A stretch of DNA of 64,000 bases from Petroclostridium xylanilyticum (GTDB taxonomy: Bacteria; Bacillota; Clostridia; SK-Y3), in NCBI RefSeq assembly GCF_002252565.1, contig NZ_NPML01000018.1, positions 186,001-250,000 of the forward strand, written 5' to 3'. Shown here one piece after another: positions 1-64,000 of this stretch. Position 1 is the first letter of the stretch; each line of letters begins with the position of its first letter. The notes beneath the pieces were generated by a model, which searched no databases, was not told where the DNA came from, and saw only the letters and a list, made by a program, of their open reading frames with translations. A program made the translations under genes and the position numbers.

Positions 1-3000
1 CCATCGGGGTTTTCTACTTTTATCTCAACCGGTCCCGGTGCATGGCTGGGGGTAGTGATGTATACGGTACCGGTATCTACTACAGTTACATTAGTTTCCG
101 GTAATGGGACACCATCAAAATATACGGTAAATTTATTGTTTTCTCCCTCCATACCCTCGATTTTTTCTCTAAAATCCTTACCTTCTATTTTAACCCTGGT
201 GCCGCCGTTTGACGGTCCTTTATCAGGCGTTATTCTGTCAATTTGCGGTGACGTTTCACCCTTAATAAACATCAGGTATATCGGAGGAATTAAGTTATCG
301 GAAGCTGTCATGCCTCCATCTTCATTCAGGACAACTACCCTGTAAAGCTTGATGATGCCTACGCTCTCCTGGGATACCACATTATCGGGTACTGCAAACA
401 TTTTAAAGGTAATGTTGGATGGTGTAATATTTTCAGTGACAGGAGCTATGCCATTTTCATCAGTAATTCCAGGTATTAAAACCCTGGCACCCGGTCTGAA
501 ATCAGTTCCGGTAATTTTTACAATATTCCCGCCTTTTGCTGTCAGCCTTAAAATCTTAACATCCCCGTAGCCTGGCACATTCGCGTCCTGCGGCAGCTTT
601 CCATCTTTTGTGATAGTGATGATGGCCGGCCGGCTGTCCGGGTTCTTATATTCAAATTTACCTTCTGCTACCCCGCTATCAGGATTGATTACCCTGACAG
701 TTGTTATTCCCACTGCAGGATAGGATGGAGTTTTAAAAATAATCTGCCCCGTCCCTTTTAGTTCTGCCTCGGGAGAATATCCCCGTTCAACAATTAATCT
801 CCTGTCATCCTTGTTTATTTCCACTCTTACCAGTTCATATTCCGGATAGCTTTCTGTGCTGTTGGATACGTTTTTGAGCAGACCGACCGGTATATATTTA
901 ATTGTATCATCATACCCGGTAAAGGTCTGAGCGTATTTGCCGTCTATTGTCTTTATGGTCAGCGTATCATCTTTTCCTTTATATTCGACAGTGATAGCTC
1001 CAAGTGTAACGCTCGCGGTTTCATTGTTGCCGATCAATCCGTAATCCAGATCATTAATTTGGCTTGCCCGGTTGGTGATGTCTCCAAATCTCACAAGGGG
1101 CATGATCTTTTCATCAAATTTATTTTTGCCCTGTGCGTCCTTCTCCAGATTGTAAACCTGTATCGTACTGTTGCTGAATTCCTTACCGACAATCTCTACA
1201 TCATCTTTACCCTGTTTTTTCCCCTTGGATGGGGTTATGCTGTCAATCTTCGGACTTGAAGCGTTGTAAGCAAACGGCTTTTTATTTGAGATCCCGTAAT
1301 CGTTGTTCACAACGTATACGTCTACATTTCCTTTTTCCCCTGCAGGCAATTTTACAATCAATCTTTCATCAGAAACTGCTATATATTCTGATACTTTAAA
1401 TTTACCGAAATATACCTGGGGCAGTATCTTTTTATCCCCATCACCCAGGCTGGCAATATTTTCAACTCCTCTTAAGTCGGTCCACTCTCCATCTCCATTG
1501 ATGTCAACATAATATAACCCGCTGTCATATTTATTATTCCTGTTTTTATCTTCAAAAGGTTCCCCTTCATCCCATTTGCCGTTATCGTTAGAATCGGTAT
1601 ATACTTCTTCATATACCTTCACCGAATCCCCCTTTGAATCGGTAAACGGCTCATAAAGCCTGAAATCAGAACCTCTTAACTGGACGGTAATACCTCCCGC
1701 CGCATTCCCGCCGGTAGGATCTATACTATCGATCTCAGGGTTACTGCGCGGAATGATGTAGGTAAAACCGTCAAGCTTGCTGCCCGTCCCGCCTCCATGG
1801 TTAACCACTATTACAGGCACCGTCTTTCTATCCGTTCCTGTCTCCTGTCTAATATCACCCGGATAAGGAGGAACCTTGACCTTGATTGTCTTCCCGTCTA
1901 TATCTACCGTAACATTGTCCGGCGAAACCAAAACTCCGCCTATATAAACCTTTGTCTTCTTCTGTGGGTCTGCATTATGCTCAAAATATTTGCCATAAAT
2001 TTCAATAAAATAGTCCCCCTCTGTAGAACCCTGGCTTGGATTGACAGAGTCTATTACAGGGGTGGATGGAGGGTCTTTTTTATAGGTAAATCCATCTATG
2101 ATGGTAGCACTGTTTGTATCCGGATTGATAACCGTTACATCGTAGGTCCCCTGTTCCAATGCCGGCACGGTAAAGATCAACTGGTTTTTATTGATTATTC
2201 TAACCCTGTTGCCGATAATGGCCTTTGTTTCATCGCTAAATTTATAAGGGGTAGTAATGTTCAGTGTTATGGGAGAACCGGAGGGGTCTATAATAATTTT
2301 CCCTGTATCTACATTGACCCCGTACTCTCCTCCGCCCTCTTTGTCTGCTTTTATCGTCCCGTCAGGAGCTGCTGTGATAGTATATTTGTCATTTATTCCG
2401 TCTGAAAGGATGACATTCCCCCTCGGGTCTATGTCCAAAGTGTAATAGTGCGGCTTTTCTCCTGCCGGTACTTCTCTCTCCAGGATAATGCTGTAGTAAT
2501 AATCTGCAACAACCAGCTGTGAATCTTCAACCCTTAAAATCACATTATTGCTTGCTGATTGATAAGGCTTTAGTATAATTTTGGTGTTCTCAGCATTTTT
2601 GTTATATTCATTGATTTCTTTGCCATCCATCAGTATCCTGGTACCGATAAGCTTATAAATTCCAAAGCCATCTATATTGGTAACGGTAGGGTCGGTCTTT
2701 AGGAAGTTGTCTCCATCTACTACAACCGGAGTCCCTTCTGTTCCCAGATTTGGGTTAAGCTTTAGAATGCTGGGCTTTGTATAAGTCTTTACATAGATAA
2801 ACGGATATACTGCCTGCCCCCCATCAGGGTTCATCACCAACAGCTGTGTTTCACCTTCCGTCCCTTTGGGTGCTTTAAATTTTAATAAGATTTTATTTCC
2901 TGACCTGTCAACTTCACGGGTTACTCCCTTTACTTCCTGCGCATTGATATAAACCTTTATTCCTTCCTGAAAGTTATTTCCTTTTACAATAATATCCTGT

Positions 3001-5120
3001 CCGCCTTCAATGGTGACAATATTAGGCTCCACGCTTTCTATGGCAGGGCTCTCCAAATCTTTTACAAATTCAACTGCATCCACCTTGATACTGCTGGAGC
3101 CCGGTTCTGTGGACTGTCTTTTCGGGTTCACAACCTGTATGTTTCGTTTGCCCGCACTTGAAAGTATTATGCTTTTAGGAATTCTCATGACGATTTTTGT
3201 ACCAAATTCTTTTCCGTCTGAACCATCAATGATATTTCCATTTTGATCTAATACGTCAAGAGTCAGCCCCGTTATAAACTGTTCTGTCCCATCCTTGTAA
3301 TAAATTTTATCCTCATTTTTATCCAGTTTTATTTCATAATTGCCCAATTCATTGTCATTTGCAGTTTTTATAATCACTATCGGATACCGGGTAATCATAT
3401 TTCCGCTTGCGTCTGTAAACTTGTGGACCATAAAATTTTCCCCGGTAACCGCAAGCAAAATTTCTTCCTTCAGGTTATACCTATCCGAACCCACCTCTTC
3501 CAACTGGACCTTTTCAGGTGTCACACTTTTAATCAAGGGCAGAGATGAACTTGGTATAAATTCATATCCATCTTTTTTTTCTGCAATTTCAACGAACTTA
3601 TACTCATTTCCATTGATGTCCTTAAAAGTTGTAGTTAAAGTAGCTTTTACATCAACGATAGGGTCGGTATCTATTTGTGTAGTAGATTGGGTTATCACAT
3701 ATAAATAATCCGGATTTCCAAGCAAGATTTTGTATTTATCGGGGTCTGTGTCATCCGTCTTAAATTTTGCCTGTGAACCAATAAGCACAGATATTGTCCT
3801 TTTAACTTCACTGACACTGACTCCATTATATTTGGCCAATACGTCAGGGTAGTTGATTACTAATTGGGGAACACTTCCGGAATTAGTAGAACCATTGAAT
3901 GTGATAGTGTCTTTACTATAGCTGATGTCCAATCCAGGTATATTAAGTCTGACAAGATTGTTACCTTCTATTTCAACATTATCATTCCCGGCAGACGGCC
4001 CCTTGCTGGGATATACCTTTGTAATGGTCGCTTTATTGCCTTTTTCTATAACTGTAAATACATCAACAAATTTTTCTGCGATGATTTCCCGGTCCTGCGT
4101 CTGGGTTAAATATACGTTATACTGGCCAATTGCAATTGCTGACGGGACTTTAACAGTAAGCCTGTTCAAGCCGTTGCCATCTATATTTTCTTCAAAAACC
4201 GGATTGGTTCCCTTGTTGGTATCCGAGTAAGAATCATTTCCGGTAACACTTAAAAAGTGCACATCATATTGGGGTAAATCTTTTCCCTCAAAATATATGC
4301 TGTCACCGTTTGTACCCACGTTCGGATACATTCTTAAATCATTGACTACAAGATTTTTTACAAACCTGAACTGGTTATAGTAAGTATGATTGATTTCTAT
4401 ATCCAATTCAGTGCTGCTCTTTATCTTTTTGAACACCATATCCTGAAAACCGTAAGCTCCGGGAGGCGTCAGGTTTTTCATCTTTAACGCATCGTATTTC
4501 TGTTCAGCAATGTCAGTGGAAATTACTTCCTTGCTGGCTGCACTTTTGCTGATATATAACTTGTAGTTGAAATCATCTATTGTTTGCCCTACACTGTCAA
4601 GATTTGTACCCTCAACGGTTAAGAAATACTGTATGCCGTCTGTTGCTGTATCTTCGTCAACATCGGTATTTATAATTTTCTTGGGTACTTTGGATATTGT
4701 GGGCAGATTGTTAAAATTTAAGTCGCTGATAACAACCTGGTCTCTTAAAAGCAAACTGCCGTTAAAGTCGCTTATTTCCTGGGCAGTGAACTCAAACTGT
4801 ATGAATTTTTCGCCCTTAATGGTCTGCTTTGTAAAAGGTTTGAAAATATTATCCCTGTTTTTATATTTTACACTCAGATTGGATATGTCCGCACTGTCAG
4901 CCGTAGCTGTTATTTCAAGATACATTCCTTTTGAATTCCTGTTTTCGTCATATACCTTCGAGAGGGTAATATTTTTTATTTTTATGCCTCCACCCAGGTC
5001 TTTGCCTGTCGGCTCTGCTGCATGTGCAATATTTATGTTGTTCCACTGCACCAAACTAAAAGTCATTATAAATATCAAGGTGAAAGCTGTAATTTTTTTT
5101 AAAAGCTTGGAAATCCTCAC
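1..5120 (-). CDS. Giant secreted IPT/TIG-repeat surface protein (3' end outside window)
   Basis: The reading frame is open from a GTG at 5120 to the left window edge (over 1,700 residues) and has no stop in the window. I chose the GTG because a GGAGG lies just upstream; the nearby ATG at 5122 meets a stop at once. Residues 1-35 form a signal peptide (KLLKK, a hydrophobic core, then AHAAEP). The rest is a series of immunoglobulin-like IPT/TIG units, seen as recurring 'I-D-x-I-x-P-x-x-G' starts (for example near residues 1290 and 1627) followed by 'V-x-I-x-G-x-x-F'. Around residues 1176-1215 are three acidic EF-hand-like loops. It starts 11 bp after the Big_5/IPT gene and is probably cotranscribed with it. 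I infer an extracellular structural or adhesive role; no enzymatic domain was seen. The C-terminal anchor, if any, lies outside the window. Confidence 0.85.
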   Translation of the reverse strand, partial: MRISKLLKKITAFTLIFIMTFSLVQWNNINIAHAAEPTGKDLGGGIKIKNITLSKVYDENRNSKGMYLEITATADSADISNLSVKYKNRDNIFKPFTKQTIKGEKFIQFEFTAQEISDFNGSLLLRDQVVISDLNFNNLPTISKVPKKIINTDVDEDTATDGIQYFLTVEGTNLDSVGQTIDDFNYKLYISKSAASKEVISTDIAEQKYDALKMKNLTPPGAYGFQDMVFKKIKSSTELDIEINHTYYNQFRFVKNLVVNDLRMYPNVGTNGDSIYFEGKDLPQYDVHFLSVTGNDSYSDTNKGTNPVFEENIDGNGLNRLTVKVPSAIAIGQYNVYLTQTQDREIIAEKFVDVFTVIEKGNKATITKVYPSKGPSAGNDNVEIEGNNLVRLNIPGLDISYSKDTITFNGSTNSGSVPQLVINYPDVLAKYNGVSVSEVKRTISVLIGSQAKFKTDDTDPDKYKILLGNPDYLYVITQSTTQIDTDPIVDVKATLTTTFKDINGNEYKFVEIAEKKDGYEFIPSSSLPLIKSVTPEKVQLEEVGSDRYNLKEEILLAVTGENFMVHKFTDASGNMITRYPIVIIKTANDNELGNYEIKLDKNEDKIYYKDGTEQFITGLTLDVLDQNGNIIDGSDGKEFGTKIVMRIPKSIILSSAGKRNIQVVNPKRQSTEPGSSSIKVDAVEFVKDLESPAIESVEPNIVTIEGGQDIIVKGNNFQEGIKVYINAQEVKGVTREVDRSGNKILLKFKAPKGTEGETQLLVMNPDGGQAVYPFIYVKTYTKPSILKLNPNLGTEGTPVVVDGDNFLKTDPTVTNIDGFGIYKLIGTRILMDGKEINEYNKNAENTKIILKPYQSASNNVILRVEDSQLVVADYYYSIILEREVPAGEKPHYYTLDIDPRGNVILSDGINDKYTITAAPDGTIKADKEGGGEYGVNVDTGKIIIDPSGSPITLNITTPYKFSDETKAIIGNRVRIINKNQLIFTVPALEQGTYDVTVINPDTNSATIIDGFTYKKDPPSTPVIDSVNPSQGSTEGDYFIEIYGKYFEHNADPQKKTKVYIGGVLVSPDNVTVDIDGKTIKVKVPPYPGDIRQETGTDRKTVPVIVVNHGGGTGSKLDGFTYIIPRSNPEIDSIDPTGGNAAGGITVQLRGSDFRLYEPFTDSKGDSVKVYEEVYTDSNDNGKWDEGEPFEDKNRNNKYDSGLYYVDINGDGEWTDLRGVENIASLGDGDKKILPQVYFGKFKVSEYIAVSDERLIVKLPAGEKGNVDVYVVNNDYGISNKKPFAYNASSPKIDSITPSKGKKQGKDDVEIVGKEFSNSTIQVYNLEKDAQGKNKFDEKIMPLVRFGDITNRASQINDLDYGLIGNNETASVTLGAITVEYKGKDDTLTIKTIDGKYAQTFTGYDDTIKYIPVGLLKNVSNSTESYPEYELVRVEINKDDRRLIVERGYSPEAELKGTGQIIFKTPSYPAVGITTVRVINPDSGVAEGKFEYKNPDSRPAIITITKDGKLPQDANVPGYGDVKILRLTAKGGNIVKITGTDFRPGARVLIPGITDENGIAPVTENITPSNITFKMFAVPDNVVSQESVGIIKLYRVVVLNEDGGMTASDNLIPPIYLMFIKGETSPQIDRITPDKGPSNGGTRVKIEGKDFREKIEGMEGENNKFTVYFDGVPLPETNVTVVDTGTVYITTPSHAPGPVEIKVENPD

Positions 5121-5131
5121 ATTAACACCTC

Positions 5132-8100
5132 CTACTCAACCACAACAAACACACCAGGCCGGTCACTGGTTATATGAACCTTCTTATCTGCCAGGTTTTT
5201 ATAAAACTCTACTTCATAAAAGTTTCTCAGTTCTTCATCATACCTTAAAACCCTGATATTCTTTCCATCACTTTCCCTAAAAGGAATGTCCAGCACCACC
5301 TTGTAGAATTTATAATTGCTTCCCGCTACCTGTATAAATTCGGATTTTATGGCTTTTCCCTTTAATTTTGCTTTTAAGGATTGGGACAAAGCAGGTTCTG
5401 CCCTTCCCAGGCTCAGAATAATATTCGTATCATCGGATGCAGGGTCCAGTGTTAGACCGTAAACGGTAATATCGGCCCATTTTGACCTGGCAGCCAGTTC
5501 CCCTATAACATCTCTCGTCTTTCCTCTATACTGTATTTTGCGAACCAGTACATTTTCCCCCATAAGCTCATCCAGGTCAAATTTGAGGTAACTGTCATCA
5601 GCATATCTGGTTTCCAGCATCAGGGTATCCTCACTGACTTTAAGGTCTGCCCTGATTTCTCCTTTTCTGTCTTCTCCCTTTACTTTATACTGCCCATTGG
5701 GGACATTTTTTCCGGCCGGTACTACACTAAAGGCGCCATACAGGATACGCTGGTGGTTATCGGTATTTTGCACAGTGACATTATAAGTTCCGGCTTTCAG
5801 CCTGCTGCTTCCTTTTGGAAGATATACTTCCAGGTATTTTTCCTTTGTAACCGGATCCTCTCTTACTATTACACTTCTTGCCCTCACATCATTAAAATAA
5901 ACCGCTACGGTACCGCTGTAAAACAGGTTTCCTGTAATCTTAACAGGCACATCTTCGTCATAATCTTCCACAACGGTTGCCGGTGTAATCGCTTTAACTG
6001 CCGGCACTCCCATGGTGGTAAATTCCCAGGTGATTGTTTCATTGCCGCTGCTTTCACCTGCGCTGTCGGAAAAATGGACAATATTTGCACTTACTGCAAC
6101 GTCATATACGGTTTGCGGACGCAGAGGCTTTACAGGTATATAGAGATATGCTTCTTGTTTTGTCCTATTTTTTTCAAATATATAACTTTCTCTGACTGTT
6201 TGTTCCAACCCGCTTATGCTGTTTAAAAAGTCCAGATCCAGCAGGTTCATCCCGCTCCCGCGGACATATATCGTACTGTTTTTTATAGCATTAAAGTCGT
6301 TTAAAACTAAATTCCCATCAATGTCTTCAAAAGTAACTTTTATAAAATATTTTGTTTCACCGTTATAAACCCTGGAGTACAAGGTCTTTTCATCATACCA
6401 TACGCTTCCGTCGCCGGGGTGCCTGGCTTTTACTACCGGACGTCCCTTAGATTTTGCAACGAAATTAACCGGACTTATATATTCGGCAGCGTCGCCTGTG
6501 AATTTTAACACCACCTGGTATTCGCCGGTGTAGCTTTCCTGCCCGAGAGTTTTTGCATTATCTCCCCTTATGCAGACCAGGAGTTCTGTAACACTTTTAA
6601 ATACAATATCTCCCGCCCCAATTTCTATATTGGGCTTACCGGATGCATTGCCACTCAGAGGTTTTAAAATTACTTTTTCAATTCTTTCGTTAAAGTTGAA
6701 GCCTTTTATCAAAAAGCTCCCATTTCCCCAATACAGGTCGCGGACATTCAGCTCTTTTGGAACAATGGAATAAACGCCTTTCGCCTGCGCCGTATCCTGT
6801 TTTACTGTAAAATTGATTTCCAGCGGGTCAGTAAAAATTCCTCCCCTTGTCTGCAGTATATTTCCCGGAATGCTCAGCTTATAGAGGGTCCCGCTTTGTA
6901 ATACTGAAGCCGGGTATAAGGAAAGCTTTGTCTTTTTGATATTATTTTCAAAGTAGTATTCCAGCTTATATTGTGAAAAATCTATTTTTGCAGTGTTACT
7001 GTCGGTGCTATAAACAGCATTTATAAGCGTAATATCCTTAAGTGCATCAAAGGTGATTATCTTAATTTTTTCCGGTGCTTCCTGCACCACTTTATCCTGG
7101 GCCCGCGGAATCACCTCTCTATCGATATAAAGCACAATCGGTTCACTTCCACCATATTGTGGAGCATTAAAAGCGGGTATGCGGCTGGTTTGCCAATTAG
7201 GTTTTACAGTTTCATTAGACTTTGCCGTCCAAAATGTAAAATCCAAATCCTTTTGAAGGTTATAGCCGTTTAGATCTTCTATATAATCCTTGTCTATTAC
7301 TACCCTGTATTTATTCAGGTTGGTCAACGGATATTTAGGCTTGATGCGCAGAACATTCGGATAATCTGTAAGGATCTCTGCATTTTCCAAAAGAATCTCG
7401 CACTGAGGATCAACAGCAACATCTTCATGATCCAGACGGCCATCCAGTAATATGTCATCCCCGGAAGGAGTAAATACAAAGCTTTGGTCGTATATTTCCC
7501 CTGTTGCCGTATTTATAGCTGTGCTTGATGCCTTAGGAATCCTGTATAAATGTACATTTGCAATACGGGTACTTAGGTCACCGGGAAGCTGTTTTTCCCA
7601 ACGTACCGGCTTTTCAAAACGGATATAGATACTTCCATCGGCAGCTAAACGGGTAGTGTCTACACCGGTAATATCATCATTTCCGTTAATGTCAGAGGAA
7701 TAGGCATTACTGCTCTTAACAACAGGGCTCTCCCCTGCATTCCCGGTAGTAAAATATAAATCAATCTTTTTATTTTTTATAGCGTCCCCGGTCCCTGCCG
7801 CCTTATAATCTTTAAATTCAACAGCGCCTTCTTCCAACGTCACTTTATATAACGTATTTTTTCTCAACGGATATGTATTAGGTGCAAGGTCATCTACATT
7901 TATCTTTAAGAATTTTCCTTCGCAAGTCACTGTATAAGGGAGTAATATAGAGGGCTCGGCATCTGAAACAAGTGTAATATTTCCTGCGCCTCTTATAACA
8001 GGATATTTGAATTCAAATTCAATTGCAGGGTCTGCTTCTACGCCTGTCTGTCTATCTGCCGGAGTGGTTTTTACCAGCATATTATTGGTCTTAAAATGTA

Positions 8101-8947
8101 TGCTTGCCGGTGCATTATAAATTTTTGTACCGGTGCTGTTTTTAAGATAGACTGCATCCTGTTTCAATTCCACGCTGTAGTCTGCAAAATCTTTCAATTG
8201 TCCCGATTTGGCTTCTAGTATCAGTTTTGTCCCCTGTACCGAAATATTGTAGTCGCTGATGGAATGGTCTCCTGTACCGTATGCGTCTGCAGTTGCATCT
8301 ACGGGGTTGGTAAGTGGTAAGGAGCTTAGTTGTATATAGTTTTCAAGAACTGCTTTGTTATTGGTTTGTATTGCCGTTTGCAAGCCGGCATTCAAAGCAA
8401 TATCATCTATAAATTCAATCTCTATTGTTTTTTGGCTCTTGTTAATCCGGTCAGCCGCATCAGCCGGGGTGGTTTTAACAAGAATATCGTTTTTTCCATT
8501 CCCTTTGGTGACAAAGTTGTAAATTATTTCACTGTTGGTTTTATTGTCGGCAGTATTCGTAAAAGCTCCCTGAGGTGCATAAATCTCGTATAGGGTATGC
8601 ATTCTTAGCTGGGTATAAGGGCTTAATAGTTTGAATTCTATCTTTCCAGCTTGTAATAAGGATATTTTAAACTTGCCGGTTTCATCTGTTTTACCGCTTG
8701 CATAGGCATAAATCTTTAGTTTTGACAAATCGGGCGTATAAGAAGAATTAAATTCCATTGTGATGGTTGAAACGGCATACTCCACCCCTTTTTGTCCCTT
8801 TGCTATGTTTGCATCTGCAGTAGTATATAGTTTTAAATCCGGTAAATTCTCAACTGCAGGCGCAGCTTTTACTACTATTGCATTAAAGTCCGAACATAAT
8901 AACAGGACTACTAAAAATATACTTATATATGGTTTTAATCTTTTCAT
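5132..8947 (-). CDS. Secreted Big_5 / IPT domain surface protein
   Basis: The protein has 1,271 residues with an N-terminal signal peptide (MKRLKPY, then a leucine/valine-rich core ending VKAAP). It carries several SbsA-type Ig-like (Big_5) units. Each opens with a 'VKTTPADxxxxV' or similar segment followed by 'I-x-I-x-F' (near residues 155, 293, 410 and 590). An IPT/TIG unit follows near residue 1010 ('VKAITPA'). The C-terminal roughly 180 residues form a separate beta-rich domain ending FVVVE. No SLH, LPXTG or other wall anchor is visible, so it may bind the neighbouring SLH protein or the giant IPT protein; that is inference. The gene lies between the SLH gene (123 bp upstream) and the giant IPT gene (11 bp downstream), which suggests an operon for a surface layer or filament. 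Confidence 0.85.
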   Translation of the reverse strand: MKRLKPYISIFLVVLLLCSDFNAIVVKAAPAVENLPDLKLYTTADANIAKGQKGVEYAVSTITMEFNSSYTPDLSKLKIYAYASGKTDETGKFKISLLQAGKIEFKLLSPYTQLRMHTLYEIYAPQGAFTNTADNKTNSEIIYNFVTKGNGKNDILVKTTPADAADRINKSQKTIEIEFIDDIALNAGLQTAIQTNNKAVLENYIQLSSLPLTNPVDATADAYGTGDHSISDYNISVQGTKLILEAKSGQLKDFADYSVELKQDAVYLKNSTGTKIYNAPASIHFKTNNMLVKTTPADRQTGVEADPAIEFEFKYPVIRGAGNITLVSDAEPSILLPYTVTCEGKFLKINVDDLAPNTYPLRKNTLYKVTLEEGAVEFKDYKAAGTGDAIKNKKIDLYFTTGNAGESPVVKSSNAYSSDINGNDDITGVDTTRLAADGSIYIRFEKPVRWEKQLPGDLSTRIANVHLYRIPKASSTAINTATGEIYDQSFVFTPSGDDILLDGRLDHEDVAVDPQCEILLENAEILTDYPNVLRIKPKYPLTNLNKYRVVIDKDYIEDLNGYNLQKDLDFTFWTAKSNETVKPNWQTSRIPAFNAPQYGGSEPIVLYIDREVIPRAQDKVVQEAPEKIKIITFDALKDITLINAVYSTDSNTAKIDFSQYKLEYYFENNIKKTKLSLYPASVLQSGTLYKLSIPGNILQTRGGIFTDPLEINFTVKQDTAQAKGVYSIVPKELNVRDLYWGNGSFLIKGFNFNERIEKVILKPLSGNASGKPNIEIGAGDIVFKSVTELLVCIRGDNAKTLGQESYTGEYQVVLKFTGDAAEYISPVNFVAKSKGRPVVKARHPGDGSVWYDEKTLYSRVYNGETKYFIKVTFEDIDGNLVLNDFNAIKNSTIYVRGSGMNLLDLDFLNSISGLEQTVRESYIFEKNRTKQEAYLYIPVKPLRPQTVYDVAVSANIVHFSDSAGESSGNETITWEFTTMGVPAVKAITPATVVEDYDEDVPVKITGNLFYSGTVAVYFNDVRARSVIVREDPVTKEKYLEVYLPKGSSRLKAGTYNVTVQNTDNHQRILYGAFSVVPAGKNVPNGQYKVKGEDRKGEIRADLKVSEDTLMLETRYADDSYLKFDLDELMGENVLVRKIQYRGKTRDVIGELAARSKWADITVYGLTLDPASDDTNIILSLGRAEPALSQSLKAKLKGKAIKSEFIQVAGSNYKFYKVVLDIPFRESDGKNIRVLRYDEELRNFYEVEFYKNLADKKVHITSDRPGVFVVVE

Positions 8948-9070
8948 ATCTCCACCATCGCTTCACCTTATTATATGTATACTAATCGCCCATTTCCATA
9001 TTTATTGTATCGTCATTTTCTTTCTTTTTCTTCACCCATAATTTCCAGTGTATGACCTTTTTCAAACATT

Positions 9071-10723
9071 TTACTTCTTCTTAACGTTTTCTTTACTTGC
9101 AGCAGTTTTTTCCTGCACCTGAATAATATGGGCAGTAGGTTCTTCCGGGTTGTCATTTTCACCGGCAACTATATACATCTTGTCGCCTGCTGCAAGTTTA
9201 TCAGCAGTAACCAGCTTACCGTTTTTAAGGATTATGGTATCTTCATTGTATTGGAAAGTTTTGTTTTCCCCATGTATTTTCCTTGTATCGGCTTCAACCG
9301 ATTTCACTGAATCACTATACCCGTCCTCAGTGTTGTGGTCAATATTTTTCACACTCAAAAATACTGCTTTTTCTGTACCGTCATTTCCCTGTGTTACGGC
9401 TATATATACCGGGCAGTCAGTATAATTGCTATTGATATAGGAAAGACTTCTTAACCTGCCATCTCCATATACTGCTATTTGTCCTCCTATTGCTATTTCT
9501 GTGAATTGCTTGTCTATAAGCGGATTCCACTGTTCCTCCTCAAGTTTGTTCAACTCGCTCACTATCAACTTGGAATTATATTCATCATATACATAGATGT
9601 TGGCTTTATAAATCCTAACAATAGGATAATTTTCTATTTCAGCAATGGTATTTTGTACGGTACCGGTTATCTTTATCATTCTTACATGATTTTGCTTATC
9701 AATGATATAACTGATTTCATCTTTTTCTTTTAACCTGCTGCTGTCGGCTGGTTTCCCTCTTCCCAATACGATTATGTCTTGTTGTGTCAGATTATTTCCC
9801 TGGAAATCACATATTTTTTCCAGAAGGATATGGTCTTGTTTGCCGTCGATATTTCGTATTTTAATAAGCACGGTTTTTAATACATTAGCTATCTGCGGTT
9901 GAGTGGTTGTCTGTATTTCTTCTATATACCCGTATTTCAGGGCTAAGCCTTGGCGTTCCAGGATAAATCTTTCAGCATTTTTGAGCACCTGGACCATTTC
10001 TTCTCTGGAAATGCCCTTGGCAGGGTATAAAAAACCGTTATTTCCATTCATAATCTTTTCTCTAACTAAAGCCTCAAGGTAAGGCGCCTTTGAAGGGTCG
10101 ATCTCATTCCGGTCATTAAAGTAATTTAACGCTGTTTGCCGGTCATGAGCTATTGGCGTGAGTCCCAGCAGTTTTGCCATCCACTCCCCTATCTCCTGCC
10201 TTTGGGCCGGAGCAGTTTTTACAAAGCTTTTGTCATGTTCCAGTGCTGACTGGTCGTAAGCTAAAGCATCACTGAATTGTTGAGGTGTGATAAGTCCGTC
10301 ATTAACCGCCAGTTGAAGATAACCATTGGCCCATGCTTCTATGGTGTTTATCCGGCCTTCCTGGTCTCTTTGCTGTTCAATTATTTTTGCTGCTTCCAGC
10401 GCTTCCTTTTCTTTTCCGATTGCACGGTAGATAAGGGCCAGCGCCTGCACCCGGGTAACAGGAGCACTTCCATTAAAATAATTTTCCCCGTATCCTTTTA
10501 TGATGGAGAGTGCTGCCATATCATAAATAGCATTCCTTGCCCAGAAGTTTTCTCCCTTGGACTCTACGTCGTGGAATTCTATATTCTTTAGAATTTGTGC
10601 CGTTTCTCCATTACCCATGTATATATTTGATGGTATCTCCGGGGCAGCCAGGACTGGTACTAGGTTAAAAGTAAAGATTATTAGTAATAATAGTACTAAT
10701 ACGTATTTGAGTATAGGTTTCAT
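9071..10723 (-). CDS. S-layer homology (SLH) domain protein
   Basis: The protein has 550 residues with a signal peptide (MKPILKY, hydrophobic core, VLAAP). Three SLH-type units occupy roughly residues 45-105, 115-190 and 195-255; the third has the pattern 'YLEALVREKIMNG...ISREEMVQVL'. SLH triplets bind pyruvylated secondary cell-wall polymer, so this protein is probably anchored non-covalently to the wall. The C-terminal half (about 260-550) is beta-rich without a recognised family and ends in a lysine-rich tail. It is the promoter-proximal member of the minus-strand run with the Big_5/IPT and giant IPT genes, and could supply their wall anchorage. Confidence 0.85.
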   Translation of the reverse strand: MKPILKYVLVLLLLIIFTFNLVPVLAAPEIPSNIYMGNGETAQILKNIEFHDVESKGENFWARNAIYDMAALSIIKGYGENYFNGSAPVTRVQALALIYRAIGKEKEALEAAKIIEQQRDQEGRINTIEAWANGYLQLAVNDGLITPQQFSDALAYDQSALEHDKSFVKTAPAQRQEIGEWMAKLLGLTPIAHDRQTALNYFNDRNEIDPSKAPYLEALVREKIMNGNNGFLYPAKGISREEMVQVLKNAERFILERQGLALKYGYIEEIQTTTQPQIANVLKTVLIKIRNIDGKQDHILLEKICDFQGNNLTQQDIIVLGRGKPADSSRLKEKDEISYIIDKQNHVRMIKITGTVQNTIAEIENYPIVRIYKANIYVYDEYNSKLIVSELNKLEEEQWNPLIDKQFTEIAIGGQIAVYGDGRLRSLSYINSNYTDCPVYIAVTQGNDGTEKAVFLSVKNIDHNTEDGYSDSVKSVEADTRKIHGENKTFQYNEDTIILKNGKLVTADKLAAGDKMYIVAGENDNPEEPTAHIIQVQEKTAASKENVKKK

Positions 10724-10839
10724 ATTTAGTGCCCCTTTTAAATTTTTTTAACGACAAAATTTTCTATTTTTCTTGTTAAAATATTCTACATTCAGGCTGG
10801 TAATTCCTGCAATGTAAAGAGAATGTAATATTTAGCTCG

Positions 10840-10908
10840 AAGAAGCGCGGGGACGGTTCTGATGCTTCCTTAGAAGAAGGAAGCATCGGAACCGTCCCCG
10901 CGCTTCTT
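10840..10908. repeat. REP-type hairpin downstream of argS
   Basis: A long, nearly perfect inverted repeat starts AAGAAGCGCGGGGACGGTTC and returns as GAACCGTCCCCGCGCTTCTT, with an inner stem GATGCTTCCTT/AAGGAAGCATC. A further half copy (GTCCCCGCGCTTCTTT) follows at 10911-10926 and overlaps the argS stop. The GGGGACGGTTC / GAACCGTCCCC ends match the REP sequences at 22.8 kb, 28.5 kb and around the RAYT remnant at 30.8-31.2 kb. It may also serve as the argS terminator. Confidence 0.8.
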
Positions 10909-10924
10909 TAGTCCCCGCGCTTCT

Positions 10925-12619
10925 TTACATTTTCTCCGGCGCCGATATCCCCAACATACTCAATACATTCTTAATGACAATCCTTACACAGTCAATTAGT
11001 TTCAATCTTGCCGCCATCAACTGCTCATCCTCCACTTTTACCCTGCAGGCATTGTAGAAGGAGTGGAACAGGGCTGCAAGGTCGAGGACGTATCTGGTCA
11101 TCCTGCTTGGTTCCATGGACAGTGCGGCTCCTTTTATTTCTTCGGGAAGTTCAGCGAGCTTCTTTAACAGTTCAAGCTCTTCCGGCTGTACAAGAAGGGA
11201 AACATCAATTTTGTCTGCCGGTTGCACATTGATGCCTTCTTCAGCCAGCAGTCTTACAATACTGCAAATTCTTGCATGGGCGTATTGGACATAGAAAACC
11301 GGATTCTCATTGGATTGGGATACAGCAAGGTCAAGGTCAAAGTCCAGATGGCTGCCTGACTGTCTCATATTGAAGAAAAACCTTGCAGCATCCACACTTG
11401 TTTCTTCCAAAAGGTCACTTAGTGTTACCGAACGCCCTGTCCTCTTGGACATCCTTGCAACTTCACCGTTTCTTAATAATCTGACCAGCTGCATAATGAT
11501 AATGTCCAGCTTGTCCGGGTCACAACCGATGGCTTTCATAGCACCCTTCATTCTGGCTACGTGCCCGTGATGGTCAGCTCCCCATATATCAATAACCCTC
11601 TCAAAGCCTCTTTTTACAAATTTATTTCTGTGGTAGGCAATATCTGCAGCAAAGTAGGTGGGAATCCCATTATTCCTTACTAATACTTCATCCTTTTCTG
11701 CCCCAAATTCAGAAGCTTTAAACCATACTGCATCTTCCTTCTCATAGGTATATCCTTTTTGAATAAGATAGTCTATGGTTTCCTGTACCTCATTACTTTC
11801 ATACAGCCAACTTTCGTGGAACCATACATCATATTCTATTCCATATGCCTTAAGGTCTGATTTTAATTTATCAATATTTCTCTTGAGAGCAAATTCAACA
11901 AAAACTTTTTTTCTTTCTTCCGATTCTACATCCAGGTACTTATCCCCTTCAAGGGCAATAAAATCCCTCATATGATCCTTTATATCTTCCCCATGGTATC
12001 CATCTTCTGGAAAAGAAAATGCATCTTCTCCCTTAAGCAGTTGCACATATCTCGCTTCGAGGGATTTCCCAAACTTTTCTATCTGATTTCCTGCGTCGTT
12101 AATGTAAAATTCACGGGTTACATCATATCCGGCCCAATCCAGCACACTGGCAAGACAATCACCCAGTGCGCCTCCCCGGGCATTCCCCATGTGCATAGGT
12201 CCTGTAGGATTGGCACTTACAAACTCCACCATTACCTTCTGTCCATTGCCGATGTTTATTTTACCATAGTCTGCACCTCTCTGCTCAATAGCGGAAATTA
12301 CCTGGTAAAGCCAGTCTTTTTTCATATAAAAGTTTATAAAGCCCGGCCCTGCTACCTCCACTTTTTCAATGAAAGTATCTCCCAATTCCATATTACCGAT
12401 TAAAGCTTCTGCAATTATTTTCGGTGCTTTTCTTGCCTGACGCGTGATTTGCATTGCCACGTTGGTGGCAAAGTCTCCATGCTGCTTTTCCCGGGGAATT
12501 TCAATTACAATTTCATCAATATGTACCTGGGGTAACTGTCCTGCAGTTACTGCTTCTTCTATCGCCTTTTCAATCGTCTTGCTAATTTGGTTTTTTGCTG
12601 TTTCGATTAAATTGATCAT
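10925..12619 (-). CDS. argS: Arginyl-tRNA synthetase
   Basis: A class I aminoacyl-tRNA synthetase of 564 residues that charges tRNA-Arg in the cytoplasm. The HIGH-like motif is seen as 'PTGPMHMGNARGGALGD' near residue 122 and the KMSKS-like motif as 'ARMSKRTGRS' near residue 380. The N-terminal tRNA-recognition domain (about 1-100) and the C-terminal DALR anticodon-binding domain (about 445-564, ending SMLGISAPEKM) are both present, and the length is normal. The start lies inside the end of the DUF1934 gene (38-bp overlap), so translation may be coupled. It is the last gene of ddl-murI-DUF1934-argS, and the REP hairpin just after the stop may terminate the transcript. Confidence 0.97.
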   Translation of the reverse strand: MINLIETAKNQISKTIEKAIEEAVTAGQLPQVHIDEIVIEIPREKQHGDFATNVAMQITRQARKAPKIIAEALIGNMELGDTFIEKVEVAGPGFINFYMKKDWLYQVISAIEQRGADYGKINIGNGQKVMVEFVSANPTGPMHMGNARGGALGDCLASVLDWAGYDVTREFYINDAGNQIEKFGKSLEARYVQLLKGEDAFSFPEDGYHGEDIKDHMRDFIALEGDKYLDVESEERKKVFVEFALKRNIDKLKSDLKAYGIEYDVWFHESWLYESNEVQETIDYLIQKGYTYEKEDAVWFKASEFGAEKDEVLVRNNGIPTYFAADIAYHRNKFVKRGFERVIDIWGADHHGHVARMKGAMKAIGCDPDKLDIIIMQLVRLLRNGEVARMSKRTGRSVTLSDLLEETSVDAARFFFNMRQSGSHLDFDLDLAVSQSNENPVFYVQYAHARICSIVRLLAEEGINVQPADKIDVSLLVQPEELELLKKLAELPEEIKGAALSMEPSRMTRYVLDLAALFHSFYNACRVKVEDEQLMAARLKLIDCVRIVIKNVLSMLGISAPEKM

Positions 12620-13046
12620 TTGTCAAATTTGCCTCCCTTATCTGCAAGTAAAAGTCATTTTCTCCCGCTTTCATATTGTCAATTTGCAGGAGATAATCTA
12701 CTGATATTTCACCACCGTTATCGTCTATATTTATATCTACATTGTTGGAAAAAACACCAACTGTAAATCCCCCATAGGCAGTTTCATAATAGCATAAATG
12801 CTTCTGCCCCTTTTCAAATATCAGCTGGGAATTGTTCTGTCCAAACCTCATGAGAGTAACCTTGCCATCACCAATCTTTAACGTGGTAGTAGTACCTTCC
12901 ATCCCGGTGATCTCGGTCTCTTTATAGGTTACGTAATAACTATTGCCTTTTTTATAATATTTTCCTTCTGTCACCAACTCTATACTATCTTTATCATCAT
13001 TATAATGTTGAGTGCCTTTAACAGAAATAATTACGTTTTTGTGCAT
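12582..13046 (-). CDS. DUF1934 (YwiB-like) beta-barrel protein
   Basis: A 154-residue protein of the DUF1934 family, known as a calycin-like beta-barrel that commonly sits just upstream of argS in Firmicutes, as here. The core shows the family pattern: 'VIISVKGTQ', 'ELVTEGKYYKKGNSYYVTYKETEITGM', then 'LIFEKGQKHLCYYETAYGGFTVGVF'. No signal peptide or membrane segment is seen, so it is probably cytoplasmic. Its function is not established. It starts 13 bp after murI and overlaps argS by 38 bp. Confidence 0.85.
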   Translation of the reverse strand: MHKNVIISVKGTQHYNDDKDSIELVTEGKYYKKGNSYYVTYKETEITGMEGTTTTLKIGDGKVTLMRFGQNNSQLIFEKGQKHLCYYETAYGGFTVGVFSNNVDINIDDNGGEISVDYLLQIDNMKAGENDFYLQIREANLTNDQFNRNSKKPN

Positions 13047-13059
13047 CTTTTATCCCTCG

Positions 13060-13869
13060 TTAATATTTCTCTATATCGATTTTCTCCACCGACTGGATGA
13101 TTTCTTTCTCCAAGAATAAACTTCCCAGCCGGCTAAAGCTCTCCACACTGTCACTTACAAAGTATCTGTATTCCGGCTTATTACCCGGTTCAGCCAGCAT
13201 GTCCTTTTCTTGTAAGAATTCTTTTACGTATCTGGCCGTTTCTGCTCCCGGGTCCACCAGGCTTACCTGTTGTCCCATTATATCAGCTATCGTCTTTCTT
13301 AGCAAGGGATAATGCGTACATCCCATAATAATGGTGTCCACGCTTTCTTGTTTTAATGGTTCAAGATACTCCTTTGCTACCAGCCTTGCCACTTCATTAT
13401 CAAGATATCCGTTTTCTACCAGAGGCACAAACAGAGGACACGCTTTAGAAAATGTCTTAATTGAAGGGTCTATTTCGTTAATTTTACGTACATAAGAGTT
13501 GCTGTTAATTGTACCCTGTGTACCTATAATCCCTATCTTTTTATTTGTGCTAATCTTTGCTGCTTGTGCTGCAGCAGAGTGAACCACTCCGATGATGGGA
13601 ATGGCAAATTCCTTCTGCACTGCCTCTAAAGCTATAGAGCTCGCTGTACCACATGCTATTATAATAAGTTTTATATCAAAATTCAACAGGAACCGTATAT
13701 CTTGAAAAACATATTTGGTAACAATTTCATTTGACCGGGTACCGTAAGGCACTCTGCCCGTGTCACCAAAATATACGATACTTTCCTCAGGAAGCTGTCG
13801 CATAAGCTCTTTAACCGCCGTCAATCCCCCCAGACCTGAGTCGAAAACTCCAATAGGCCTATTATCCAT
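13060..13869 (-). CDS. murI: Glutamate racemase
   Basis: A 269-residue enzyme converting L-glutamate to D-glutamate for peptidoglycan. Both catalytic cysteines are visible in their usual motifs, 'IACGTASS' near residue 73 and 'MGCTHYPLL' near residue 184. The N-terminus 'MDNRPIGVFDSGLGGLTAV' is diagnostic, and the length is normal. It follows ddl by 26 bp, so two enzymes supplying D-amino acids for the cell wall are made together. Confidence 0.97.
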   Translation of the reverse strand: MDNRPIGVFDSGLGGLTAVKELMRQLPEESIVYFGDTGRVPYGTRSNEIVTKYVFQDIRFLLNFDIKLIIIACGTASSIALEAVQKEFAIPIIGVVHSAAAQAAKISTNKKIGIIGTQGTINSNSYVRKINEIDPSIKTFSKACPLFVPLVENGYLDNEVARLVAKEYLEPLKQESVDTIIMGCTHYPLLRKTIADIMGQQVSLVDPGAETARYVKEFLQEKDMLAEPGNKPEYRYFVSDSVESFSRLGSLFLEKEIIQSVEKIDIEKY

Positions 13870-13895
13870 ATATACACCTCAATACTAATTTAATC

Positions 13896-14966
13896 TTACT
13901 CTTTTTTCTTCTGTATCGCTAATTCTATTAATTTATCTAACAATTCAGAATAGCTCAAGCCCGAAGCTTCCCATAATTTTGGGTACATACTGATGCTGGT
14001 AAAACCAGGTATGGTATTAATCTCGTTAATGTACACTTCCCCTGTTTCTTTATGTACAAAAAAGTCAACTCTTGAAAGCCCGGTGCAGTCAAGTGCTTTG
14101 AAAGCTCTGACAGCATATGCTCTTATCTTATTGGTAGTATCCTCCGGAAGTTGGGCGGGAATAATTAGTCGTGATGTATCGTCGTTATACTTTGCATCAT
14201 AGTCGTAAAACTCTCTACCGGGTACGATTTCACCTAGAACCGACGCTTTAGGATCTTCATTTCCCAGTACTGAGCATTCGATCTCCCTGCCGTTTATGAA
14301 CTCTTCTACCAGTATTTTTCTATCATGCTGAGCCGCCAGTTTTAGTCCCTCTTCCAGTTCTGCCCTATTGTGTGCTTTTGTGATACCTACGGATGAACCG
14401 GCATTAGAAGGTTTTATAAAACATGGATAGGAAAATTTACTTTCTATCCGGTTTACAACTTGTTCCATATTATCCAACTCAGTTTTAAATACTACTTCCC
14501 AATCAGCCTGAGGAATTTGGGCGTACTTGAAAATAAGTTTGGCATATACCTTATCCATAGCAACCGATGATGCCAGTACACCTGGACCTACATAAGGTAT
14601 TTGCGCCAGTTCCAATAATCCCTGTATTGTTCCGTCTTCTCCGTGCAGCCCGTGTAATACCGGGAAAACCACATCAATCTTGGCACTGGTAGCTTCATCC
14701 TCACTCAGTTTTATGATACCGTTCATTTTTGCATCAGGCGAAATTACCGCTCTTACAACATGGCCATTTTCCCATTCTCCTGTTGCAATCTTGTCTACAG
14801 GTCCCTGATACAAAAGCCATTTTCCATCTTTTGTTATTCCAATCGTAACGATGTCATATTTTTCTTTATTAAGATTCTTTATCACTGAAGTCGCAGATAT
14901 CCTAGATATCTCGTGTTCTGAGGATTGACCTCCAAATAATACACACAACGTAAGTTTTTGAGCCAT
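13896..14966 (-). CDS. ddl: D-alanine--D-alanine ligase
   Basis: A 356-residue ATP-grasp ligase that joins two D-alanines for the peptidoglycan stem peptide. The N-terminal 'VLFGGQSSEHEIS', the central 'FPVLHGLHGEDGTIQGLLE', and the C-terminal Mg-binding 'EINTIPGFTSISMYPKL' are all present. The length and domain order are those of the VanA/DdlB family. It is the first gene of the minus-strand operon ddl-murI-DUF1934-argS; the promoter should lie in the AT-rich stretch from 14967. Confidence 0.97.
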   Translation of the reverse strand: MAQKLTLCVLFGGQSSEHEISRISATSVIKNLNKEKYDIVTIGITKDGKWLLYQGPVDKIATGEWENGHVVRAVISPDAKMNGIIKLSEDEATSAKIDVVFPVLHGLHGEDGTIQGLLELAQIPYVGPGVLASSVAMDKVYAKLIFKYAQIPQADWEVVFKTELDNMEQVVNRIESKFSYPCFIKPSNAGSSVGITKAHNRAELEEGLKLAAQHDRKILVEEFINGREIECSVLGNEDPKASVLGEIVPGREFYDYDAKYNDDTSRLIIPAQLPEDTTNKIRAYAVRAFKALDCTGLSRVDFFVHKETGEVYINEINTIPGFTSISMYPKLWEASGLSYSELLDKLIELAIQKKKE

Positions 14967-15138
14967 ATGTATAACCCCCGATATTGATTAATAATTAAAA
15001 TCATTCTATTTCGGTTCTGTGAGTGACCAAAGTTCTAAATATTTTCATATTAATTTTGCCCTGTACTATTATATTGTTAATTTTACTCTTTATGATAACA
15101 TACTTCAATCATTTTTCAAATACAGGGCATATATTTTA

Positions 15139-15206
15139 TTTTTGAAGAATATTATTCTAGGCTCTAAGCCTTTCCGCAACGTTCTTTCCATAATATTCTT
15201 CAAAAA
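15139..15206. repeat. Inverted repeat element (17-bp perfect arms) with shared core
   Basis: Arms TTTTTGAAGAATATTAT and ATAATATTCTTCAAAAA enclose about 34 nt. The enclosed core, CTCTAAGCCtTTCCGCAA, reappears nearly exactly (CTCTAAGCCcTTCCGCAA) in the long palindromic element at 54941-55119. This is most of what the 315-bp gap between ddl and the SASP gene contains, apart from the SASP terminator. It could be a MITE-like remnant. Confidence 0.55.
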
Positions 15207-15228
15207 TATTAAATGCACCCTCAAATAC

Positions 15229-15257
15229 AAAAAGGTGGAAATTATTCCCACCTTTTT
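15229..15257 (-). terminator. Rho-independent terminator of the SASP gene
   Basis: A hairpin with GGTGGAA/TTCCCACC-type arms, flanked by five A on one side and at least five T on the other, so it can work in both directions. It lies 25 bp after the SASP stop codon. Confidence 0.75.
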
Positions 15258-15281
15258 TTGTAACGCTATTAAAAGTACGCT

Positions 15282-15458
15282 TTACTTCCGGTCAGCCATA
15301 CTCCGTTCTGCCATTTCAATTGCCTTTGCTACGATGTTACCACAGTCACGTGAACTTACGCTTCCCCAACCTTCAGTCTTAACTATGTCGTAGACTCCAA
15401 GTTCTTTCGCTATTTCATACTTGAGCTTATCAGACATTATAGAATGACGCCTACTCAT
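15282..15458 (-). CDS. Small acid-soluble spore protein, alpha/beta type
   Basis: A 58-residue protein read directly from the sequence. It begins MSRRHSIMSDKLK and contains 'EIAKELGVYDIVKTEGWGSVSSRDCGNIVAKAIEMAE', where EIAKELG, the glycine-rich 'GWG' turn and 'GNIVAKAIEMA' are hallmarks of SASP alpha/beta proteins that coat DNA in the spore core. A strong AAAGGAGG lies 7 nt before the ATG. Family members are commonly 60-70 residues. The GPR cleavage site (E-[LIVM]-A) appears as EIA. It has its own terminator and stands alone. Expression would be expected from sigma-G; I did not assign the promoter. Confidence 0.92.
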   Translation of the reverse strand: MSRRHSIMSDKLKYEIAKELGVYDIVKTEGWGSVSSRDCGNIVAKAIEMAERSMADRK

Positions 15459-15632
15459 AGCCTAGCCTCCTTTTGTTTAGCGTTCAATATTATTCTGTAC
15501 AGTATATTATTGATTTATACCTGGCAAATCCAATGTAAAGGGCGTATATTGTAACCGCTCCTACTGCAAATATAGTACAAAAAATAATGAAAATATGCTA
15601 AATCGGAATTTTTTAGTGATTTCGGCTTTGTT

Positions 15633-15662
15633 CTCCACTGTCCACTCCCCACTATTTTCATG
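15633..15662. repeat. Short interspersed repeat, copy 1 (ATGAAAATAGTGGGGAG family)
   Basis: Read on the minus strand it is ATGAAAATAGTGGGGAGTGG followed by ACAGTGGAG. The same start recurs at 22749-22779 and 28428-28443, in both cases next to a REP element. It lies just beyond the ypeB stop. Origin unknown. Confidence 0.5.
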
Positions 15663-15666
15663 CTAA

Positions 15667-17070
15667 TTACATAGTTAATACCCCGTTTGGTGTCTCTAGC
15701 AGCATTAGTATTTTTTCTTCTTTTCCCGTTTCTGCATTAATATAAATTAAAAAGTTTCTATTATCAAAACTTCCATGAAATTCATAGCACAATACTTCCC
15801 TTTTTGATTCGAGAGGTATTACTGCCAGGCGGCTGGAATCAATTTTGAGCCGGGGATTTATTTTGGCTCTTGCTGCTTGTTCTGTGATTTTTATCTGCGG
15901 AAGATTTCTTGTTGCCTGATGAGCCATAATATATCCCTGGCTCTCAAAGCCCACGATCTCTCCATTGTCCAGTGCTACTTTAACTTTTACCAGGTCAGGG
16001 TACATGATGATATTGTCTTGCATGTAAGCATAGTTAATTGTTGCTATACCATCGCTTTTTAGATAATAGCTTTCCTTCATATTTGCATAGCCTTTTGAAT
16101 CAAGAAAGGCTTTGGCTTTTTGTCTGGCCTGGTTAATGTTTAAGCTAATATTTGTTACGTTTCTATTATCCAACATCCATAGGACGTGTCCGCCTATTTT
16201 TGTAACTGCAATCGTAATCCTTCTGTCTCTATTACTGGTTCCCTGCCCACCGGGACTCATGGAAAAAGTGTAGGTCGGGATGGTCCCGTTACTCTCTCCT
16301 GTAAATTCAAGATTTTGAGCCCTGTCCTGTCCTACAAAGCTTACAACTTTATCCCGAGCCTGTTCCTGCGTAATTTGTGTTCCACCTTCCAACAGTCTTG
16401 GTGTCATGTTTTCAATATGGTCAGAAAAGGGCCCATCATAGATTAAGGACGGATATTCCTGGAATTCTTTTTCAATATTTTCTATTTTGTTTGCTGCAAT
16501 ATTCTTTGCCGCTCTGTTAAAATATTTTTTTCCTTCGGCTTTTAATTCACCAAATTTCAGTCTGCCATCATACAAATCATCCTGCATGCTGTTAAGTGCC
16601 CGGCTCAAAGTTGCGGAATACTTATGCAGCTGCTCCAGCTGCGCATATTCTTTATCGGTGATAGGTTGTCCATCCATAGCTTTTCTTGAAAGGCTATACG
16701 TATAATCCCCTACCTGGGTTAAGAACTTGGATGTCTTATCCAGCTGTATATGGGAAATAGGCAGTTGACCCAGGTTTGCCTGGGCAAACGCTGCTTTTCT
16801 CCATATCTCGGAAGATAACGCTGACATTTGTTCAGGGCTGTTTACCAGCATTCCTTTTGCCAGTGATACCTCTATGTTTTCAACATATCCCACAAGTTCA
16901 TGAAAAGACCTGTTGTATTGATTTTCAACATAGTTTCTATAATTCAGGGCTTTTTTATACTGGTATATTCCCGCACTAGCGATTATTGCTGCAACTACCA
17001 GTACGATACTATACATATGTCTGTCACTTAGCCTGCGCTTAAAGTCTAATAACTTATTTCTTATTCCCAT
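15667..17070 (-). CDS. ypeB: Germination protein YpeB
   Basis: A 467-residue spore membrane protein. It has one N-terminal membrane segment (residues about 18-36, 'YSIVLVVAAIIASAGIYQY') and a long extracytoplasmic part with tandem PepSY-like units ('TQEQARDKVVSFVGQ', 'INQARQKAKAFLDSKGY', 'TEQAARAKINPRL'). In Bacillus YpeB is required for SleB to be incorporated and stable in the spore, and both take part in cortex lysis during germination. It starts 12 bp after sleB, the standard sleB-ypeB arrangement. Full length. Confidence 0.95.
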   Translation of the reverse strand: MGIRNKLLDFKRRLSDRHMYSIVLVVAAIIASAGIYQYKKALNYRNYVENQYNRSFHELVGYVENIEVSLAKGMLVNSPEQMSALSSEIWRKAAFAQANLGQLPISHIQLDKTSKFLTQVGDYTYSLSRKAMDGQPITDKEYAQLEQLHKYSATLSRALNSMQDDLYDGRLKFGELKAEGKKYFNRAAKNIAANKIENIEKEFQEYPSLIYDGPFSDHIENMTPRLLEGGTQITQEQARDKVVSFVGQDRAQNLEFTGESNGTIPTYTFSMSPGGQGTSNRDRRITIAVTKIGGHVLWMLDNRNVTNISLNINQARQKAKAFLDSKGYANMKESYYLKSDGIATINYAYMQDNIIMYPDLVKVKVALDNGEIVGFESQGYIMAHQATRNLPQIKITEQAARAKINPRLKIDSSRLAVIPLESKREVLCYEFHGSFDNRNFLIYINAETGKEEKILMLLETPNGVLTM

Positions 17071-17082
17071 TTTAACGCCTCC

Positions 17083-17592
17083 TTATTTTGCAAATACATG
17101 TTTTCCTATCCTTTTTACGACTGGCCTGCTGTAAATCCATTTGTTTGTTGTTTTTGCCGGATTATAATAGTAAATTGCACCTCCAGTGGGGTCCCAACCA
17201 TTTACTGCATCCTGGCAAGCTTTATATACTGTTGATTTAGGATCTATGGGCACATTAATCTGCCCATCAGCAACTGCAGTAAAAGCCCTGGGCTGATAGA
17301 TGACTCCTGCAAGTGTATTAGGAAATGACGGATGTTTTACTCTGTTTAAAATAACTGCAGCCACTGCCACCTGTCCTTCATACGGTTCACCCCGTGCTTC
17401 ACCATTTACGCATCTTGCCAGCAGCTGTACATCTCCGCTGCGGTTTGTTTGTTGTGCATATGCAGTACCCATCGTTTCGGTATCTTGTGAAATAGATAAT
17501 TGTGTTTTAAGCATGTTAAAATTACCATATAATAAAGTAATGCAAATACAGCTTACAATCATTAGCATTATGATGTATGGATACTTTTTCAT
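17083..17592 (-). CDS. sleB: Spore cortex-lytic enzyme SleB (short form)
   Basis: A 169-residue protein with a signal-anchor (residues about 6-24) and a Hydrolase_2 (SleB) catalytic domain from about 55 to 169. The conserved 'LARCVNGEARGEPYEGQVAVAAVILNR' carries the catalytic glutamate (NGE), with 'WDPTGGAIYYYNP' downstream. SleB is a lytic transglycosylase that degrades spore cortex. Unlike Bacillus SleB it has no N-terminal peptidoglycan-binding domain, which is common in clostridia. It is cotranscribed with ypeB. Confidence 0.93.
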   Translation of the reverse strand: MKKYPYIIMLMIVSCICITLLYGNFNMLKTQLSISQDTETMGTAYAQQTNRSGDVQLLARCVNGEARGEPYEGQVAVAAVILNRVKHPSFPNTLAGVIYQPRAFTAVADGQINVPIDPKSTVYKACQDAVNGWDPTGGAIYYYNPAKTTNKWIYSRPVVKRIGKHVFAK

Positions 17593-17654
17593 TCGTACAT
17601 TCCTCCTTTATCCGAAACTGTACATATTTTTTGTTATTTTATGAAAAATATGCG

Positions 17655-17715
17655 AAAAAGTTAAAAGGCAGCAAAAAAGCAGTTTGGCTGCTTTTTTGCT
17701 GCCTTTTAACTTTTT
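17655..17715 (-). terminator. Strong bidirectional terminator
   Basis: A perfect 28-bp stem (arms at 17655-17682 and 17688-17715) with a TTTGG loop and T-tracts on both sides. It overlaps the stop codon of the SPOCS/LysM gene, which it should terminate on the minus strand. It also insulates sleB from that gene. Confidence 0.9.
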
Positions 17716-19292
17716 TATCCAACTTTCTTCTGTCTTTTTGGAATTAACAACTGCTGCCCCGGACGAAGAACATCCGGATTTTCCAGATCATTTGCACTTG
17801 CTATTTCCTGGATAGTAGTACGGTATTGTTTCGCGATTTTCCAGAGTGTATCTCCTTTTTGTACGAAATAAATGATAATGCTTGGAGACGGTTTTTCGTT
17901 TTTAATATTGAAAGGTGCTGCATCAGCTTTAGTAATCAATTCTACCTGGGTAGTTTTTACAACCTTTGATTCCACGCCTACAATACATCTTACCTCTACT
18001 TCTGACGCCGCATTCATGCTGTAGCTGCAGTGATTAATCTCTACTTTTACATCACAAGCCATATCGGAAGCAGCACCTTTTACATCAATGTTGTGCTTGA
18101 ATGGAATTTCCTGTTTATAGCTGTATACCGGATTTTCCTCACTGTCAGCCAGATAGAGGATATATGTATCAATAACTCCTTCAACAACAACTTTGCCGTT
18201 ATCTACTGTTGTTTCAGTAATATAAGGCTTAGTAACCACATTGTACACCTGGGCAATGTCAGGAATATCCGCCGGAAGGTCTATTACCTGTTTGATAGTG
18301 GTTTGCGTTTTACTATCATCTACAATTTCATCAATGTTGTAAGTTTTCTTTTCAAGCTTAATATCGATATTTGGACTATAGGAATCTGCGACTATATCTA
18401 CCGCTACCTCTTCACTAGCCCTGGTAGCTGCATTTAGTGCGGCTTCTATACTTAGGACCCGGGTCTCCCCATCACTATCCTCTTTAATGTTGAAATAGAT
18501 ATCCTGTATGTCGAATTCAAGGTCACAATGCATGCCCTCTTTTACTCCGTCCAGGTCAAAAATCTCGGTAAACGGGACTTCATGTTCCATAAATTGGATA
18601 GAGTTATCATCCATGTCTCCTATATAAAGGGTGCATACATTTAGTTCACCTTTGACAACAACTTTATTATTAATCACCTTAACATCTTTTCCCGTAATCT
18701 TTGTATCAATCTTTAACAAATCTTTTATAGAAGGTTTTCCGGCAGGAACCTCCATATCTTCTCTTATAATAAACTGTTCATTGCCCTCTGCTACAATATT
18801 GTGGGCTTTCACATTTTTCTTAAGTACCTGAACATCCTCCTCACCGGTAATATCGGTAACCATATCCAGGTTGAGTGCATTGAGCACTTTACAATCCATG
18901 CTTACAACAGCTTTTACATTGAGCTTCCTGCTGTTAATCATTGCAAATTCTATATGCTCTATATCACTTTCTATTTGAGCCTTCATATTCTGACGTGCAG
19001 ATTTAACATCGATCTGATGAGTAAAATTGGAATTGGCATTAATACTTTTTACAGCTTTATCTGTCCCATCCGGAACATACAGAATTTTAAAATTTACCAT
19101 ACCGCTAATGATTACCTTATCCTGCTGTACTTCCTTATTGTTTATGATGGCTACCCCGTCTACCTGGAGAATCCTTAAGATATCCGGTTTAACATCAGGA
19201 ACAATTATATCTCCTTCTACCAATGTCTGTGTAAATTCCTCTGCCACTACTTGATTTATATTGATTAGTTCCTTGGTGAGTTCAAGCGCCAT
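17715..19292 (-). CDS. SPOCS (DUF3794) repeats with C-terminal LysM protein
   Basis: A 525-residue protein starting at MALELTKEL; I preferred this ATG because the GGGGGAGG sits 6 nt before it. DUF3794/SPOCS-type units recur through residues about 30-450, each opening with patterns such as 'DIPDIAQVYNV', 'VKPDILRILQVDG', 'KVVVKGELNVCTLYIGD' and 'KVVVEGVIDTYILYLAD'. A LysM peptidoglycan-binding motif ends the protein ('YFVQKGDTLWKIAKQY...NPDVLRPGQQLLIPK', about 478-522). SPOCS domains occur in spore coat and cortex-associated proteins, so a spore-envelope role is likely. No signal peptide, as usual for coat proteins assembled from the mother cell. Confidence 0.88.
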   Translation of the reverse strand: MALELTKELININQVVAEEFTQTLVEGDIIVPDVKPDILRILQVDGVAIINNKEVQQDKVIISGMVNFKILYVPDGTDKAVKSINANSNFTHQIDVKSARQNMKAQIESDIEHIEFAMINSRKLNVKAVVSMDCKVLNALNLDMVTDITGEEDVQVLKKNVKAHNIVAEGNEQFIIREDMEVPAGKPSIKDLLKIDTKITGKDVKVINNKVVVKGELNVCTLYIGDMDDNSIQFMEHEVPFTEIFDLDGVKEGMHCDLEFDIQDIYFNIKEDSDGETRVLSIEAALNAATRASEEVAVDIVADSYSPNIDIKLEKKTYNIDEIVDDSKTQTTIKQVIDLPADIPDIAQVYNVVTKPYITETTVDNGKVVVEGVIDTYILYLADSEENPVYSYKQEIPFKHNIDVKGAASDMACDVKVEINHCSYSMNAASEVEVRCIVGVESKVVKTTQVELITKADAAPFNIKNEKPSPSIIIYFVQKGDTLWKIAKQYRTTIQEIASANDLENPDVLRPGQQLLIPKRQKKVG

Positions 19293-19380
19293 TAACATCC
19301 TCCCCCTTAAAGTTATATGCGTTTGTACAAATTCTACTATGTAATATATATGAAGGATAGGAAATATTTATGACAAAAAA

Positions 19381-19426
19381 AGCTGATAAAAGGCGGCAAG
19401 CTTTTGCTTGTCGCCTTTTATCAGCT
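19381..19426 (-). terminator. Terminator of veg
   Basis: Arms of 21 nt (AGCTGATAAAAGGCGGCAAGC and its complement with one G-U pair), a TTTT loop, then a run of T on the minus strand. The veg stop codon lies inside the stem. Confidence 0.88.
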
Positions 19427-19687
19427 GCATTGAGTGACTTCATTATTTCCACAAACCACTAGTTCAACAGTTTTTGTAAGTACATCTGTATAGCTATAAG
19501 AAACTCGTCGCGTCATCTCATTTTCATTATCAAGTTTTATTACGAATATACTGGGATAGGTGCTTTCAATGATACCCTGTCTGATTACGGATTTCTTACG
19601 TCCCTTTTTTGCGGTCAATCGGACTCTTTGGCCAATGTTTTTTTCCAGATTCTTTTTTATTTTAAAAAGATCATTTTTCTCTATCAT
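19421..19687 (-). CDS. veg: Veg protein
   Basis: An 88-residue protein of the Veg family: 'IKKNLEKNIGQRVRLTAKKGRKKSVIRQGIIESTYPSIFVIKLDN' followed by 'RRVSYSYTDVLTKTVEL'. In B. subtilis Veg stimulates biofilm formation and affects sporulation and germination; its biochemical action is not settled. The fold is SH3-like. Full length, monocistronic, with its own terminator. Confidence 0.93.
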   Translation of the reverse strand: MIEKNDLFKIKKNLEKNIGQRVRLTAKKGRKKSVIRQGIIESTYPSIFVIKLDNENEMTRRVSYSYTDVLTKTVELVVCGNNEVTQCS

Positions 19688-19822
19688 TATATCACCTCTT
19701 TTGTTTTATGGCCACCTTAATTATTATATCACAAATCAGAATATTTGTCAAAATAAAACGATATATTATAGCAAAACTTTTTCCACAATGCAAGGCCTAA
19801 TTGTTGACATAAACGTAATTTA

Positions 19823-21421
19823 TCATTTTATTTCTAAAAATACCAATGTCATATCGTCTAATATCTCGCTATCATCTAATTTTTCCCCATATTTAAAATT
19901 ATATGTATCATTAATGATTAAATTTTTTATTTCATAAATATCTTTCTGTTTGTTGTTTAAAATAAGTTCTGTTAGTCTATGATTACCATACATCTCGCCG
20001 GAAGGATTTCGCACCTCAGTAATACCATCGGTAGAAAACAGTAATTTGTCCCCGGAAGCTAATTTTTCGCTATATTCCTTGTACTCTATTTCCTCTACCC
20101 AGTTACTTATAGGAATGCCGGCAGCTTCTAAACAGAATAGCTGCTTATCATTAAACACGATAGGCAACATATTATGTCCCGCATTTGCATATCTGATTTC
20201 TCCGGTGTTTATATCAATAATTGCATAAAACATGGTAATGTACATATTGGGTCCAAAATCAATTTCATTAAATTTTTGAAACAAATGAGTCAATACTTGT
20301 GCAGGAGATAGTTCATCTTTTTTTATGGTCTGCCTTAAAAACATGGTAAGCATGGAGGCTGGAACTCCGTGTCCGGATACATCGGCAATATAAACTCCTA
20401 CATGTGAATGGTCAATTCGGAATACATCAAAAAAGTCTCCTCCTATAGCTTCGCACGGTCTGTACATATAGGTAAAGCCTATCCCATCTGTTTCTAATTC
20501 CTTTGGAAGTAAACTGTATTGCATTTTCCTTGCAATTTGCAAATCATCATTTAGTTTTTTATTCTGTGCTTTTATTTTTGCCTCCATCAACCTTTCCTGG
20601 GTTACATCCCTTAAAACCTCTATTACTGCCTCCACTTCTCCATTTAAATTTTTAAGAGGCGAACTCATCACAGAATAAATTTTGCCGTTGATTTTTTCCT
20701 CCTTTTGCTCTGCCTTGTACAAAGTTGCAGCTTGTTTGGAAACACAATCATCACAGGGTACGGTCCTTCCGATCACTTCAAAGCACTTTCTGCCAATCAG
20801 ATAATAACCTAATTCTTCCTTCATTGCATTATTTGCATAAATAATATTATCTTCAAGGTCTACTACTCTTACCCAATCCTCCATACCATTCAGAATACTT
20901 TCAATAAAATGGATATGCTCTTCTATTGAAATACTCGGCTTATTATAATAAATCATCTCTTTTAATTTAATAACATGCTGTTCTTCTTCTTTTATAATGG
21001 AGTACAGCAGCTTTTGTACCTCATCATTTTGAGCGTTTTGTGCCAGCTTGGAATAAAACTGCATCGATCTGTACTCCTGTTCTAAAGCATCATTAACAAT
21101 CTCTTTAAAGCTTTTCTGCTTATCTAAAAATACATCCTCTTTCGGCAATATAAAGTAATTTACAAGGGATTGAATAGTTCCTGCAACATGATTTTCAAAT
21201 ATGGCATGTTCATTTTGTTTATTCCATTTTTCCAGTGTTTCTTTATATAAATTTTTAAAAATTGCAGCATGGTTTCTTTCTTCATTTGCTAAAGCCAAAA
21301 ATACCTGCTGCCTCTTCTCATCCTTCTTTGCATTAGCAAACATTTCATTGTACAGCTTCACGCCATCTTCTTCAACAGATATCGCAATTTTTAAAATATC
21401 CAACTCCGAAAAATTATTCAT
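19823..21421 (-). CDS. Ferritin-like (rubrerythrin-type) / PAS / PP2C-SpoIIE fusion phosphatase
   Basis: The start was set at MNNFSEL (GAGGGGG upstream), giving 532 residues. Residues 1-165 look like a rubrerythrin/ferritin-like four-helix bundle: a glutamate in 'SVEEDG', then 'EERNH', a second glutamate in 'ALEQEYRS', then 'EEEQH', which is a complete set of diiron ligands. Residues about 170-290 form a PAS domain with a CxxC ('PCDDC'). Residues about 305-532 form a SpoIIE-type PP2C phosphatase ('GGDFFDVFRID', 'VGVYIADVSGHGVPASML', 'LFSTDGITE', 'DDMTLVFLEI'). I infer an oxygen/peroxide- or redox-responsive phosphatase acting on an anti-sigma-factor antagonist. No such partner gene is next to it. 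Divergent from yyaC. Confidence 0.88.
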   Translation of the reverse strand: MNNFSELDILKIAISVEEDGVKLYNEMFANAKKDEKRQQVFLALANEERNHAAIFKNLYKETLEKWNKQNEHAIFENHVAGTIQSLVNYFILPKEDVFLDKQKSFKEIVNDALEQEYRSMQFYSKLAQNAQNDEVQKLLYSIIKEEEQHVIKLKEMIYYNKPSISIEEHIHFIESILNGMEDWVRVVDLEDNIIYANNAMKEELGYYLIGRKCFEVIGRTVPCDDCVSKQAATLYKAEQKEEKINGKIYSVMSSPLKNLNGEVEAVIEVLRDVTQERLMEAKIKAQNKKLNDDLQIARKMQYSLLPKELETDGIGFTYMYRPCEAIGGDFFDVFRIDHSHVGVYIADVSGHGVPASMLTMFLRQTIKKDELSPAQVLTHLFQKFNEIDFGPNMYITMFYAIIDINTGEIRYANAGHNMLPIVFNDKQLFCLEAAGIPISNWVEEIEYKEYSEKLASGDKLLFSTDGITEVRNPSGEMYGNHRLTELILNNKQKDIYEIKNLIINDTYNFKYGEKLDDSEILDDMTLVFLEIK

Positions 21422-21560
21422 TGATGTCCGCCCCCTCTGATACAGCTTTATAGCAATTATACCATATATTAGTGGGTGGTGAATAGTGGTCGAAGTATAC
21501 ATTTATTGAATGTGGAGAAAATAAATAAAAGGAAATGACTTTTTATGGAGGATCATTGAT

Positions 21561-22172
21561 ATGATAGAATCTCAGCAGCACACCATTTATATCAATAGCA
21601 ATCACCCCGGTGCCTTTAGAGAATTTACCCTGGCATTATCAGAACTTTTGAACGATGCTTCTCTTCCCCTGTATGATCATATTATCATCATGTGCATCGG
21701 AACTGACCGTTCTACCGGGGATAGTCTTGGACCATTGGTAGGATACAAACTTAATAATCTTAAATATCGAAATGTACATGTATTGGGAACGCTAGACCAA
21801 CCGGTGCATGCAAAAAATCTGGAAGAAAATTTGCAATATGTTAAAATGACTTACAGCAATCCGTTAATTATTGCTATTGATGCCTGCCTGGGCCGGACGG
21901 ACCATATAGGGTATGTCACAGTATCAAGAAAACCTATCAAACCGGGTGCAGGAGTAAATAAAGATCTCCCTGAAGTTGGAGACATTTCCATTACCGGAAT
22001 TGTTAATTTTAGCGGTTTTATGGATTTCGTCGTCTTGCAAAATACCCGGCTGAGTATTGTAATGAAAATGACAGACCTGATTACATCAGGTCTGAAGTAT
22101 GTACTGTGGAAACAGTGCAACCATACGATCGCGCCATACAGTTTAGTGAAAAGGAAAGATTTTATTTTCTAA
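21561..22172 (+). CDS. yyaC: YyaC-type spore protein (DUF1256)
   Basis: A 203-residue protein of the YyaC/GPR-like family: 'IIIMCIGTDRSTGDSLGPLVGYKL', 'GTLDQPVHAKNLEE' and 'IAIDACLGR' are characteristic. YyaC is a sporulation protein related to the germination protease fold; whether it is proteolytic is uncertain. The ATG follows TATGGAGGATCATTGAT. It reads away from the ferritin/PAS/PP2C gene and overlaps the convergent membrane-protein gene by 4 bp. Confidence 0.85.
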   Translation: MIESQQHTIYINSNHPGAFREFTLALSELLNDASLPLYDHIIIMCIGTDRSTGDSLGPLVGYKLNNLKYRNVHVLGTLDQPVHAKNLEENLQYVKMTYSNPLIIAIDACLGRTDHIGYVTVSRKPIKPGAGVNKDLPEVGDISITGIVNFSGFMDFVVLQNTRLSIVMKMTDLITSGLKYVLWKQCNHTIAPYSLVKRKDFIF

Positions 22173-22675
22173 AAGTATTTTCTCCCGTTACCCCTGAAAG
22201 TAAAGAAGACTCCCAGCAAAATAAGAATAACAGGAACCATATATCCTTTTGTCAATGTATTAAGAGTGGTCCCAAGAAATATAATTCCTATTCCGCCTAT
22301 GATAAATACAGGTATAAGTACACCACCGGGTCCCCTGCCAAAGAAATAATATTCCAATAGCCCTATAGCTAAACCTGCGGGAAAGATTGGCCAAAAGGTT
22401 GTCATCAGTTCCCAGTTACCGGTATAGGTACAAACAGCAAAGAGAATACCGCTGGTGACAAACATTCCGCCAGGTACTAATATTTCCCCATTTTTATAGG
22501 GTCTAGAAAAATAAACCAGATGAAAAAATATTCCTAACCCCAATATGACTAATGGAAGAAGCCATAGTAATAAACTCCATGAAAGATTGTTAACCCCATC
22601 TTTTGAGAACAGAAAGAAGACACCTGATAATATTAAAATAATTCCTATAATGGGATGGTTGTTGCTTCTTCTCAT
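22169..22675 (-). CDS. Predicted small integral membrane protein, unknown
   Basis: The protein has 168 residues from MRRSNNH (GAGGTGAT upstream; a GTG three codons earlier is also possible). Four to five hydrophobic segments can be seen: 'PIIGIILILSGVFFLF', 'SLLLWLLPLVILGLGIFFHLV', 'GMFVTSGILFAVCTY', 'VLIPVFIIGGIGIIFLG' and 'VPVILILLGVFFTF'. The paired short hydrophobic hairpins resemble LiaF-type/DUF5668 membrane proteins, but I cannot assign a family. It overlaps the end of yyaC tail to tail. Confidence 0.75.
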   Translation of the reverse strand: MRRSNNHPIIGIILILSGVFFLFSKDGVNNLSWSLLLWLLPLVILGLGIFFHLVYFSRPYKNGEILVPGGMFVTSGILFAVCTYTGNWELMTTFWPIFPAGLAIGLLEYYFFGRGPGGVLIPVFIIGGIGIIFLGTTLNTLTKGYMVPVILILLGVFFTFRGNGRKYF

Positions 22676-22748
22676 ATATATCACCTCAAGCTTACTTTCC
22701 CCTTTTCTATCAAACTATTCATGCTCCTAATAAAATATTCAGGATAGT

Positions 22749-22779
22749 ATGAAAATAGTGGGGAGTGAACAGTGGGGAG
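22749..22779. repeat. Short interspersed repeat, copy 2 (ATGAAAATAGTGGGGAG family)
   Basis: ATGAAAATAGTGGGGAGTGA followed by ACAGTGGGGAG. It matches the copies at 15633-15662 and 28428-28443 and lies about 60 bp from a REP hairpin. Confidence 0.5.
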
Positions 22780-22830
22780 CGGGGAGTAAAATCGAAACCA
22801 CAAAAAAAGTCCGTTTTAGCAGGAAGAAGG

Positions 22831-22898
22831 GATGCGACTTGGGGACGGTTCGTCTGTCGAATGCGCTTTTCATGCGACTGAGGAACCGTCCCCATGCC
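22831..22898. repeat. REP hairpin, nearly identical to the one at 28.5 kb
   Basis: GATGCGACTTGGGGACGGTT is followed by a spacer and then GAGGAACCGTCCCCATG, with GGGGACGGTTC at 22841-22851 and its complement at 22883-22893. Arms, spacer (containing CATGCGACTGAGG) and order match 28471-28535 almost base for base. Two mobile REP (REPIN-like) copies therefore sit in separate intergenic gaps. Small frames crossing it are not genes. Confidence 0.85.
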
Positions 22899-22960
22899 GA
22901 AGCCCTGAGCAATCAAGCATATTTTCATCATTATTTGCGCCAGTGTGCCCGGTATGGCAG

Positions 22961-25900
22961 TTACTGTCCAACCGTCACAACTGTTTTATTTTTCTTTTTA
23001 AAAACACGCTTGAACTTTCTTCCAAAGTCGTCGAATAAGGTATAAAGTACCGGTATAAATACCAATGTCAGCAGCGTAGAAAAGCTCAATCCGCCGATAA
23101 CGGTGATAGCCATTGGTGCTTGCTGTTCTGCCCCCTCACCAATTCCAAGCGCCAGAGGTACCAGACCTAGTACGGTGGTTAACGTCGTCATAAGGATTGG
23201 CCTTAATCTTACAGGCCCTGCCTTGAATACCGCTTCATTTCTTTCAAATCCTCTACCTCTCAGGATATTAATATAATCTATTAACACAATTGCGTTATTT
23301 ACAACAATTCCGGCCAATATGATAATTCCGGTAAACGCCGGGACACTAAAAGGCTTCCTTGCAATACTCATGGCAATAGCTACACCGATAAATGCCAGCG
23401 GCACCGAAAACATAATTGTAAAGGGATGTAAAAGGGATTCAAACTGGGAAGCCATAATCATATATACCAATATGATTGCAAGCAGGAAAGCCAGACCAAA
23501 TGCCTTGGCTGCTTCAATCATATCTTCATTTTCTCCGCCCAGCTTCACTTCATATCCTTGTGGAATTTTCATTGCATCAATTTTCTTTTGTATATCTACA
23601 AATACACTGCGGGCATCTCTTCCGCTGATATCTCCGGTGACATTGACCTGCCTTACCTGGTCGTTCCTCTGGATGCTGGCCGGTGCTTCATTGATAATAA
23701 TATCGGCTATTTCATATAAAGGTATCTGCTGTCCGGTTGGAGTTGCAACCGTGATGGTTTCCAAATCCTTTAAATCCTTTCTTGAGTCAGATTGCAGCCT
23801 GACTCTTACATCTATCTCTTCCCCGCCAACTTTATACCGGGTTGCCGTTTGCCCCATGATTGCCGTCTGCACCGTATTGGCAAGCGTATAGGCTGAAATT
23901 CCGTATTGGGATGCTTTTTTTCGGTTCACCCTTACCTGCGCCTCCGGAACGGTCTGTGAAACAGAGGAGCTTACTTCCCTTGTGCCTTCCACTTTTTTAA
24001 CTTCTTCTACCATTCTATCAGCAAGGTCCTTTAGAATCTCTAAATCATCCCCCTTGATATTGATGGAAATAGGCTTGCTGCCACCACCCATGGACATCAT
24101 GCCCAGTTTTTCAACACTAATCTTGGCACCGGGGATATTTTTAATCTTTTCACGAAGTTCATCCAAAAGCTCATTGAGCCCTTTTTTTCTGCTGCTCTTT
24201 GAACCGAAAGATGCATAAATGGTAGCAGTACTTGGTTCCTCGCTTTCTCCATCCATTCCAACAAGTACAAATCTATATTTCAGTTCTTTAAATTCCTGCA
24301 GCTTTTCTTCCAAAATCTCTGCTATCTTGGCTGTTTCTTCCACTATAGCGCCTTTGGGCAGCTTAATTTTTACAGTAAACATGCCTTCGTCGGTTTGCGG
24401 GAAAAATTCTGCTCCGGTAAACATTGCCGCTAGGGCAATACTGAGGATAAGCAGCAAGGCAGTCCCAAAAATCACTGTTTTTCTATGTTTTAGTGCCCAC
24501 TTAAGCAATTTTTGATAATTTGATTCCATTCCCCTGAAGAATCTTTCAAAAGCACGGTCAATTACAGCGATGGGGGTGTGTTTTTTCTCCAGGTCTTCCA
24601 TTCTCTCAACCTTTAGTATCTTGGAAGCCATCATCGGAACCAGTGTCAGCGCTACCACCAGTGAAGCAATCAGGGAGAAGGTAACGGTCAGTGCCATTTC
24701 GCGGAACATTTCAATCGCCATATTGTCCCTTATGAAAGCAATAGGTAAGAATACCGCAATAGTAGTAAGTGTAGAGGCGGTAACAGCCATTGCTACCTCG
24801 TTGCTTCCTTCCCGGGCAGCATCTATACGCCCGTATCCTTCCTCACGATACCGATAGATACTTTCCAGCACAACGATACCGTTGTCCACCAGCATCCCTA
24901 CCCCTAATGCCAGGCCTCCGAGAGACATCATATTCAAGGTGATACCGCTAAAATATACAAGGATGAACGTGGCAATAATTGAAATAGGGATTGCTGTTCC
25001 TATAATAAAGGTGGTCCTGACATTTTTTAAAAAGATAAATAGAATTAATATTGCCAGTACACCGCCAACGATAGCATTGTTGGTTACGCTGCCCAGCGAC
25101 CGTTTTACGAAGTCCGCCTGGTCAAAAACCGTTTCAAATTCTACATCTTTGAGTTCTTTTTTGATTTTGTCAAGTTCTGCATTCACTTTGTCCGATACTT
25201 TTACAGTATTAAAGCCCGACTGTTTTCTAACCATTAGCAATACGCAGGGCTTCCCATCCATTGTTGCTTTTGCTTTTGTATCTTGAAAACCCTGTTGTAC
25301 CTGGGCTATATCTTTTAACTGTATGACTCCCTTTGCAGTTGGGATAGGAAGGCTTTCAATTTCACTGATATCAGAGAACTCTCCGGTGGTTCTTACAGTA
25401 AATTCAGACTTTCCTTCTTTGAGTTCTCCTCCGGGAAGGTTCAGATTTTCAGCCTGTAAAATCTGCTTTAATTGAATGAGGGATAAGCCATACCCCTGCA
25501 TTTTTTGAGGGATGATATTAATTTTAACTTCTCCTTCCAATCCTCCAAAAATTTCTACTGCGGCAACACCTTTTAAACGTTCCAGGCGGTCTTTTACCTT
25601 GTCTTCAGCCAGCGATTTCAAGCCTGCAAGGTCATCTCCATAGGACATTCCCACCTCAATAATTGGAATCATACTCATATCGTATTGATAGATGATGGGA
25701 TTTTTTACGTCATCGGGAAGGGCGGATTTAATCATATCTGCTTTTTCGCGCATTTGCAGCGCTGCATAGTCCATATTGGTCCCCTGGGTAAATTCTACCA
25801 TCACCATGGATATCCCGTTTGCGGAGGTAGAGGATACCTTTTTAAAATTATCTACTGTGCCCATTGCCTGTTCCATGGGCTTTGTAATCATTGTTTCAAT

Positions 25901-26074
25901 TTCTTTGGGACCGGCTCCCGGATAGTTTGTAACAACAACCGCCATAGGGAAGGTAATATCCGGGAAAAGGTCCAGGTTGAGTCCGGCCAGTGATACTACT
26001 CCCAGCACAATAATCATGAACACCATCATGATAACGGTAACAGGCCTTTTTATAGCTATTTCTGAGATTCTCAT
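22961..26074 (-). CDS. RND-family efflux transporter (AcrB/HAE1-like)
   Basis: A 1,037-residue inner-membrane pump with the two-fold RND layout. It has TM1 near residues 12-30, an extracytoplasmic loop, a membrane block around 335-480 containing 'GGLALGVGMLVDNGIVVLESI' (the proton-relay aspartate region), a second loop, and a second membrane block around 860-1015 ('FLLAIILVYMIMASQFESLLHPFTIMFSVPLAFIGV'). It shares one base with the upstream adaptor gene (stop and start overlap), so the two are translationally coupled. RND pumps work with an adaptor; no outer-membrane channel gene is nearby, as expected in a cell with one membrane. The substrate cannot be told from sequence. Confidence 0.95.
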   Translation of the reverse strand: MRISEIAIKRPVTVIMMVFMIIVLGVVSLAGLNLDLFPDITFPMAVVVTNYPGAGPKEIETMITKPMEQAMGTVDNFKKVSSTSANGISMVMVEFTQGTNMDYAALQMREKADMIKSALPDDVKNPIIYQYDMSMIPIIEVGMSYGDDLAGLKSLAEDKVKDRLERLKGVAAVEIFGGLEGEVKINIIPQKMQGYGLSLIQLKQILQAENLNLPGGELKEGKSEFTVRTTGEFSDISEIESLPIPTAKGVIQLKDIAQVQQGFQDTKAKATMDGKPCVLLMVRKQSGFNTVKVSDKVNAELDKIKKELKDVEFETVFDQADFVKRSLGSVTNNAIVGGVLAILILFIFLKNVRTTFIIGTAIPISIIATFILVYFSGITLNMMSLGGLALGVGMLVDNGIVVLESIYRYREEGYGRIDAAREGSNEVAMAVTASTLTTIAVFLPIAFIRDNMAIEMFREMALTVTFSLIASLVVALTLVPMMASKILKVERMEDLEKKHTPIAVIDRAFERFFRGMESNYQKLLKWALKHRKTVIFGTALLLILSIALAAMFTGAEFFPQTDEGMFTVKIKLPKGAIVEETAKIAEILEEKLQEFKELKYRFVLVGMDGESEEPSTATIYASFGSKSSRKKGLNELLDELREKIKNIPGAKISVEKLGMMSMGGGSKPISINIKGDDLEILKDLADRMVEEVKKVEGTREVSSSVSQTVPEAQVRVNRKKASQYGISAYTLANTVQTAIMGQTATRYKVGGEEIDVRVRLQSDSRKDLKDLETITVATPTGQQIPLYEIADIIINEAPASIQRNDQVRQVNVTGDISGRDARSVFVDIQKKIDAMKIPQGYEVKLGGENEDMIEAAKAFGLAFLLAIILVYMIMASQFESLLHPFTIMFSVPLAFIGVAIAMSIARKPFSVPAFTGIIILAGIVVNNAIVLIDYINILRGRGFERNEAVFKAGPVRLRPILMTTLTTVLGLVPLALGIGEGAEQQAPMAITVIGGLSFSTLLTLVFIPVLYTLFDDFGRKFKRVFKKKNKTVVTVGQ

Positions 26075-27246
26075 TATTTTGCCCCCCCTACCGGCTGCAC
26101 TTTTTCCCCATCAGCTACAAACTGCTGTCCTTTAATAATAACCAGTTCGCCTTCTTGAAGGCCACTGATGATTTCATAGTTTTTATCATCTTTGAATCCG
26201 ACTTTTACATCTCTCTTCTTTGCAACATCTCCTTCCAGCACAAATACAAAGCTGTTAGCATTCCGGGTTATGACGGCTTCCATTGGTATTACTACGACAC
26301 TGTCTTTTTTGTCAGTAACAAATTTTACTTCTGCAAACATACCCGGCTTGAGCTCATGCGTTTCATTTTTGATGATAATTTTCACAGGATAACCGATGTT
26401 TTGGCCGGTAACAGCAGGACTCATGGCATCTACCACTCCCTTAAACTGCTTGCCTCCTAAAGACTGGACTGTTACAAGCACCTCTTGTCCTTTTGTAATC
26501 TTATTGATGATTCTTTCGGTTACCGTTGTTTCTACAACTACTTTATCCATGTCTACAATGGTATAGGCCGGCATTTGCTGGGATACCATCTCTCCCACTT
26601 CTATATTCTTTTGTGCCACAATACCGGAAATAGGTGTTCTTACATCCGAATCTTCGATATTCTGTGATACAGCTTCCTTTTGAGTTGTAATTACTGATTT
26701 CGCTGCTTTATTTTGTAAAATCGCATAATTGTCCTGGGCATTCTTATATTGTACTTCTGCCAGTTCAAGTGCCTTTTTATATCCATCCAGTGCCTGTTTG
26801 GATATTGCTTCTCCTTCATATAATGCCTTACCATTTTCATAATCGGTTTTGGCATTATTGTACTGGATTTCAAGCTGTTTTAGTGATGCTTCCGCCTGTA
26901 TAAGCTGCTGTGTGAGTTGAGCATCCAGTTGCTCCAGCTGCTGGTATAAACTTTTCTTTTCAAGGGTAAATAATATCTCCCCTTCCTTTACCCTATCACC
27001 AATATCTTTCAGTACTGATTCTACCTTACCAGGTACCTTGGGAATAATGGATACTTCTTTTAACGCATTGATACGCCCTGATGCTGCATATGTAACCTGG
27101 ATATCCCCTTTTGCCACTTTATATGCCTCTACAGGAGTGAGCGGCACTACAACCTCTTCCTGTTTCTTTTTGCCACACCCTGAAAAAAGTGCTACTGTCA
27201 TAAACACTGTTAAAATTAGACTTGTAATTTTCCACTTTGTCATCAT
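26074..27246 (-). CDS. RND efflux adaptor, HlyD-like lipoprotein
   Basis: A 390-residue periplasmic-adaptor-type protein. It has a lipoprotein signal with lipobox 'LFSGC' (Cys about residue 24), which anchors it to the outer face of the membrane. A split lipoyl/barrel-sandwich domain ('VSIIPKVPGKVESVLKDIGDRVKEGEILFTLE' and 'VRTPISGIVAQKNIEVGEMVSQQMPAYTIVD') encloses a long coiled coil (about 85-190). A beta-barrel and membrane-proximal domain follow. GGAGG stands 6 nt before the ATG. First gene of the two-gene efflux operon. Confidence 0.93.
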   Translation of the reverse strand: MMTKWKITSLILTVFMTVALFSGCGKKKQEEVVVPLTPVEAYKVAKGDIQVTYAASGRINALKEVSIIPKVPGKVESVLKDIGDRVKEGEILFTLEKKSLYQQLEQLDAQLTQQLIQAEASLKQLEIQYNNAKTDYENGKALYEGEAISKQALDGYKKALELAEVQYKNAQDNYAILQNKAAKSVITTQKEAVSQNIEDSDVRTPISGIVAQKNIEVGEMVSQQMPAYTIVDMDKVVVETTVTERIINKITKGQEVLVTVQSLGGKQFKGVVDAMSPAVTGQNIGYPVKIIIKNETHELKPGMFAEVKFVTDKKDSVVVIPMEAVITRNANSFVFVLEGDVAKKRDVKVGFKDDKNYEIISGLQEGELVIIKGQQFVADGEKVQPVGGAK

Positions 27247-27292
27247 TAACTACCTCCAAATCTTTTATCCGTCCTTTAAATACGTAATAGGA

Positions 27293-27338
27293 AAAAAAAT
27301 GTCTGCATAAAGTTCAAACTTTATGCAGACATTTTTTT
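27293..27338 (-). terminator. Terminator after the 54-residue gene
   Basis: A perfect 22-bp stem (AAAAAAATGTCTGCATAAAG.. and its complement) with a 2-nt loop. Both outer sides are A/T tracts, so it can terminate in both directions. It lies between the small minus-strand gene and the efflux operon's upstream region. Confidence 0.85.
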
Positions 27339-27344
27339 GTACAG

Positions 27345-27509
27345 TTATTCAAATCCTCTTTTTGTAGTCATATTATTTGGAGGGGTTTTATATGGATTTT
27401 TCTTTTTATAGCTTTGTGCAGGGTCCATATCGTCCAGATCTTTTTCTTCAACCATTTCTCCCTTAAATCCAACCCTCCGGTTATCGTATTGTACGTCTTT
27501 CTTAGCCAC
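27345..27509 (-). CDS. Small charged hypothetical protein
   Basis: A 54-residue protein from a GTG at 27509, chosen because AAGGAGG lies 6 nt upstream; the longer frame has no ribosome-binding site. It begins V-A-K-K-D-V-Q-Y-D-N-R-R and is rich in Lys, Asp and Asn ('EEKDLDDMDPAQSYKKKNPYKTPPNNMTTKRGFE'), hydrophilic and probably unstructured. I do not recognise a family; the composition would suit a small spore or DNA-associated protein, but that is a guess. A good ribosome-binding site and terminator support it as a real gene. Confidence 0.65.
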   Translation of the reverse strand: MAKKDVQYDNRRVGFKGEMVEEKDLDDMDPAQSYKKKNPYKTPPNNMTTKRGFE

Positions 27510-27600
27510 GGCAATCCTCCTTAAATAATTGAAAATTGGTAATTGACAATTAATTTTTATTTTTGTCCTCAATTAGGATTGCCAACTGCATCCTTAATTA

Positions 27601-28398
27601 TTATAAAAGAAACTTTTCGATTGCATGAGCCACACCATCTTCTTCATTAGATAGAGTTATATAGTCTGCCAGTTTCTTTACTTCTTCCGGCCCATTGTTC
27701 ATACATACCCCCAGGCCGGCATATTCTATCATACTGATATCATTATAGGTATCCCCAATGACCATAATCTCTTCCCTGTTGATTCCAAAATATTCTCCTA
27801 AAAATTTTACTGCTGCTCCTTTTGTTCCATATCTATTGGTAAATTCCAAATAATTGGGCTTTGAGAAGAATACATTTATATCTTCATCAACCAGTTTTTG
27901 CACCTCAGACTTTATTTCTTGCAGTCTTTCATGCTCATCAATTAAAATAATCTTGGTGGTAGGCTTATCTAAAAATTCACTGAGCTTTCCGACTGCTTTC
28001 ATAGGTATAATTTTTGATAAACTATGGTAAAATTCAGCCCATTTACTCATTTCTTCCACATAGATTACGTCATCTACATAGACATTGCAATGAATACCAG
28101 TTTTTTCGGCAAATCTAATAACCGGCATTGCGCGGTCAGGTTCTATTTCTTTTTTATACATAACTTGTCCGGTTTTAGTATCTACTACCCGTGCACCCTG
28201 GTAAGCAATTACAGGTATTTCCAAACCCAAAACATCCAGGTAGTGCTGTACCGATTGAGTAGCCCTACCGGATGCCAGGGTAACCTTTACACCTTTCTGC
28301 ACGGCTTCACGCACTGCAGCAATATTTCTTTGGCTAATTGCAAGGTCATGGCGCAGCAGTGTATCATCAAGATCGATAGCCAATAACTTATATTGCAT
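27601..28398 (-). CDS. HAD-superfamily phosphatase, Cof subfamily (IIB)
   Basis: A 265-residue cytoplasmic HAD hydrolase. Motif I is 'AIDLDDTLLRHD', motif II 'TLASGRATQSV', the lysine motif 'GTKGAAVKFL', and motif IV 'VIGDTYNDISMIEYAGLGVCMNNG'. The cap domain between motifs II and III is of the Cof/YidA type. These enzymes dephosphorylate sugar phosphates or cofactors; the substrate is not predictable. The second ATG was taken as start because GAGAGG lies 7 nt before it. Monocistronic. Confidence 0.92.
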   Translation of the reverse strand: MQYKLLAIDLDDTLLRHDLAISQRNIAAVREAVQKGVKVTLASGRATQSVQHYLDVLGLEIPVIAYQGARVVDTKTGQVMYKKEIEPDRAMPVIRFAEKTGIHCNVYVDDVIYVEEMSKWAEFYHSLSKIIPMKAVGKLSEFLDKPTTKIILIDEHERLQEIKSEVQKLVDEDINVFFSKPNYLEFTNRYGTKGAAVKFLGEYFGINREEIMVIGDTYNDISMIEYAGLGVCMNNGPEEVKKLADYITLSNEEDGVAHAIEKFLL

Positions 28399-28427
28399 AT
28401 TCATTCCTCTCTTTCTTTAGTGCTAAT

Positions 28428-28443
28428 ATGAAAATAGTGGGGG
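28428..28443. repeat. Short interspersed repeat, copy 3 (ATGAAAATAGTGGGG)
   Basis: It shares ATGAAAATAGTGGGG with the copies at 15.6 and 22.7 kb and passes directly into the REP element at 28451-28541. Confidence 0.45.
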
Positions 28444-28450
28444 CCGATGT

Positions 28451-28541
28451 GACTTGGGGACGGTTCGGGGATGCGACTTGGGGACGGTTCGTCTGTCACA
28501 TGTGCCTTTCATGCGACTGAGGAACCGTCCCCATGTCGCAT
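28451..28541. repeat. REP element with a duplicated left arm
   Basis: GGGGACGGTTC occurs at 28456-28466 and 28480-28490, and the complement GAACCGTCCCC at 28522-28532. The outer words GACTTGGGGACGG and CCGTCCCCATGTCGC match the 22.8-kb copy. The extra left arm gives a one-and-a-half unit structure. It ends just before the stop of the 28544-29071 gene and could serve as its terminator. Confidence 0.85.
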
Positions 28542-28543
28542 TT

Positions 28544-29071
28544 TTATATTTTAAATAGCTTCCTAAGTCTATACTTATAGTATCCCGCCGCCATACTATA
28601 GCCATAATCATATACAACAAAGGCGATTTCGCCCAATACAACAGTGATCCATATAGGGAAGCGGGTGGTTATGGTCTCAAACAACATTTTAACAGTGATG
28701 ATATACAGTATGTACATTGATATGTTAAATAACAGCAGCTTAATGATCCACTCTATTATAAGATTATTTATCTTTTCAACATAGTATTTAATAATTCCAT
28801 AATAGCCAAAGAATAACACATAAGGGATCAGCATCAATTTATCAGGTATTATGATAAATGCCAATAACGCCGTAGAAATATAGGTAACCACAGCGGAAGA
28901 AACCCCAAATTCAATTACCATGGCAAGCAGGAACATGGAACTGATTGCATAAAAAAATAAACGGTTGGTAGGCAGTATACTGGCCAAATACAGGCAAATT
29001 ACCGCCAAAGCAGTAGCAAAACCGCCCAATGCCACCTTTTTCCCAATATTGCTATTCTGTGATTCAACCAT
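28544..29071 (-). CDS. Predicted membrane protein, ECF-S-component-like
   Basis: A 175-residue hydrophobic protein with five or so membrane segments ('VALGGFATALAVICLYLASIL', 'FFYAISSMFLLAMVIEF', 'AVVTYISTALLAFIIIP', 'LLLFNISMYILYIITVKML', 'WITVVLGEIAFVVYDYGYSMAAGYY'). The opening 'K-K-V-A-L-G-G' with 'Y-L-A-S-I-L-P-T' resembles substrate-binding (S) components of ECF vitamin transporters. I cannot confirm this and no energising module is nearby. It lies 15 bp after the DnaJ-like gene on the same strand and may share its transcript. Confidence 0.75.
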   Translation of the reverse strand: MVESQNSNIGKKVALGGFATALAVICLYLASILPTNRLFFYAISSMFLLAMVIEFGVSSAVVTYISTALLAFIIIPDKLMLIPYVLFFGYYGIIKYYVEKINNLIIEWIIKLLLFNISMYILYIITVKMLFETITTRFPIWITVVLGEIAFVVYDYGYSMAAGYYKYRLRKLFKI

Positions 29072-29086
29072 TCTTTATCACCCCTA

Positions 29087-29701
29087 TTAACAACAACTAA
29101 TAAGGTCTCCTCCCAAACATTCACAACAGCAATCGGCACAGATCATGGAGGTGCAGCAATCACAGGTTGACATACCGCCACCGTAGCCCATTCCTCCGCC
29201 GACATTCCTGTAGGTTGTATTTCTAAAAGTTATATTATTTAATGCCGCCCGGTATTCAGGATTGGCAGGGTTCATATTGACTGCCTGCTGGAAGTATTGA
29301 CGCGCCTGGTCATACCAGCCTCTTCTAAGTAATACAGCCCCTTTTAAAAAATACCATTCTGCATCGTGATTAGGAATATTTTCAAGCATACGGTCGGCTT
29401 CGGCAACATTACCCATTTCAATCATACGGCGTATTTGTATATATGCATCATAACTATTACTATTATAGTTCTGATTTCCCCAATTATTACTCTGACTTTG
29501 CTGACGGTGACCACCTTTATTTTTCATTAGAAAATCATATGCTTCATTGATTTCCTTCATTTTTTCCTGTGCCAGATCGGATAGAGGATTATTTGCATAC
29601 TGGTCAGGATGATATTTCCTCGCCAGGTCGCGGTATGCCCTTTTTATTTCTTCCTCACTTGCACCCTCTCGCACTCCTAATACTTCATAAGGATTTTTCA
29701 T
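29087..29701 (-). CDS. J-domain protein with TPR-like region and Cys-rich tail
   Basis: A 204-residue protein starting at MKNPYEVLG. Residues 1-65 are a J domain with the HPD tripeptide ('[12 protein letters not shown]'), so it should stimulate an Hsp70 ATPase. An Asn/Gln-rich linker follows, then a TPR-like helical repeat ('[41 protein letters not shown]'). The tail is glycine-rich and has nine cysteines in about 28 residues ('[19 protein letters not shown]'), a likely metal-binding or membrane-associated end. It overlaps the upstream DUF5685 gene by 17 bp; the two are commonly paired in clostridia. Confidence 0.88.
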
Positions 29702-30572
29702 ATTTGGAACAGCCCCTTTTTTCAAATATTTGTCGCATTCTGTCTCTCAATCCCATGTAGATGATATTGTCCAATATGGTTTTATTATGCTTTATATCCA
29801 GCAGTTCAAAGCTTTTTGCTATATTATCCAGCGTAAAAGTCAAAGAAATTTCCAGCGATCCTTTTATTCTTTCCCTGAATGCTTCCATGTCTTCTTTTTC
29901 ATCGTATTTATACTGCAATAATACGGGATTATAGCGGTTTTGTTTAGCATCCTTTTCAATATCATGAAAAGCGTCCAGAATATAAATCCATCTTCCCAGG
30001 TTGTATCCCATCCATCCCAGAATCCTTTTTGTTTTTTCGTCTTCGACATAGGGAGGGATAAAAATTTCCTGCATTAATTTTGCAAAAGCATCTGCACTCT
30101 CATCTATTATTTCACACTTGCTTCTTTCCAACTCAGACAATTGTTTTAAATATTGTTTAATATTCTCATACTTCCGGCGGTAAACTTCTTTAGCCTTTTT
30201 TACCGGCCTCAAATATGCCGGTAAAACAAACAAAGCCGGAAAAGATTTATCATCCTGCCAATCATCCAGTAATTTGAAATATACGAGTATTATGCTCATA
30301 TAGGCACTATACTGAATATGCTGATTGGCCAACATAATGGGCTTCTTTTTGACAGGATTTGCAAAACAGCCTTCTATCGTAAATTCCTGCTTGTTTTCAT
30401 GGATAGAAGACAGCAACAGAGCCAAAAATGCAAAGTCATAATTTAATCCCATTCTTACAGCCTGATTAAATTCTTTCCCCAATGCTTTGCACAAGCCACA
30501 GTAATACGCCCGAAAAAAATTGTATTCCCGAATCTTTAATTCATCTTTATATGGAATTACATAGCCAAACAA
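29685..30572 (-). CDS. DUF5685 family protein
   Basis: A 295-residue protein from a TTG start. The N-terminus '[32 protein letters not shown]' with the CxxC is typical of DUF5685. The body is all-helical and shows two acidic clusters, '[10 protein letters not shown]' near residue 103 and '[17 protein letters not shown]' near residue 205. Their spacing and surroundings recall the metal-binding Asp motifs of phytoene/squalene-synthase-like proteins; function is not established. It is coupled to the J-domain gene by overlap, suggesting that the chaperone serves this protein or its membrane target. Confidence 0.75.
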
Positions 30573-30773
30573 TTATTTCACTCATTTCTAAACTCACTGT
30601 ATACCAGCCACTATGTTTTACATTATTATCATTATTATTGTAAAGTAAAACTGGAAAAATAGCAATAAAAAAGCAAACAGTTCTTCTTAACATACCAGAT
30701 TTATATATTTCCAGCATTCATTGATTTCTACAAATTCGTTCTTGATAACGGAAAAAAGACGGTTCTGGAGACA

Positions 30774-31234
30774 GGGGACGGTTCTGTTGACACCTTTATT
30801 TTGAGGTGATATACTTCGAAATGGAGGTGTCTTATTATGCCAAGACAAGCAAGAGAAAAAAGCAGCAGTGGGATATATCATATTATGCTAAGGGGAATAA
30901 ATAGGCAAGATATCTTTCATGACGAAGAAGATAAGATGAGATTTACTGAAAATATTTAAAGAATTTATGATGGAAGAAAATAAAGATAAGTGCTTGGATG
31001 ATGAGATTAAAAAAAGAAAGCAGTTATCAGATGAAGACGCTAGGAAGCTAGTTATGAAATTGATAAAATCAGATAACATACAAACACTCCAACAAATGAA
31101 TAAAAATGAGCGAGATAATATAATAAAAGAACTTAAAAAGAAGGATGTTTCAATAAGACAGCTGGCAAGAATAACTGGGCTAGGTAGGCGGATAATTGAA
31201 AAAGCATAAAAGGCAGGTGACAGAGAACCGTCCC
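30774..31234. mobile_element. Decayed RAYT element bounded by REP ends
   Basis: The left end CAGGGGACGGTTCTGTTGAC (with GGGGACGGTTC at 30774-30784) and the right end GGTGACAGAGAACCGTCCC form an inverted pair around a broken REP-associated tyrosine transposase. A further partial arm (GACGGTTCTGG) lies at 30758-30768. The right end runs into the stop codon of yhaN. This is the probable source family of the REP hairpins elsewhere in the window. Confidence 0.8.
30837..31209 (+). pseudogene. REP-associated (Y1/HUH) transposase, internally deleted
   Basis: GGAGGTGTCTTATT precedes an ATG that opens 40 codons (MPRQAREKSSSGIYHIMLRG.. to a TAA at 30957-30959), the standard N-terminus of RAYT/Y1 transposases. 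From 30967 a different frame (+1) encodes the family's C-terminal part, 'MEENKDKCLDDEIKKRKQLSDEDARKL...DVSIRQLARITGLGRRIIEKA', a helix-turn-helix end. The central HUH domain with the His-x-His and catalytic tyrosine is missing, so an internal deletion with frameshift has removed it. Not functional as a nuclease. Confidence 0.85.
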
Positions 31235-31237
31235 TTG

Positions 31238-33514
31238 TCACCTCTCTAATAAAATGGTTTTGTATTTTCCGTTTAAAGCCCTAAGCAACTCCAGTTCCCT
31301 TTGCTGACAGGTAAAAAGGATAACCTGTCTTTCTTGTGCAATCCTTAATAAGGACGCCAGTATGTTGTTCAATCTTTCATCATCATACTGGGCAAAGGGT
31401 TCATCCATAATTAAGGGAAGAGCTTCTTTTGCTGACAGCATATGCGCTACCGCCAGCCTTAATGAAAAATAGGCCTGGTCGATTGTACCATTACTCAATG
31501 TGTTAAGGTTAAGGACTCCATTGTCCTTATCGTGGATAACTACATCCAAATCCGGACCGGTATCTACTTTATAATATTTACCGGAAGTAACGGCACTTAA
31601 GATTGTACCCGTGTGATGATTGAGCAGAGGTGTATAATTCTGCTGTACTTCCTTGAGTGATTGATGAAGGAAGTCTTTGGCTATTTCTATAGCTTCCTTT
31701 GTCTCTTCATATTCTTGCTTTTCATTTAAAGCTATTTGCAGCTGTTCCTCAATATCGCCCGGATGGCAGTATTCTTTTAATAGAATCTCCAATTCCTTGC
31801 TGCATGAACTGATATTCAGCTCTATTTCTTTGAGCTGCTGCTTCTTCGTTTCTATTAATTGTTCTACTTCTACGGCAGTCATGTTCTCTTCTATACCATA
31901 TTCCCCGGCAATCTGTCTGTATCGCTGATCATCTATTGGCTCTGAATGCTTCCAGTCGAGGCTTGCTGTTGTTTTATCTGCTATCTCCAAACTTTCACTC
32001 ACTGTAGCAATTTCTTTCTCACTTTCTTCCATCTGTCTTAATATTTCCATGCGGGCGTAGAAAGCTTGCTTTAACTCATGTATAACGGCAGAAAGCATAT
32101 CCTTTTCAATATCTCCAATTCCCTTTTGTGCTAGCTTCTTCAAAAGAGCCAGGTATCCTTCCTCTATTTTTTCAGAAATTTGCCTGTACTCACCATCAAG
32201 ACTCTGTATAAGTTTGTTAATTACCTGGAGGTCTTCATATTTCCTCAAACCAATACCCAGCTGTTGCTGCTTCAGTTGTAGCTGCTCCATCCTGTATTTT
32301 ATTCCACTGCTATAGTGGTAGAGCAGCATTATGATAATTGGAAACAAAAGGAATAAGGAATACCACAGCGGATGAATATCGCCTAATATAAGTGCTCCTA
32401 GTACTGACAGTCCGCTACTGGCAAAACCTATTATTTTGGCTATATTTAAATGGTTTTTCAACTCGGCTATCTTATCTTCAAGCAGCTGAACACGCACACC
32501 TGCCTGTCCAAAATTTTTACTCTCATGTTGAGTCTGCTGCTGTATTCTTTCTTTTTCGGTTGTCTGCAGTTCTATTTTATTTTTTAAGTCTTCGGCTTGT
32601 TTTTCCAGCAGCTTGATTCTTTCAAATTCTTTTTCAACATCCTGTATATCCTCTTTAACTATATTGGATATACTATTATACATAGCTAGCTGTTGTTCCA
32701 GCATCTTTCTCTTTTGTCTGCATTCCTCCAGCTTGTTTTTTAACTCCTCATAACGCTGTAATAATGGAAGCCTTTTATACTGCTTTATCATCGACAGTTC
32801 TTCTATCTCATTATGAATAAGCTGCAATTTCCCATTAAGCAGATTGAGTTTTTGCTGTAATTCCCGGGTTGTCTGAATATTTTTACATGCCTTTTCTTTT
32901 TCTGCCTGCAAATTCAAAATTGTTTGATTTACCTGGATTAATTTTTTATATTTTCCTGTGTTCCCCAATCCGATGGCATCCTTTATTTCGTCCAGCTTTT
33001 GAATGGCTTTATTGTAATCAATGTTCTCGTCACCATATTGGCTTAACCGTATAAGGCGTTCTATAATATCTTTACTACCTTTTTGTTCCATCTTTACTTC
33101 CATCTGCTTTACGAATACAGAAGATTCAAAAGCTGTAAGATTCAGTCCTGTCTGTTCTTCCATGAATAGGACATTCCCTTTTTTTACAGGAAATAAAGCT
33201 GTCACTTCTTGATAAGGTTCAGCCGTATATACTGATGCGGTTTTGCGGTTAAAATTCTTCTCTACCCTGTAAGTTTGTCCATTATCAAGTGTATATGTTA
33301 TGATATTCACTGCTCCAAATTCCTTCCGCCCCCAAGGCAGGTATTTCTTTTCTTCTTTTTTATCCGGATAGTACAACATGGCTTTTATAAATGCCTGAAT
33401 GGTAGACTTCCCCGATTCATTGGTTCCATATACAATATTAAAACCTTTGTCAAACTCTATCTCTTTTTTATCAAACTTGCCAAAGCCATTTATTAAGATT
33501 TGATCTATTCTCAA
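31238..33514 (-). CDS. yhaN: SbcC/Rad50-like ATPase (YhaN type)
   Basis: A 758-residue SMC-like ATPase from a TTG start with GAGGTG upstream. The N-terminal half-ATPase has Walker A 'GTNESGKSTIQAF' (about residues 31-43). A long coiled coil (about 170-700) is interrupted by two adjacent membrane-like segments near residues 358-400 ('IIGFASSGLSVLGALILG', 'WYSLFLLFPIIIMLLYHY'), a feature of YhaN rather than SbcC. The C-terminal half has the signature 'LSNGTIDQAYFSLRLAVA' and Walker B 'PLIMDEPFAQYDDERL'. It starts 13 bp after the yhaO-like nuclease gene, so the two should form an Mre11-Rad50-type DNA-end processing complex. Confidence 0.9.
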   Translation of the reverse strand: MRIDQILINGFGKFDKKEIEFDKGFNIVYGTNESGKSTIQAFIKAMLYYPDKKEEKKYLPWGRKEFGAVNIITYTLDNGQTYRVEKNFNRKTASVYTAEPYQEVTALFPVKKGNVLFMEEQTGLNLTAFESSVFVKQMEVKMEQKGSKDIIERLIRLSQYGDENIDYNKAIQKLDEIKDAIGLGNTGKYKKLIQVNQTILNLQAEKEKACKNIQTTRELQQKLNLLNGKLQLIHNEIEELSMIKQYKRLPLLQRYEELKNKLEECRQKRKMLEQQLAMYNSISNIVKEDIQDVEKEFERIKLLEKQAEDLKNKIELQTTEKERIQQQTQHESKNFGQAGVRVQLLEDKIAELKNHLNIAKIIGFASSGLSVLGALILGDIHPLWYSLFLLFPIIIMLLYHYSSGIKYRMEQLQLKQQQLGIGLRKYEDLQVINKLIQSLDGEYRQISEKIEEGYLALLKKLAQKGIGDIEKDMLSAVIHELKQAFYARMEILRQMEESEKEIATVSESLEIADKTTASLDWKHSEPIDDQRYRQIAGEYGIEENMTAVEVEQLIETKKQQLKEIELNISSCSKELEILLKEYCHPGDIEEQLQIALNEKQEYEETKEAIEIAKDFLHQSLKEVQQNYTPLLNHHTGTILSAVTSGKYYKVDTGPDLDVVIHDKDNGVLNLNTLSNGTIDQAYFSLRLAVAHMLSAKEALPLIMDEPFAQYDDERLNNILASLLRIAQERQVILFTCQQRELELLRALNGKYKTILLER

Positions 33515-33527
33515 AAAAATTCACCTC

Positions 33528-34637
33528 TTAATTTAACGCGTCCAATCCCAAATATAATGCTTTATACAGCTTCTTTTTCATTTGCTCATCCTGAGTCTTA
33601 TCAATTTCCTCCAGCATTTTTCTCGTAAATATTCCTTTGAGATTATATTGCTTGCATAGTTCTTCCAATTGATAGTCGGGACAAGTGTCATCTACTATCT
33701 TTAAATAAAAGCAGTGATGCACCAAGCGGGAGGTTATCAACTGAATATCCAAATCCATTTCCCTGTTTTTTCTCCCGGTCAAAATAATTTTGACAAAATC
33801 ATCAGTTAAGCTGTATAACTGCTCTTTCATATTGCTTTCAAGCTCATCAATGGTCGCCATATTGGAAATGTCCATCTCTTTGGTTATATATTGCCTCTTA
33901 TTCATTTTAATAAATTGAGTCGCAATGCCCTGTTTTGTTATCCTTCCAAGAATAATGCCATGATCTCCCGGTTCATCAAAACCCAGAGGTTCAGGACTGC
34001 CACAATAGACTGCTTTTACATCAGGATAATCTTTTCCCTGACCCATTTTGTGAATATGCCCAAGTGCAACATAGTCAAACCCCCAACGTTTGATATCAGT
34101 GCTTTTAACCGGGTGATAAGGACATTCCGATGAGATATTATCGAGTGTTCCATGGGTCACGAGTATATTGATTTTGGAATAATCCATATTTCTAAGTCCC
34201 GTCAGCATTGATTGGTACTGGTATTTGCCGGTGAAGCCTACTCCATAGATAGCTGCATTATATTCCGGTAATTCTATACTCTTCATCATATTTGTAAATA
34301 TATGTACATTGGAGGGCCAGTCCAGGGTAACATAATAGGAGTTCGCTACATAGGGGTCATGGTTTCCCGGAGAAATAAATATTTTTACACCAGGAATTCT
34401 CTTAAATTGGTTTATAATAAATTCCGCAGTATTTCTGCTTATATATTCATGCTCAAAAAGATCTCCGCTGATAAATAGTACATGTACTTTGTGTTTTATG
34501 ACTTCATCTATAATACGGGAAAAAGTATCTCCGATCTCCTGCCGTCTCTCTTTTGCTTTTATATTACTCAGCCCGGTTGCCGTAAACCGTGCATCCAGGT
34601 GTATATCTCCGCAATGAATGAAGGTGAGCTCCTTCAT
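33528..34637 (-). CDS. yhaO: SbcD/Mre11-like metallophosphoesterase (YhaO type)
   Basis: The protein has 369 residues from MKELTFIHCGD; a GGGGG 7 nt upstream selects this ATG. The calcineurin-like nuclease motifs are complete: 'HCGDIHLDARF', 'VLFISGDLFEHEY', 'FISPGNHDPY', 'ILVTHGTLD', 'YVALGHIHKMG'. The C-terminal part (about 260-369) is the capping domain. It is the Mre11-type nuclease partner of the following yhaN gene. Confidence 0.92.
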   Translation of the reverse strand: MKELTFIHCGDIHLDARFTATGLSNIKAKERRQEIGDTFSRIIDEVIKHKVHVLFISGDLFEHEYISRNTAEFIINQFKRIPGVKIFISPGNHDPYVANSYYVTLDWPSNVHIFTNMMKSIELPEYNAAIYGVGFTGKYQYQSMLTGLRNMDYSKINILVTHGTLDNISSECPYHPVKSTDIKRWGFDYVALGHIHKMGQGKDYPDVKAVYCGSPEPLGFDEPGDHGIILGRITKQGIATQFIKMNKRQYITKEMDISNMATIDELESNMKEQLYSLTDDFVKIILTGRKNREMDLDIQLITSRLVHHCFYLKIVDDTCPDYQLEELCKQYNLKGIFTRKMLEEIDKTQDEQMKKKLYKALYLGLDALN

Positions 34638-34817
34638 CTTTATTCCCCCAAACATATGTTTTTATCTATTTTATAATATATTTTGCTATATGTAAACTCT
34701 TGTCGCTCTACAACTTTTTCGCCAACATTCAAACATTCATATTTAAGCTAGCGCAATGAGTTAATTTATGTTAAAATAATTATGAGGAATAAATATAAAG
34801 GATATGGATATAAACAA

Positions 34818-34853
34818 ACAAATCCCAGGCAGAATACTCTCCCTGGGATTTGT
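34818..34853 (-). terminator. Terminator ending the tnpB-like / ncRNA transcript
   Basis: A perfect 12-bp stem (ACAAATCCCAGG and CCTGGGATTTGT) with a 12-nt loop. On the minus strand it is followed by TTTGTTTAT, giving the polarity expected for transcripts coming from the tnpB-like gene. Confidence 0.8.
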
Positions 34854-34968
34854 CGCAAGTTCGTCAGATAGCTGCACTTTCATGGATACCATGCTTACTC
34901 TGTAAGTTTCAACCCAATTTAAGGATATTTCCTGGCATCAGGTCATGGTGCGGCAGCAAAAACACCAT
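34854..34968 (-). ncRNA. Candidate guide (omega-like) RNA of the nuclease-dead TnpB homolog
   Basis: On the minus strand, right after the tnpB-like stop, there are several local stems. ATGGTG/CACCAT spans 34945-34968, and CCTG/CAGG and AGGA/TCCT sit around 34922-34942. Two abutting 5-bp hairpins follow: CTTACagaGTAAG (34894-34906) and CATGGtatCCATG (34881-34893), preceded by GGTTGAAA and followed by AAAGTGCAGC. About 20-25 nt of unstructured sequence then leads into the terminator. TnpB guide RNAs are known to come from the 3' end of tnpB and beyond, with the guide at the RNA 3' end, so the position fits. Exact scaffold/guide boundary unknown. RNA expression is inference. Confidence 0.55.
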
Positions 34969-34969
34969 A

Positions 34970-36574
34970 TTAAATTATTTGTATTAACTCATTCAAATCT
35001 TCAGCTTCTTCAAGCTTTTTTATTAAGCTATACTTTTTCATAAATTCCTTGTTTCTTGCATTACTGCTTATATTGCCATAAAAGTCCTGTATGATTCTTT
35101 TTATTTCTGTTGAAAATTCGTCCATACAGTTATGCGGATCACTAGGATGAAATTCCAACCCTAGTATTTTATTTGTAAATTTTATGCCTTTCGATGTTTT
35201 TTCAACTTTTATCTTAAGTGTTCCCTTACTATGCCGATTTAATTTCCGGGCTAGATTCAAGCTCCCTAAAGATTCAATATCCAAGGTGGTACCGCAGGCT
35301 ACGCATATAAACATATCTTTGGAAAATCTATTGCGTCTGGTATGCAGTCCACATTCAGGACATGTATAGTAAATACCTATTGGACTTACCTTAATAGGAG
35401 GCGGCAGGCCTTTGCCTCTCAATTTATATTCCAGTATTCTGGCCAATTGGTTATAGCTGTGGCAATTTAGTATCGGCATATATTGCTCTTTGTTTTCATC
35501 TATCCACTGCAGTTTATCTCCCTTATCAATTAAAGACTTCATTACCACTTGTGATCGTTCCTGATAGGCAATATCCACAATGGCATTAGCTATCTTATGA
35601 AGTTCCTGAATAGTTACCGGGTTATTCCTGCTTTCCGATACAGCTTTTGTCACTATAGCACCATCACTTATGATATTACTTCTGTTATCAACTATCGTAT
35701 AGTGGACAGGACTTTTAAGTGCTCTTCCTATACCTAAGAAAGTATCGGTTTTTATTTTTTCAGCCTCACCGGTATCAACACTGATAGATAGGTAATAATC
35801 GCCCTTTTTCTTAATAAGTCTTGCTGTTTTAAGGATTTCAGGAGTGTCTAATGCCTTTTTGAGATATTGCTCTTGCCACTGACCAAAAGAAAGTGGAACT
35901 AATATAAATCTTTCCTTTCTCCCGCTGCTTTCCAATATATTGCTATCCTTATGAATGTACCTAAGTTCTATTTCGTTATTGCTATTTATTTCTTTTCGTT
36001 TTTCATCCTTAACATTCATAAGATAAAGTTTTGCATAATACCTGTTATTTTTTGCATCATATAGTAAACAATAATCCCTGTTAGCAGCATAGCGGCAAAA
36101 GAATAACGGTTTTAACACATTATTCTTTTTTACTATTTTTTTTATTTCCCGCTCACATTCGTCTAACGTTTTACTGCCATTCTCCAATCCATTAATTGCA
36201 TCGTTATAGCTTTTCTCCAAATCCCGGTCGGATAAATATGCGATAGGATAGTTGGCATCCTGCCGGATTTCATTTAAACTCAAGTAGCTTGCCAGCGTCA
36301 TGCCAAAGTCTATCTTTAAGGCATCTTTAAAGGGTTGAACGTGGAACTGGTTGAGCTCTTTACTGAGCTCTTTATCCACCCACTTGGCAATGTTAATTGC
36401 CCTATAATTTCCCTTGTTATCTTTATAGTCCCTTCGTATCTCTTCTATTTGTGCGTGGGCCTTATCAAGGAGATACTGATAGGCACGGGAATAGTTGAGC
36501 ATGGCCTGATCTATAATTTGACGCTTACGTTTGCTGGGATTATGAAGTTTTAGAGTTATTGTTTTTATTGGCAT
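34970..36574 (-). CDS. Nuclease-dead TnpB/Cas12-like protein (candidate RNA-guided DNA binder)
   Basis: A 534-residue, uninterrupted TnpB/Cas12-type protein. The N-terminal oligonucleotide-binding region begins 'KTITLKLHNPSKRKR'. RuvC-I, II and III and a four-Cys zinc finger (C405, C408, C424, C427) are recognisable. Aligned with the intact TnpB at 56.5 kb, each catalytic acid is replaced: RuvC-I 'GIDLGLK' becomes 'GIGRALK' (G283), RuvC-II 'VLEDL' becomes 'VMKSL' (K346), and RuvC-III 'HDRDINAA' becomes 'LDIESLGS' (E434 for D). An 85-residue tail follows RuvC-III. DNA cleavage should be lost while RNA/DNA binding is kept. It starts 60 bp after adhE with no terminator between, so it is probably cotranscribed. 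No tnpA or IS ends were seen. Alternatives: a type V-like (Cas12m-like) orphan, or a decaying transposon gene. Confidence 0.82.
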   Translation of the reverse strand: MPIKTITLKLHNPSKRKRQIIDQAMLNYSRAYQYLLDKAHAQIEEIRRDYKDNKGNYRAINIAKWVDKELSKELNQFHVQPFKDALKIDFGMTLASYLSLNEIRQDANYPIAYLSDRDLEKSYNDAINGLENGSKTLDECEREIKKIVKKNNVLKPLFFCRYAANRDYCLLYDAKNNRYYAKLYLMNVKDEKRKEINSNNEIELRYIHKDSNILESSGRKERFILVPLSFGQWQEQYLKKALDTPEILKTARLIKKKGDYYLSISVDTGEAEKIKTDTFLGIGRALKSPVHYTIVDNRSNIISDGAIVTKAVSESRNNPVTIQELHKIANAIVDIAYQERSQVVMKSLIDKGDKLQWIDENKEQYMPILNCHSYNQLARILEYKLRGKGLPPPIKVSPIGIYYTCPECGLHTRRNRFSKDMFICVACGTTLDIESLGSLNLARKLNRHSKGTLKIKVEKTSKGIKFTNKILGLEFHPSDPHNCMDEFSTEIKRIIQDFYGNISSNARNKEFMKKYSLIKKLEEAEDLNELIQII

Positions 36575-36634
36575 AGAAATTCATCCTTAACCTAACAGGT
36601 AACTAAAAAATTGAGATTCAACAATACATTATTC

Positions 36635-39241
36635 TTATTTGCCGTAAGCTCGAATATAGATTTCTTCAAGTTCCTTTACCAACGGCATCCTTGGGTTTGC
36701 AGTGGTACACTGGTCTTCAAAGGCCTTGTCAGCTAGTTCTGGTACCTTCGCCATAAATAGCTTTTTGTCTACTTTACATTCAGCGATGGTTGATGGCACA
36801 TTGATTTCTTTCATTAAGTCTTTTACAGCCTTGATTAAGCTCTTTACTCCTTCTTCTGTTGTTGATGCAGGTAAACCAAGCGCTTTTGCAATTTCTGCAT
36901 ACTTCTTGTCTGCGATGAAAGTTTCATATTTCGGGAAGGATACAAACTTGCTTGGTTTCTGTGCATTGTATTCTATTACATGGGGCAGGAGAATGGCATT
37001 GGCTCTTCCATGAGGAATATGGAATTCTCCTCCCAGCTTGTGTGCAAGACTGTGGTTGATTCCTAAAAATGCATTTGTGAACGCCATTCCTGCAATACAG
37101 GATGCATTGTGCATTTTTTCTCTTGCTACACGGTCATTTCCGTTTTTATATGCTTTTGGCAGATATTCAAATACCATTTGGATGGCTTTGATTGCCAAAC
37201 CGTCGGTAAAATCAGAAGCCAGTACAGAAACATAAGCTTCAATTGCATGGGTTAATACGTCCATCCCGGTATCGGCAGTTACCGAAGGCGGTACGGTCAT
37301 TACAAAATCAGGGTCTATAATGGCAACATCCGGGGTTAATTCGTAGTCTGCCAGAGGATACTTCACATTTTTTTCTTTGTCGGTTATAACTGCAAATGAA
37401 GTTACTTCCGAACCTGTCCCCGAAGTGGTAGGAATGGCAACCATTTTTGCCTTTTTACCCAGTTTTGGGAACTTAAACACTCTCTTTCTTATATCCATAA
37501 ACTTTAATCTTAGAGAGTTAAAGTCGGTTTCAGGATGCTCATAGAACAACCACATTCCTTTTGCTGCATCCATTGCCGAACCCCCGCCTAGTGCAATAAT
37601 TACATCCGGTTGGAACTTATTCATCAAGTCGCAGCCCTTCTTAACGGTGTCTACCGATGGGTCGGGCTCAACTTCGGAAAATATCTCACAATGCACATAT
37701 TGTTGTCTTTTTCTGAGATAATATAATACTTTATCTACATATCCCAATTTCACCATATACGGGTCGGTAACAATGAATGCCCTGCTGATATCAGGCATTT
37801 TTTCCAGGTATTGAGTTGAACCGTATTCAAAATATATTTTTTCAGGAATCTTAAACCATTGCATATTGACCCTTCTCCTTGCCACTCTTTTCTTATTGAT
37901 TAAGTTTACTGCCGATACATTGGAAGTAGTGGAGTTTCTTCCGAAAGAACCGCAACCCAGTGTTAGAGAAGGCATATTAGTATTGTAAATATCTCCTATT
38001 GCCCCATGGCTGGATGGAGAATTTATAATTAACCTTCCTGCCTTGATTCTCTTTGAAAATTCCTCTATTACTTTTTCATTTTCTGAATGAATTACGGCTG
38101 AATGACCTAATCCTCCAAATTCAACCATTTCTTCTGCTCTTTTAATTCCCTGTTGGGCATTTTCTACAATATAGTATGCAAGTATTGGACTTAGTTTTTC
38201 ACGGGATAATGGGTATTGTGGTCCAACACCCTCCAGTTGCGCAATCAAAATCTTGGTATCCTGAGGTACATCTACACCTGCCATTTTTGCAATGGTATAA
38301 GCCGATTGTCCTACTACTGCCGCATTCATTGCGCATTTCTTTTCATCAATTGCAAGTTTTTCTACTTTTGCTATTTCATCCTTGTTTAGGAAATAGCATT
38401 TGTTTTCTTTCATAAAAGCTTCAAATTCTTGTGCTATCTCTTTATCTACTATTACCGCCTGCTCGGAAGCACATATCATTCCGTTGTCAAAAGTCTTTGA
38501 AATGATAAGGTCTGTAGCCGCTCTTTTAACATTAGCAGTCTTTTCTATATAGCAAGGCACATTACCCGGCCCAACCCCAAGTGCCGGCTTTCCGCTGCTG
38601 TATGCGGCTTGAACCATTCCGGAACCACCGGTTGCAAGAATTAATGCTACCCCTGGGTGATTCATTAATAATTGTGTTGCCTCCAGTGAAGGCTCTTCTA
38701 TCCAAAGAATACAATCCTCCGGTGCTCCTGCTTTTACAGCAGCATCTCTTACAATTCGGGCCGCTTCAGCACTGCACCTCTGTGCAGAAGGATGGAATGC
38801 AAAGATGATAGGGTTTCTGGTCTTCATTGAAATAATGCACTTAAACATTGTTGTAGATGTTGGATTGGTCACCGGTGTTACTCCGGCAATTACCCCTACC
38901 GGCTCAGCAACTTCCACATAGTCTTCAAGTTCATTTTCACTGATGATTCCAACAGTCTTGTCATATTTTATGCTATGGTAAATGTATTCTGTGGCAAAGA
39001 TGTTTTTAGTAATTTTATCTTCATATACACCTCTACCTGTCTCTTCAACAGCCATTTTGGCCAAGCGCATATGTTGGTCTAAACCTGCCATGGCCATGGC
39101 TTTGACAATATTATCAACTTGTTCCTGGTCTAACTCCATAAATTTATTTAACGCTGTCTGCGCTCTTGATACCAGGTTATCTATAGTTTGTTTTACAGTT
39201 TCTTCTTTTGTTGTTTCATTGATTAATACTTTTTCTGTCAT
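36635..39241 (-). CDS. adhE: Bifunctional acetaldehyde/alcohol dehydrogenase AdhE
   Basis: An 868-residue fusion that reduces acetyl-CoA to acetaldehyde and then ethanol with two NADH. Residues about 1-440 are a CoA-acylating aldehyde dehydrogenase with the catalytic Cys in 'FDNGMICASEQAVIV' (about C253). Residues about 455-868 are an iron-type alcohol dehydrogenase with 'ALGGGSAMDAAKGMW', 'PTTSGTGSEVTSFAVI' and the iron-binding 'HSLAHKLGGEFHIPHGRANAILL'. Length and order are standard; the family forms spirosomes. The promoter with Rex boxes lies directly upstream, so expression should rise at high NADH. The dead TnpB gene follows it. Confidence 0.97.
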   Translation of the reverse strand: MTEKVLINETTKEETVKQTIDNLVSRAQTALNKFMELDQEQVDNIVKAMAMAGLDQHMRLAKMAVEETGRGVYEDKITKNIFATEYIYHSIKYDKTVGIISENELEDYVEVAEPVGVIAGVTPVTNPTSTTMFKCIISMKTRNPIIFAFHPSAQRCSAEAARIVRDAAVKAGAPEDCILWIEEPSLEATQLLMNHPGVALILATGGSGMVQAAYSSGKPALGVGPGNVPCYIEKTANVKRAATDLIISKTFDNGMICASEQAVIVDKEIAQEFEAFMKENKCYFLNKDEIAKVEKLAIDEKKCAMNAAVVGQSAYTIAKMAGVDVPQDTKILIAQLEGVGPQYPLSREKLSPILAYYIVENAQQGIKRAEEMVEFGGLGHSAVIHSENEKVIEEFSKRIKAGRLIINSPSSHGAIGDIYNTNMPSLTLGCGSFGRNSTTSNVSAVNLINKKRVARRRVNMQWFKIPEKIYFEYGSTQYLEKMPDISRAFIVTDPYMVKLGYVDKVLYYLRKRQQYVHCEIFSEVEPDPSVDTVKKGCDLMNKFQPDVIIALGGGSAMDAAKGMWLFYEHPETDFNSLRLKFMDIRKRVFKFPKLGKKAKMVAIPTTSGTGSEVTSFAVITDKEKNVKYPLADYELTPDVAIIDPDFVMTVPPSVTADTGMDVLTHAIEAYVSVLASDFTDGLAIKAIQMVFEYLPKAYKNGNDRVAREKMHNASCIAGMAFTNAFLGINHSLAHKLGGEFHIPHGRANAILLPHVIEYNAQKPSKFVSFPKYETFIADKKYAEIAKALGLPASTTEEGVKSLIKAVKDLMKEINVPSTIAECKVDKKLFMAKVPELADKAFEDQCTTANPRMPLVKELEEIYIRAYGK

Positions 39242-39307
39242 TATAAAAACCTCCTTTTGAAAATTGTATTTATGTCAAATAGCATAATGGCTATTTATTT
39301 TTAGTTA

Positions 39308-39382
39308 TTGTTAATTATTTAACAATTATATTATAAAACATTGTTAATTATTTGTCAATATATATTGTTAAAAAAATAACAT
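39308..39382 (-). promoter_or_regulatory. adhE promoter with Rex operator boxes
   Basis: On the minus strand, TTGACA (39353-39358), a 17-nt spacer and TATAAT (39330-39335) form a consensus vegetative promoter. A perfect Rex box TTGTTAATTATTTAACAA lies at 39308-39325, just downstream of the -10. A second, TTGTTAATTATTTGTCAA (39341-39358), covers the spacer and -35. A weaker third (TTGTTAAAAAAATAACAT, 39365-39382) lies upstream. Rex represses such promoters when NADH/NAD+ is low; this is known for adhE in other clostridia. No rex gene is in the window. Confidence 0.88.
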
Positions 39383-39412
39383 TTTGATATTATATATAAT
39401 GTACTAAGCATC

Positions 39413-39462
39413 TTGTATGACTTGGTCAGGACTTCGACATGGGACCAGTTCCTCAATGCTAT
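39413..39462. repeat. Decayed REP element
   Basis: Plus-strand GACTTGGTCAGGACTTCG resembles the REP left arm GACTTGGGGACGGTTCG. The following CGACATGGGACCAGTTCCTCA is the complement of a worn TGAGGAACCGTCCCCATGTCG. An older REP insertion between adhE and the hydrogenase-operon phosphatase gene is the likely explanation. It and the Rex region account for the 297-bp gap. Confidence 0.55.
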
Positions 39463-39538
39463 ATTTGCCTTGGATGGGTAACATCATATATTTCATGACT
39501 CCAAGCTATTTTCATATTACGCTTATTATTTAATATTG

Positions 39539-40711
39539 TCAGTAATACTCTACGTTTACTTCCTTCCCCAGTCCCCGCAGGCATTCGGCCATTTCGTCAA
39601 CCAGCTTGAGTTTTATACTTAAGTTTAGTGGAAGCCCAGGGTTTTGGTGAGCGGGATTCATGGCCCTTCCAACAAAAAAGTTAACTTTTGTAGCTTGCTC
39701 TAGTAAGAGCTTGGCCAGTTGTGATGCTCCATCCTTTTGGTTCAATTTGAGAATATCCTGCATGGTACTCTCAGAGGAACAGTATTTTTTCAGGTAATCC
39801 AACGTTTTCCCCAGGGTTAAAACACCCTCCGTTGTTAGGTCTATTCCTTCTATCTCTGCTGCAGGAGGTATGGAAGGGTTGAAATAATTAAAATTAGTTA
39901 TAATCTCTTTTCCCAACTCCCTGCTTACAATTTGTGAAGTGGTACCGCCACATACAACCTTCTTTCCTTCTTGGGCAATGAATCTATCTACAACATAGCG
40001 GTCCTGCTGCCGGTCTACCGGAGGTCCTACCATTACACTGACTGTCATCGGATTTCTTACTTTTACAGCAACTACGGTTGCATCATCCCCCGGCTTTTGC
40101 ATGTATAAATTATCGCAAACCGATAATAGAAGTTTTGCAAGATTTTTAGCTGTAGTATCCGGTTTGTATACCCTCTGGATATATTCCTTTACATTTTCCC
40201 ACTGCCAACCCAGGTTTAACGTTCCACCTATCCCGGCATGAATTACGCCATCGCTTATCATAACAAACAGGTCTTCGGGGACAACCCTGAACCTGCTCTC
40301 TTTTATTATTTTACCCTTGATTGTTCTGATCTGCCTTTGTATATCAGCAAAGTTCCCTTTTTTGAGGAGAAGCACAGAAGGATTATCAAATTCTACAAGA
40401 TATGCATCCCCCGAATTAAAAATCTGTAATATTGAAAATGTTGAATAGGCTATTCCTCTTTCCCTACATTCCGGAAGTGTACTTGCGATTGTCTCCACTG
40501 CTTCTTCAATACTTGCACCATGTACCAGCATGGTCCCTATGATTTTACTTGTCAATGTAGCCAGTATATTGGCTTTAACACCACTTCCCAATCCATCTGC
40601 AAGTACAGCAATTACAGAATCTCTATTCCTAATAATTTCCACTTTATCGCCGCACAATTCTTCATTGTACTTATTTAAGCTTTCAAAGCTTGCTTCAATA
40701 AATAAACTCAT
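39539..40711 (-). CDS. PP2C/SpoIIE-type phosphatase of the hydrogenase-sensor operon
   Basis: A 390-residue protein. Residues about 1-225 are a SpoIIE-type PP2C domain ('VIAVLADGLGSGVKANILATLTSKIIG', 'FVMISDGVIHAG', 'GDDATVVAVKV'). Residues about 226-390 form a second domain beginning 'MTVSVMVGPPVDRQQD' that I do not recognise. It overlaps the hydrogenase-like gene by 4 bp (ATGA) and is the third gene of the operon. This arrangement matches known clostridial operons pairing a sensory [FeFe]-hydrogenase with a Ser/Thr phosphatase. It probably conveys the H2/redox signal to a phosphoprotein regulator; the target is unknown. Confidence 0.88.
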   Translation of the reverse strand: MSLFIEASFESLNKYNEELCGDKVEIIRNRDSVIAVLADGLGSGVKANILATLTSKIIGTMLVHGASIEEAVETIASTLPECRERGIAYSTFSILQIFNSGDAYLVEFDNPSVLLLKKGNFADIQRQIRTIKGKIIKESRFRVVPEDLFVMISDGVIHAGIGGTLNLGWQWENVKEYIQRVYKPDTTAKNLAKLLLSVCDNLYMQKPGDDATVVAVKVRNPMTVSVMVGPPVDRQQDRYVVDRFIAQEGKKVVCGGTTSQIVSRELGKEIITNFNYFNPSIPPAAEIEGIDLTTEGVLTLGKTLDYLKKYCSSESTMQDILKLNQKDGASQLAKLLLEQATKVNFFVGRAMNPAHQNPGLPLNLSIKLKLVDEMAECLRGLGKEVNVEYY

Positions 40712-42429
40712 TGCTCTTCACCAATATCTGATAGGATTGATTTTTTAAGTTTTGTCAGTGCTATTTTTGTCTCTGCCGTTGTCTCCCCCAGCAAACTAGC
40801 AATTTCCTGTGCCACCCGCATTTGTTTTTCTATAACTTTCTGAGCTATGTCTATTGTCTCGGAGCGGACCTTGTACATTTGCTGCTGCTGCTTCTCTTCT
40901 TTTGATATATCAGTCATTATTGCTATAATCAATTGCTGTTCTTTGATATACAGTATAGACTGTACGACGGTGATATCATATCTTTCATAATAATATTTCT
41001 TATTCAGAATATTTTGAGTTGTTTCTTTTACACGTTCAAAATCAGGACAATCAAGTACATCATATATATGCTTTCCCTGTACATCTGTCTTATCTAACCT
41101 AAATAACTGCTGTGCAGACTGGTTGAATTCTTGTATATATAAATTATCATTTAAGGCAATAATTGCATTTGGTGTTGCTTGAATGATGATATTGGAAATA
41201 GATTCGGCCCTTTCTCTCATATAGGGTAAGCACATGTGCAGCTCAGCCTTACCGTTATATACAGCTATTGCTTTTTCCTTGCAAGTAGGATAACCGCAGG
41301 CCCCGCAATTTAACTCTTTATCCTTGTTAAATTTCCCTATTTTGCTTAATATTTCCCTTATTGTTTCTTCGTCAGGTATTTTATAATCTTTGGATTTGTC
41401 TACAAATCTCTTTCCCAGCTTAACATCTACATCTTCAGCTACTGCAAAATTTATATCCCGCATGTTCTTTTTAACATATTCGGTTAACCTGTCTTTTGCG
41501 TCCAGGAAACCGCTTTTGGCTGATTTGATGCACGGTCCTCCCAGGCATCCCCCCGGACAGGCATTCATTTCAATAAAGTAGTTAGAGATTTGCCCTTCTT
41601 TTATGGAGTCCAATATGTTTATACACCGGTCAACGCCATCTACACTGACACATTTATATATTTTTCTTTCATCCTTCCCCAGTGTCCGGATGATTCCTCC
41701 GGTTGCTGGATAGAGTCTTGCCATCGGGTTTCTTGCACCTTTTGGTTCTTCACCTTCATCAACGCTAAAATCGACTCCTTCACTTTCCATCCATTTTTCC
41801 AGTTCTTCGAATGTAATAATTGCATTGACTATTCCATCATTCTGTAGATCATTACATTCTTCTTTTTTAGAAATGCAGGGCCCGATAAATACAATCTTTA
41901 TTCTTGAACCGTATACTTCACGCATCATTTTGGCGTGGGCAATCATAGGTGATACTACAGGAGCCATTTGATCGATGAGCTCAGGATAATATTTTTCAAT
42001 TAGGGCTACCGTTGTCGGACAGGCAGTAGTAATTATATTTTTCATCTTTTCTTCCCTTATAAGCTTTTCATATTCTTTAGATACCTGGGCTGCTCCTATA
42101 GCAGTTTCCTCCACATGTGTAAATCCCAGCCTTTTTAGAGCTGAAAATATCTTTCTACTGTCTGAAACTTGAAAAGCTGAAACAAAGGAAGGCGCAAGGC
42201 TTACATAAACCTTTTCCTTTTTCTCTATATATTTTTTAACTTTTTCAACATCACTTCTTACACTTTTTGCATTTTGCGGACAGGCCAACAGACATTGTCC
42301 GCATAATATGCATTCTTCTTCTATGATTTGTGCCTGCTCATTTTTAAAGGCTATCGCTTTAACGGGGCAGCTGCGAATGCATTTATAGCAATTTTTGCAA
42401 TTCGCTTCTTTAAATTGAATAATACCCAC
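40708..42429 (-). CDS. Sensory [FeFe]-hydrogenase-like protein with PAS domain (HydS/group C type)
   Basis: A 573-residue cytoplasmic protein. Two 4Fe-4S ferredoxin motifs (CKNCYKCIRSCP, CILCGQCLLACP) open it. The hydrogenase H-cluster region follows with altered motifs: L1 'TTACPTTVALIEKYYPEL', L2 'FIGPCISKKEE', L3 'MNACPGGCLGGPC'. Then come a further Fe-S motif (CGACGYPTCKEKA, near 384), a PAS domain (about 415-520) and a C-terminal coiled helix. L1 carries a single Cys in place of the TSCCP of catalytic enzymes, which together with the PAS places it with sensory group C hydrogenases rather than H2-evolving ones. Middle gene of the Rex-controlled operon; its upstream neighbour is a 2Fe-2S protein. 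Confidence 0.9.
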   Translation of the reverse strand: MGIIQFKEANCKNCYKCIRSCPVKAIAFKNEQAQIIEEECILCGQCLLACPQNAKSVRSDVEKVKKYIEKKEKVYVSLAPSFVSAFQVSDSRKIFSALKRLGFTHVEETAIGAAQVSKEYEKLIREEKMKNIITTACPTTVALIEKYYPELIDQMAPVVSPMIAHAKMMREVYGSRIKIVFIGPCISKKEECNDLQNDGIVNAIITFEELEKWMESEGVDFSVDEGEEPKGARNPMARLYPATGGIIRTLGKDERKIYKCVSVDGVDRCINILDSIKEGQISNYFIEMNACPGGCLGGPCIKSAKSGFLDAKDRLTEYVKKNMRDINFAVAEDVDVKLGKRFVDKSKDYKIPDEETIREILSKIGKFNKDKELNCGACGYPTCKEKAIAVYNGKAELHMCLPYMRERAESISNIIIQATPNAIIALNDNLYIQEFNQSAQQLFRLDKTDVQGKHIYDVLDCPDFERVKETTQNILNKKYYYERYDITVVQSILYIKEQQLIIAIMTDISKEEKQQQQMYKVRSETIDIAQKVIEKQMRVAQEIASLLGETTAETKIALTKLKKSILSDIGEEQ

Positions 42430-42430
42430 G

Positions 42431-42676
42431 TTATAACCTCCCCATTATACATTCCTTAAATTTTTGCTCAACATTTGATACGGTGATATCTTCGATAAAT
42501 TCATCTCCTACTTTTACCGAAACACCCTTGGTACAGCGTCCAAGACAAAAAGATGCCTTTAATTCCACTTTTCCTTCTAATCTATTTTTTTTGATTAGAT
42601 CCTGGAAAGTTTTGATGATATGATAAGACCCTTTAAGATGACACGAACTCCCTACGCATATATAAACCTGTAACAC
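42431..42676 (-). CDS. Thioredoxin-like 2Fe-2S protein (NuoE/HydC C-terminal type)
   Basis: An 81-residue protein with four cysteines in the thioredoxin-like [2Fe-2S] pattern, 'VCVGSSCHLKGS' near the start (read as ICVGSSC) and 'ASFCLGRCTKG' at about residue 44. It corresponds to the cluster-binding half of NuoE-type electron carriers. It is the first gene of the operon, one base ahead of the hydrogenase-like sensor, and should feed or drain electrons from it. Confidence 0.88.
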   Translation of the reverse strand: MLQVYICVGSSCHLKGSYHIIKTFQDLIKKNRLEGKVELKASFCLGRCTKGVSVKVGDEFIEDITVSNVEQKFKECIMGRL

Positions 42677-42721
42677 TCAAGACACCCCCGGTATCAAATT
42701 ATATCGCTGAAGGAATCATTA

Positions 42722-42773
42722 TTGTTAAATCATTAACAATTAATATTATAAATGTTTGTTAATTTATTGTCAA
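42722..42773 (-). promoter_or_regulatory. Hydrogenase-sensor operon promoter with Rex boxes
   Basis: On the minus strand, TTGACA (42768-42773), 17 nt, TATAAT (42745-42750). A perfect Rex box TTGTTAAATCATTAACAA lies at 42722-42739 just downstream of the -10, and a partial one, TTGTTAATTTATTGTCAA, at 42756-42773 overlaps the -35. The layout is the same as at adhE, so the two units should respond together to NADH. Confidence 0.87.
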
Positions 42774-42840
42774 TTATATGATAACTCTTTTAGATACGGT
42801 TTTTTATATCAATTATTTTGTCAGATATGGTTTTTCATTA

Positions 42841-42917
42841 AGTTTATAGTTCACAGAGTATAAACTATTAGGGCAGACACATAGGTCTGCCCTACAATTC
42901 CTGTGAATAGTGAACTG
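42841..42917. repeat. Small inverted-repeat element downstream of pflB
   Basis: Imperfect ends AGTTTATAGTTCACAG and CTGTGAATAGTGAACT enclose a perfect 9-bp hairpin AGGGCAGACacatagGTCTGCCCT. It lies 5 bp past the pflB stop and may act as its terminator, though there is no T-tract. The structure is MITE-like. Confidence 0.55.
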
Positions 42918-42921
42918 CTAT

Positions 42922-45141
42922 TTAAAATTTTTCGTGGAAAGTTCTATTTATTACATCCATTTGCTGTTCTCTGGTTAATCTTATAAAGTTAACCGCATAT
43001 CCTGATACCCTTACAGTCAATTGCGGATATTTTTCAGGGTGCTCCATCGCATCCAGCAATATTTCCTTGTTAAGCACATTTACATTGATATGGTGTCCAT
43101 CCTGGCTAAAATAACCGTCCAACAGTGCTGTAAGGTTATTGTATTTTTCTTCATCCAGTTTTCCAAGTGCACCCGGTATAATGGAGAAAGTATAAGAAAT
43201 ACCGTCTTCACTATAGTCATAAGGCAATTTCGCCACAGAAGCCATTGAGGCTATGCAACCCTTGGTGTCCCTCTTATGCATTGGGTTAGCTCCCGGCGCA
43301 AATGGCTCACCGTACTTCCTACCATCTGGCGTATTTCCGGTTTTCTTTCCATATACAACGTTGGAAGTAATGGTTAATATGGATAGGGTAGGCTTACTAT
43401 CTCTATAGGTTTTATGCTTGCTGAGCTTAGACATAAAGTTCTTCACCAATTCAACCGCAATGTTATCTACTGCAGGATCGTTGTTACCAAACTTCGGATA
43501 GTCTCCTTCCACTTCATAATCTACTGCCAATCCGGTTTCATTTCTTATTGCTTTTACTTTTGCATATTTAATCGCTGACAGAGAGTCAACTACTACTGAT
43601 AAGCCTGCTATTCCACATGCTGAGGTTCGCAGAATTTCTTCATCATGAAGAGCCATTTCCAGCCTTTCATAGCAGTATTTATCATGCATATAGTGGATAA
43701 TATTAAGTGTATTAATATATAGATTAGAAAGCCATTCTAAAATATCATCAAATCGCTGCACTACTTCATTATAATCCAGGTATTCGGATGTAACGGGTGC
43801 AAAAGCCGGGCCTACCTGTTCTCCTGTTATTTCATCTTTTCCGCCGTTAATTGCGTACAGCAAAGCTTTCGCAAGGTTCGCCCTTGCACCAAAGAACTGC
43901 ATCTGTTTACCAATTTTCATTGCTGAAACACAGCAGGCAATTCCATAGTCATCGCCAAATTTTTCCCGCATTAAATCATCATTCTCATATTGGATGGAAG
44001 AAGTCTGGACAGACATCTTTGCGCAATACTTCTTAAAGTTTGCCGGCAATCTGGTTGACCACAGCACAGTCATATTTGGTTCCGGTGCAGGACCCAAATT
44101 GGTAAGGGTGTGCATAAATCTATAGGTCATCTTTGTAACCATATGCCTTCCATCTATTCCTATACCTCCAAGGGCTTCAGTTACCCAGGTGGGATCCCCT
44201 GAGAATAACGCTTCATATTCAGGAGTTCTTAGAAATCTAACCATTCTAAGTTTCATTACAAAGTGATCAACCATTTCCTGAATTTGCTCTTCGGTATATC
44301 TTCCTTCCTCTAAATCTTTTTGCGCATATATATCCAGGAAAGTAGAAACTCTCCCCAGGCTCATTGCTGCACCATTTTGTTCTTTAACAGCTGCAAGATA
44401 TGCAAAGTACAACCATTGAATGGCTTCTTTTGTGTCCTGCGCCGGTCTGCTTATGTCATAACCATAGCTTGCCGCCATTTCTTTCAGCTCTTCCAATGCT
44501 TTTATCTGCTCGCTTAATTCTTCTCTTTGCCTTATTACCGGAGAATCCATGGTAGCAAATACATAGTTCTTCTTGGCCTGTTTCTTTTTCTCTATTAAGA
44601 AATCCACGCCATAAAGAGGGACTCTTCTATAATCACCAATAATTCTACCCCTGCCATAAGCATCGGGTAACCCGGTAATGATTCCTGTATGTCTTGCTTT
44701 TTTCATTTCATCCGTATAGGCGTCAAATACACCATCGTTATGCGTTTTTCTATATTTGAATACATGCTCCACATCAGGGTCCATCTGGCGGCCATAAGCC
44801 TTTAGAGAATTTCTAACCATTCTGATACCACCAAAAGGCATGATCGCCCTTTTCAAAGGAGCATCAGTCTGCAATCCTACGATTTGCTCCAGTTCCTCAT
44901 CTATATATCCAGGTTTATGAGAAGTGATGGTGGATATAGTTTTTGTATCTATGTCCAAAACTCCACCCTTTTGCCTTTCTGTTTTCATAAGTTCCTGTAC
45001 TTTTTCCCACAGCTTCAAAGTTGCCGCGGTTGGCTTTGCCAAAAAGCTTTCATCCCCATCATAAGGTGTATAATTCTTCTGTATGAAATCCCTCACGTTT
45101 ACTTCATTCGTCCACGTTCCAGGTTTAAAGTTTGTGTTCAT
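42922..45141 (-). CDS. pflB: Pyruvate formate-lyase
   Basis: A 739-residue glycyl-radical enzyme converting pyruvate and CoA to acetyl-CoA and formate. The adjacent catalytic cysteines are in '[12 protein letters not shown]' (about 405-416) and the glycyl-radical loop '[19 protein letters not shown]' is near the C-terminus (Gly about 715). Length is normal. The activating enzyme PflA is not next to it in this window. Upstream is a promoter with a 20-bp palindromic operator. It shares a strand with the hydrogenase operon, but the Rex-controlled promoter between them makes them separate units. Confidence 0.97.
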
Positions 45142-45220
45142 ATATATTCCCCCATTTTTGATTTTCTATTATATTTATTCCACCCATTTTTAGTGATTAA
45201 ACATTTTTAATACATTATAC

Positions 45221-45250
45221 AGTATATTGTATACAATATACTTTTGTCAA
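45221..45250 (-). promoter_or_regulatory. pflB promoter containing a perfect 20-bp palindrome
   Basis: TTGACA (45245-45250) and TATACT (45221-45226), 18 nt apart, form a promoter on the minus strand. The perfect palindrome GTATATTGTATACAATATAC (45222-45241) fills the spacer and overlaps the -10, so a dimeric repressor would block RNA polymerase. The TTGTATACAA core resembles GntR-family operators. The regulator is unknown and no Rex box is present here. Confidence 0.7.
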
Positions 45251-45424
45251 TAGGCTGATATAACCAAAAGTTTAAAAAGTTAAGCACTATTATAACTCCA
45301 AACTGTATAAGTTTAATTCCAAGGTTTTATGCACCAGTTATAAATTTTATCTTTAACTATTTAATATTTCCAACATTTGCATTATAATTAATAAAGGAGA
45401 AATACATTAACGAATGAGGTAATT

Positions 45425-46699
45425 ATGATGAGTTTTCAATACTATGTAAAGCAAAACCTGTTAAAGCCAGTCCACATGTTTAAATCTTTGAAAGGAAATG
45501 CAAGAGGAGCTGCCATTTATGAACCTTTATGGGCTATCCCTTTTCAAATGTTTAACTTTTATGCATCTTTATATATGCTTGCATTAGGGCTGAGCGAAAA
45601 GCAAGTAGGGCTAGTAAGTTCCATCTATATCATCTCCCAAATTATTTGGTCATTTTTAGGTGGAGCTATTACCGACAAATTGGGAAGAAAAAGAACTACA
45701 CTGATTTTTGATCTCATCGCCTGGCCTTTTGTTGCACTTATATGGACTTTTGCTTCTAATTTCTGGCTATTTGCCATTGCTGCGCTTCTTAACGGCCTAG
45801 GCAAAGTTGTATTTATTTCATGGAGCTGCCTTCTGGTAGAAGACTCCCCCCCTGAACAGAGAGTAAATATTTTTACGGTTATCAATATTATCGTGCTGTG
45901 TTCCGGTGTTTTTTCACCGGTTGCCGGCTTAATCGTAAATAGGTTTGGTATAATTAACGGAACGCGAATATTGTATATCTTTGCTGCCGTTTCTATGACA
46001 ATAATGATTTTGGGCCGGAATTCATTACTTACAGAGACTTCTATTGGCAGGATTATGCAAAAGGAAAGCAAGGGTTTTTCCTTTCAGCAGCTTATCTATG
46101 ATTTTATGTATACGGTAAGGTTTGTTAAGGGGCATTCTTCAACCCTCATTATTCTTGTTATTCAATCACTGGTGAATTTTCACCTTCTGCTTAAGCCTGT
46201 ATTTTATTCAGTATATCTTACTAACAATCTGCTTCTGGATAAATCGTTTATATCAATTGTCCCTGCTCTGTCATCTATCAGTATGCTTGTTATATTTTTA
46301 TTTGTCATTCCCATGGTTAAGGGCAACCGCGAAGCATTTTACTTGTGCATAGGCTTGCTGGTATGGACTGCAGGGGCCATTGCATTAGTGCTTGCCCCCG
46401 CTGCAAATATGGCAATTATCCTATCATCTGTTATAATTGATGGAATGGGGCTGGCGCTTACCCGTCCATTTCTGGATACACTCTGGGCTAATGTGGCAGG
46501 TGAAAAGGAAAGGGCTAAAGTCCTATCCTTCGGTAATACATTTATGTCTTTGATTTCCGCCCCCGCTGGGGTTGTGGCAGCTTTACTTTATGATTTCAAA
46601 CCGTCTGCACCATTTATTTTTTCTGTTATTCTTTTAGGAATCTGCCTGCTGCTTGCTGTGTTTTCCCTTAAGAAAACAATAGGTAGACAATTGCATTAA
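45425..46699 (+). CDS. Major facilitator superfamily transporter
   Basis: A 424-residue membrane protein with about twelve hydrophobic segments. The MFS loop 2-3 motif is 'GGAITDKLGRKRTTLIFDLIA' (about 80-100). GAGGT lies 4 nt before the first of two ATGs. No substrate signature; the general form matches drug/sugar efflux-type MFS proteins. It is divergent from pflB across 283 bp and followed by its own terminator. Confidence 0.9.
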   Translation: MMSFQYYVKQNLLKPVHMFKSLKGNARGAAIYEPLWAIPFQMFNFYASLYMLALGLSEKQVGLVSSIYIISQIIWSFLGGAITDKLGRKRTTLIFDLIAWPFVALIWTFASNFWLFAIAALLNGLGKVVFISWSCLLVEDSPPEQRVNIFTVINIIVLCSGVFSPVAGLIVNRFGIINGTRILYIFAAVSMTIMILGRNSLLTETSIGRIMQKESKGFSFQQLIYDFMYTVRFVKGHSSTLIILVIQSLVNFHLLLKPVFYSVYLTNNLLLDKSFISIVPALSSISMLVIFLFVIPMVKGNREAFYLCIGLLVWTAGAIALVLAPAANMAIILSSVIIDGMGLALTRPFLDTLWANVAGEKERAKVLSFGNTFMSLISAPAGVVAALLYDFKPSAPFIFSVILLGICLLLAVFSLKKTIGRQLH

Positions 46700-46701
46700 A
46701 A

Positions 46702-46733
46702 AACTGCATTAAGTATTGAAACTTAATGCAGTT
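46702..46733. terminator. Bidirectional terminator between MFS and fructokinase genes
   Basis: A 13-bp perfect stem AACTGCATTAAGT/ACTTAATGCAGTT with an ATTGAA loop, placed 3 bp after the MFS stop. A-rich before it, T-poor after it, so moderate strength. Confidence 0.65.
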
Positions 46734-46806
46734 ACTTTATAATTGAGTTGCAAAAAACATTTTAAAATATATGTATTTCTTTTAATTATTTTATTTATCT
46801 TACTTT

Positions 46807-47787
46807 TTATTTGCCATATCTCAGCTTCGGCACCTGTTTTCTGCACATATTAACTTCCTCTAAAGTAGGCATCGCAGGAATGGCTCCTTTTTTGGTTGCC
46901 GTTAAAGAACCTATGGCATTGGAAAAATCGATAATATCTTCAAATTCATCCTTGGGAAGCTGGCAAATATCTTCCAGTCTCTTCTCACTCAATCTATATA
47001 GTACCCCTCCCAGAAAGGAATCTCCAGCTCCTGTAGTGTCTACGACTTTTGTATCATAGGTATCCAATCTTCCGGTTCCGCCTTTATACCTGTAGAAGCA
47101 TCCTCTTGGGCCAAGTGTAACGAGAACTACTTTTACACCCATATCATAAAGCATTGCAGCCCCTTTGTCCATATCCTTTATACCGGTTATAAGTTCCAGC
47201 TCTTCTTCCGAGATTTTTAATATATCAGCATACTTTAAACCCACCTTCATGTTTTCTACTGCATCGCCGGCACTTTTCCACAGAGGCGGCCTAAAGTTTG
47301 GATCATAGGAGATAATTAGCCCATTCGCTTTTGCAAATTCTACTGCAGCCAGCGTCGCACTTCTTGAAGGTTCATCGGTCATTGAAATGGAACCGAAGTG
47401 AAATATTTTTGAGTTTTTAATAACATCATAGTCTATATCATCTTTGGTCAGCATCATATCTGCACCGGGTTTCCTATAAAAACTGAATGAACGGTCACCT
47501 TTTTCATCGAGATGGACAAAAGCAAGGGTAGTGTTGATTTCTTTGGAAAACTTCATTCCGGTTACATTTATACCGTTTTTTTTCAACACTTCTTTAAGGA
47601 AAATCCCAAACTGGTCTTCTCCCACCATCCCTAAAAATGCTGTGGATTTTCCCAGCTTTGATACGGCTGCCAGGACATTCGCCGGAGCCCCTCCGGGGTT
47701 CTTTTCAAACAACTCATTTCCTGCATTAGAGATACCTGCAGGAGTAAAATCAATGAGTAATTCTCCTAAAGCTACAACATCAAACAT
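46807..47787 (-). CDS. PfkB-family carbohydrate kinase, probable fructokinase
   Basis: The protein has 326 residues from MFDVVALGEL; I rejected the 38-codon upstream extension because GGAGGAAATGTA stands directly before this ATG. PfkB signatures: N-terminal 'GELLIDFTPAG...NPGGAPANVLAAVSKLG', C-terminal 'VDTTGAGDSFLGGVLYRLSEK' with the catalytic Asp. Closest in style to fructokinases (fructose to fructose-6-phosphate), but ribokinase-like specificities cannot be excluded. The nitroreductase gene lies 14 bp upstream, probably on the same transcript. Confidence 0.9.
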   Translation of the reverse strand: MFDVVALGELLIDFTPAGISNAGNELFEKNPGGAPANVLAAVSKLGKSTAFLGMVGEDQFGIFLKEVLKKNGINVTGMKFSKEINTTLAFVHLDEKGDRSFSFYRKPGADMMLTKDDIDYDVIKNSKIFHFGSISMTDEPSRSATLAAVEFAKANGLIISYDPNFRPPLWKSAGDAVENMKVGLKYADILKISEEELELITGIKDMDKGAAMLYDMGVKVVLVTLGPRGCFYRYKGGTGRLDTYDTKVVDTTGAGDSFLGGVLYRLSEKRLEDICQLPKDEFEDIIDFSNAIGSLTATKKGAIPAMPTLEEVNMCRKQVPKLRYGK

Positions 47788-47801
47788 TACATTTCCTCCT
47801 T

Positions 47802-48293
47802 TTAAAATTGTTCCCAATGCAGCACTGCCGACAGGTCCTTTTTTGCTGCATTGCTTTCCTGTTCGGCATACCCTATTGCTATCAAAGAAATGAGCTTGCA
47901 ACTTTCCGGTGCATTCAGATATTGCTCTATTTCTGCTGCATAGGGCTTTTTATGGCCTGCTATCCAACAGGAACCCAAGCCGTGTGCTTTGGCAGCAAGC
48001 AAAATATTCTGGGTTGCAGCAGATCCATCCTCCAATATGTATTTTGTATCTTCACAAAGTACTGCTACACATACCGGCGCCTGCGCAATAAATTTCCCGT
48101 TATCTGTGATGTCTGCGATGTGTTTTTTTCTTTCTTCATCGGTAATTACTACAAAATGCCATGGTTGAATATTTCTCGCCGTTGCTGCCAGACGTCCGCA
48201 GTCAATAATATCTTCAATAATCTCTTTGGGCACCGGCTTTGATAAATATTTTCGAACGCTTCGCCTTTCTTTTAAAACTTTTAATGCGTCCAC
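47802..48293 (-). CDS. Nitroreductase-family flavoprotein
   Basis: A 163-residue FMN-dependent oxidoreductase from a GTG with AGGAGG 7 nt upstream; the longer frame lacks a ribosome-binding site. Signatures: 'LKERRSVRKYLSKPVP', 'AATARNIQPWHFVVI', 'AATQNILLAAKAHGLGSCWI'. It acts as an NAD(P)H-dependent reductase of quinone- or nitro-type acceptors; the substrate is unknown. Precedes the sugar kinase by 14 bp. Confidence 0.9.
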   Translation of the reverse strand: MDALKVLKERRSVRKYLSKPVPKEIIEDIIDCGRLAATARNIQPWHFVVITDEERKKHIADITDNGKFIAQAPVCVAVLCEDTKYILEDGSAATQNILLAAKAHGLGSCWIAGHKKPYAAEIEQYLNAPESCKLISLIAIGYAEQESNAAKKDLSAVLHWEQF

Positions 48294-48432
48294 GTCAATA
48301 CCTCCTCTATTGTCACTTCGTAACCTATTATACCACATGTTAGTCCATTATACTAAACAAATATGAGAAAACTGCGAACTATAAACCACCAACATCAACT
48401 CAATCTTTATCTGTATCTTTATCTTACATTAA

Positions 48433-48891
48433 CTACGGTTGAATTGTAATTGCCTTATCCGAAACAACCTGTTCTCTATAAGTGTTTACCATTATTTTTC
48501 CGTTCACAACACGTTTGCTTTGATCATTCACGATATATTCACCTTCGAAGAAGGTATCATCGGCTGTGGTATCGCCAAGGGTGCCATCATTCCTTAGTAA
48601 AATTTCTCCCGGTTGGTTTGCAATCCTTGCAAATATCTCGGACATACCTATTTTAGGAGATAACTGTGGATCAAAATTTTCAACCTCAACCTTAATATGC
48701 ACCTTGTCTCCTTTTTTCAGCGGGTGCTCCGCATCATGGGTTACCGATTTAATTTTTATTTCGCCCGGCTGCATCCCTGGCGGAACTTTGCTTGCAGCTT
48801 TTTTAGCAGCCCCGCTGCATGCCGATAAAACTATAAACAATGTACAAGACATGGCCAATACTTTTACAAACCGGTTTAACATTTTCAACAA
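48433..48891 (-). CDS. Putative lipoprotein
   Basis: A 152-residue protein with a lipoprotein signal (hydrophobic core then 'VLSAC', Cys about residue 25). After an Ala/Lys-rich linker comes one beta-sandwich-like domain: 'IKIKSVTHDAEHPLKKGDKVHIKVEVENFD', then 'ILLRNDGTLGDTTADDTFFEGEYIV'. The Asp-rich 'GTLGDTTADDTF' stretch resembles calcium loops in bacterial Ig-like folds. No family recognised. Surface-exposed on the membrane. Confidence 0.8.
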   Translation of the reverse strand: MLKMLNRFVKVLAMSCTLFIVLSACSGAAKKAASKVPPGMQPGEIKIKSVTHDAEHPLKKGDKVHIKVEVENFDPQLSPKIGMSEIFARIANQPGEILLRNDGTLGDTTADDTFFEGEYIVNDQSKRVVNGKIMVNTYREQVVSDKAITIQP

Positions 48892-48989
48892 CCCCTTATG
48901 TAAGTGTTATTTAATACTATATTTAGACTATTCTACAACAAAAAAGTTCCATTAAAAAGATAAAGATACAGATATAGATTATTATTGTA

Positions 48990-49097
48990 CTATATGGTTC
49001 ACAGTTAACAGTTCTCAGTTCACAGTAGTAAACGATTTAATAGCTTTTACTGTGAACTTATTGACTTTATCTGCCATGTAAAATCATTATCAGTAAA
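48990..49097 (-). repeat. 110-bp interspersed repeat, copy A
   Basis: The reverse complement matches 58376-58496: both contain ACTGATAATGATTTTACATG, GCAGATAAAGT, GCTATTAAATCGTTTACTAC and end in AACTGTGAAC-TATATAG. They differ by two small indels in the GTTCACAGTTCAC-like runs. It fills most of the 261-bp gap between the lipoprotein and CmpB genes. Confidence 0.85.
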
Positions 49098-49152
49098 TAT
49101 ATAACAACTGCAACACAACCTTCAACATCATTCTAAATCTATATCTATATCT

Positions 49153-49572
49153 TTATCGAACTATCCAAGGATATTTCGATAGTATATCATGCAACTTTTC
49201 AAATAGTAATCCTGCTACAAACCATGCCGGTGCATAGTCCAGACGTATAAAGCCGTTTATCTGATATTTGGTACTTCCTGTATAATCCCATGGACATAAG
49301 CCTGCTATCCCCTTGATGGCCCAACCGGTTATATATTCTATTGCCCAGATTATTAATACCCAAATACACCCCCTTGCTATCCAGGGCATAAACCGGATTT
49401 TATCATGAATTGGTTCTAGCAGAACTGCTGAACCGTATATGGGAAACATCCATAGATAGGTTGTCCCTTGCAGACGAACATCACCACGAAACACAGAACC
49501 TAAGCCTGTCCAGAAAATTTCCATGGCCCATCCTATTATTCCGTAAATAAAAAATCGTACTATCATGAGCAT
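49153..49572 (-). CDS. CmpB-type (putative ABC-transporter type IV) membrane protein
   Basis: A 139-residue membrane protein: 'VRFFIYGIIGWAMEIFWTGLGS', 'YLWMFPIYGSAVLLEPIHDKIR', 'GCIWVLIIWAIEYITGWAIKGIAGLCPWDYTGSTKYQINGFIRLDYAPAWFVAGLLFE'. These match the ABC_trans_CmpB family, small proteins with four to five helices and a conserved 'E-Y-x-x-G' and 'W-D-Y'. Function is not established; no ATPase is adjacent. The start is close to the edge of its AT-rich leader. Stands alone. Confidence 0.82.
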   Translation of the reverse strand: MLMIVRFFIYGIIGWAMEIFWTGLGSVFRGDVRLQGTTYLWMFPIYGSAVLLEPIHDKIRFMPWIARGCIWVLIIWAIEYITGWAIKGIAGLCPWDYTGSTKYQINGFIRLDYAPAWFVAGLLFEKLHDILSKYPWIVR

Positions 49573-49623
49573 AGTTTGTGAGAAATTATACTTAATTATT
49601 CGATTTTTAATTTAAATAGCATA

Positions 49624-49648
49624 AAAACCGGGCACACTGCCCGGTTTT
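49624..49648 (-). terminator. Terminator of the dehydratase-activator operon
   Basis: AAAACCGGGCA, loop CAC, TGCCCGGTTTT: an 11-bp perfect stem followed by T on the minus strand, 18 bp after the activase stop. Confidence 0.88.
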
Positions 49649-49666
49649 ATTCATTTTTATCTTTCT

Positions 49667-50635
49667 TTATCCAACAAGGGAGTTCGCCCATTTACCGCAC
49701 TTGTCGCCCCACATGGCCACTGTCTTACCGTTTAAATCCACCTTGATTACTTCACAACTGTTGGCACAGCCACCACATTCGATACTTGTAGGGTTGAATT
49801 CAAAATCTGCCGCACCAAAGCCTCTGAATTTAGTGGTATCGCCTGTTTTCTTGATATGTTCCTTGGCAAGAATGGCAGCACCTATTGCCCCCATTACATT
49901 ATAGTGCTGGGGTATGATTATTTCACATCCAACTTCTTTTTCAAAAGCTGCCTTAATTCCCTTGTTTGCTGCTACACCGCCTTGAAAAACATAGGGGGGT
50001 TTAAGGTTCTTTCCTCTACCGAGATTGTTGATATAATTCCTTACTAATGCATCACATAGCCCCTTAATAATTTCAGCTTTTGAAAATCCGTATTGCTGTT
50101 TGGCAATCATATCTGATTCAGCAAATACAGTACACCTTCCCGCTATTCTTACATCTTTTTTAGCTGTGAGGGCAAGATCCCCGAATTCCTGAATTGGAAC
50201 TCCCAGCCGCTCAGCCTGGTGATCCAGGAAGGAACCGGTACCTGCTGCACAGACAGTATTCATGGAAAAGTCTACTACCATCTTGTCTTTGATAATAATG
50301 ATTTTTGAATCCTGACCTCCGATTTCGAAGATAGTACTTACGTCAGGATGAAAATGTACCGTTGCAGCGGCATGGGCTGTTATTTCATTTTTAATGATAT
50401 CTGCCCCTACCATGATACCCGCTAGCTGCCTGCCGCTTCCTGTTGTCCCTACACCAGCTACACAGTCAAAAGTACCATTGAGGCTTTCCTCCAGCAATTT
50501 TAACCCTTTCTTTACCGATTCCAGCGGCTGCCCGTTGGTACGTATGTATTCCTTGAAAACTACATTATAATTTTGGTCAATAGCTACAACATTGGTGCTT
50601 ACCGATCCCACATCTATTCCTATGTATATTTTCAT
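49667..50635 (-). CDS. 2-hydroxyacyl-CoA dehydratase activator-type ATPase (BadF/HgdC family)
   Basis: A 322-residue ASKHA-fold ATPase starting MKIYIGIDVGSVSTNVVAID. The phosphate loops and cluster Cys are visible: 'GVGTTGSGRQLAG', 'IFEIGGQDSKIIII', 'FSMNTVCAAGTGSFLDHQAERLG', 'RCTVFAESDMI', 'FQGGVAANKG'. In archerases two subunits share one [4Fe-4S] cluster and use ATP to pump an electron into a dehydratase. An extra C-terminal 'ECGGCANSCEV...GDKCGKW' adds four or five cysteines, perhaps another cluster. It is the last gene of a three-gene operon whose other two members resemble the dehydratase subunits. Confidence 0.9.
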   Translation of the reverse strand: MKIYIGIDVGSVSTNVVAIDQNYNVVFKEYIRTNGQPLESVKKGLKLLEESLNGTFDCVAGVGTTGSGRQLAGIMVGADIIKNEITAHAAATVHFHPDVSTIFEIGGQDSKIIIIKDKMVVDFSMNTVCAAGTGSFLDHQAERLGVPIQEFGDLALTAKKDVRIAGRCTVFAESDMIAKQQYGFSKAEIIKGLCDALVRNYINNLGRGKNLKPPYVFQGGVAANKGIKAAFEKEVGCEIIIPQHYNVMGAIGAAILAKEHIKKTGDTTKFRGFGAADFEFNPTSIECGGCANSCEVIKVDLNGKTVAMWGDKCGKWANSLVG

Positions 50636-50701
50636 AATATGCTCCACTCCCTGTTTTTATCACTAATAAGCATTTATACATTCTACAAATATAGTGCAAA
50701 A

Positions 50702-50777
50702 AAGTTCGGAGCTCGGAGTTCGGAGTTCGGAGAATTTTAACTTTTCACTATGAACTCCGAACTCCAAACTCCGAACT
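50702..50777. repeat. CGGAGTT-type tandem inverted repeat
   Basis: AGTTCGGAGCTCGGAGTTCG.. repeats a CGGAGTT word four times, then after about 20 nt returns as AACTCCGAACTCCAAACTCC. It can form a long hairpin between the activase start and the stop of its upstream neighbour. Possibly an mRNA processing or attenuation structure; no known family. Confidence 0.6.
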
Positions 50778-50780
50778 ATT

Positions 50781-51935
50781 TCATCCTGCCAACTCATGTT
50801 CCGTATATTCCGTAACCCAAGTATCTTCTTGCTCTTCTATTTCTTTTGTATTTTGTGCTTTCTTTTTATTGCGTACGAGATCTATAAAAGCTTCTATCCT
50901 GGTTTGGTTATTGGCCGTACCCATCTGTTCATCTAAAGAAAGAGACAGTATAGGCAGCTGCAGCTGTTTTGAAATGGCAGGTATAGCACTTTGGGTTACT
51001 AATTCCGGTAAACATCCAAAGGGCATAAGATGGATAATCGCATCAAAACCCCGTTCTTTAAAATCCACCATCCATCCTATATTTTCCATATCATGCCCGC
51101 CACAATTTATTTTTACAAATCTTCTCGCTTTTTTTATAACCTGATGAGCTTTACTGGCACCTATCAATCTCGGTTGGATATTATGGTTTACCCAGTTGGA
51201 GATGTATTGTACATTTTCTACTTCTATGCCTATGTTGTTCAGGGTCTGTTCAATATCCATATTTACTGAACTTTCCATAATTACATAGATTTCTCCAACG
51301 ATTCCTACTCTTATCCTTTCTCCTTCCGCAACTTTTCTTACCGGAACGTCGGCCAGCATTTGCCTTGCTTTTTTACTTATATTGTCAAGGTCTCTTTTCG
51401 TCCAGCAACCATCGTACATCTTTTGAATTTCAGCCCAGACACGGTTGAAGTCTCCTCTTTTCTGCTCATAAGCCCGCAGTATTTTAATTTTCTTTTCTAT
51501 TTCATCCATCTGGCAAATAATCTGATAACTAAACCAGATATCCTTAAGTAACTTTATAATAGATGCACCGTTTCTTACTCTGTTCAAATTTTTATAAAAT
51601 TCTCCAAAATCTCTGAACATGGAATCAAAAATTATTACTTCAACGTCGTATCCCATGCTTTTTAAGATTCGCTGATGAATCTCACCATAGAGGCCGGCTC
51701 TGCAAGGGCCATGCCCTCCGGATGAAATAATGACTTCTGCTCCTGCCTGTGCCGCTTCAATATATGTCCCCATCATTACCTTAAATGGAAAACAAATAAA
51801 TTCAGGACTATATTTTACCCCCAGGTCGATTGTCCTTTGAGTAGGCTTATGAGGCATAATCACTTCATGTCCAAGCAGTTCTAATACTTTTTTATATCCC
51901 GTAACACATCCCATATAGGGAAAAGAGATCTTCAT
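50781..51935 (-). CDS. DUF2229-type 2-hydroxyacyl-CoA-dehydratase-like protein (second subunit)
   Basis: A 384-residue protein starting MKISFPYMGCVTGYKKVLELLG, with the acyl-CoA dehydratase-like core 'YSPEFICFPFKVMMGTYIEAAQAGAEVIISSGGHGPCRAGLYGEI' (Cys in 'EFICFP' and 'GPCRAG') and 'HLMPFGCLPELVTQSA'. These cysteine positions match proteins that bind an Fe-S cluster in the HgdB/DUF2229 group. It overlaps the preceding gene by 4 bp (ATGA) and is followed by the activator ATPase. The substrate is unknown. Confidence 0.82.
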   Translation of the reverse strand: MKISFPYMGCVTGYKKVLELLGHEVIMPHKPTQRTIDLGVKYSPEFICFPFKVMMGTYIEAAQAGAEVIISSGGHGPCRAGLYGEIHQRILKSMGYDVEVIIFDSMFRDFGEFYKNLNRVRNGASIIKLLKDIWFSYQIICQMDEIEKKIKILRAYEQKRGDFNRVWAEIQKMYDGCWTKRDLDNISKKARQMLADVPVRKVAEGERIRVGIVGEIYVIMESSVNMDIEQTLNNIGIEVENVQYISNWVNHNIQPRLIGASKAHQVIKKARRFVKINCGGHDMENIGWMVDFKERGFDAIIHLMPFGCLPELVTQSAIPAISKQLQLPILSLSLDEQMGTANNQTRIEAFIDLVRNKKKAQNTKEIEEQEDTWVTEYTEHELAG

Positions 51936-52933
51936 GCAGGTTCTCCCCTTTGCTCTGCAAACTTTTTTCTTTTTATCATATCAACGAAAGCTTCAATCCT
52001 TGTCAAAAGATGGCTTTCTCCCGTGTGCTCGTCCACCCTCAGCGTCATAAAAGGCTTTTTGTAGTTTTCACTATCCAGCTCAATTAATTTACCCGCAATG
52101 GAATCCGGACCGCACCCAAAAGCTGTGACATGGATAAGGCCATCTACTTCAGGATTTCTCATCAGGTTAGCAGCGGTCCCATACACTTTATCGGTGAATG
52201 TCCAGTATAGCCTTTTTGATTTTTTCCCAAACCTGTTGGAAATTTCTTTTTCATCCATCATTTCGAAAGTAATAACTCTTACGTTCATCTGCCGCAGTTT
52301 TTTAATAATATCCATACTTACAAAAGAATCATAGATGTTATAGACATACCCCAGAACGCCTAAGGTAATTTCAGAATGTCGTTCTGATAAGATCTGCTCT
52401 TTGCTCACACCATGATTACACACCTGTTCCGCTTCTTCTATTGTAAGACCTTCCTTGCAACATTGCCTGAACTGCTGCCAGGAACGTGCTGCTGCAGCCA
52501 TTGCTTTTTTTAACTCTTTCTCCCTTATCTCGAGAATATCACAAAGCGGACGGTAGCTGCTCCATTCACAGGTATCTTCTTTTTTACCATTAATGTCCAG
52601 TGTTAATATTTTTTCTTTTGCCCCGTCAATCGTATAACTTACCAATTCCGGCAAACCTAGAAACTTTGGACAAAACCATTTTTTGGATTCTATACTTACA
52701 AAGCGGGGAACAAAAATATAGTCTACATCCTTGGACAGAAGGTTTATTACATGCCCGTTAAATATTTTTATCGGAAGACATATCTCAGGCACCGTCACTT
52801 TTATACCTTTTTGAATTAGTTCTTTAGAAGTGATATCAGATATGACTATTTCTGCACCTAACTGCTCAAATAAGCATTTCCATAAAGGATAGTAATAATA
52901 GTAAATTAATGCCCGCGGCAAACCTATCCTCAC
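51932..52933 (-). CDS. DUF2229-type 2-hydroxyacyl-CoA-dehydratase-like protein (first subunit)
   Basis: A 333-residue protein starting MRIGLPRALIYYYYYPLWKCLFEQLGAEI. 'TVPEICLPIKIFNGHVINLL' and 'HVTAFGCGPDSIAGKLIELDSE' carry the conserved cysteines of the DUF2229/HgdB-like group. First gene of the operon. In many clostridia homologs of all three proteins of this operon are fused into one very large protein; here they are separate, coupled by overlap. The role is unclear: it may be a reductive dehydratase or a double-cubane-cluster-type reductase. Confidence 0.82.
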   Translation of the reverse strand: MRIGLPRALIYYYYYPLWKCLFEQLGAEIVISDITSKELIQKGIKVTVPEICLPIKIFNGHVINLLSKDVDYIFVPRFVSIESKKWFCPKFLGLPELVSYTIDGAKEKILTLDINGKKEDTCEWSSYRPLCDILEIREKELKKAMAAAARSWQQFRQCCKEGLTIEEAEQVCNHGVSKEQILSERHSEITLGVLGYVYNIYDSFVSMDIIKKLRQMNVRVITFEMMDEKEISNRFGKKSKRLYWTFTDKVYGTAANLMRNPEVDGLIHVTAFGCGPDSIAGKLIELDSENYKKPFMTLRVDEHTGESHLLTRIEAFVDMIKRKKFAEQRGEPA

Positions 52934-53360
52934 AAAATCATCTCCCCATACTGTTGTTATGTAAATATTTTTTCAAATCGTGCAATAAATAAAATATACA
53001 GTCATTATGCCCCTTACTTCATTAAGATTTTTATTATTATGTTAAACTCGCTGTGCCAGTTTTAACATTTTACCAAGACCAAGATACCTTTTGCAATGCT
53101 GCTCACTGACACAACAAGGTATTTTCATATGGGAATCTTTATACGGACAAAGTTAAACTATTTATAATATATATAAATTAATTGCAAAATATTACTTATC
53201 AATCTTATCATTTTGATAAAAATTTGTGAATGTACGTTTTTACTAAATTATAAGCTTTTTATAGTCTTTTTATTGATTTTTAATGCCGCAGTTTATTACT
53301 CTTACGCGCTGTCGAATTTTCACGTTATTAGAAACTTTCTTCAATATCTCAATCTTGCTC
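52934..53360. other. 427-bp AT-rich gap with no assigned gene
   Basis: Between the dehydratase-like operon's upstream end and the stop of the SpeE-like gene. It contains a small TATCATTTTGATA stem near 53202 but no ribosome-binding site with a credible frame, and no repeat shared with the rest of the window. The plus-strand frame at 53213-53521 runs antisense into the SpeE-like gene and is not convincing. The dehydratase operon promoter is probably here. Confidence 0.6.
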
Positions 53361-54896
53361 TCAATATCTACTCCATGCCTTTTCGTAGTACTGTAACAGC
53401 ACGGGGTTTGTCAAGCTATTTACTTCAACCTTATTATATCCTATTTTTTCATCTTTACCGAAATGGAATGCTGCCTTTGCTATTTCATCATTCATATATC
53501 TTGTTGGCACTGAGATTTTAATATCCTCCTTGGAGAATTCCCTGTTTGATGCCAGCGTAAAACCCCAATCCCCAAATGACGGTACGTTAATATGATATCC
53601 TGAGGTATAAAAACCTTCTGATTCTACAGTCTTTCTAATAGACCAATATGCTTCACTGGCATAGTAAGGACTGGTAGACTGAATTGCCACCATGCCACCT
53701 TTATTTAATCTTTTAAATACCAACCGATAAAACAGGTTGGTGTAGAGTTTATTTAAGGATTCATTGTTTGGGTCAGGCAAGTCTATGATAATGACATCAA
53801 ATAGTTTTTGAGTTTTTTCAAGGTATTTATACGCATCTTCATTGATAACCCGTACTTTTTGATGCTCTAGCGAGCCTTCATTTAGCTGCTTGATTAAGGG
53901 ATTTGTCCTGCAAAACTCCACAACCTGGGGATCCAGGTCTACCAGTGTAATATCTTTAACCTCCCCATATTTGAGCAGTTCTCTTGCAGCCAGCCCGTCC
54001 CCGCCTCCTAAGATCAATATATTTTCCCGCTTTGCCGCGAGAGCCATAGCAGGATGCACCAACGCTTCATGATAGCGGTATTCATCGATGGAACTAAATT
54101 GGATATTTCCATCCAGGAAGAGGCGGACATCGTCACGATGTTTGGTTACTACCATCTTTTGATAAGGCGTTTGCTTGCTATATATAATTTGGTCCCGATA
54201 AAAACTGTCTTCTATGGCATCTGCAGTATAGTCACCCGTAATAAAACCTATTAGTATAAGCAGTGCAAATAGGATGGATAGCATTTTCATTATATTAACA
54301 TTCTTTATAAATTTTTCATATTTAAATATTATGAGAATTGCAACGCTAATATTGATTAAGCCTACCAGAAAAGCTGTCCTGATTTCGCCAAGATATGGAA
54401 GTAATATTAGCGGAAACGCCAATGATCCTAACAATGCCCCAATATAGTCAAAGCTCAGTACATTTGCAATCGTAATACGGAGATTATTTTCCCTTTCTTC
54501 AATGATCCGTGTAATTATAGGTATTTCCAGGCCTACCAATGTACCAATGATTATAATAGTAAGGTACATCACCAAATAATAAATCCGGGTAAAAGCATAG
54601 GATGCAAACAGCAGTACTGCCGATATTCCTCCTATCAGTCCAATGGAAAGCTCTATGGCTGCAAATACGTCAAAAAGGTTCTTGCGGAACCTTTGAGACA
54701 AATATGATCCCATTCCCATTGCACTCATAAATAAACCTATGGTAATAGAATACTGTTTGACACTGTTGCCCAGTAAATAAGAGCTAATAGCGCCTATGAT
54801 TAATTCGTAAATAATTCCGCAAATTGCAATTATGAATATGGCAAATAAAAGGGGCGAAGCGTTGATATATTCTCGTTCGTTTCTGTGAGTTCCCAT
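53361..54896 (-). CDS. Membrane-anchored spermidine synthase-like protein
   Basis: A 511-residue protein. About seven membrane helices occupy residues 14-215 ('SPLLFAIFIIAICGIIYELIIGAISSYLLG' begins the first). A polyamine-synthase/SAM-binding Rossmann domain covers about 250-495 with 'ILILGGGDGLAARELLKY', 'ITLVDLDPQVVEFCR', 'DVIIIDLPDPNNESLNKLYT' and 'GGMVAIQSTSP'. The fused form is known in bacteria as the speE-like member of PspA/DUF350 clusters. It may transfer aminopropyl groups to a polyamine at the membrane. It heads toward the DUF350, DUF4247 and DUF4178 genes on the same strand. Confidence 0.87.
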   Translation of the reverse strand: MGTHRNEREYINASPLLFAIFIIAICGIIYELIIGAISSYLLGNSVKQYSITIGLFMSAMGMGSYLSQRFRKNLFDVFAAIELSIGLIGGISAVLLFASYAFTRIYYLVMYLTIIIIGTLVGLEIPIITRIIEERENNLRITIANVLSFDYIGALLGSLAFPLILLPYLGEIRTAFLVGLINISVAILIIFKYEKFIKNVNIMKMLSILFALLILIGFITGDYTADAIEDSFYRDQIIYSKQTPYQKMVVTKHRDDVRLFLDGNIQFSSIDEYRYHEALVHPAMALAAKRENILILGGGDGLAARELLKYGEVKDITLVDLDPQVVEFCRTNPLIKQLNEGSLEHQKVRVINEDAYKYLEKTQKLFDVIIIDLPDPNNESLNKLYTNLFYRLVFKRLNKGGMVAIQSTSPYYASEAYWSIRKTVESEGFYTSGYHINVPSFGDWGFTLASNREFSKEDIKISVPTRYMNDEIAKAAFHFGKDEKIGYNKVEVNSLTNPVLLQYYEKAWSRY

Positions 54897-54940
54897 AAAG
54901 TTCTCCTTTGTCCTGAGTTATATGAACTGTGAACTTAAAA

Positions 54941-55119
54941 TAACCTATTGTGCTAGTTCATTTCAAAAGTGAAAGCTCCAGGGCTAAGAGATTGTAAACT
55001 CACTCCGGGTCACATCAAACTCGCTTAGCTCAAACAGGTGATGTGACTTCTCCTCCGCTTCGTTAACAATCTCTAAGCCCTTCCGCAAAACTTTCTACAT
55101 GAACTAGCACAACAAGTTA
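54941..55119. repeat. Long nested palindromic element (MITE-like)
   Basis: Outer arms TAACCTATTGTGCTAGTTCA and, as complement, TGAACTAGCACAACAAGTTA; middle arms AGGGCTAAGAGATTGT/ACAATCTCTAAGCCCT (15 of 16); inner perfect 9-bp arms GTCACATCA/TGATGTGAC. The part CTCTAAGCCCTTCCGCAA is shared with 15159-15177. It fills the 317-bp gap between the DUF350 and SpeE-like genes and could fold into a cruciform or a strong RNA hairpin between them. Confidence 0.75.
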
Positions 55120-55213
55120 AAATAATAAGGAGTTAAGACAAGGTTATTTTTGAAACTTCAGACTTTTTCAGTAGTTTCTCATTTCTTACTCCCAACTCCT
55201 CATATCCAGCTTA

Positions 55214-55408
55214 TTACAATATTGCCGCACTTATTACAATTGCTATCCCGATAAACATTCCTGCAATTGCCAGTCCCGCCGCTATGTTATGATTATCAAT
55301 TTCCTTACTTAAGTCAATAGGCGTAATCCAATCAAACAGTTTATAACCTAATGCGCAAAATACCATACCAATCACAAAGTAAATAATAGTTGAAATAATT
55401 GGATTCAT
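55214..55408 (-). CDS. DUF350 small membrane protein (second copy)
   Basis: The protein has 64 residues from MNPIIST, AAGGAGG just upstream. Two membrane helices: 'IISTIIYFVIGMVFCALGYKLFDWITP' and 'NIAAGLAIAGMFIGIAIVISAAIL', the DUF350 (YjfL) half-unit. It is a short form; classical YjfL has two such units, and here two adjacent genes may supply them separately. Starts 13 bp after the other copy. Confidence 0.85.
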   Translation of the reverse strand: MNPIISTIIYFVIGMVFCALGYKLFDWITPIDLSKEIDNHNIAAGLAIAGMFIGIAIVISAAIL

Positions 55409-55421
55409 TTTTCCGACCTCC

Positions 55422-55628
55422 TTATGATACAGCAGCCTTAACAATGATAGCTGTGGCGATAAATATTCCGGCAATTACAGCCCCAATGGCAGGGTTTTTT
55501 TCTTTAATTTCTTCTGCAAAGTTGTAAGGCGTAATAATATCAAAGAACTTGTAGCCTATCATCATTAGCACTAATCCCAACAATGCATATACAATGGTCG
55601 CAACATATTCATTTGCAAGTAAATCCAT
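55422..55628 (-). CDS. DUF350 small membrane protein (first copy)
   Basis: The protein has 68 residues from MDLLANEYV. Two helices: 'YVATIVYALLGLVLMMIGYKFFDIITP' and 'NPAIGAVIAGIFIATAIIVKAAVS', clearly paralogous to its neighbour (shared GYK-FD-ITP and G-AIAG-FI-AI pattern). It is coexpressed with DUF4247 upstream (29 bp gap). DUF350 proteins cluster with PspA and SpeE-like proteins in many bacteria. Confidence 0.85.
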   Translation of the reverse strand: MDLLANEYVATIVYALLGLVLMMIGYKFFDIITPYNFAEEIKEKNPAIGAVIAGIFIATAIIVKAAVS

Positions 55629-55657
55629 ATTCCCGTCCCCTTTCACATTTCAAATTT

Positions 55658-56329
55658 CTATTTTCCAAAACTGGTCCCACCGCCCATTTTGGGCCTGGAG
55701 CCAATACTTCCTGAACGAATAGAACCGGAACTAGACCCTGTTCTTATTTTGCTTGAAGCATTCTGGTCGGTTCTTATTTTACCGGATGAATTATTATCCG
55801 TTCTTATCTTACTATCACTATTTGATTTTGGCGTTTCAGGTTCTGGCTGCCTGTAATATCCCCCGCCATATCTCCCTTCATCAGTCCTGTAATGTCCCCA
55901 TCCCCTATATATGTCATCATAAAAAACAATAATATTTCTATCAAAAGGCCTGTATAGGCCATAAAAGCCATTCCTATGAACATACTTGCGTGAGGAAACC
56001 TGTACATAGGTCTTTCCTTCCTCTCCCTTATAAACTAACACATAGTGATCATCATAAGTAAGGTTAATGCTTTGTTCATTGTTTAAATCGGTATGGGATA
56101 ATGGCTTTTTTTGTTTTATGATATACCGTGCAGCATCAGGCACACTCATGTCCGTTGTATATACATTTGCCCTGTCTGAATTGCTGTAATTCCCGGTAAC
56201 ACTGGTTGTATAACGAAACTTCGAATCAGTTTCAATCATTTTTGCTACAGTTTTTGAAGGCATACTTACCAGTATGGTTACTATTAATATGATTGCAACT
56301 ACGGCATAGGTTATTCGTTTATCTCCCAT
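55658..56329 (-). CDS. DUF4247 membrane-anchored protein
   Basis: The protein has 223 residues from MGDKRITYA, chosen because AAGGGTGG stands 6 nt before it. A GTG 21 codons upstream lies in the transposon end and lacks a site. One N-terminal membrane segment ('ITYAVVAIILIVTILVSM') is followed by the DUF4247 core ('FRYTTSVTGNYSNSDRANVYTTDMSVPDAARYIIKQKKP', 'YDDHYVLVYKGEEGKTYVQVSSRKYV'). A Ser/Gly/Arg-rich tail contains three 'KIRTDxxxSS' type repeats and ends GGGTSFGK. The IS element sits directly in front and may supply or disturb its promoter. Confidence 0.85.
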   Translation of the reverse strand: MGDKRITYAVVAIILIVTILVSMPSKTVAKMIETDSKFRYTTSVTGNYSNSDRANVYTTDMSVPDAARYIIKQKKPLSHTDLNNEQSINLTYDDHYVLVYKGEEGKTYVQVSSRKYVHRNGFYGLYRPFDRNIIVFYDDIYRGWGHYRTDEGRYGGGYYRQPEPETPKSNSDSKIRTDNNSSGKIRTDQNASSKIRTGSSSGSIRSGSIGSRPKMGGGTSFGK

Positions 56330-56377
56330 TAAAACCACCCTTCGCTCGCGCTTACGTGCGAATTCAGATTCAGAAAT

Positions 56378-56481
56378 GTGAACTACCCCCACCTATAGAG
56401 GTGGTGGCTTCGTGGTCAAGGCAAGCTACCTTGCCAGATTACCCACGCTCAAAGGGCTGTTCCATCCCCATATTGACCATA
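56378..56481 (-). ncRNA. Predicted omega RNA scaffold of the intact TnpB
   Basis: The right-end region after the tnpB stop is rich in stems (GGTAGCTTGCC..., CCACCTCTATAGGTGG) and ends TAGTTCAC. Known TnpB guide RNAs span the 3' part of tnpB and the element's right end, with the guide read from flanking DNA. Here that would begin ATTTCTGAATCTGAATTC. Prediction only. Confidence 0.55.
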
Positions 56482-57552
56482 TTACATGGCTAATTTTAGT
56501 AGATTTTTTGCTGCATTTATATCCCTATCATGTTTTGTATGGCAATTTGAACATTCCCATTCCCTTATGTTGAGTTTTTTTACATCTTTGTTTTTATATC
56601 CACATATGCTGCATATTTGACTTGATGCATAGTTTTTGGGTGCTATTATTATTTCTCTACCATACCATTTCGCCTTATATTCTAACATTCTTCTAAATTC
56701 ATACCACGATACTTCTCCTATAGCCTTTGATAAATTGTGATTTTGCTGCATATTCTTTACCTTCAAATCCTCTAAAACTATAACTTGGTTTTCGTTTATA
56801 ATTTTAGAGGATAATTTGTGTAGAAAGTCTTTTCTTTGATTTGATATTTTTTCGTGTGATTTTGCAAGTCTTATCCTCGTCTTTTCGTAATTTCTACTTC
56901 CTTTTTGCCTTCTTGATAATGCCTTTTGCACTTGTTTTATTTTTTTTTCTGTTTTTCTTAACCACTTTGGATTTTCTACCCTTGTTCCATCTGAAAATAT
57001 TGCAAATTCCTTCAACCCTAAATCTATTCCTACCCTATTATCTACTTTAGGTAAAGTTTGAATTTCTGCTTCCGCCAATACCGAAACATAATATTTACCT
57101 GTTGGTGTTTTAGATATAGTTACTGATTTTTTAATCCCTTCAAATTGCCTGTGTTGTTTTATCTTTATTTTTGTTTTCAACTTTGGTATCTTTAAGTATC
57201 CATTATCTATACTTACTGTCCCATTTTGATTATTTGTTGTGTAAGATTGATATCCTTTTTTCTTCTTGAATTTTGGAAAACCTATACTTTTATCCCTAAA
57301 AAAGTTGTTATATGCTTTTTCTAAATTAAGTTGAGCATTAGCAAGGGCTAAACTATCTACTTCTCTTAGAAAAGGATATTCTTTTTTATATTTTGCAGGA
57401 GTTGTTTTTATCATTTTTCCTGTTTGTTTATAATAATCTATTTTATCTGATAGCATTTTGTTGTATATAAATCTTACACAACCAAATACTTTAGCAAAAT
57501 ATTCTTGTTGTTCTTTTGTTGGGGATATCCTATATTTATAGGCTTTAAGCAC
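56482..57552 (-). CDS. tnpB: TnpB RNA-guided endonuclease, intact
   Basis: A 356-residue IS200/IS605 OrfB. All RuvC acids are present: '[16 protein letters not shown]' (about D195), '[10 protein letters not shown]' (about E281), '[12 protein letters not shown]' (about D347). The zinc finger is complete ('[10 protein letters not shown]', 'CSNCHTKHD'). The N-terminal '[30 protein letters not shown]' is standard. It provides RNA-guided cleavage that helps retain the element. It ends in the motif-rich right end that encodes its own RNA, and is the internal reference used to judge the dead homolog at 35 kb. Confidence 0.93.
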
Positions 57553-57648
57553 ATCTACACCTCCTCCCTTGTAGAAGTGGGCGACTTCTGTCGTAAATTA
57601 GGTTAAAAATACTTTATCTGTATCTTTATCTCCTTTTACTATGTCCTA

Positions 57649-58170
57649 TTAACTTCCCGGATATATCTCAATATTATAGTCCTCTACCCACCGTCCTATG
57701 CTCATTTCTACTTCTCCATTCCATATTTCTATCGATAGAAGATTTTCCCCATCTTCATCGCTGTATTCATAATAGTCTACCTGTTCTCCTTTGACCACAT
57801 TGATATTTCCCTGTACCTCTTCTACCACTGCATCGCTGCCTTCCTGCATATAATATTTGATCCCTTTGTATTCATACACTCTGGGCGCTTCGGTAGTAAT
57901 AGCGACTACCTCTTGGTACAAGCTGATTTCCAGGTCATCATCCTGCTCTACACTAAGCCAGTAGGTCTTTCTAGAATCTTTAATCTTATATTCGGTCCAT
58001 TTCCATCCATGGTCATTGAATTTGAGCACTGCCTGCACTTCATAGTCTACATCCTCGATACTCACTATATCACCGGGACGCATATTAAATATATCCCTGG
58101 CCTCTGCAGGCTTCTTATCGGCATTTTTATTTGCCCTTATTACGTTTTTAAACCTATCCAATATGCCCAT
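57649..58170 (-). CDS. DUF4178 domain protein
   Basis: A 173-residue cytoplasmic, beta-rich protein: 'DIFNMRPGDIVSIEDVDYEVQAVLKFNDHGWKWTEYKIKDSRKTYWLSVEQDDDLEISLYQEV' is the DUF4178 core. The first ten residues (MGILDRFKNV) echo the PspA start (MGIFDRLATV). It is the first minus-strand gene of the PspA/DUF350/SpeE group and originally adjoined the DUF4247 gene before the TnpB element inserted. It reads away from the YbjN gene. Confidence 0.85.
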   Translation of the reverse strand: MGILDRFKNVIRANKNADKKPAEARDIFNMRPGDIVSIEDVDYEVQAVLKFNDHGWKWTEYKIKDSRKTYWLSVEQDDDLEISLYQEVVAITTEAPRVYEYKGIKYYMQEGSDAVVEEVQGNINVVKGEQVDYYEYSDEDGENLLSIEIWNGEVEMSIGRWVEDYNIEIYPGS

Positions 58171-58522
58171 AAAAACACCTCCATATTTGGATCAAAACTG
58201 CTTACCCTCTGCTTTCACCATCGGGCTGGCGCACGTAAGACAGACTTTGACCTTCTTAATTGTATCACAAATAGTTAGTAAATGAAAGAGAAGGGGAAAT
58301 TCATTTTTATTAACTTTTTTAGACTATTTCTTGAGTTTTACGTATATTAATATATATAATATACTTAATATATACTTACTGATAATGATTTTACATGGCA
58401 GATAAAGTTAATAGGTTCACGGTTCACAGTTCACAGTTCACGGTTCACGGTAAAGGCTATTAAATCGTTTACTACTGTTAACTGTGAACTATATAGATTA
58501 ATTTCAACAAAGGAGGTTTTTT
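58171..58522. other. 352-bp divergent control region with copy B of the 110-bp repeat
   Basis: It lies between the DUF4178 gene (minus) and the YbjN gene (plus), so it should hold promoters for both arms of the stress cluster. The central AT-rich run (58320-58375) could supply -10 boxes on both strands; I cannot assign them. The right half is the repeat at 58376-58496. Confidence 0.6.
58376..58496 (+). repeat. 110-bp interspersed repeat, copy B
   Basis: Inverted relative to copy A at 48990-49097. Shared blocks include ACTGATAATGATTTTACATG and GCTATTAAATCGTTTACTAC. It has about 20 extra bases of the GGTTCACAGTTCAC direct repeat compared with copy A. Confidence 0.85.
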
Positions 58523-58906
58523 ATGGATACCAAGGACAGGATTGAGAAATTCATGCTTGATATGAATCTTAGTTTTGAAGAAATCGATGAAAACACTTGG
58601 ATGATCGAAGATGAACTGGCCAACATCGATAATATTGTCGTAAAACTTTTGGAACCAATTGTTTTATTTAGAGTAAAAATAATGCCTGTACCGAAAGAAA
58701 ACCGCGAAGAGTTTTATAAGAAGCTGCTGGAATTAAATGCAACAGATTTGGTACATGGTGCCTATGCAATTGAGGGGGACAGCGTAATAATTGTTGATAC
58801 CCTCCAGGCTGAAAATCTTGATATGAATGAATTTCAATCTACCATTGAAAGTATAGGCCTGGCGCTTATACAGCATTATGAATTGTTAGTAAAATATTTT
58901 AATTAG
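58523..58906 (+). CDS. YbjN-domain protein
   Basis: A 127-residue cytoplasmic protein of the YbjN / type III chaperone-like fold: 'FMLDMNLSFEEIDENTWMI', 'VVKLLEPIVLFRVKIMPVPKENREEFYKKLLELNATDLVHGAYAIEGDSVIIVDTLQAENLD' and a terminal helix. AAAGGAGGTT precedes the ATG. It reads towards pspA. In enterobacteria the small yjfI gene holds the same place next to the PspA paralog yjfJ, so it is probably a partner of PspA. Confidence 0.85.
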   Translation: MDTKDRIEKFMLDMNLSFEEIDENTWMIEDELANIDNIVVKLLEPIVLFRVKIMPVPKENREEFYKKLLELNATDLVHGAYAIEGDSVIIVDTLQAENLDMNEFQSTIESIGLALIQHYELLVKYFN

Positions 58907-58914
58907 TGAAATGT

Positions 58915-59022
58915 ATCGATAACGCACTTTAAAATTATAAATAAATTAAAAATTAAGGTAGTTATCGATGAAATTCGCGAAGTTTGTATTAAGGAAATAT
59001 TGAATTTTAAACTTCGCTCATT
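58915..59022. other. Two short inverted repeats in the ybjN-pspA gap
   Basis: ATCGATAAC...GTTATCGAT (58917-58971) and GCGAAGTTT...AAACTTCGC (about 58977-59018) are 9-bp perfect arms. The second may be a regulator site or a weak terminator ahead of pspA. Confidence 0.5.
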
Positions 59023-59105
59023 ATAAACAATGGAGAATGGAAGAGTGAATAGTAAGGAGTATTGTAAGAAGAAACTCCGAACTTAATAAAAGGGAGGCTA
59101 TTTAC

Positions 59106-59780
59106 GTGGGTATTTTTGATCGTTTGGCAACAGTCATAAAGTCTAACATTAATGATCTGATTTCAAAGGCTGAAGATCCTGAGAAGATGCTTAACCAATT
59201 AATTATTGATATGAGTGAACAGTACAACAAAGCAAAGATTGAGGTTGCTTCAGCCATTGCTGATGAGAAAAAATTAAAGAAACTTTTGGATGAACATGAA
59301 GCCAAAGTTGCAGAATGGGTCAGCAAAGCAGAACTGGCTGTTAAAAAAGGAGATGACCAGCTGGCAATTGCTGCTCTTAACCGCAAAAAAGAATATGAAG
59401 GCCTTGCTTCCCAGTATAGAGTCCAATGGGAAGCCCAAAAAGCTGCTACAGATAAGCTTAAAGACAGCTTAAGAGAGCTCAGCAATAAAATAGAGGAAGC
59501 AAAACGTAAGAAAAATCTTCTCATTGCCAGGACAAAGAGAGCAGAGGCTCAAAGATCAATCCAAAGAACCATGGCAAGTCTTAATGACACCAGCGTATTT
59601 GATACTTTTAACCGAATGGCGGAAAAGGTTGATGAAATAGAAAGTAAAGCTATAGCAGAAGCAGAATTAAATGAATCCATGGCCGGTGATGACCTGGAAA
59701 AGAAATTTTCTGAACTGGAAAATGAAAATTCTGAAGTTATGGATGAATTGGCCGCGTTAAAAGCAAAATTAGGAAAATAA
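59106..59780 (+). CDS. pspA: PspA/IM30 family membrane-stress protein
   Basis: A 224-residue all-helical protein from a GTG with GGGAGG 9 nt upstream. 'MGIFDRLATVIKSNINDLISKAEDPEKMLNQLIIDMSEQYNKAKIEVA' is the amphipathic membrane-binding helix plus first coiled-coil helix of PspA/Vipp1. Long helices follow to residue about 160, then an acidic end. PspA polymerises on damaged membranes and maintains the proton gradient. The next gene is a CPBP protease on the opposite strand. It belongs with YbjN, DUF4178, DUF4247, DUF350 and the SpeE-like protein. Confidence 0.93.
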   Translation: MGIFDRLATVIKSNINDLISKAEDPEKMLNQLIIDMSEQYNKAKIEVASAIADEKKLKKLLDEHEAKVAEWVSKAELAVKKGDDQLAIAALNRKKEYEGLASQYRVQWEAQKAATDKLKDSLRELSNKIEEAKRKKNLLIARTKRAEAQRSIQRTMASLNDTSVFDTFNRMAEKVDEIESKAIAEAELNESMAGDDLEKKFSELENENSEVMDELAALKAKLGK

Positions 59781-59818
59781 ATCGAAGGAAGCATTTCAAT
59801 GCTTCCTTCGATTTATTT
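59775..59818. terminator. Bidirectional terminator between pspA and the CPBP gene
   Basis: A perfect 21-bp stem (AAATAAATCGAAGGAAGCATT and its complement) with a 2-nt loop. It includes the pspA stop and serves both convergent genes. Confidence 0.88.
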
Positions 59819-59844
59819 GATACCAATCCTATTTTTCAAATATT

Positions 59845-60903
59845 TTATATCCACTTCATCCATTCCGGCATATTTAAAGACAATATATAATAAATATCCT
59901 GTGTAAACTTCAAACCTATAAGAATTAACCCTATCACCAGAGGAATGTATTGAGAGAATGTTATGTTCCGGTGTTCATTCTCTACTCTCCACTCCATATT
60001 CTTCACTTGATCATTATTTCGCCCCACTATATCTTGCGTATTATGCCTTAACAAGGTAATCAAGCCGGCAAAAACCACTGCAGAAAATATTACAATAAAT
60101 AACCAGAATATTGCCGCTGCAATATTCATAGCCTGCAGACCCAGTGCTTGTTGACTTTCTGTTAGCTCTTTTATATCTATACCCGCCATTTCAGCAAACT
60201 TATTTAATCCAAAGGTAATCACCACTACTATTGCATTATTTGTAAAGTGAGCAATCATACCTGCAAAAATGGAATTAGTCCTGTATACCAGATAACCAAT
60301 CACAAGGCCAATAAAAAAGATGCCTGCTACATTTTGAATATTCCTATGCATAACAGCAAACAGCAGTGAAGTAACAATAAGTGCAGTAGTTTTTCCGAAC
60401 CTTTCGTAACCTCTAAGCACTACCCCTCTAAACATAACCTCTTCGCATATTCCCGCCGAACCGGCAATAACCGCAGTACCTATTATAAGGCTCCGAATAT
60501 TTTTAATATCCAATAATGGATTGGGAATAGGTCTTCCAATAGCATTGATGATTGATATTACAATAAAATTGATAAAGCCTATCAAAGGTAATGAAAATAC
60601 CATAATGCCTACTGTTATTAATACATTTACAATTGATAACCGATTTATTCTTAAAACCTTCCTTACTTGTTTACCTGTAAAAAGCACATATAAATAAGAA
60701 GGTAACAATATAAATAAAAACTCAGTAATTAGTGCGACAGAATAAAATGTATTAGTACTAACTTTAATATTTTTTGCTTTGATAAATACATTGACAAGTA
60801 TATCTACAATAAATAAGGCCAAAATTCCAATTAGAAATATTGTGTTTGCTCCTAACAGAGGGAGATGTTCTTCCTTTTCTGCCATTCGTTTATCTTCATT
60901 CAT
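59845..60903 (-). CDS. CPBP-family intramembrane metalloprotease
   Basis: A 352-residue membrane protein with about eight helices. The CPBP (Abi/CAAX) motifs are 'GICEEVMFRGVVLRGYERFG' (EExxxR, about 155-175), 'LLFAVMHRNIQN' (FxxxH, about 187) and 'HFTNNAIV' (HxxxN, about 220). Family members cleave in the membrane and act in stress signalling, bacteriocin immunity or prenyl-protein processing. It is convergent with pspA and could belong to the same envelope-stress response; that is inference. Confidence 0.9.
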   Translation of the reverse strand: MNEDKRMAEKEEHLPLLGANTIFLIGILALFIVDILVNVFIKAKNIKVSTNTFYSVALITEFLFILLPSYLYVLFTGKQVRKVLRINRLSIVNVLITVGIMVFSLPLIGFINFIVISIINAIGRPIPNPLLDIKNIRSLIIGTAVIAGSAGICEEVMFRGVVLRGYERFGKTTALIVTSLLFAVMHRNIQNVAGIFFIGLVIGYLVYRTNSIFAGMIAHFTNNAIVVVITFGLNKFAEMAGIDIKELTESQQALGLQAMNIAAAIFWLFIVIFSAVVFAGLITLLRHNTQDIVGRNNDQVKNMEWRVENEHRNITFSQYIPLVIGLILIGLKFTQDIYYILSLNMPEWMKWI

Positions 60904-61028
60904 TTATTGCTATGCCTCCTTTTCAGATCAAGCCGTATATTATGCTATAAAGTTTTAATACAAACACTATTCTATAATCCTCAGTCTTTTTTATTCTATA
61001 ACATCATAACCCAGAAAGCAATAGAAAC

Positions 61029-61072
61029 AAAAAGCCAGCCCCGTGACTAATTTCAATCAGGACTGACTTTTT
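61029..61072 (-). terminator. Terminator of the por operon
   Basis: AAAAAGCCAGCC pairs with GGACTGACTTTTT (two wobble-type pairs), followed on the minus strand by GCTTTTTGTTTC. A second inverted pair (AAAATTGAGAA/TTCTCAATTTT) lies at 61079-61123 closer to porB. Confidence 0.75.
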
Positions 61073-61151
61073 AATATTAAAATTGAGAACCTTGAATTAA
61101 TCAATTCTTTTATTCTCAATTTTTATCTTATGTGAGAAAATTTTGCTTATC

Positions 61152-62090
61152 TTACGCTTCTCCAGCAAGAACAAGAAGTTCATTCCATCTTCTGTCTACT
61201 TCCGCCTGGATTTCAGCAATCATGTGTTCATTACCTTTTTTGAATAAGTGTCTGAATCTTCCCTGTGGTTTCAAATATTCTTCTACGGGAAGCTTGTTCT
61301 TTGGCTTATAGTTGATTACATATTTCCCATCGATTACTTCATATAACGGCCAGAAACAAGTTTCAACTGCCAGTTTGCAGATGTCCATTAACTTAGGAGT
61401 ATCATATCTCCATCCTCTAGGACATGGAGCTAATACGTTCAGGAAAGTAGCACCTTTTGTATAAAGTGCTTTTTCAGCTTTTTCATGAAGGTCTCTCATG
61501 TTTCCTAAAGGCGCAGTCTGTGCTACGTATGGCAGGTGATGATTTGCCATAATTAAAGTGAGGTCTTTTCTGGACTGCTTTTTACCTGGGATTACAGACC
61601 CAGCAGGAGAAGTTGTAGTATCAGCGTACTTAGGAGTAGCTGAAGAACGTTGAATACCTGTGTTCATATATGCGCCGTTATCATAACATACATAAAGCAT
61701 GTCATGCCCTCTTTCCATTGCTCCGGATAAGGATTGTAAACCTATATCGTAGGTACCACCATCTCCACCAAATGCAATAAACTTGGTTTCGCCTTCAGGT
61801 AATTTACCCTTTCTCTTCATTGCAACATAAGCTGCTTCTGCACCTGAAATTGTTGCAGCAGCATTTTCAAAAGCACTGTGAATGAAAGAATCCTTCCAGG
61901 ATGTATATGGATAAAGGAATGTTGAAACTTCAAGACATCCTGTTGCAGCACCGCAAACTGCATGGTCTTCCGGCTTTAAAGCTCTTAAAATAGTTCTAAC
62001 AACAACTGGAGCTCCGCAACCAGCACACATTCTATGTCCACCGGTAAATCTTTCCGGTTTTCTAGCTTCTACTTTTAAATTGTAAGCCAT
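61152..62090 (-). CDS. porB: Pyruvate:ferredoxin oxidoreductase, beta subunit (TPP-binding)
   Basis: A 312-residue subunit: 'MCAGCGAPVVVRTILRAL' (Fe-S Cys pair), 'GAATGCLEVSTFLYPY', and the TPP-Mg motif 'FGGDGGTYDIGLQSLSGAMERGHDMLYVCYDNGAYMNTGIQRSS'. It decarboxylates pyruvate with CoA and passes electrons to ferredoxin. Last gene of porC-porD-porA-porB, 11 bp after porA. Confidence 0.95.
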   Translation of the reverse strand: MAYNLKVEARKPERFTGGHRMCAGCGAPVVVRTILRALKPEDHAVCGAATGCLEVSTFLYPYTSWKDSFIHSAFENAAATISGAEAAYVAMKRKGKLPEGETKFIAFGGDGGTYDIGLQSLSGAMERGHDMLYVCYDNGAYMNTGIQRSSATPKYADTTTSPAGSVIPGKKQSRKDLTLIMANHHLPYVAQTAPLGNMRDLHEKAEKALYTKGATFLNVLAPCPRGWRYDTPKLMDICKLAVETCFWPLYEVIDGKYVINYKPKNKLPVEEYLKPQGRFRHLFKKGNEHMIAEIQAEVDRRWNELLVLAGEA

Positions 62091-62101
62091 TACTGCACCT
62101 C

Positions 62102-63283
62102 CTATTCTCTTACACCAAGATAATTATAAACAGACTTAACTTTTCCGGTCTTAACGATTTCAAGCAATTCGTTATAAACCAATTCTATGTCATCAGTCTT
62201 AACGTCTCTTCCGCCCAAGCCATAGATGTAGTTAATTACTTTCACTCCATCTGCTCTTCCGAACATTGCACTGGTTACTTCTGTAAATAACGGACCTCCA
62301 GCAGCATTGAAACTGTCAGCTTTGTCCATAACTGCTATAGCTTTGCATTTTGAAAGTGCAGCTGCAAGTTCTTCAACAGGGAATGGTCTGAATACTCTGA
62401 TTTTAACCAAACCAGCTTTTACACCCTTTGCTCTCAGTCCATCTACTACGAATTTAGCAGTACCGGCAGTAGAGTTAATTACTACGATTGCAACTTCTGC
62501 ATCTTCCATTTTGTATTCTTCAAATAAGCCGTATTTTCTTCCGGTTAATTTTTCAAATTCGGCAGCTATTTCGAGAATTACTTTCTTGGCATTTCTCATT
62601 GCTTCAGCTTGTTGTCTCTTGTGCTCGAAGTAGTGGTTTTGCAGATCTAAAGGACCCATTGCAACCGGATTGTTTCTATTATTTAAGAAATGTTCTGGTT
62701 TGTATTCACCTACAAATTCTTTTACTTTATCATCTTCAATTAAATCAATATTTTCAACAGCATGGCTGGTGATGAATCCATCATAGCAAACCATAACAGG
62801 CAGCATTACATCAGGATGTTCACCGATTCTGATCGCTTGAATCAAGTTATCATATGCCTCCTGGTTTGTTTCACCGTATAATTGGATCCAACCGGAATCT
62901 CTAGCTCCCATCGTATCACTATGGTCGTTGTGAATGTTGATAGGACCGGAAAGTGCTCTGTTTACTGCTGCTAAAGTAACAGGTAATCTGGAAGAAGCAG
63001 CTATGTAAAGCATTTCCCACATTAATGCCAAACCGTTTGCTGATGTAGCAGTAATTGTCCTGGCACCAGCAGCCTGTGCACCAATACATGCACTCATTGC
63101 ACTATGCTCAGATTCAACAGCTACAAATTCAGTATCAACTTTTCCATCTGCAACAAAGGATGAGAAGTATTGAGGTACTTCTGTAGACGGTGTTATAGGA
63201 AAAGCTGCAACAACATCCGGATTAATTTGCTTCATAGCAACTGCTACAGCTTCGTTACCGCTTAATCTATCTCTTATTGCCAT
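62102..63283 (-). CDS. porA: Pyruvate:ferredoxin oxidoreductase, alpha subunit
   Basis: A 393-residue subunit with the pyruvate-site motif 'AFPITPSTEVPQYFSSFVADGKV' and 'FVAVESEHSAMSACIGAQAAGARTITATSANGLALMWEML', then the C-terminal domain 'VKAGLVKIRVFRPFPVEEL'. It forms the active site with PorB. Normal length; starts 19 bp after porD. Confidence 0.96.
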   Translation of the reverse strand: MAIRDRLSGNEAVAVAMKQINPDVVAAFPITPSTEVPQYFSSFVADGKVDTEFVAVESEHSAMSACIGAQAAGARTITATSANGLALMWEMLYIAASSRLPVTLAAVNRALSGPINIHNDHSDTMGARDSGWIQLYGETNQEAYDNLIQAIRIGEHPDVMLPVMVCYDGFITSHAVENIDLIEDDKVKEFVGEYKPEHFLNNRNNPVAMGPLDLQNHYFEHKRQQAEAMRNAKKVILEIAAEFEKLTGRKYGLFEEYKMEDAEVAIVVINSTAGTAKFVVDGLRAKGVKAGLVKIRVFRPFPVEELAAALSKCKAIAVMDKADSFNAAGGPLFTEVTSAMFGRADGVKVINYIYGLGGRDVKTDDIELVYNELLEIVKTGKVKSVYNYLGVRE

Positions 63284-63302
63284 TATCTTGTCCCTCCCTT
63301 AT

Positions 63303-63611
63303 TTACTCTTCTTCAACAAAATCAATTGCATCAAATGGACATACTTCCACGCAAACGCCGCAGCCTTTGCAATGGTCGTAGTCAAAATCAACCCTCTTAC
63401 CTTCTTCATTGATAAGAATAGAGGTATCAGGGCATACCGGATAGCAAAGCAAACATTGCTTACATTTTTCCTGTAACCAGATAGGCTTCATTGAACGCCA
63501 GTCCCCAGTTTTGAAATCTTCTGCATTACCGGCATCAATAACAATTCCGCCGGGAGTAGTTTCTTTCCAGGTAATATCAGGAGTTATTACTTTTTTTCTT
63601 TCCTTACTCAT
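63303..63611 (-). CDS. porD: Pyruvate:ferredoxin oxidoreductase, delta (ferredoxin) subunit
   Basis: A 102-residue subunit with two 4Fe-4S motifs, 'CKQCLLCYPVCPD' and 'CKGCGVCVEVCPFDAIDF', passing electrons from PorAB to free ferredoxin. It overlaps porC by 4 bp. Confidence 0.95.
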   Translation of the reverse strand: MSKERKKVITPDITWKETTPGGIVIDAGNAEDFKTGDWRSMKPIWLQEKCKQCLLCYPVCPDTSILINEEGKRVDFDYDHCKGCGVCVEVCPFDAIDFVEEE

Positions 63612-64000
63612 AGTCCTTTCACCTCCGTTAATGCCCTCTTAAGAGCTTTCATGTTACCTTCGATAACCTGTGGCTTAGAAGCAAACTTATGAGCAAATGA
63701 TTCTTCCATGTCTTTTACGAATGCATCTTCATCCATAACTCCGCTAACCTTAACCACTGCTGCCAGCATCGGTGTGTTAGGGAAGTATTTTCCAAGACAA
63801 TCTACAGATATAGCTCTTGCATCAATTGTACAAACTTTTCCCTTGTAGCCTTTTAACTTAGGCCTGATTTCTTCAGGGCTCTTAGAAGTGTTAATGATAA
63901 TTGCACCCGTTTCTTTAAGACCTGCAGTTACATCTACAGAACCTATCAAGGTTTCATCTACTACTACTACATAATCCGGTTCATAGATATTGCTGTGAAC
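63608..64000 (-). CDS. porC: Pyruvate:ferredoxin oxidoreductase, gamma subunit (5' end outside window)
   Basis: A partial gene. The frame runs through the right edge: the last visible bases encode 'SNIYEPDYVVVVDETLIGSVDVTAGLKETGAIIINTS', the conserved nucleotide-like loop of PorC/VorC. About 130 of roughly 190 residues are in the window, and the N-terminal 'GxGGQG' motif is missing because of the cut. First gene of the operon order C-D-A-B. Confidence 0.93.
   Translation of the reverse strand, partial: VHSNIYEPDYVVVVDETLIGSVDVTAGLKETGAIIINTSKSPEEIRPKLKGYKGKVCTIDARAISVDCLGKYFPNTPMLAAVVKVSGVMDEDAFVKDMEESFAHKFASKPQVIEGNMKALKRALTEVKGL

What the first reader, a model, noticed from the sequence alone, without database searches (positions are those of the whole stretch)
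34970..36574. TnpB/Cas12-like protein with all three RuvC catalytic acids replaced, downstream of adhE
Seen in sequence: residues aligned to the intact TnpB at 56.5 kb show D to G (G283), E to K (K346) and D to E (E434), while the zinc-finger cysteines and surrounding fold motifs are kept and the 534-codon frame has no break. Random decay would be expected to break the frame before removing precisely the three active-site acids. Known: nuclease-dead TnpB homologs (TldRs) act as RNA-guided transcription repressors, so far described beside genes such as flagellin and oligopeptide-transport genes. Inferred: a similar or new class here tied to ethanol/redox metabolism, since it follows adhE by 60 bp without a terminator and sits under Rex control. 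At 534 residues with an 85-residue tail it is longer than ordinary TnpB.
Basis: partly seen in the sequence, partly recalled or inferred. Interest (0 to 1): 0.87.

Follow-up and report, generated by a model that had tools for sequence, protein, structure and literature searches.

The report
Hydrogen-sensor-linked dead TnpB gene regulator
A DNA-cutting enzyme that has lost its cutting site has been kept for a very long time beside a hydrogen sensor in fermenting bacteria, together with a small RNA whose first six guide letters match a tag placed at a fixed distance in front of hydrogenase and alcohol genes, so it is probably an RNA-guided switch that turns those genes on in response to hydrogen.

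Summary
It is a conserved single-copy family (27 aligned homologues; dN/dS about 0.1), not a decaying transposon gene. The first RuvC Asp is lost in 27/27; the other two losses vary. The linkage to adhE is clade-specific. In 28/28 named loci the gene follows a PAS-domain sensory [FeFe]-hydrogenase and a SpoIIE-type phosphatase.

(2) The RNA ends in a guide-like UAUCU(A/G) that matches a DNA element, AAAACCN-TATCTA, found upstream of hydrogenase, alcohol-dehydrogenase and similar redox promoters only in genomes that have the protein. (3) The elements sit at set distances from the -35 box (51-54 nt; alternatives 39-42 and 23-25), which is activator geometry.

Best explanation: a nuclease-dead TnpB/Cas12f-like protein and its fixed short guide form an RNA-guided transcription activator, gated by the H2 sensor. 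RNA guidance and activation are inferred, not shown. Known TldRs are repressors, so this is a new variant of a known kind.

The parts
34970..36574 (-). nuclease-dead TnpB/Cas12f-like protein, 534 aa (catalytic positions G283, K346, E434; zinc ribbon C405 C408 C424 C427)
34864..34968 (-). conserved pseudoknotted scaffold RNA plus first 7 guide nt; loop GCUGC pairs with GCAGC just before the guide
   Evidence: covariation; model hit E 5.7e-25 at this place, only copy in the genome
34855..34870 (-). putative guide 5'-UAUCUGACGAACUUGC (nt 1 at 34870), up to the terminator stem
34810..34852 (-). intrinsic-terminator-like hairpin and T-rich tail ending the RNA
36635..39241 (-). adhE, between the phosphatase and the dead TnpB in some clades only
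39296..39359 (-). adhE promoter: TTGACA-17-TATAAT at 39358-39330 and Rex-like boxes
39539..40711 (-). SpoIIE/PP2C-type phosphatase, 390 aa
   Evidence: PF07228 E 4.9e-16
40708..42429 (-). HydS/HfsB-like sensory [FeFe]-hydrogenase with PAS domain, 573 aa
   Evidence: PF02906 E 7.1e-56 and PAS E 4.6e-7
42431..42676 (-). 81-aa cysteine-containing protein (ferredoxin-like by eye), first gene of the operon
   Evidence: ORF; no family search succeeded on it
42792..42803 (-). target element 2: AAAACCG-TATCT (protospacer nt 1 at 42796), 23 nt from the -35
42823..42834 (-). target element 1: AAAACCA-TATCT, extended match TATCTGAC to the guide (nt 1 at 42827), 54 nt from the -35
42745..42773 (-). promoter of the hydS operon, TTGACA-17-TATAAT, with Rex-like boxes over it

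Best explanation
The protein is an RNA-guided transcription activator of H2 and alcohol metabolism. It binds the structured RNA encoded directly 3' of its gene. The RNA presents a short, evolutionarily fixed guide (5'-UAUCUA or UAUCUG) next to its pseudoknot. The complex recognises DNA as 5'-(AAAA)CCN (TAM) followed by TATCTA at a few promoters: in this genome the hydS operon (two sites), hydCBA, an iron alcohol dehydrogenase, and an NfnA-like ferredoxin:NADP oxidoreductase. With no nuclease activity it stays bound about 52 nt upstream of the -35 (about 88 nt upstream of the start) and helps RNA polymerase in class-I fashion. The sensory [FeFe]-hydrogenase and phosphatase in the same module pass the H2 signal to it; Rex controls the same promoters through NADH/NAD+. 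Shown by sequence: gene family, module, RNA, sites, spacing, co-occurrence. Inferred: RNA guidance, activation, and how the sensor controls the protein.
For: Single-copy, in-frame homologues at 33-75% identity across many Clostridia genera; dN/dS 0.10-0.18. Gene order hydS - phosphatase - (adhE) - tnpB in 28/28 loci. RNA: 98.6% of cells paired, 10/15 pairs with double changes, including the pseudoknot, score 0.407 against 0.210 shuffled and at most 0.089 slid; RNA in 25/26 genomes with the protein and 1 marginal hit in 21 without. Fold: AlphaFold pLDDT 86, best match AsCas12f1, Z 18.8 over 349 residues. The guide starts exactly after the scaffold and the DNA reads TAM-then-guide on the same strand, the TnpB/Cas12 arrangement. 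Guide and target change together (UAUUUA/TATTTA in Caproiciproducens; 8 and 10 nt matches in the window and L023): permutation p 0.009 by species, 0.023 by clade. Intergenic sites precede hydrogenase, ADH or nifH genes in 11/15 cases with the protein, 0/14 without; element at hydC/hydS in 24/34 genomes with the protein, at hydC in 0/30 without. Spacing: 18 of 37 sites 51-54 nt from a -35 against at most 3 in shuffles. A 6-nt seed is documented for TldR (PMC13418256). Deleting hfsB raises adhE expression in T. saccharolyticum (PMC5707799).
Against: Beyond nt 6 guide and target do not match consistently (positions 7-10 p 0.21), so most of the match is an invariant 6-mer that an ordinary DNA-binding protein could also read. 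Two genomes have a seed mismatch: L027 guide UAUCCAG against site TATCTAAT, and L100 guide UAUCUAG against site TATTTAT. Christensenella, Caloramator, L039/L048 and L089 have no element found at hydC/hydS. The site lists were collected with a TATYT pattern, so conservation at those positions is partly imposed. No expression or binding data. The short motif shows no genome-wide excess.
Confidence: 0.66

Rival explanations
1. The dead TnpB complex binds the same elements through its guide but represses, as TldRs do, by blocking RNA polymerase or other factors.
For: The experimentally described TldRs repress (PMC13418256). The sites nearest the promoter (23 nt upstream of the -35) could interfere with polymerase.
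Against: The main sites lie 39-54 nt upstream of the -35 and keep fixed distances that differ by about whole helical turns, at unrelated promoters. Occlusion would not need that.
Confidence: 0.15
2. The AAAACCNTATCTA element is the site of an ordinary DNA-binding regulator, or of the dead TnpB acting as a protein alone. The RNA has some other role, and its UAUCU end resembles the element by chance.
For: Only six letters are consistently shared; the AT-rich bases after TATCTA in the DNA are not in the guide; seed mismatches in L027 and L100.
Against: The match falls exactly where a TnpB guide starts, with CC directly 5' like a TAM; guide and target share the C4-to-T4 change and clade-specific extensions; elements at these promoters occur only where the protein and RNA occur.
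Confidence: 0.17
3. It is a decaying transposon gene near adhE.
For: TnpB ancestry; an intact IS200/IS605-type TnpB lies 20 kb away.
Against: Single copy, conserved position in 28/28 loci, dN/dS about 0.1, conserved RNA.
Confidence: 0.01

Closest known systems
TldR (TnpB-like nuclease-dead repressors)
   Same: TnpB-derived, RuvC inactivated, adjacent guide RNA, TAM plus short seed (6 nt), stable link to non-transposon genes, target sites near promoters.
   Different: TldRs repress (flagellin and, from own knowledge, oligopeptide-transport targets) with locus-specific guides; here one fixed short guide matches several promoters, sites are upstream of the -35, and the partner is an H2 sensor with a phosphatase.
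Cas12f (type V-F) effectors
   Same: Closest solved fold (AsCas12f1 Z 18.8, residues 2-452) and closest defence-library profile.
   Different: No CRISPR array in 33000-40000, catalytic residues lost, RNA is a single-guide type 3' of the gene, extra C-terminal tail of about 85 residues.
Natural dCas12f with a sigma factor (RNA-guided activation; PDB 9n9c/9n9m dCas12f entries appear; function from own knowledge)
   Same: Nuclease-dead Cas12f-like protein proposed to activate transcription.
   Different: No sigma factor among the universal neighbours; sites lie upstream of ordinary -35/-10 promoters.
HydS/HfsB sensory [FeFe]-hydrogenase systems (Ruminococcus albus HydS, T. saccharolyticum HfsB)
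   Same: Same sensor and phosphatase pair; same target enzymes (hydrogenase, adhE); output regulator not identified in those papers (PMC6776011, PMC5707799).
   Different: Here a dead TnpB and RNA are built into the module; several relatives have the pair without them.

Membership tests
TldR | TnpB/Cas12 homology and fold | tested here: met
   PF07282 E 4.5e-7; fold match to Cas12f and TnpB
TldR | RuvC active site inactivated | tested here: met
   RuvC-I Asp lost in 27/27; other two variable
TldR | guide-RNA scaffold encoded next to the gene | tested here: met
   covarying pseudoknotted RNA directly 3' of the gene; that the protein binds it is not shown
TldR | guide matches a TAM-flanked site near a promoter in the same genome | tested here: met
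   6-nt seed (with G-T wobble) in most genomes, up to 10-11 nt in some; two mismatched genomes and several clades with no site found
TldR | represses transcription by occupying the promoter | tested here: not met
   sites lie 23-54 nt upstream of the -35 at fixed spacings; the effect on transcription itself is not testable here
TldR | stable association with non-transposon genes, no mobility | tested here: met
Cas12f (type V-F CRISPR) | CRISPR array or adaptation genes nearby | tested here: not met
   no array in window 33000-40000; universal neighbours are only hydS and the phosphatase
Cas12f (type V-F CRISPR) | active RuvC nuclease | tested here: not met
dCas12f-sigma activators | cognate sigma factor encoded with it | tested here: not met
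   universal neighbours are only hydS and the phosphatase
Sensory (group C) [FeFe]-hydrogenase module | H-cluster domain plus PAS domain plus SpoIIE/PP2C-type phosphatase | tested here: met
   H2 sensing itself not testable here

The most novel reading that the evidence does not exclude
A TnpB-derived, RNA-guided transcription activator that works by class-I contact with RNA polymerase, carries one invariant ~6-nt guide serving several promoters like a classical regulon, and is switched by an H2-sensing hydrogenase through a phosphatase: the missing output of group C [FeFe]-hydrogenase signalling in these bacteria.
Probability: 0.5. Interest if true: 0.94.

Novelty: new variant of a known kind. 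Interest (0 to 1): 0.89.

Why it matters
Group C sensory [FeFe]-hydrogenases have been proposed to control H2 and ethanol output in fermenting bacteria, but the regulator they act on is not identified in the papers read here. This gives a named, testable candidate with its RNA, targets and spacing. It would extend RNA-guided transcription factors from repressors to an activator of central energy metabolism wired to a metabolic sensor, and show how a programmable guide can become a fixed regulon code. It also matters for biofuel work, where hfsB and rex mutations change ethanol yield.

Tried and rejected
Longer guide after UAUCUGA: looked for exact 9-16 nt matches in each locus and found no consistent target; dropped because the terminator often starts within about 10 nt. 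Rfam gave only chance-level hits. Counting the motif genome-wide: no excess over the reversed pattern, so context and spacing were used instead. Viral contigs: no relatives. Plasmids and phages: only distant TnpBs. Positions 7-10 of guide and target: no significant co-variation. CRISPR array: none. A tree with published TldR and Cas12m was not built, because their sequences were not at hand. The literature search covers open-licence papers only; no earlier report of this family was found, which is not proof of absence.

Full report
Observation. The ORF at 34970-36574 (-) is real, 534 aa, and starts 60 bp after the end of adhE. It matches the Cas12f1-like TNB domain and is the only copy in its genome. 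Against the intact IS200/IS605 TnpB at 56482-57552 the three catalytic positions read G283, K346 and E434 and the zinc cysteines are kept.

Family. Homologues are found in 4 of 7 genomes of the same order (own genome included; 62-75% identity) and in 14 of 391 genomes of the class sample, one copy each. Twenty-eight named loci include Petroclostridium, Ruminiclostridium, Caloramator, Clostridium, Christensenella and Caproiciproducens. In an alignment of 27 the RuvC-I Asp is never present and the zinc cysteines always are, whereas the RuvC-II Glu survives in 9 and the RuvC-III position is Glu in 18 and Asp in 6. A full-length relative on a Pseudoalteromonas plasmid reads MGIDRG, VIEDL and HADIVGALN at the same motifs, so loss of the first Asp is derived if that protein reflects the ancestral state. 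dN/dS is 0.10-0.12 in the two closest pairs and 0.18 in a third. The AlphaFold model (pLDDT 86, pTM 0.57) best matches AsCas12f1 (Z 18.8, rmsd 6.5, 349 residues).

Module. In 28 of 28 loci the gene is preceded on the same strand by a PAS-containing [FeFe]-hydrogenase of the sensory type and a SpoIIE-type phosphatase; hydCBA lies beside the module in about half, and adhE is inserted in a minority including the window. Four relatives carry the sensor and phosphatase followed by hydCBA without the dead TnpB, so the sensor pair can exist without it.

RNA. Directly 3' of the gene in every locus where the downstream DNA was available is a conserved RNA. A hairpin whose loop carries GCUGC, a second hairpin (YYUACAGAGURRG) and a strand GCAGC that pairs with the loop form a pseudoknot. 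All 33 sequences keep the pseudoknot, six of them through changes on both sides (GCUAC/GUAGC, GCUGU/ACAGC). The covariation score is 0.407 against 0.210 in shuffles and at most 0.089 in slid controls. A covariance model finds it exactly once in 25 of 26 genomes with the protein (the miss has a long insert), and gives only one marginal hit (E 0.009) in 21 genomes without. A terminator-like hairpin follows, usually within 3-18 nt of the pseudoknot (the stem start is a model estimate).

Targets. The RNA continues after the pseudoknot as UAUCU(A/G). Upstream of hydC or hydS the loci carry AAAACCN-TATCTA. In this genome the elements are at 42834-42823 and 42803-42792 before the hydS operon, before hydCBA (L272), before an iron alcohol dehydrogenase and before an NfnA-like oxidoreductase gene. 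Of intergenic exact matches to AAAACCNTATCTA, 11 of 15 in genomes with the protein precede hydrogenase, ADH or nifH genes, against 0 of 14 in relatives without it. By my tally the element is at hydC or hydS in 24 of 34 genomes with the protein, and a search of 600 bp before one hydC in each of 30 genomes without it found none of the AACCN type, with two weaker TCCG matches; Fisher p 8e-10, treating genomes as independent. Related genomes are not independent, so these p-values are optimistic.

Is it a guide? For: the shared sequence begins at the first base after the scaffold; the DNA has CC (imposed by the search pattern) and an A tract (not imposed) immediately 5', like a TAM; Caproiciproducens changed C to T at position 4 in both RNA and DNA; the window and L023 match 8 and 10 nt at their first hydS site. 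Permuting guides between genomes gives p 0.009 for matched prefix (0.023 by clade), but positions 7-10 alone are not significant. Against: L027 and L100 have one seed mismatch each, and some clades have no element found. I take guidance by a 6-nt seed as likely, not proven; a 6-nt seed is what was measured for an Enterobacter TldR (PMC13418256).

Activation. From the first protospacer base to the -35 hexamer the distance is 51-54 nt at 18 of 37 sites, 39-42 at six, and 23-25 at four; the best 4-nt bin in shuffled sequence never exceeded 3. The promoters differ (hydS, hydC, ADH) and belong to different families, although some are homologous to each other. The spacing differences are about one and three helical turns. 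This is how class-I activators are placed (general knowledge of bacterial promoters); known TldRs act as repressors. Rex-like boxes overlap many of the same promoters, so NADH and H2 signals may be combined.

Physiology. In R. albus a gene cluster with a group C hydrogenase and phosphatase, a ferredoxin hydrogenase and a bifunctional ADH drops 111-fold in co-culture, and the authors suggest H2 sensing through downstream regulators that they do not identify (PMC6776011). Deleting hfsB raises adhE expression and ethanol in T. saccharolyticum (PMC5707799). The predicted target set here is the same kind of genes. I do not claim those organisms have the dead TnpB; it was not tested for them.

Shown by sequence: the protein family, its module, the RNA, the elements, their spacing and co-occurrence. 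Inferred: that the protein binds the RNA, that the RNA selects the elements, that binding activates, and that the sensor and phosphatase control it.

Noticed in passing
L303 2501-3562 (Pseudoalteromonas phage J2-1, MF370964.1 85864-86925): An unannotated stretch encodes a distant relative of the dead TnpB (27% identity over residues 96-444). A full-length relative on a P. spongiae plasmid (L302:2971-4437) has an apparently intact active site.
   Followed up: partly
L175 1366-1932 (-) and L051 (own genome, within a hydrogenase operon): A HATPase_c protein is part of hydrogenase operons in these genomes and is preceded by the element in G410; it could be the kinase that opposes the SpoIIE-type phosphatase.
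   Followed up: partly
L232 (G401:C335 near 18313): The AAAACCATATCTA element also occurs 318 bp upstream of a nifH-like gene in one genome of the Ruminiclostridium group, which would add nitrogenase to the regulon.
   Followed up: no
window 56482-57552: Ordinary intact IS200/IS605 TnpB (NF038281 E 9.6e-148), unrelated in position to the dead one.
   Followed up: yes
L039 and L048 downstream of the gene: The RNA carries long insertions in its variable part, and its guide (UAUCUGUGCAU) has no element found at hydC, so its targets are unknown.
   Followed up: partly
window 49667-52933: A run of CoA-enzyme-activase/2-hydroxyacyl-CoA-dehydratase-like ORFs (judged by eye from the translations).
   Followed up: no
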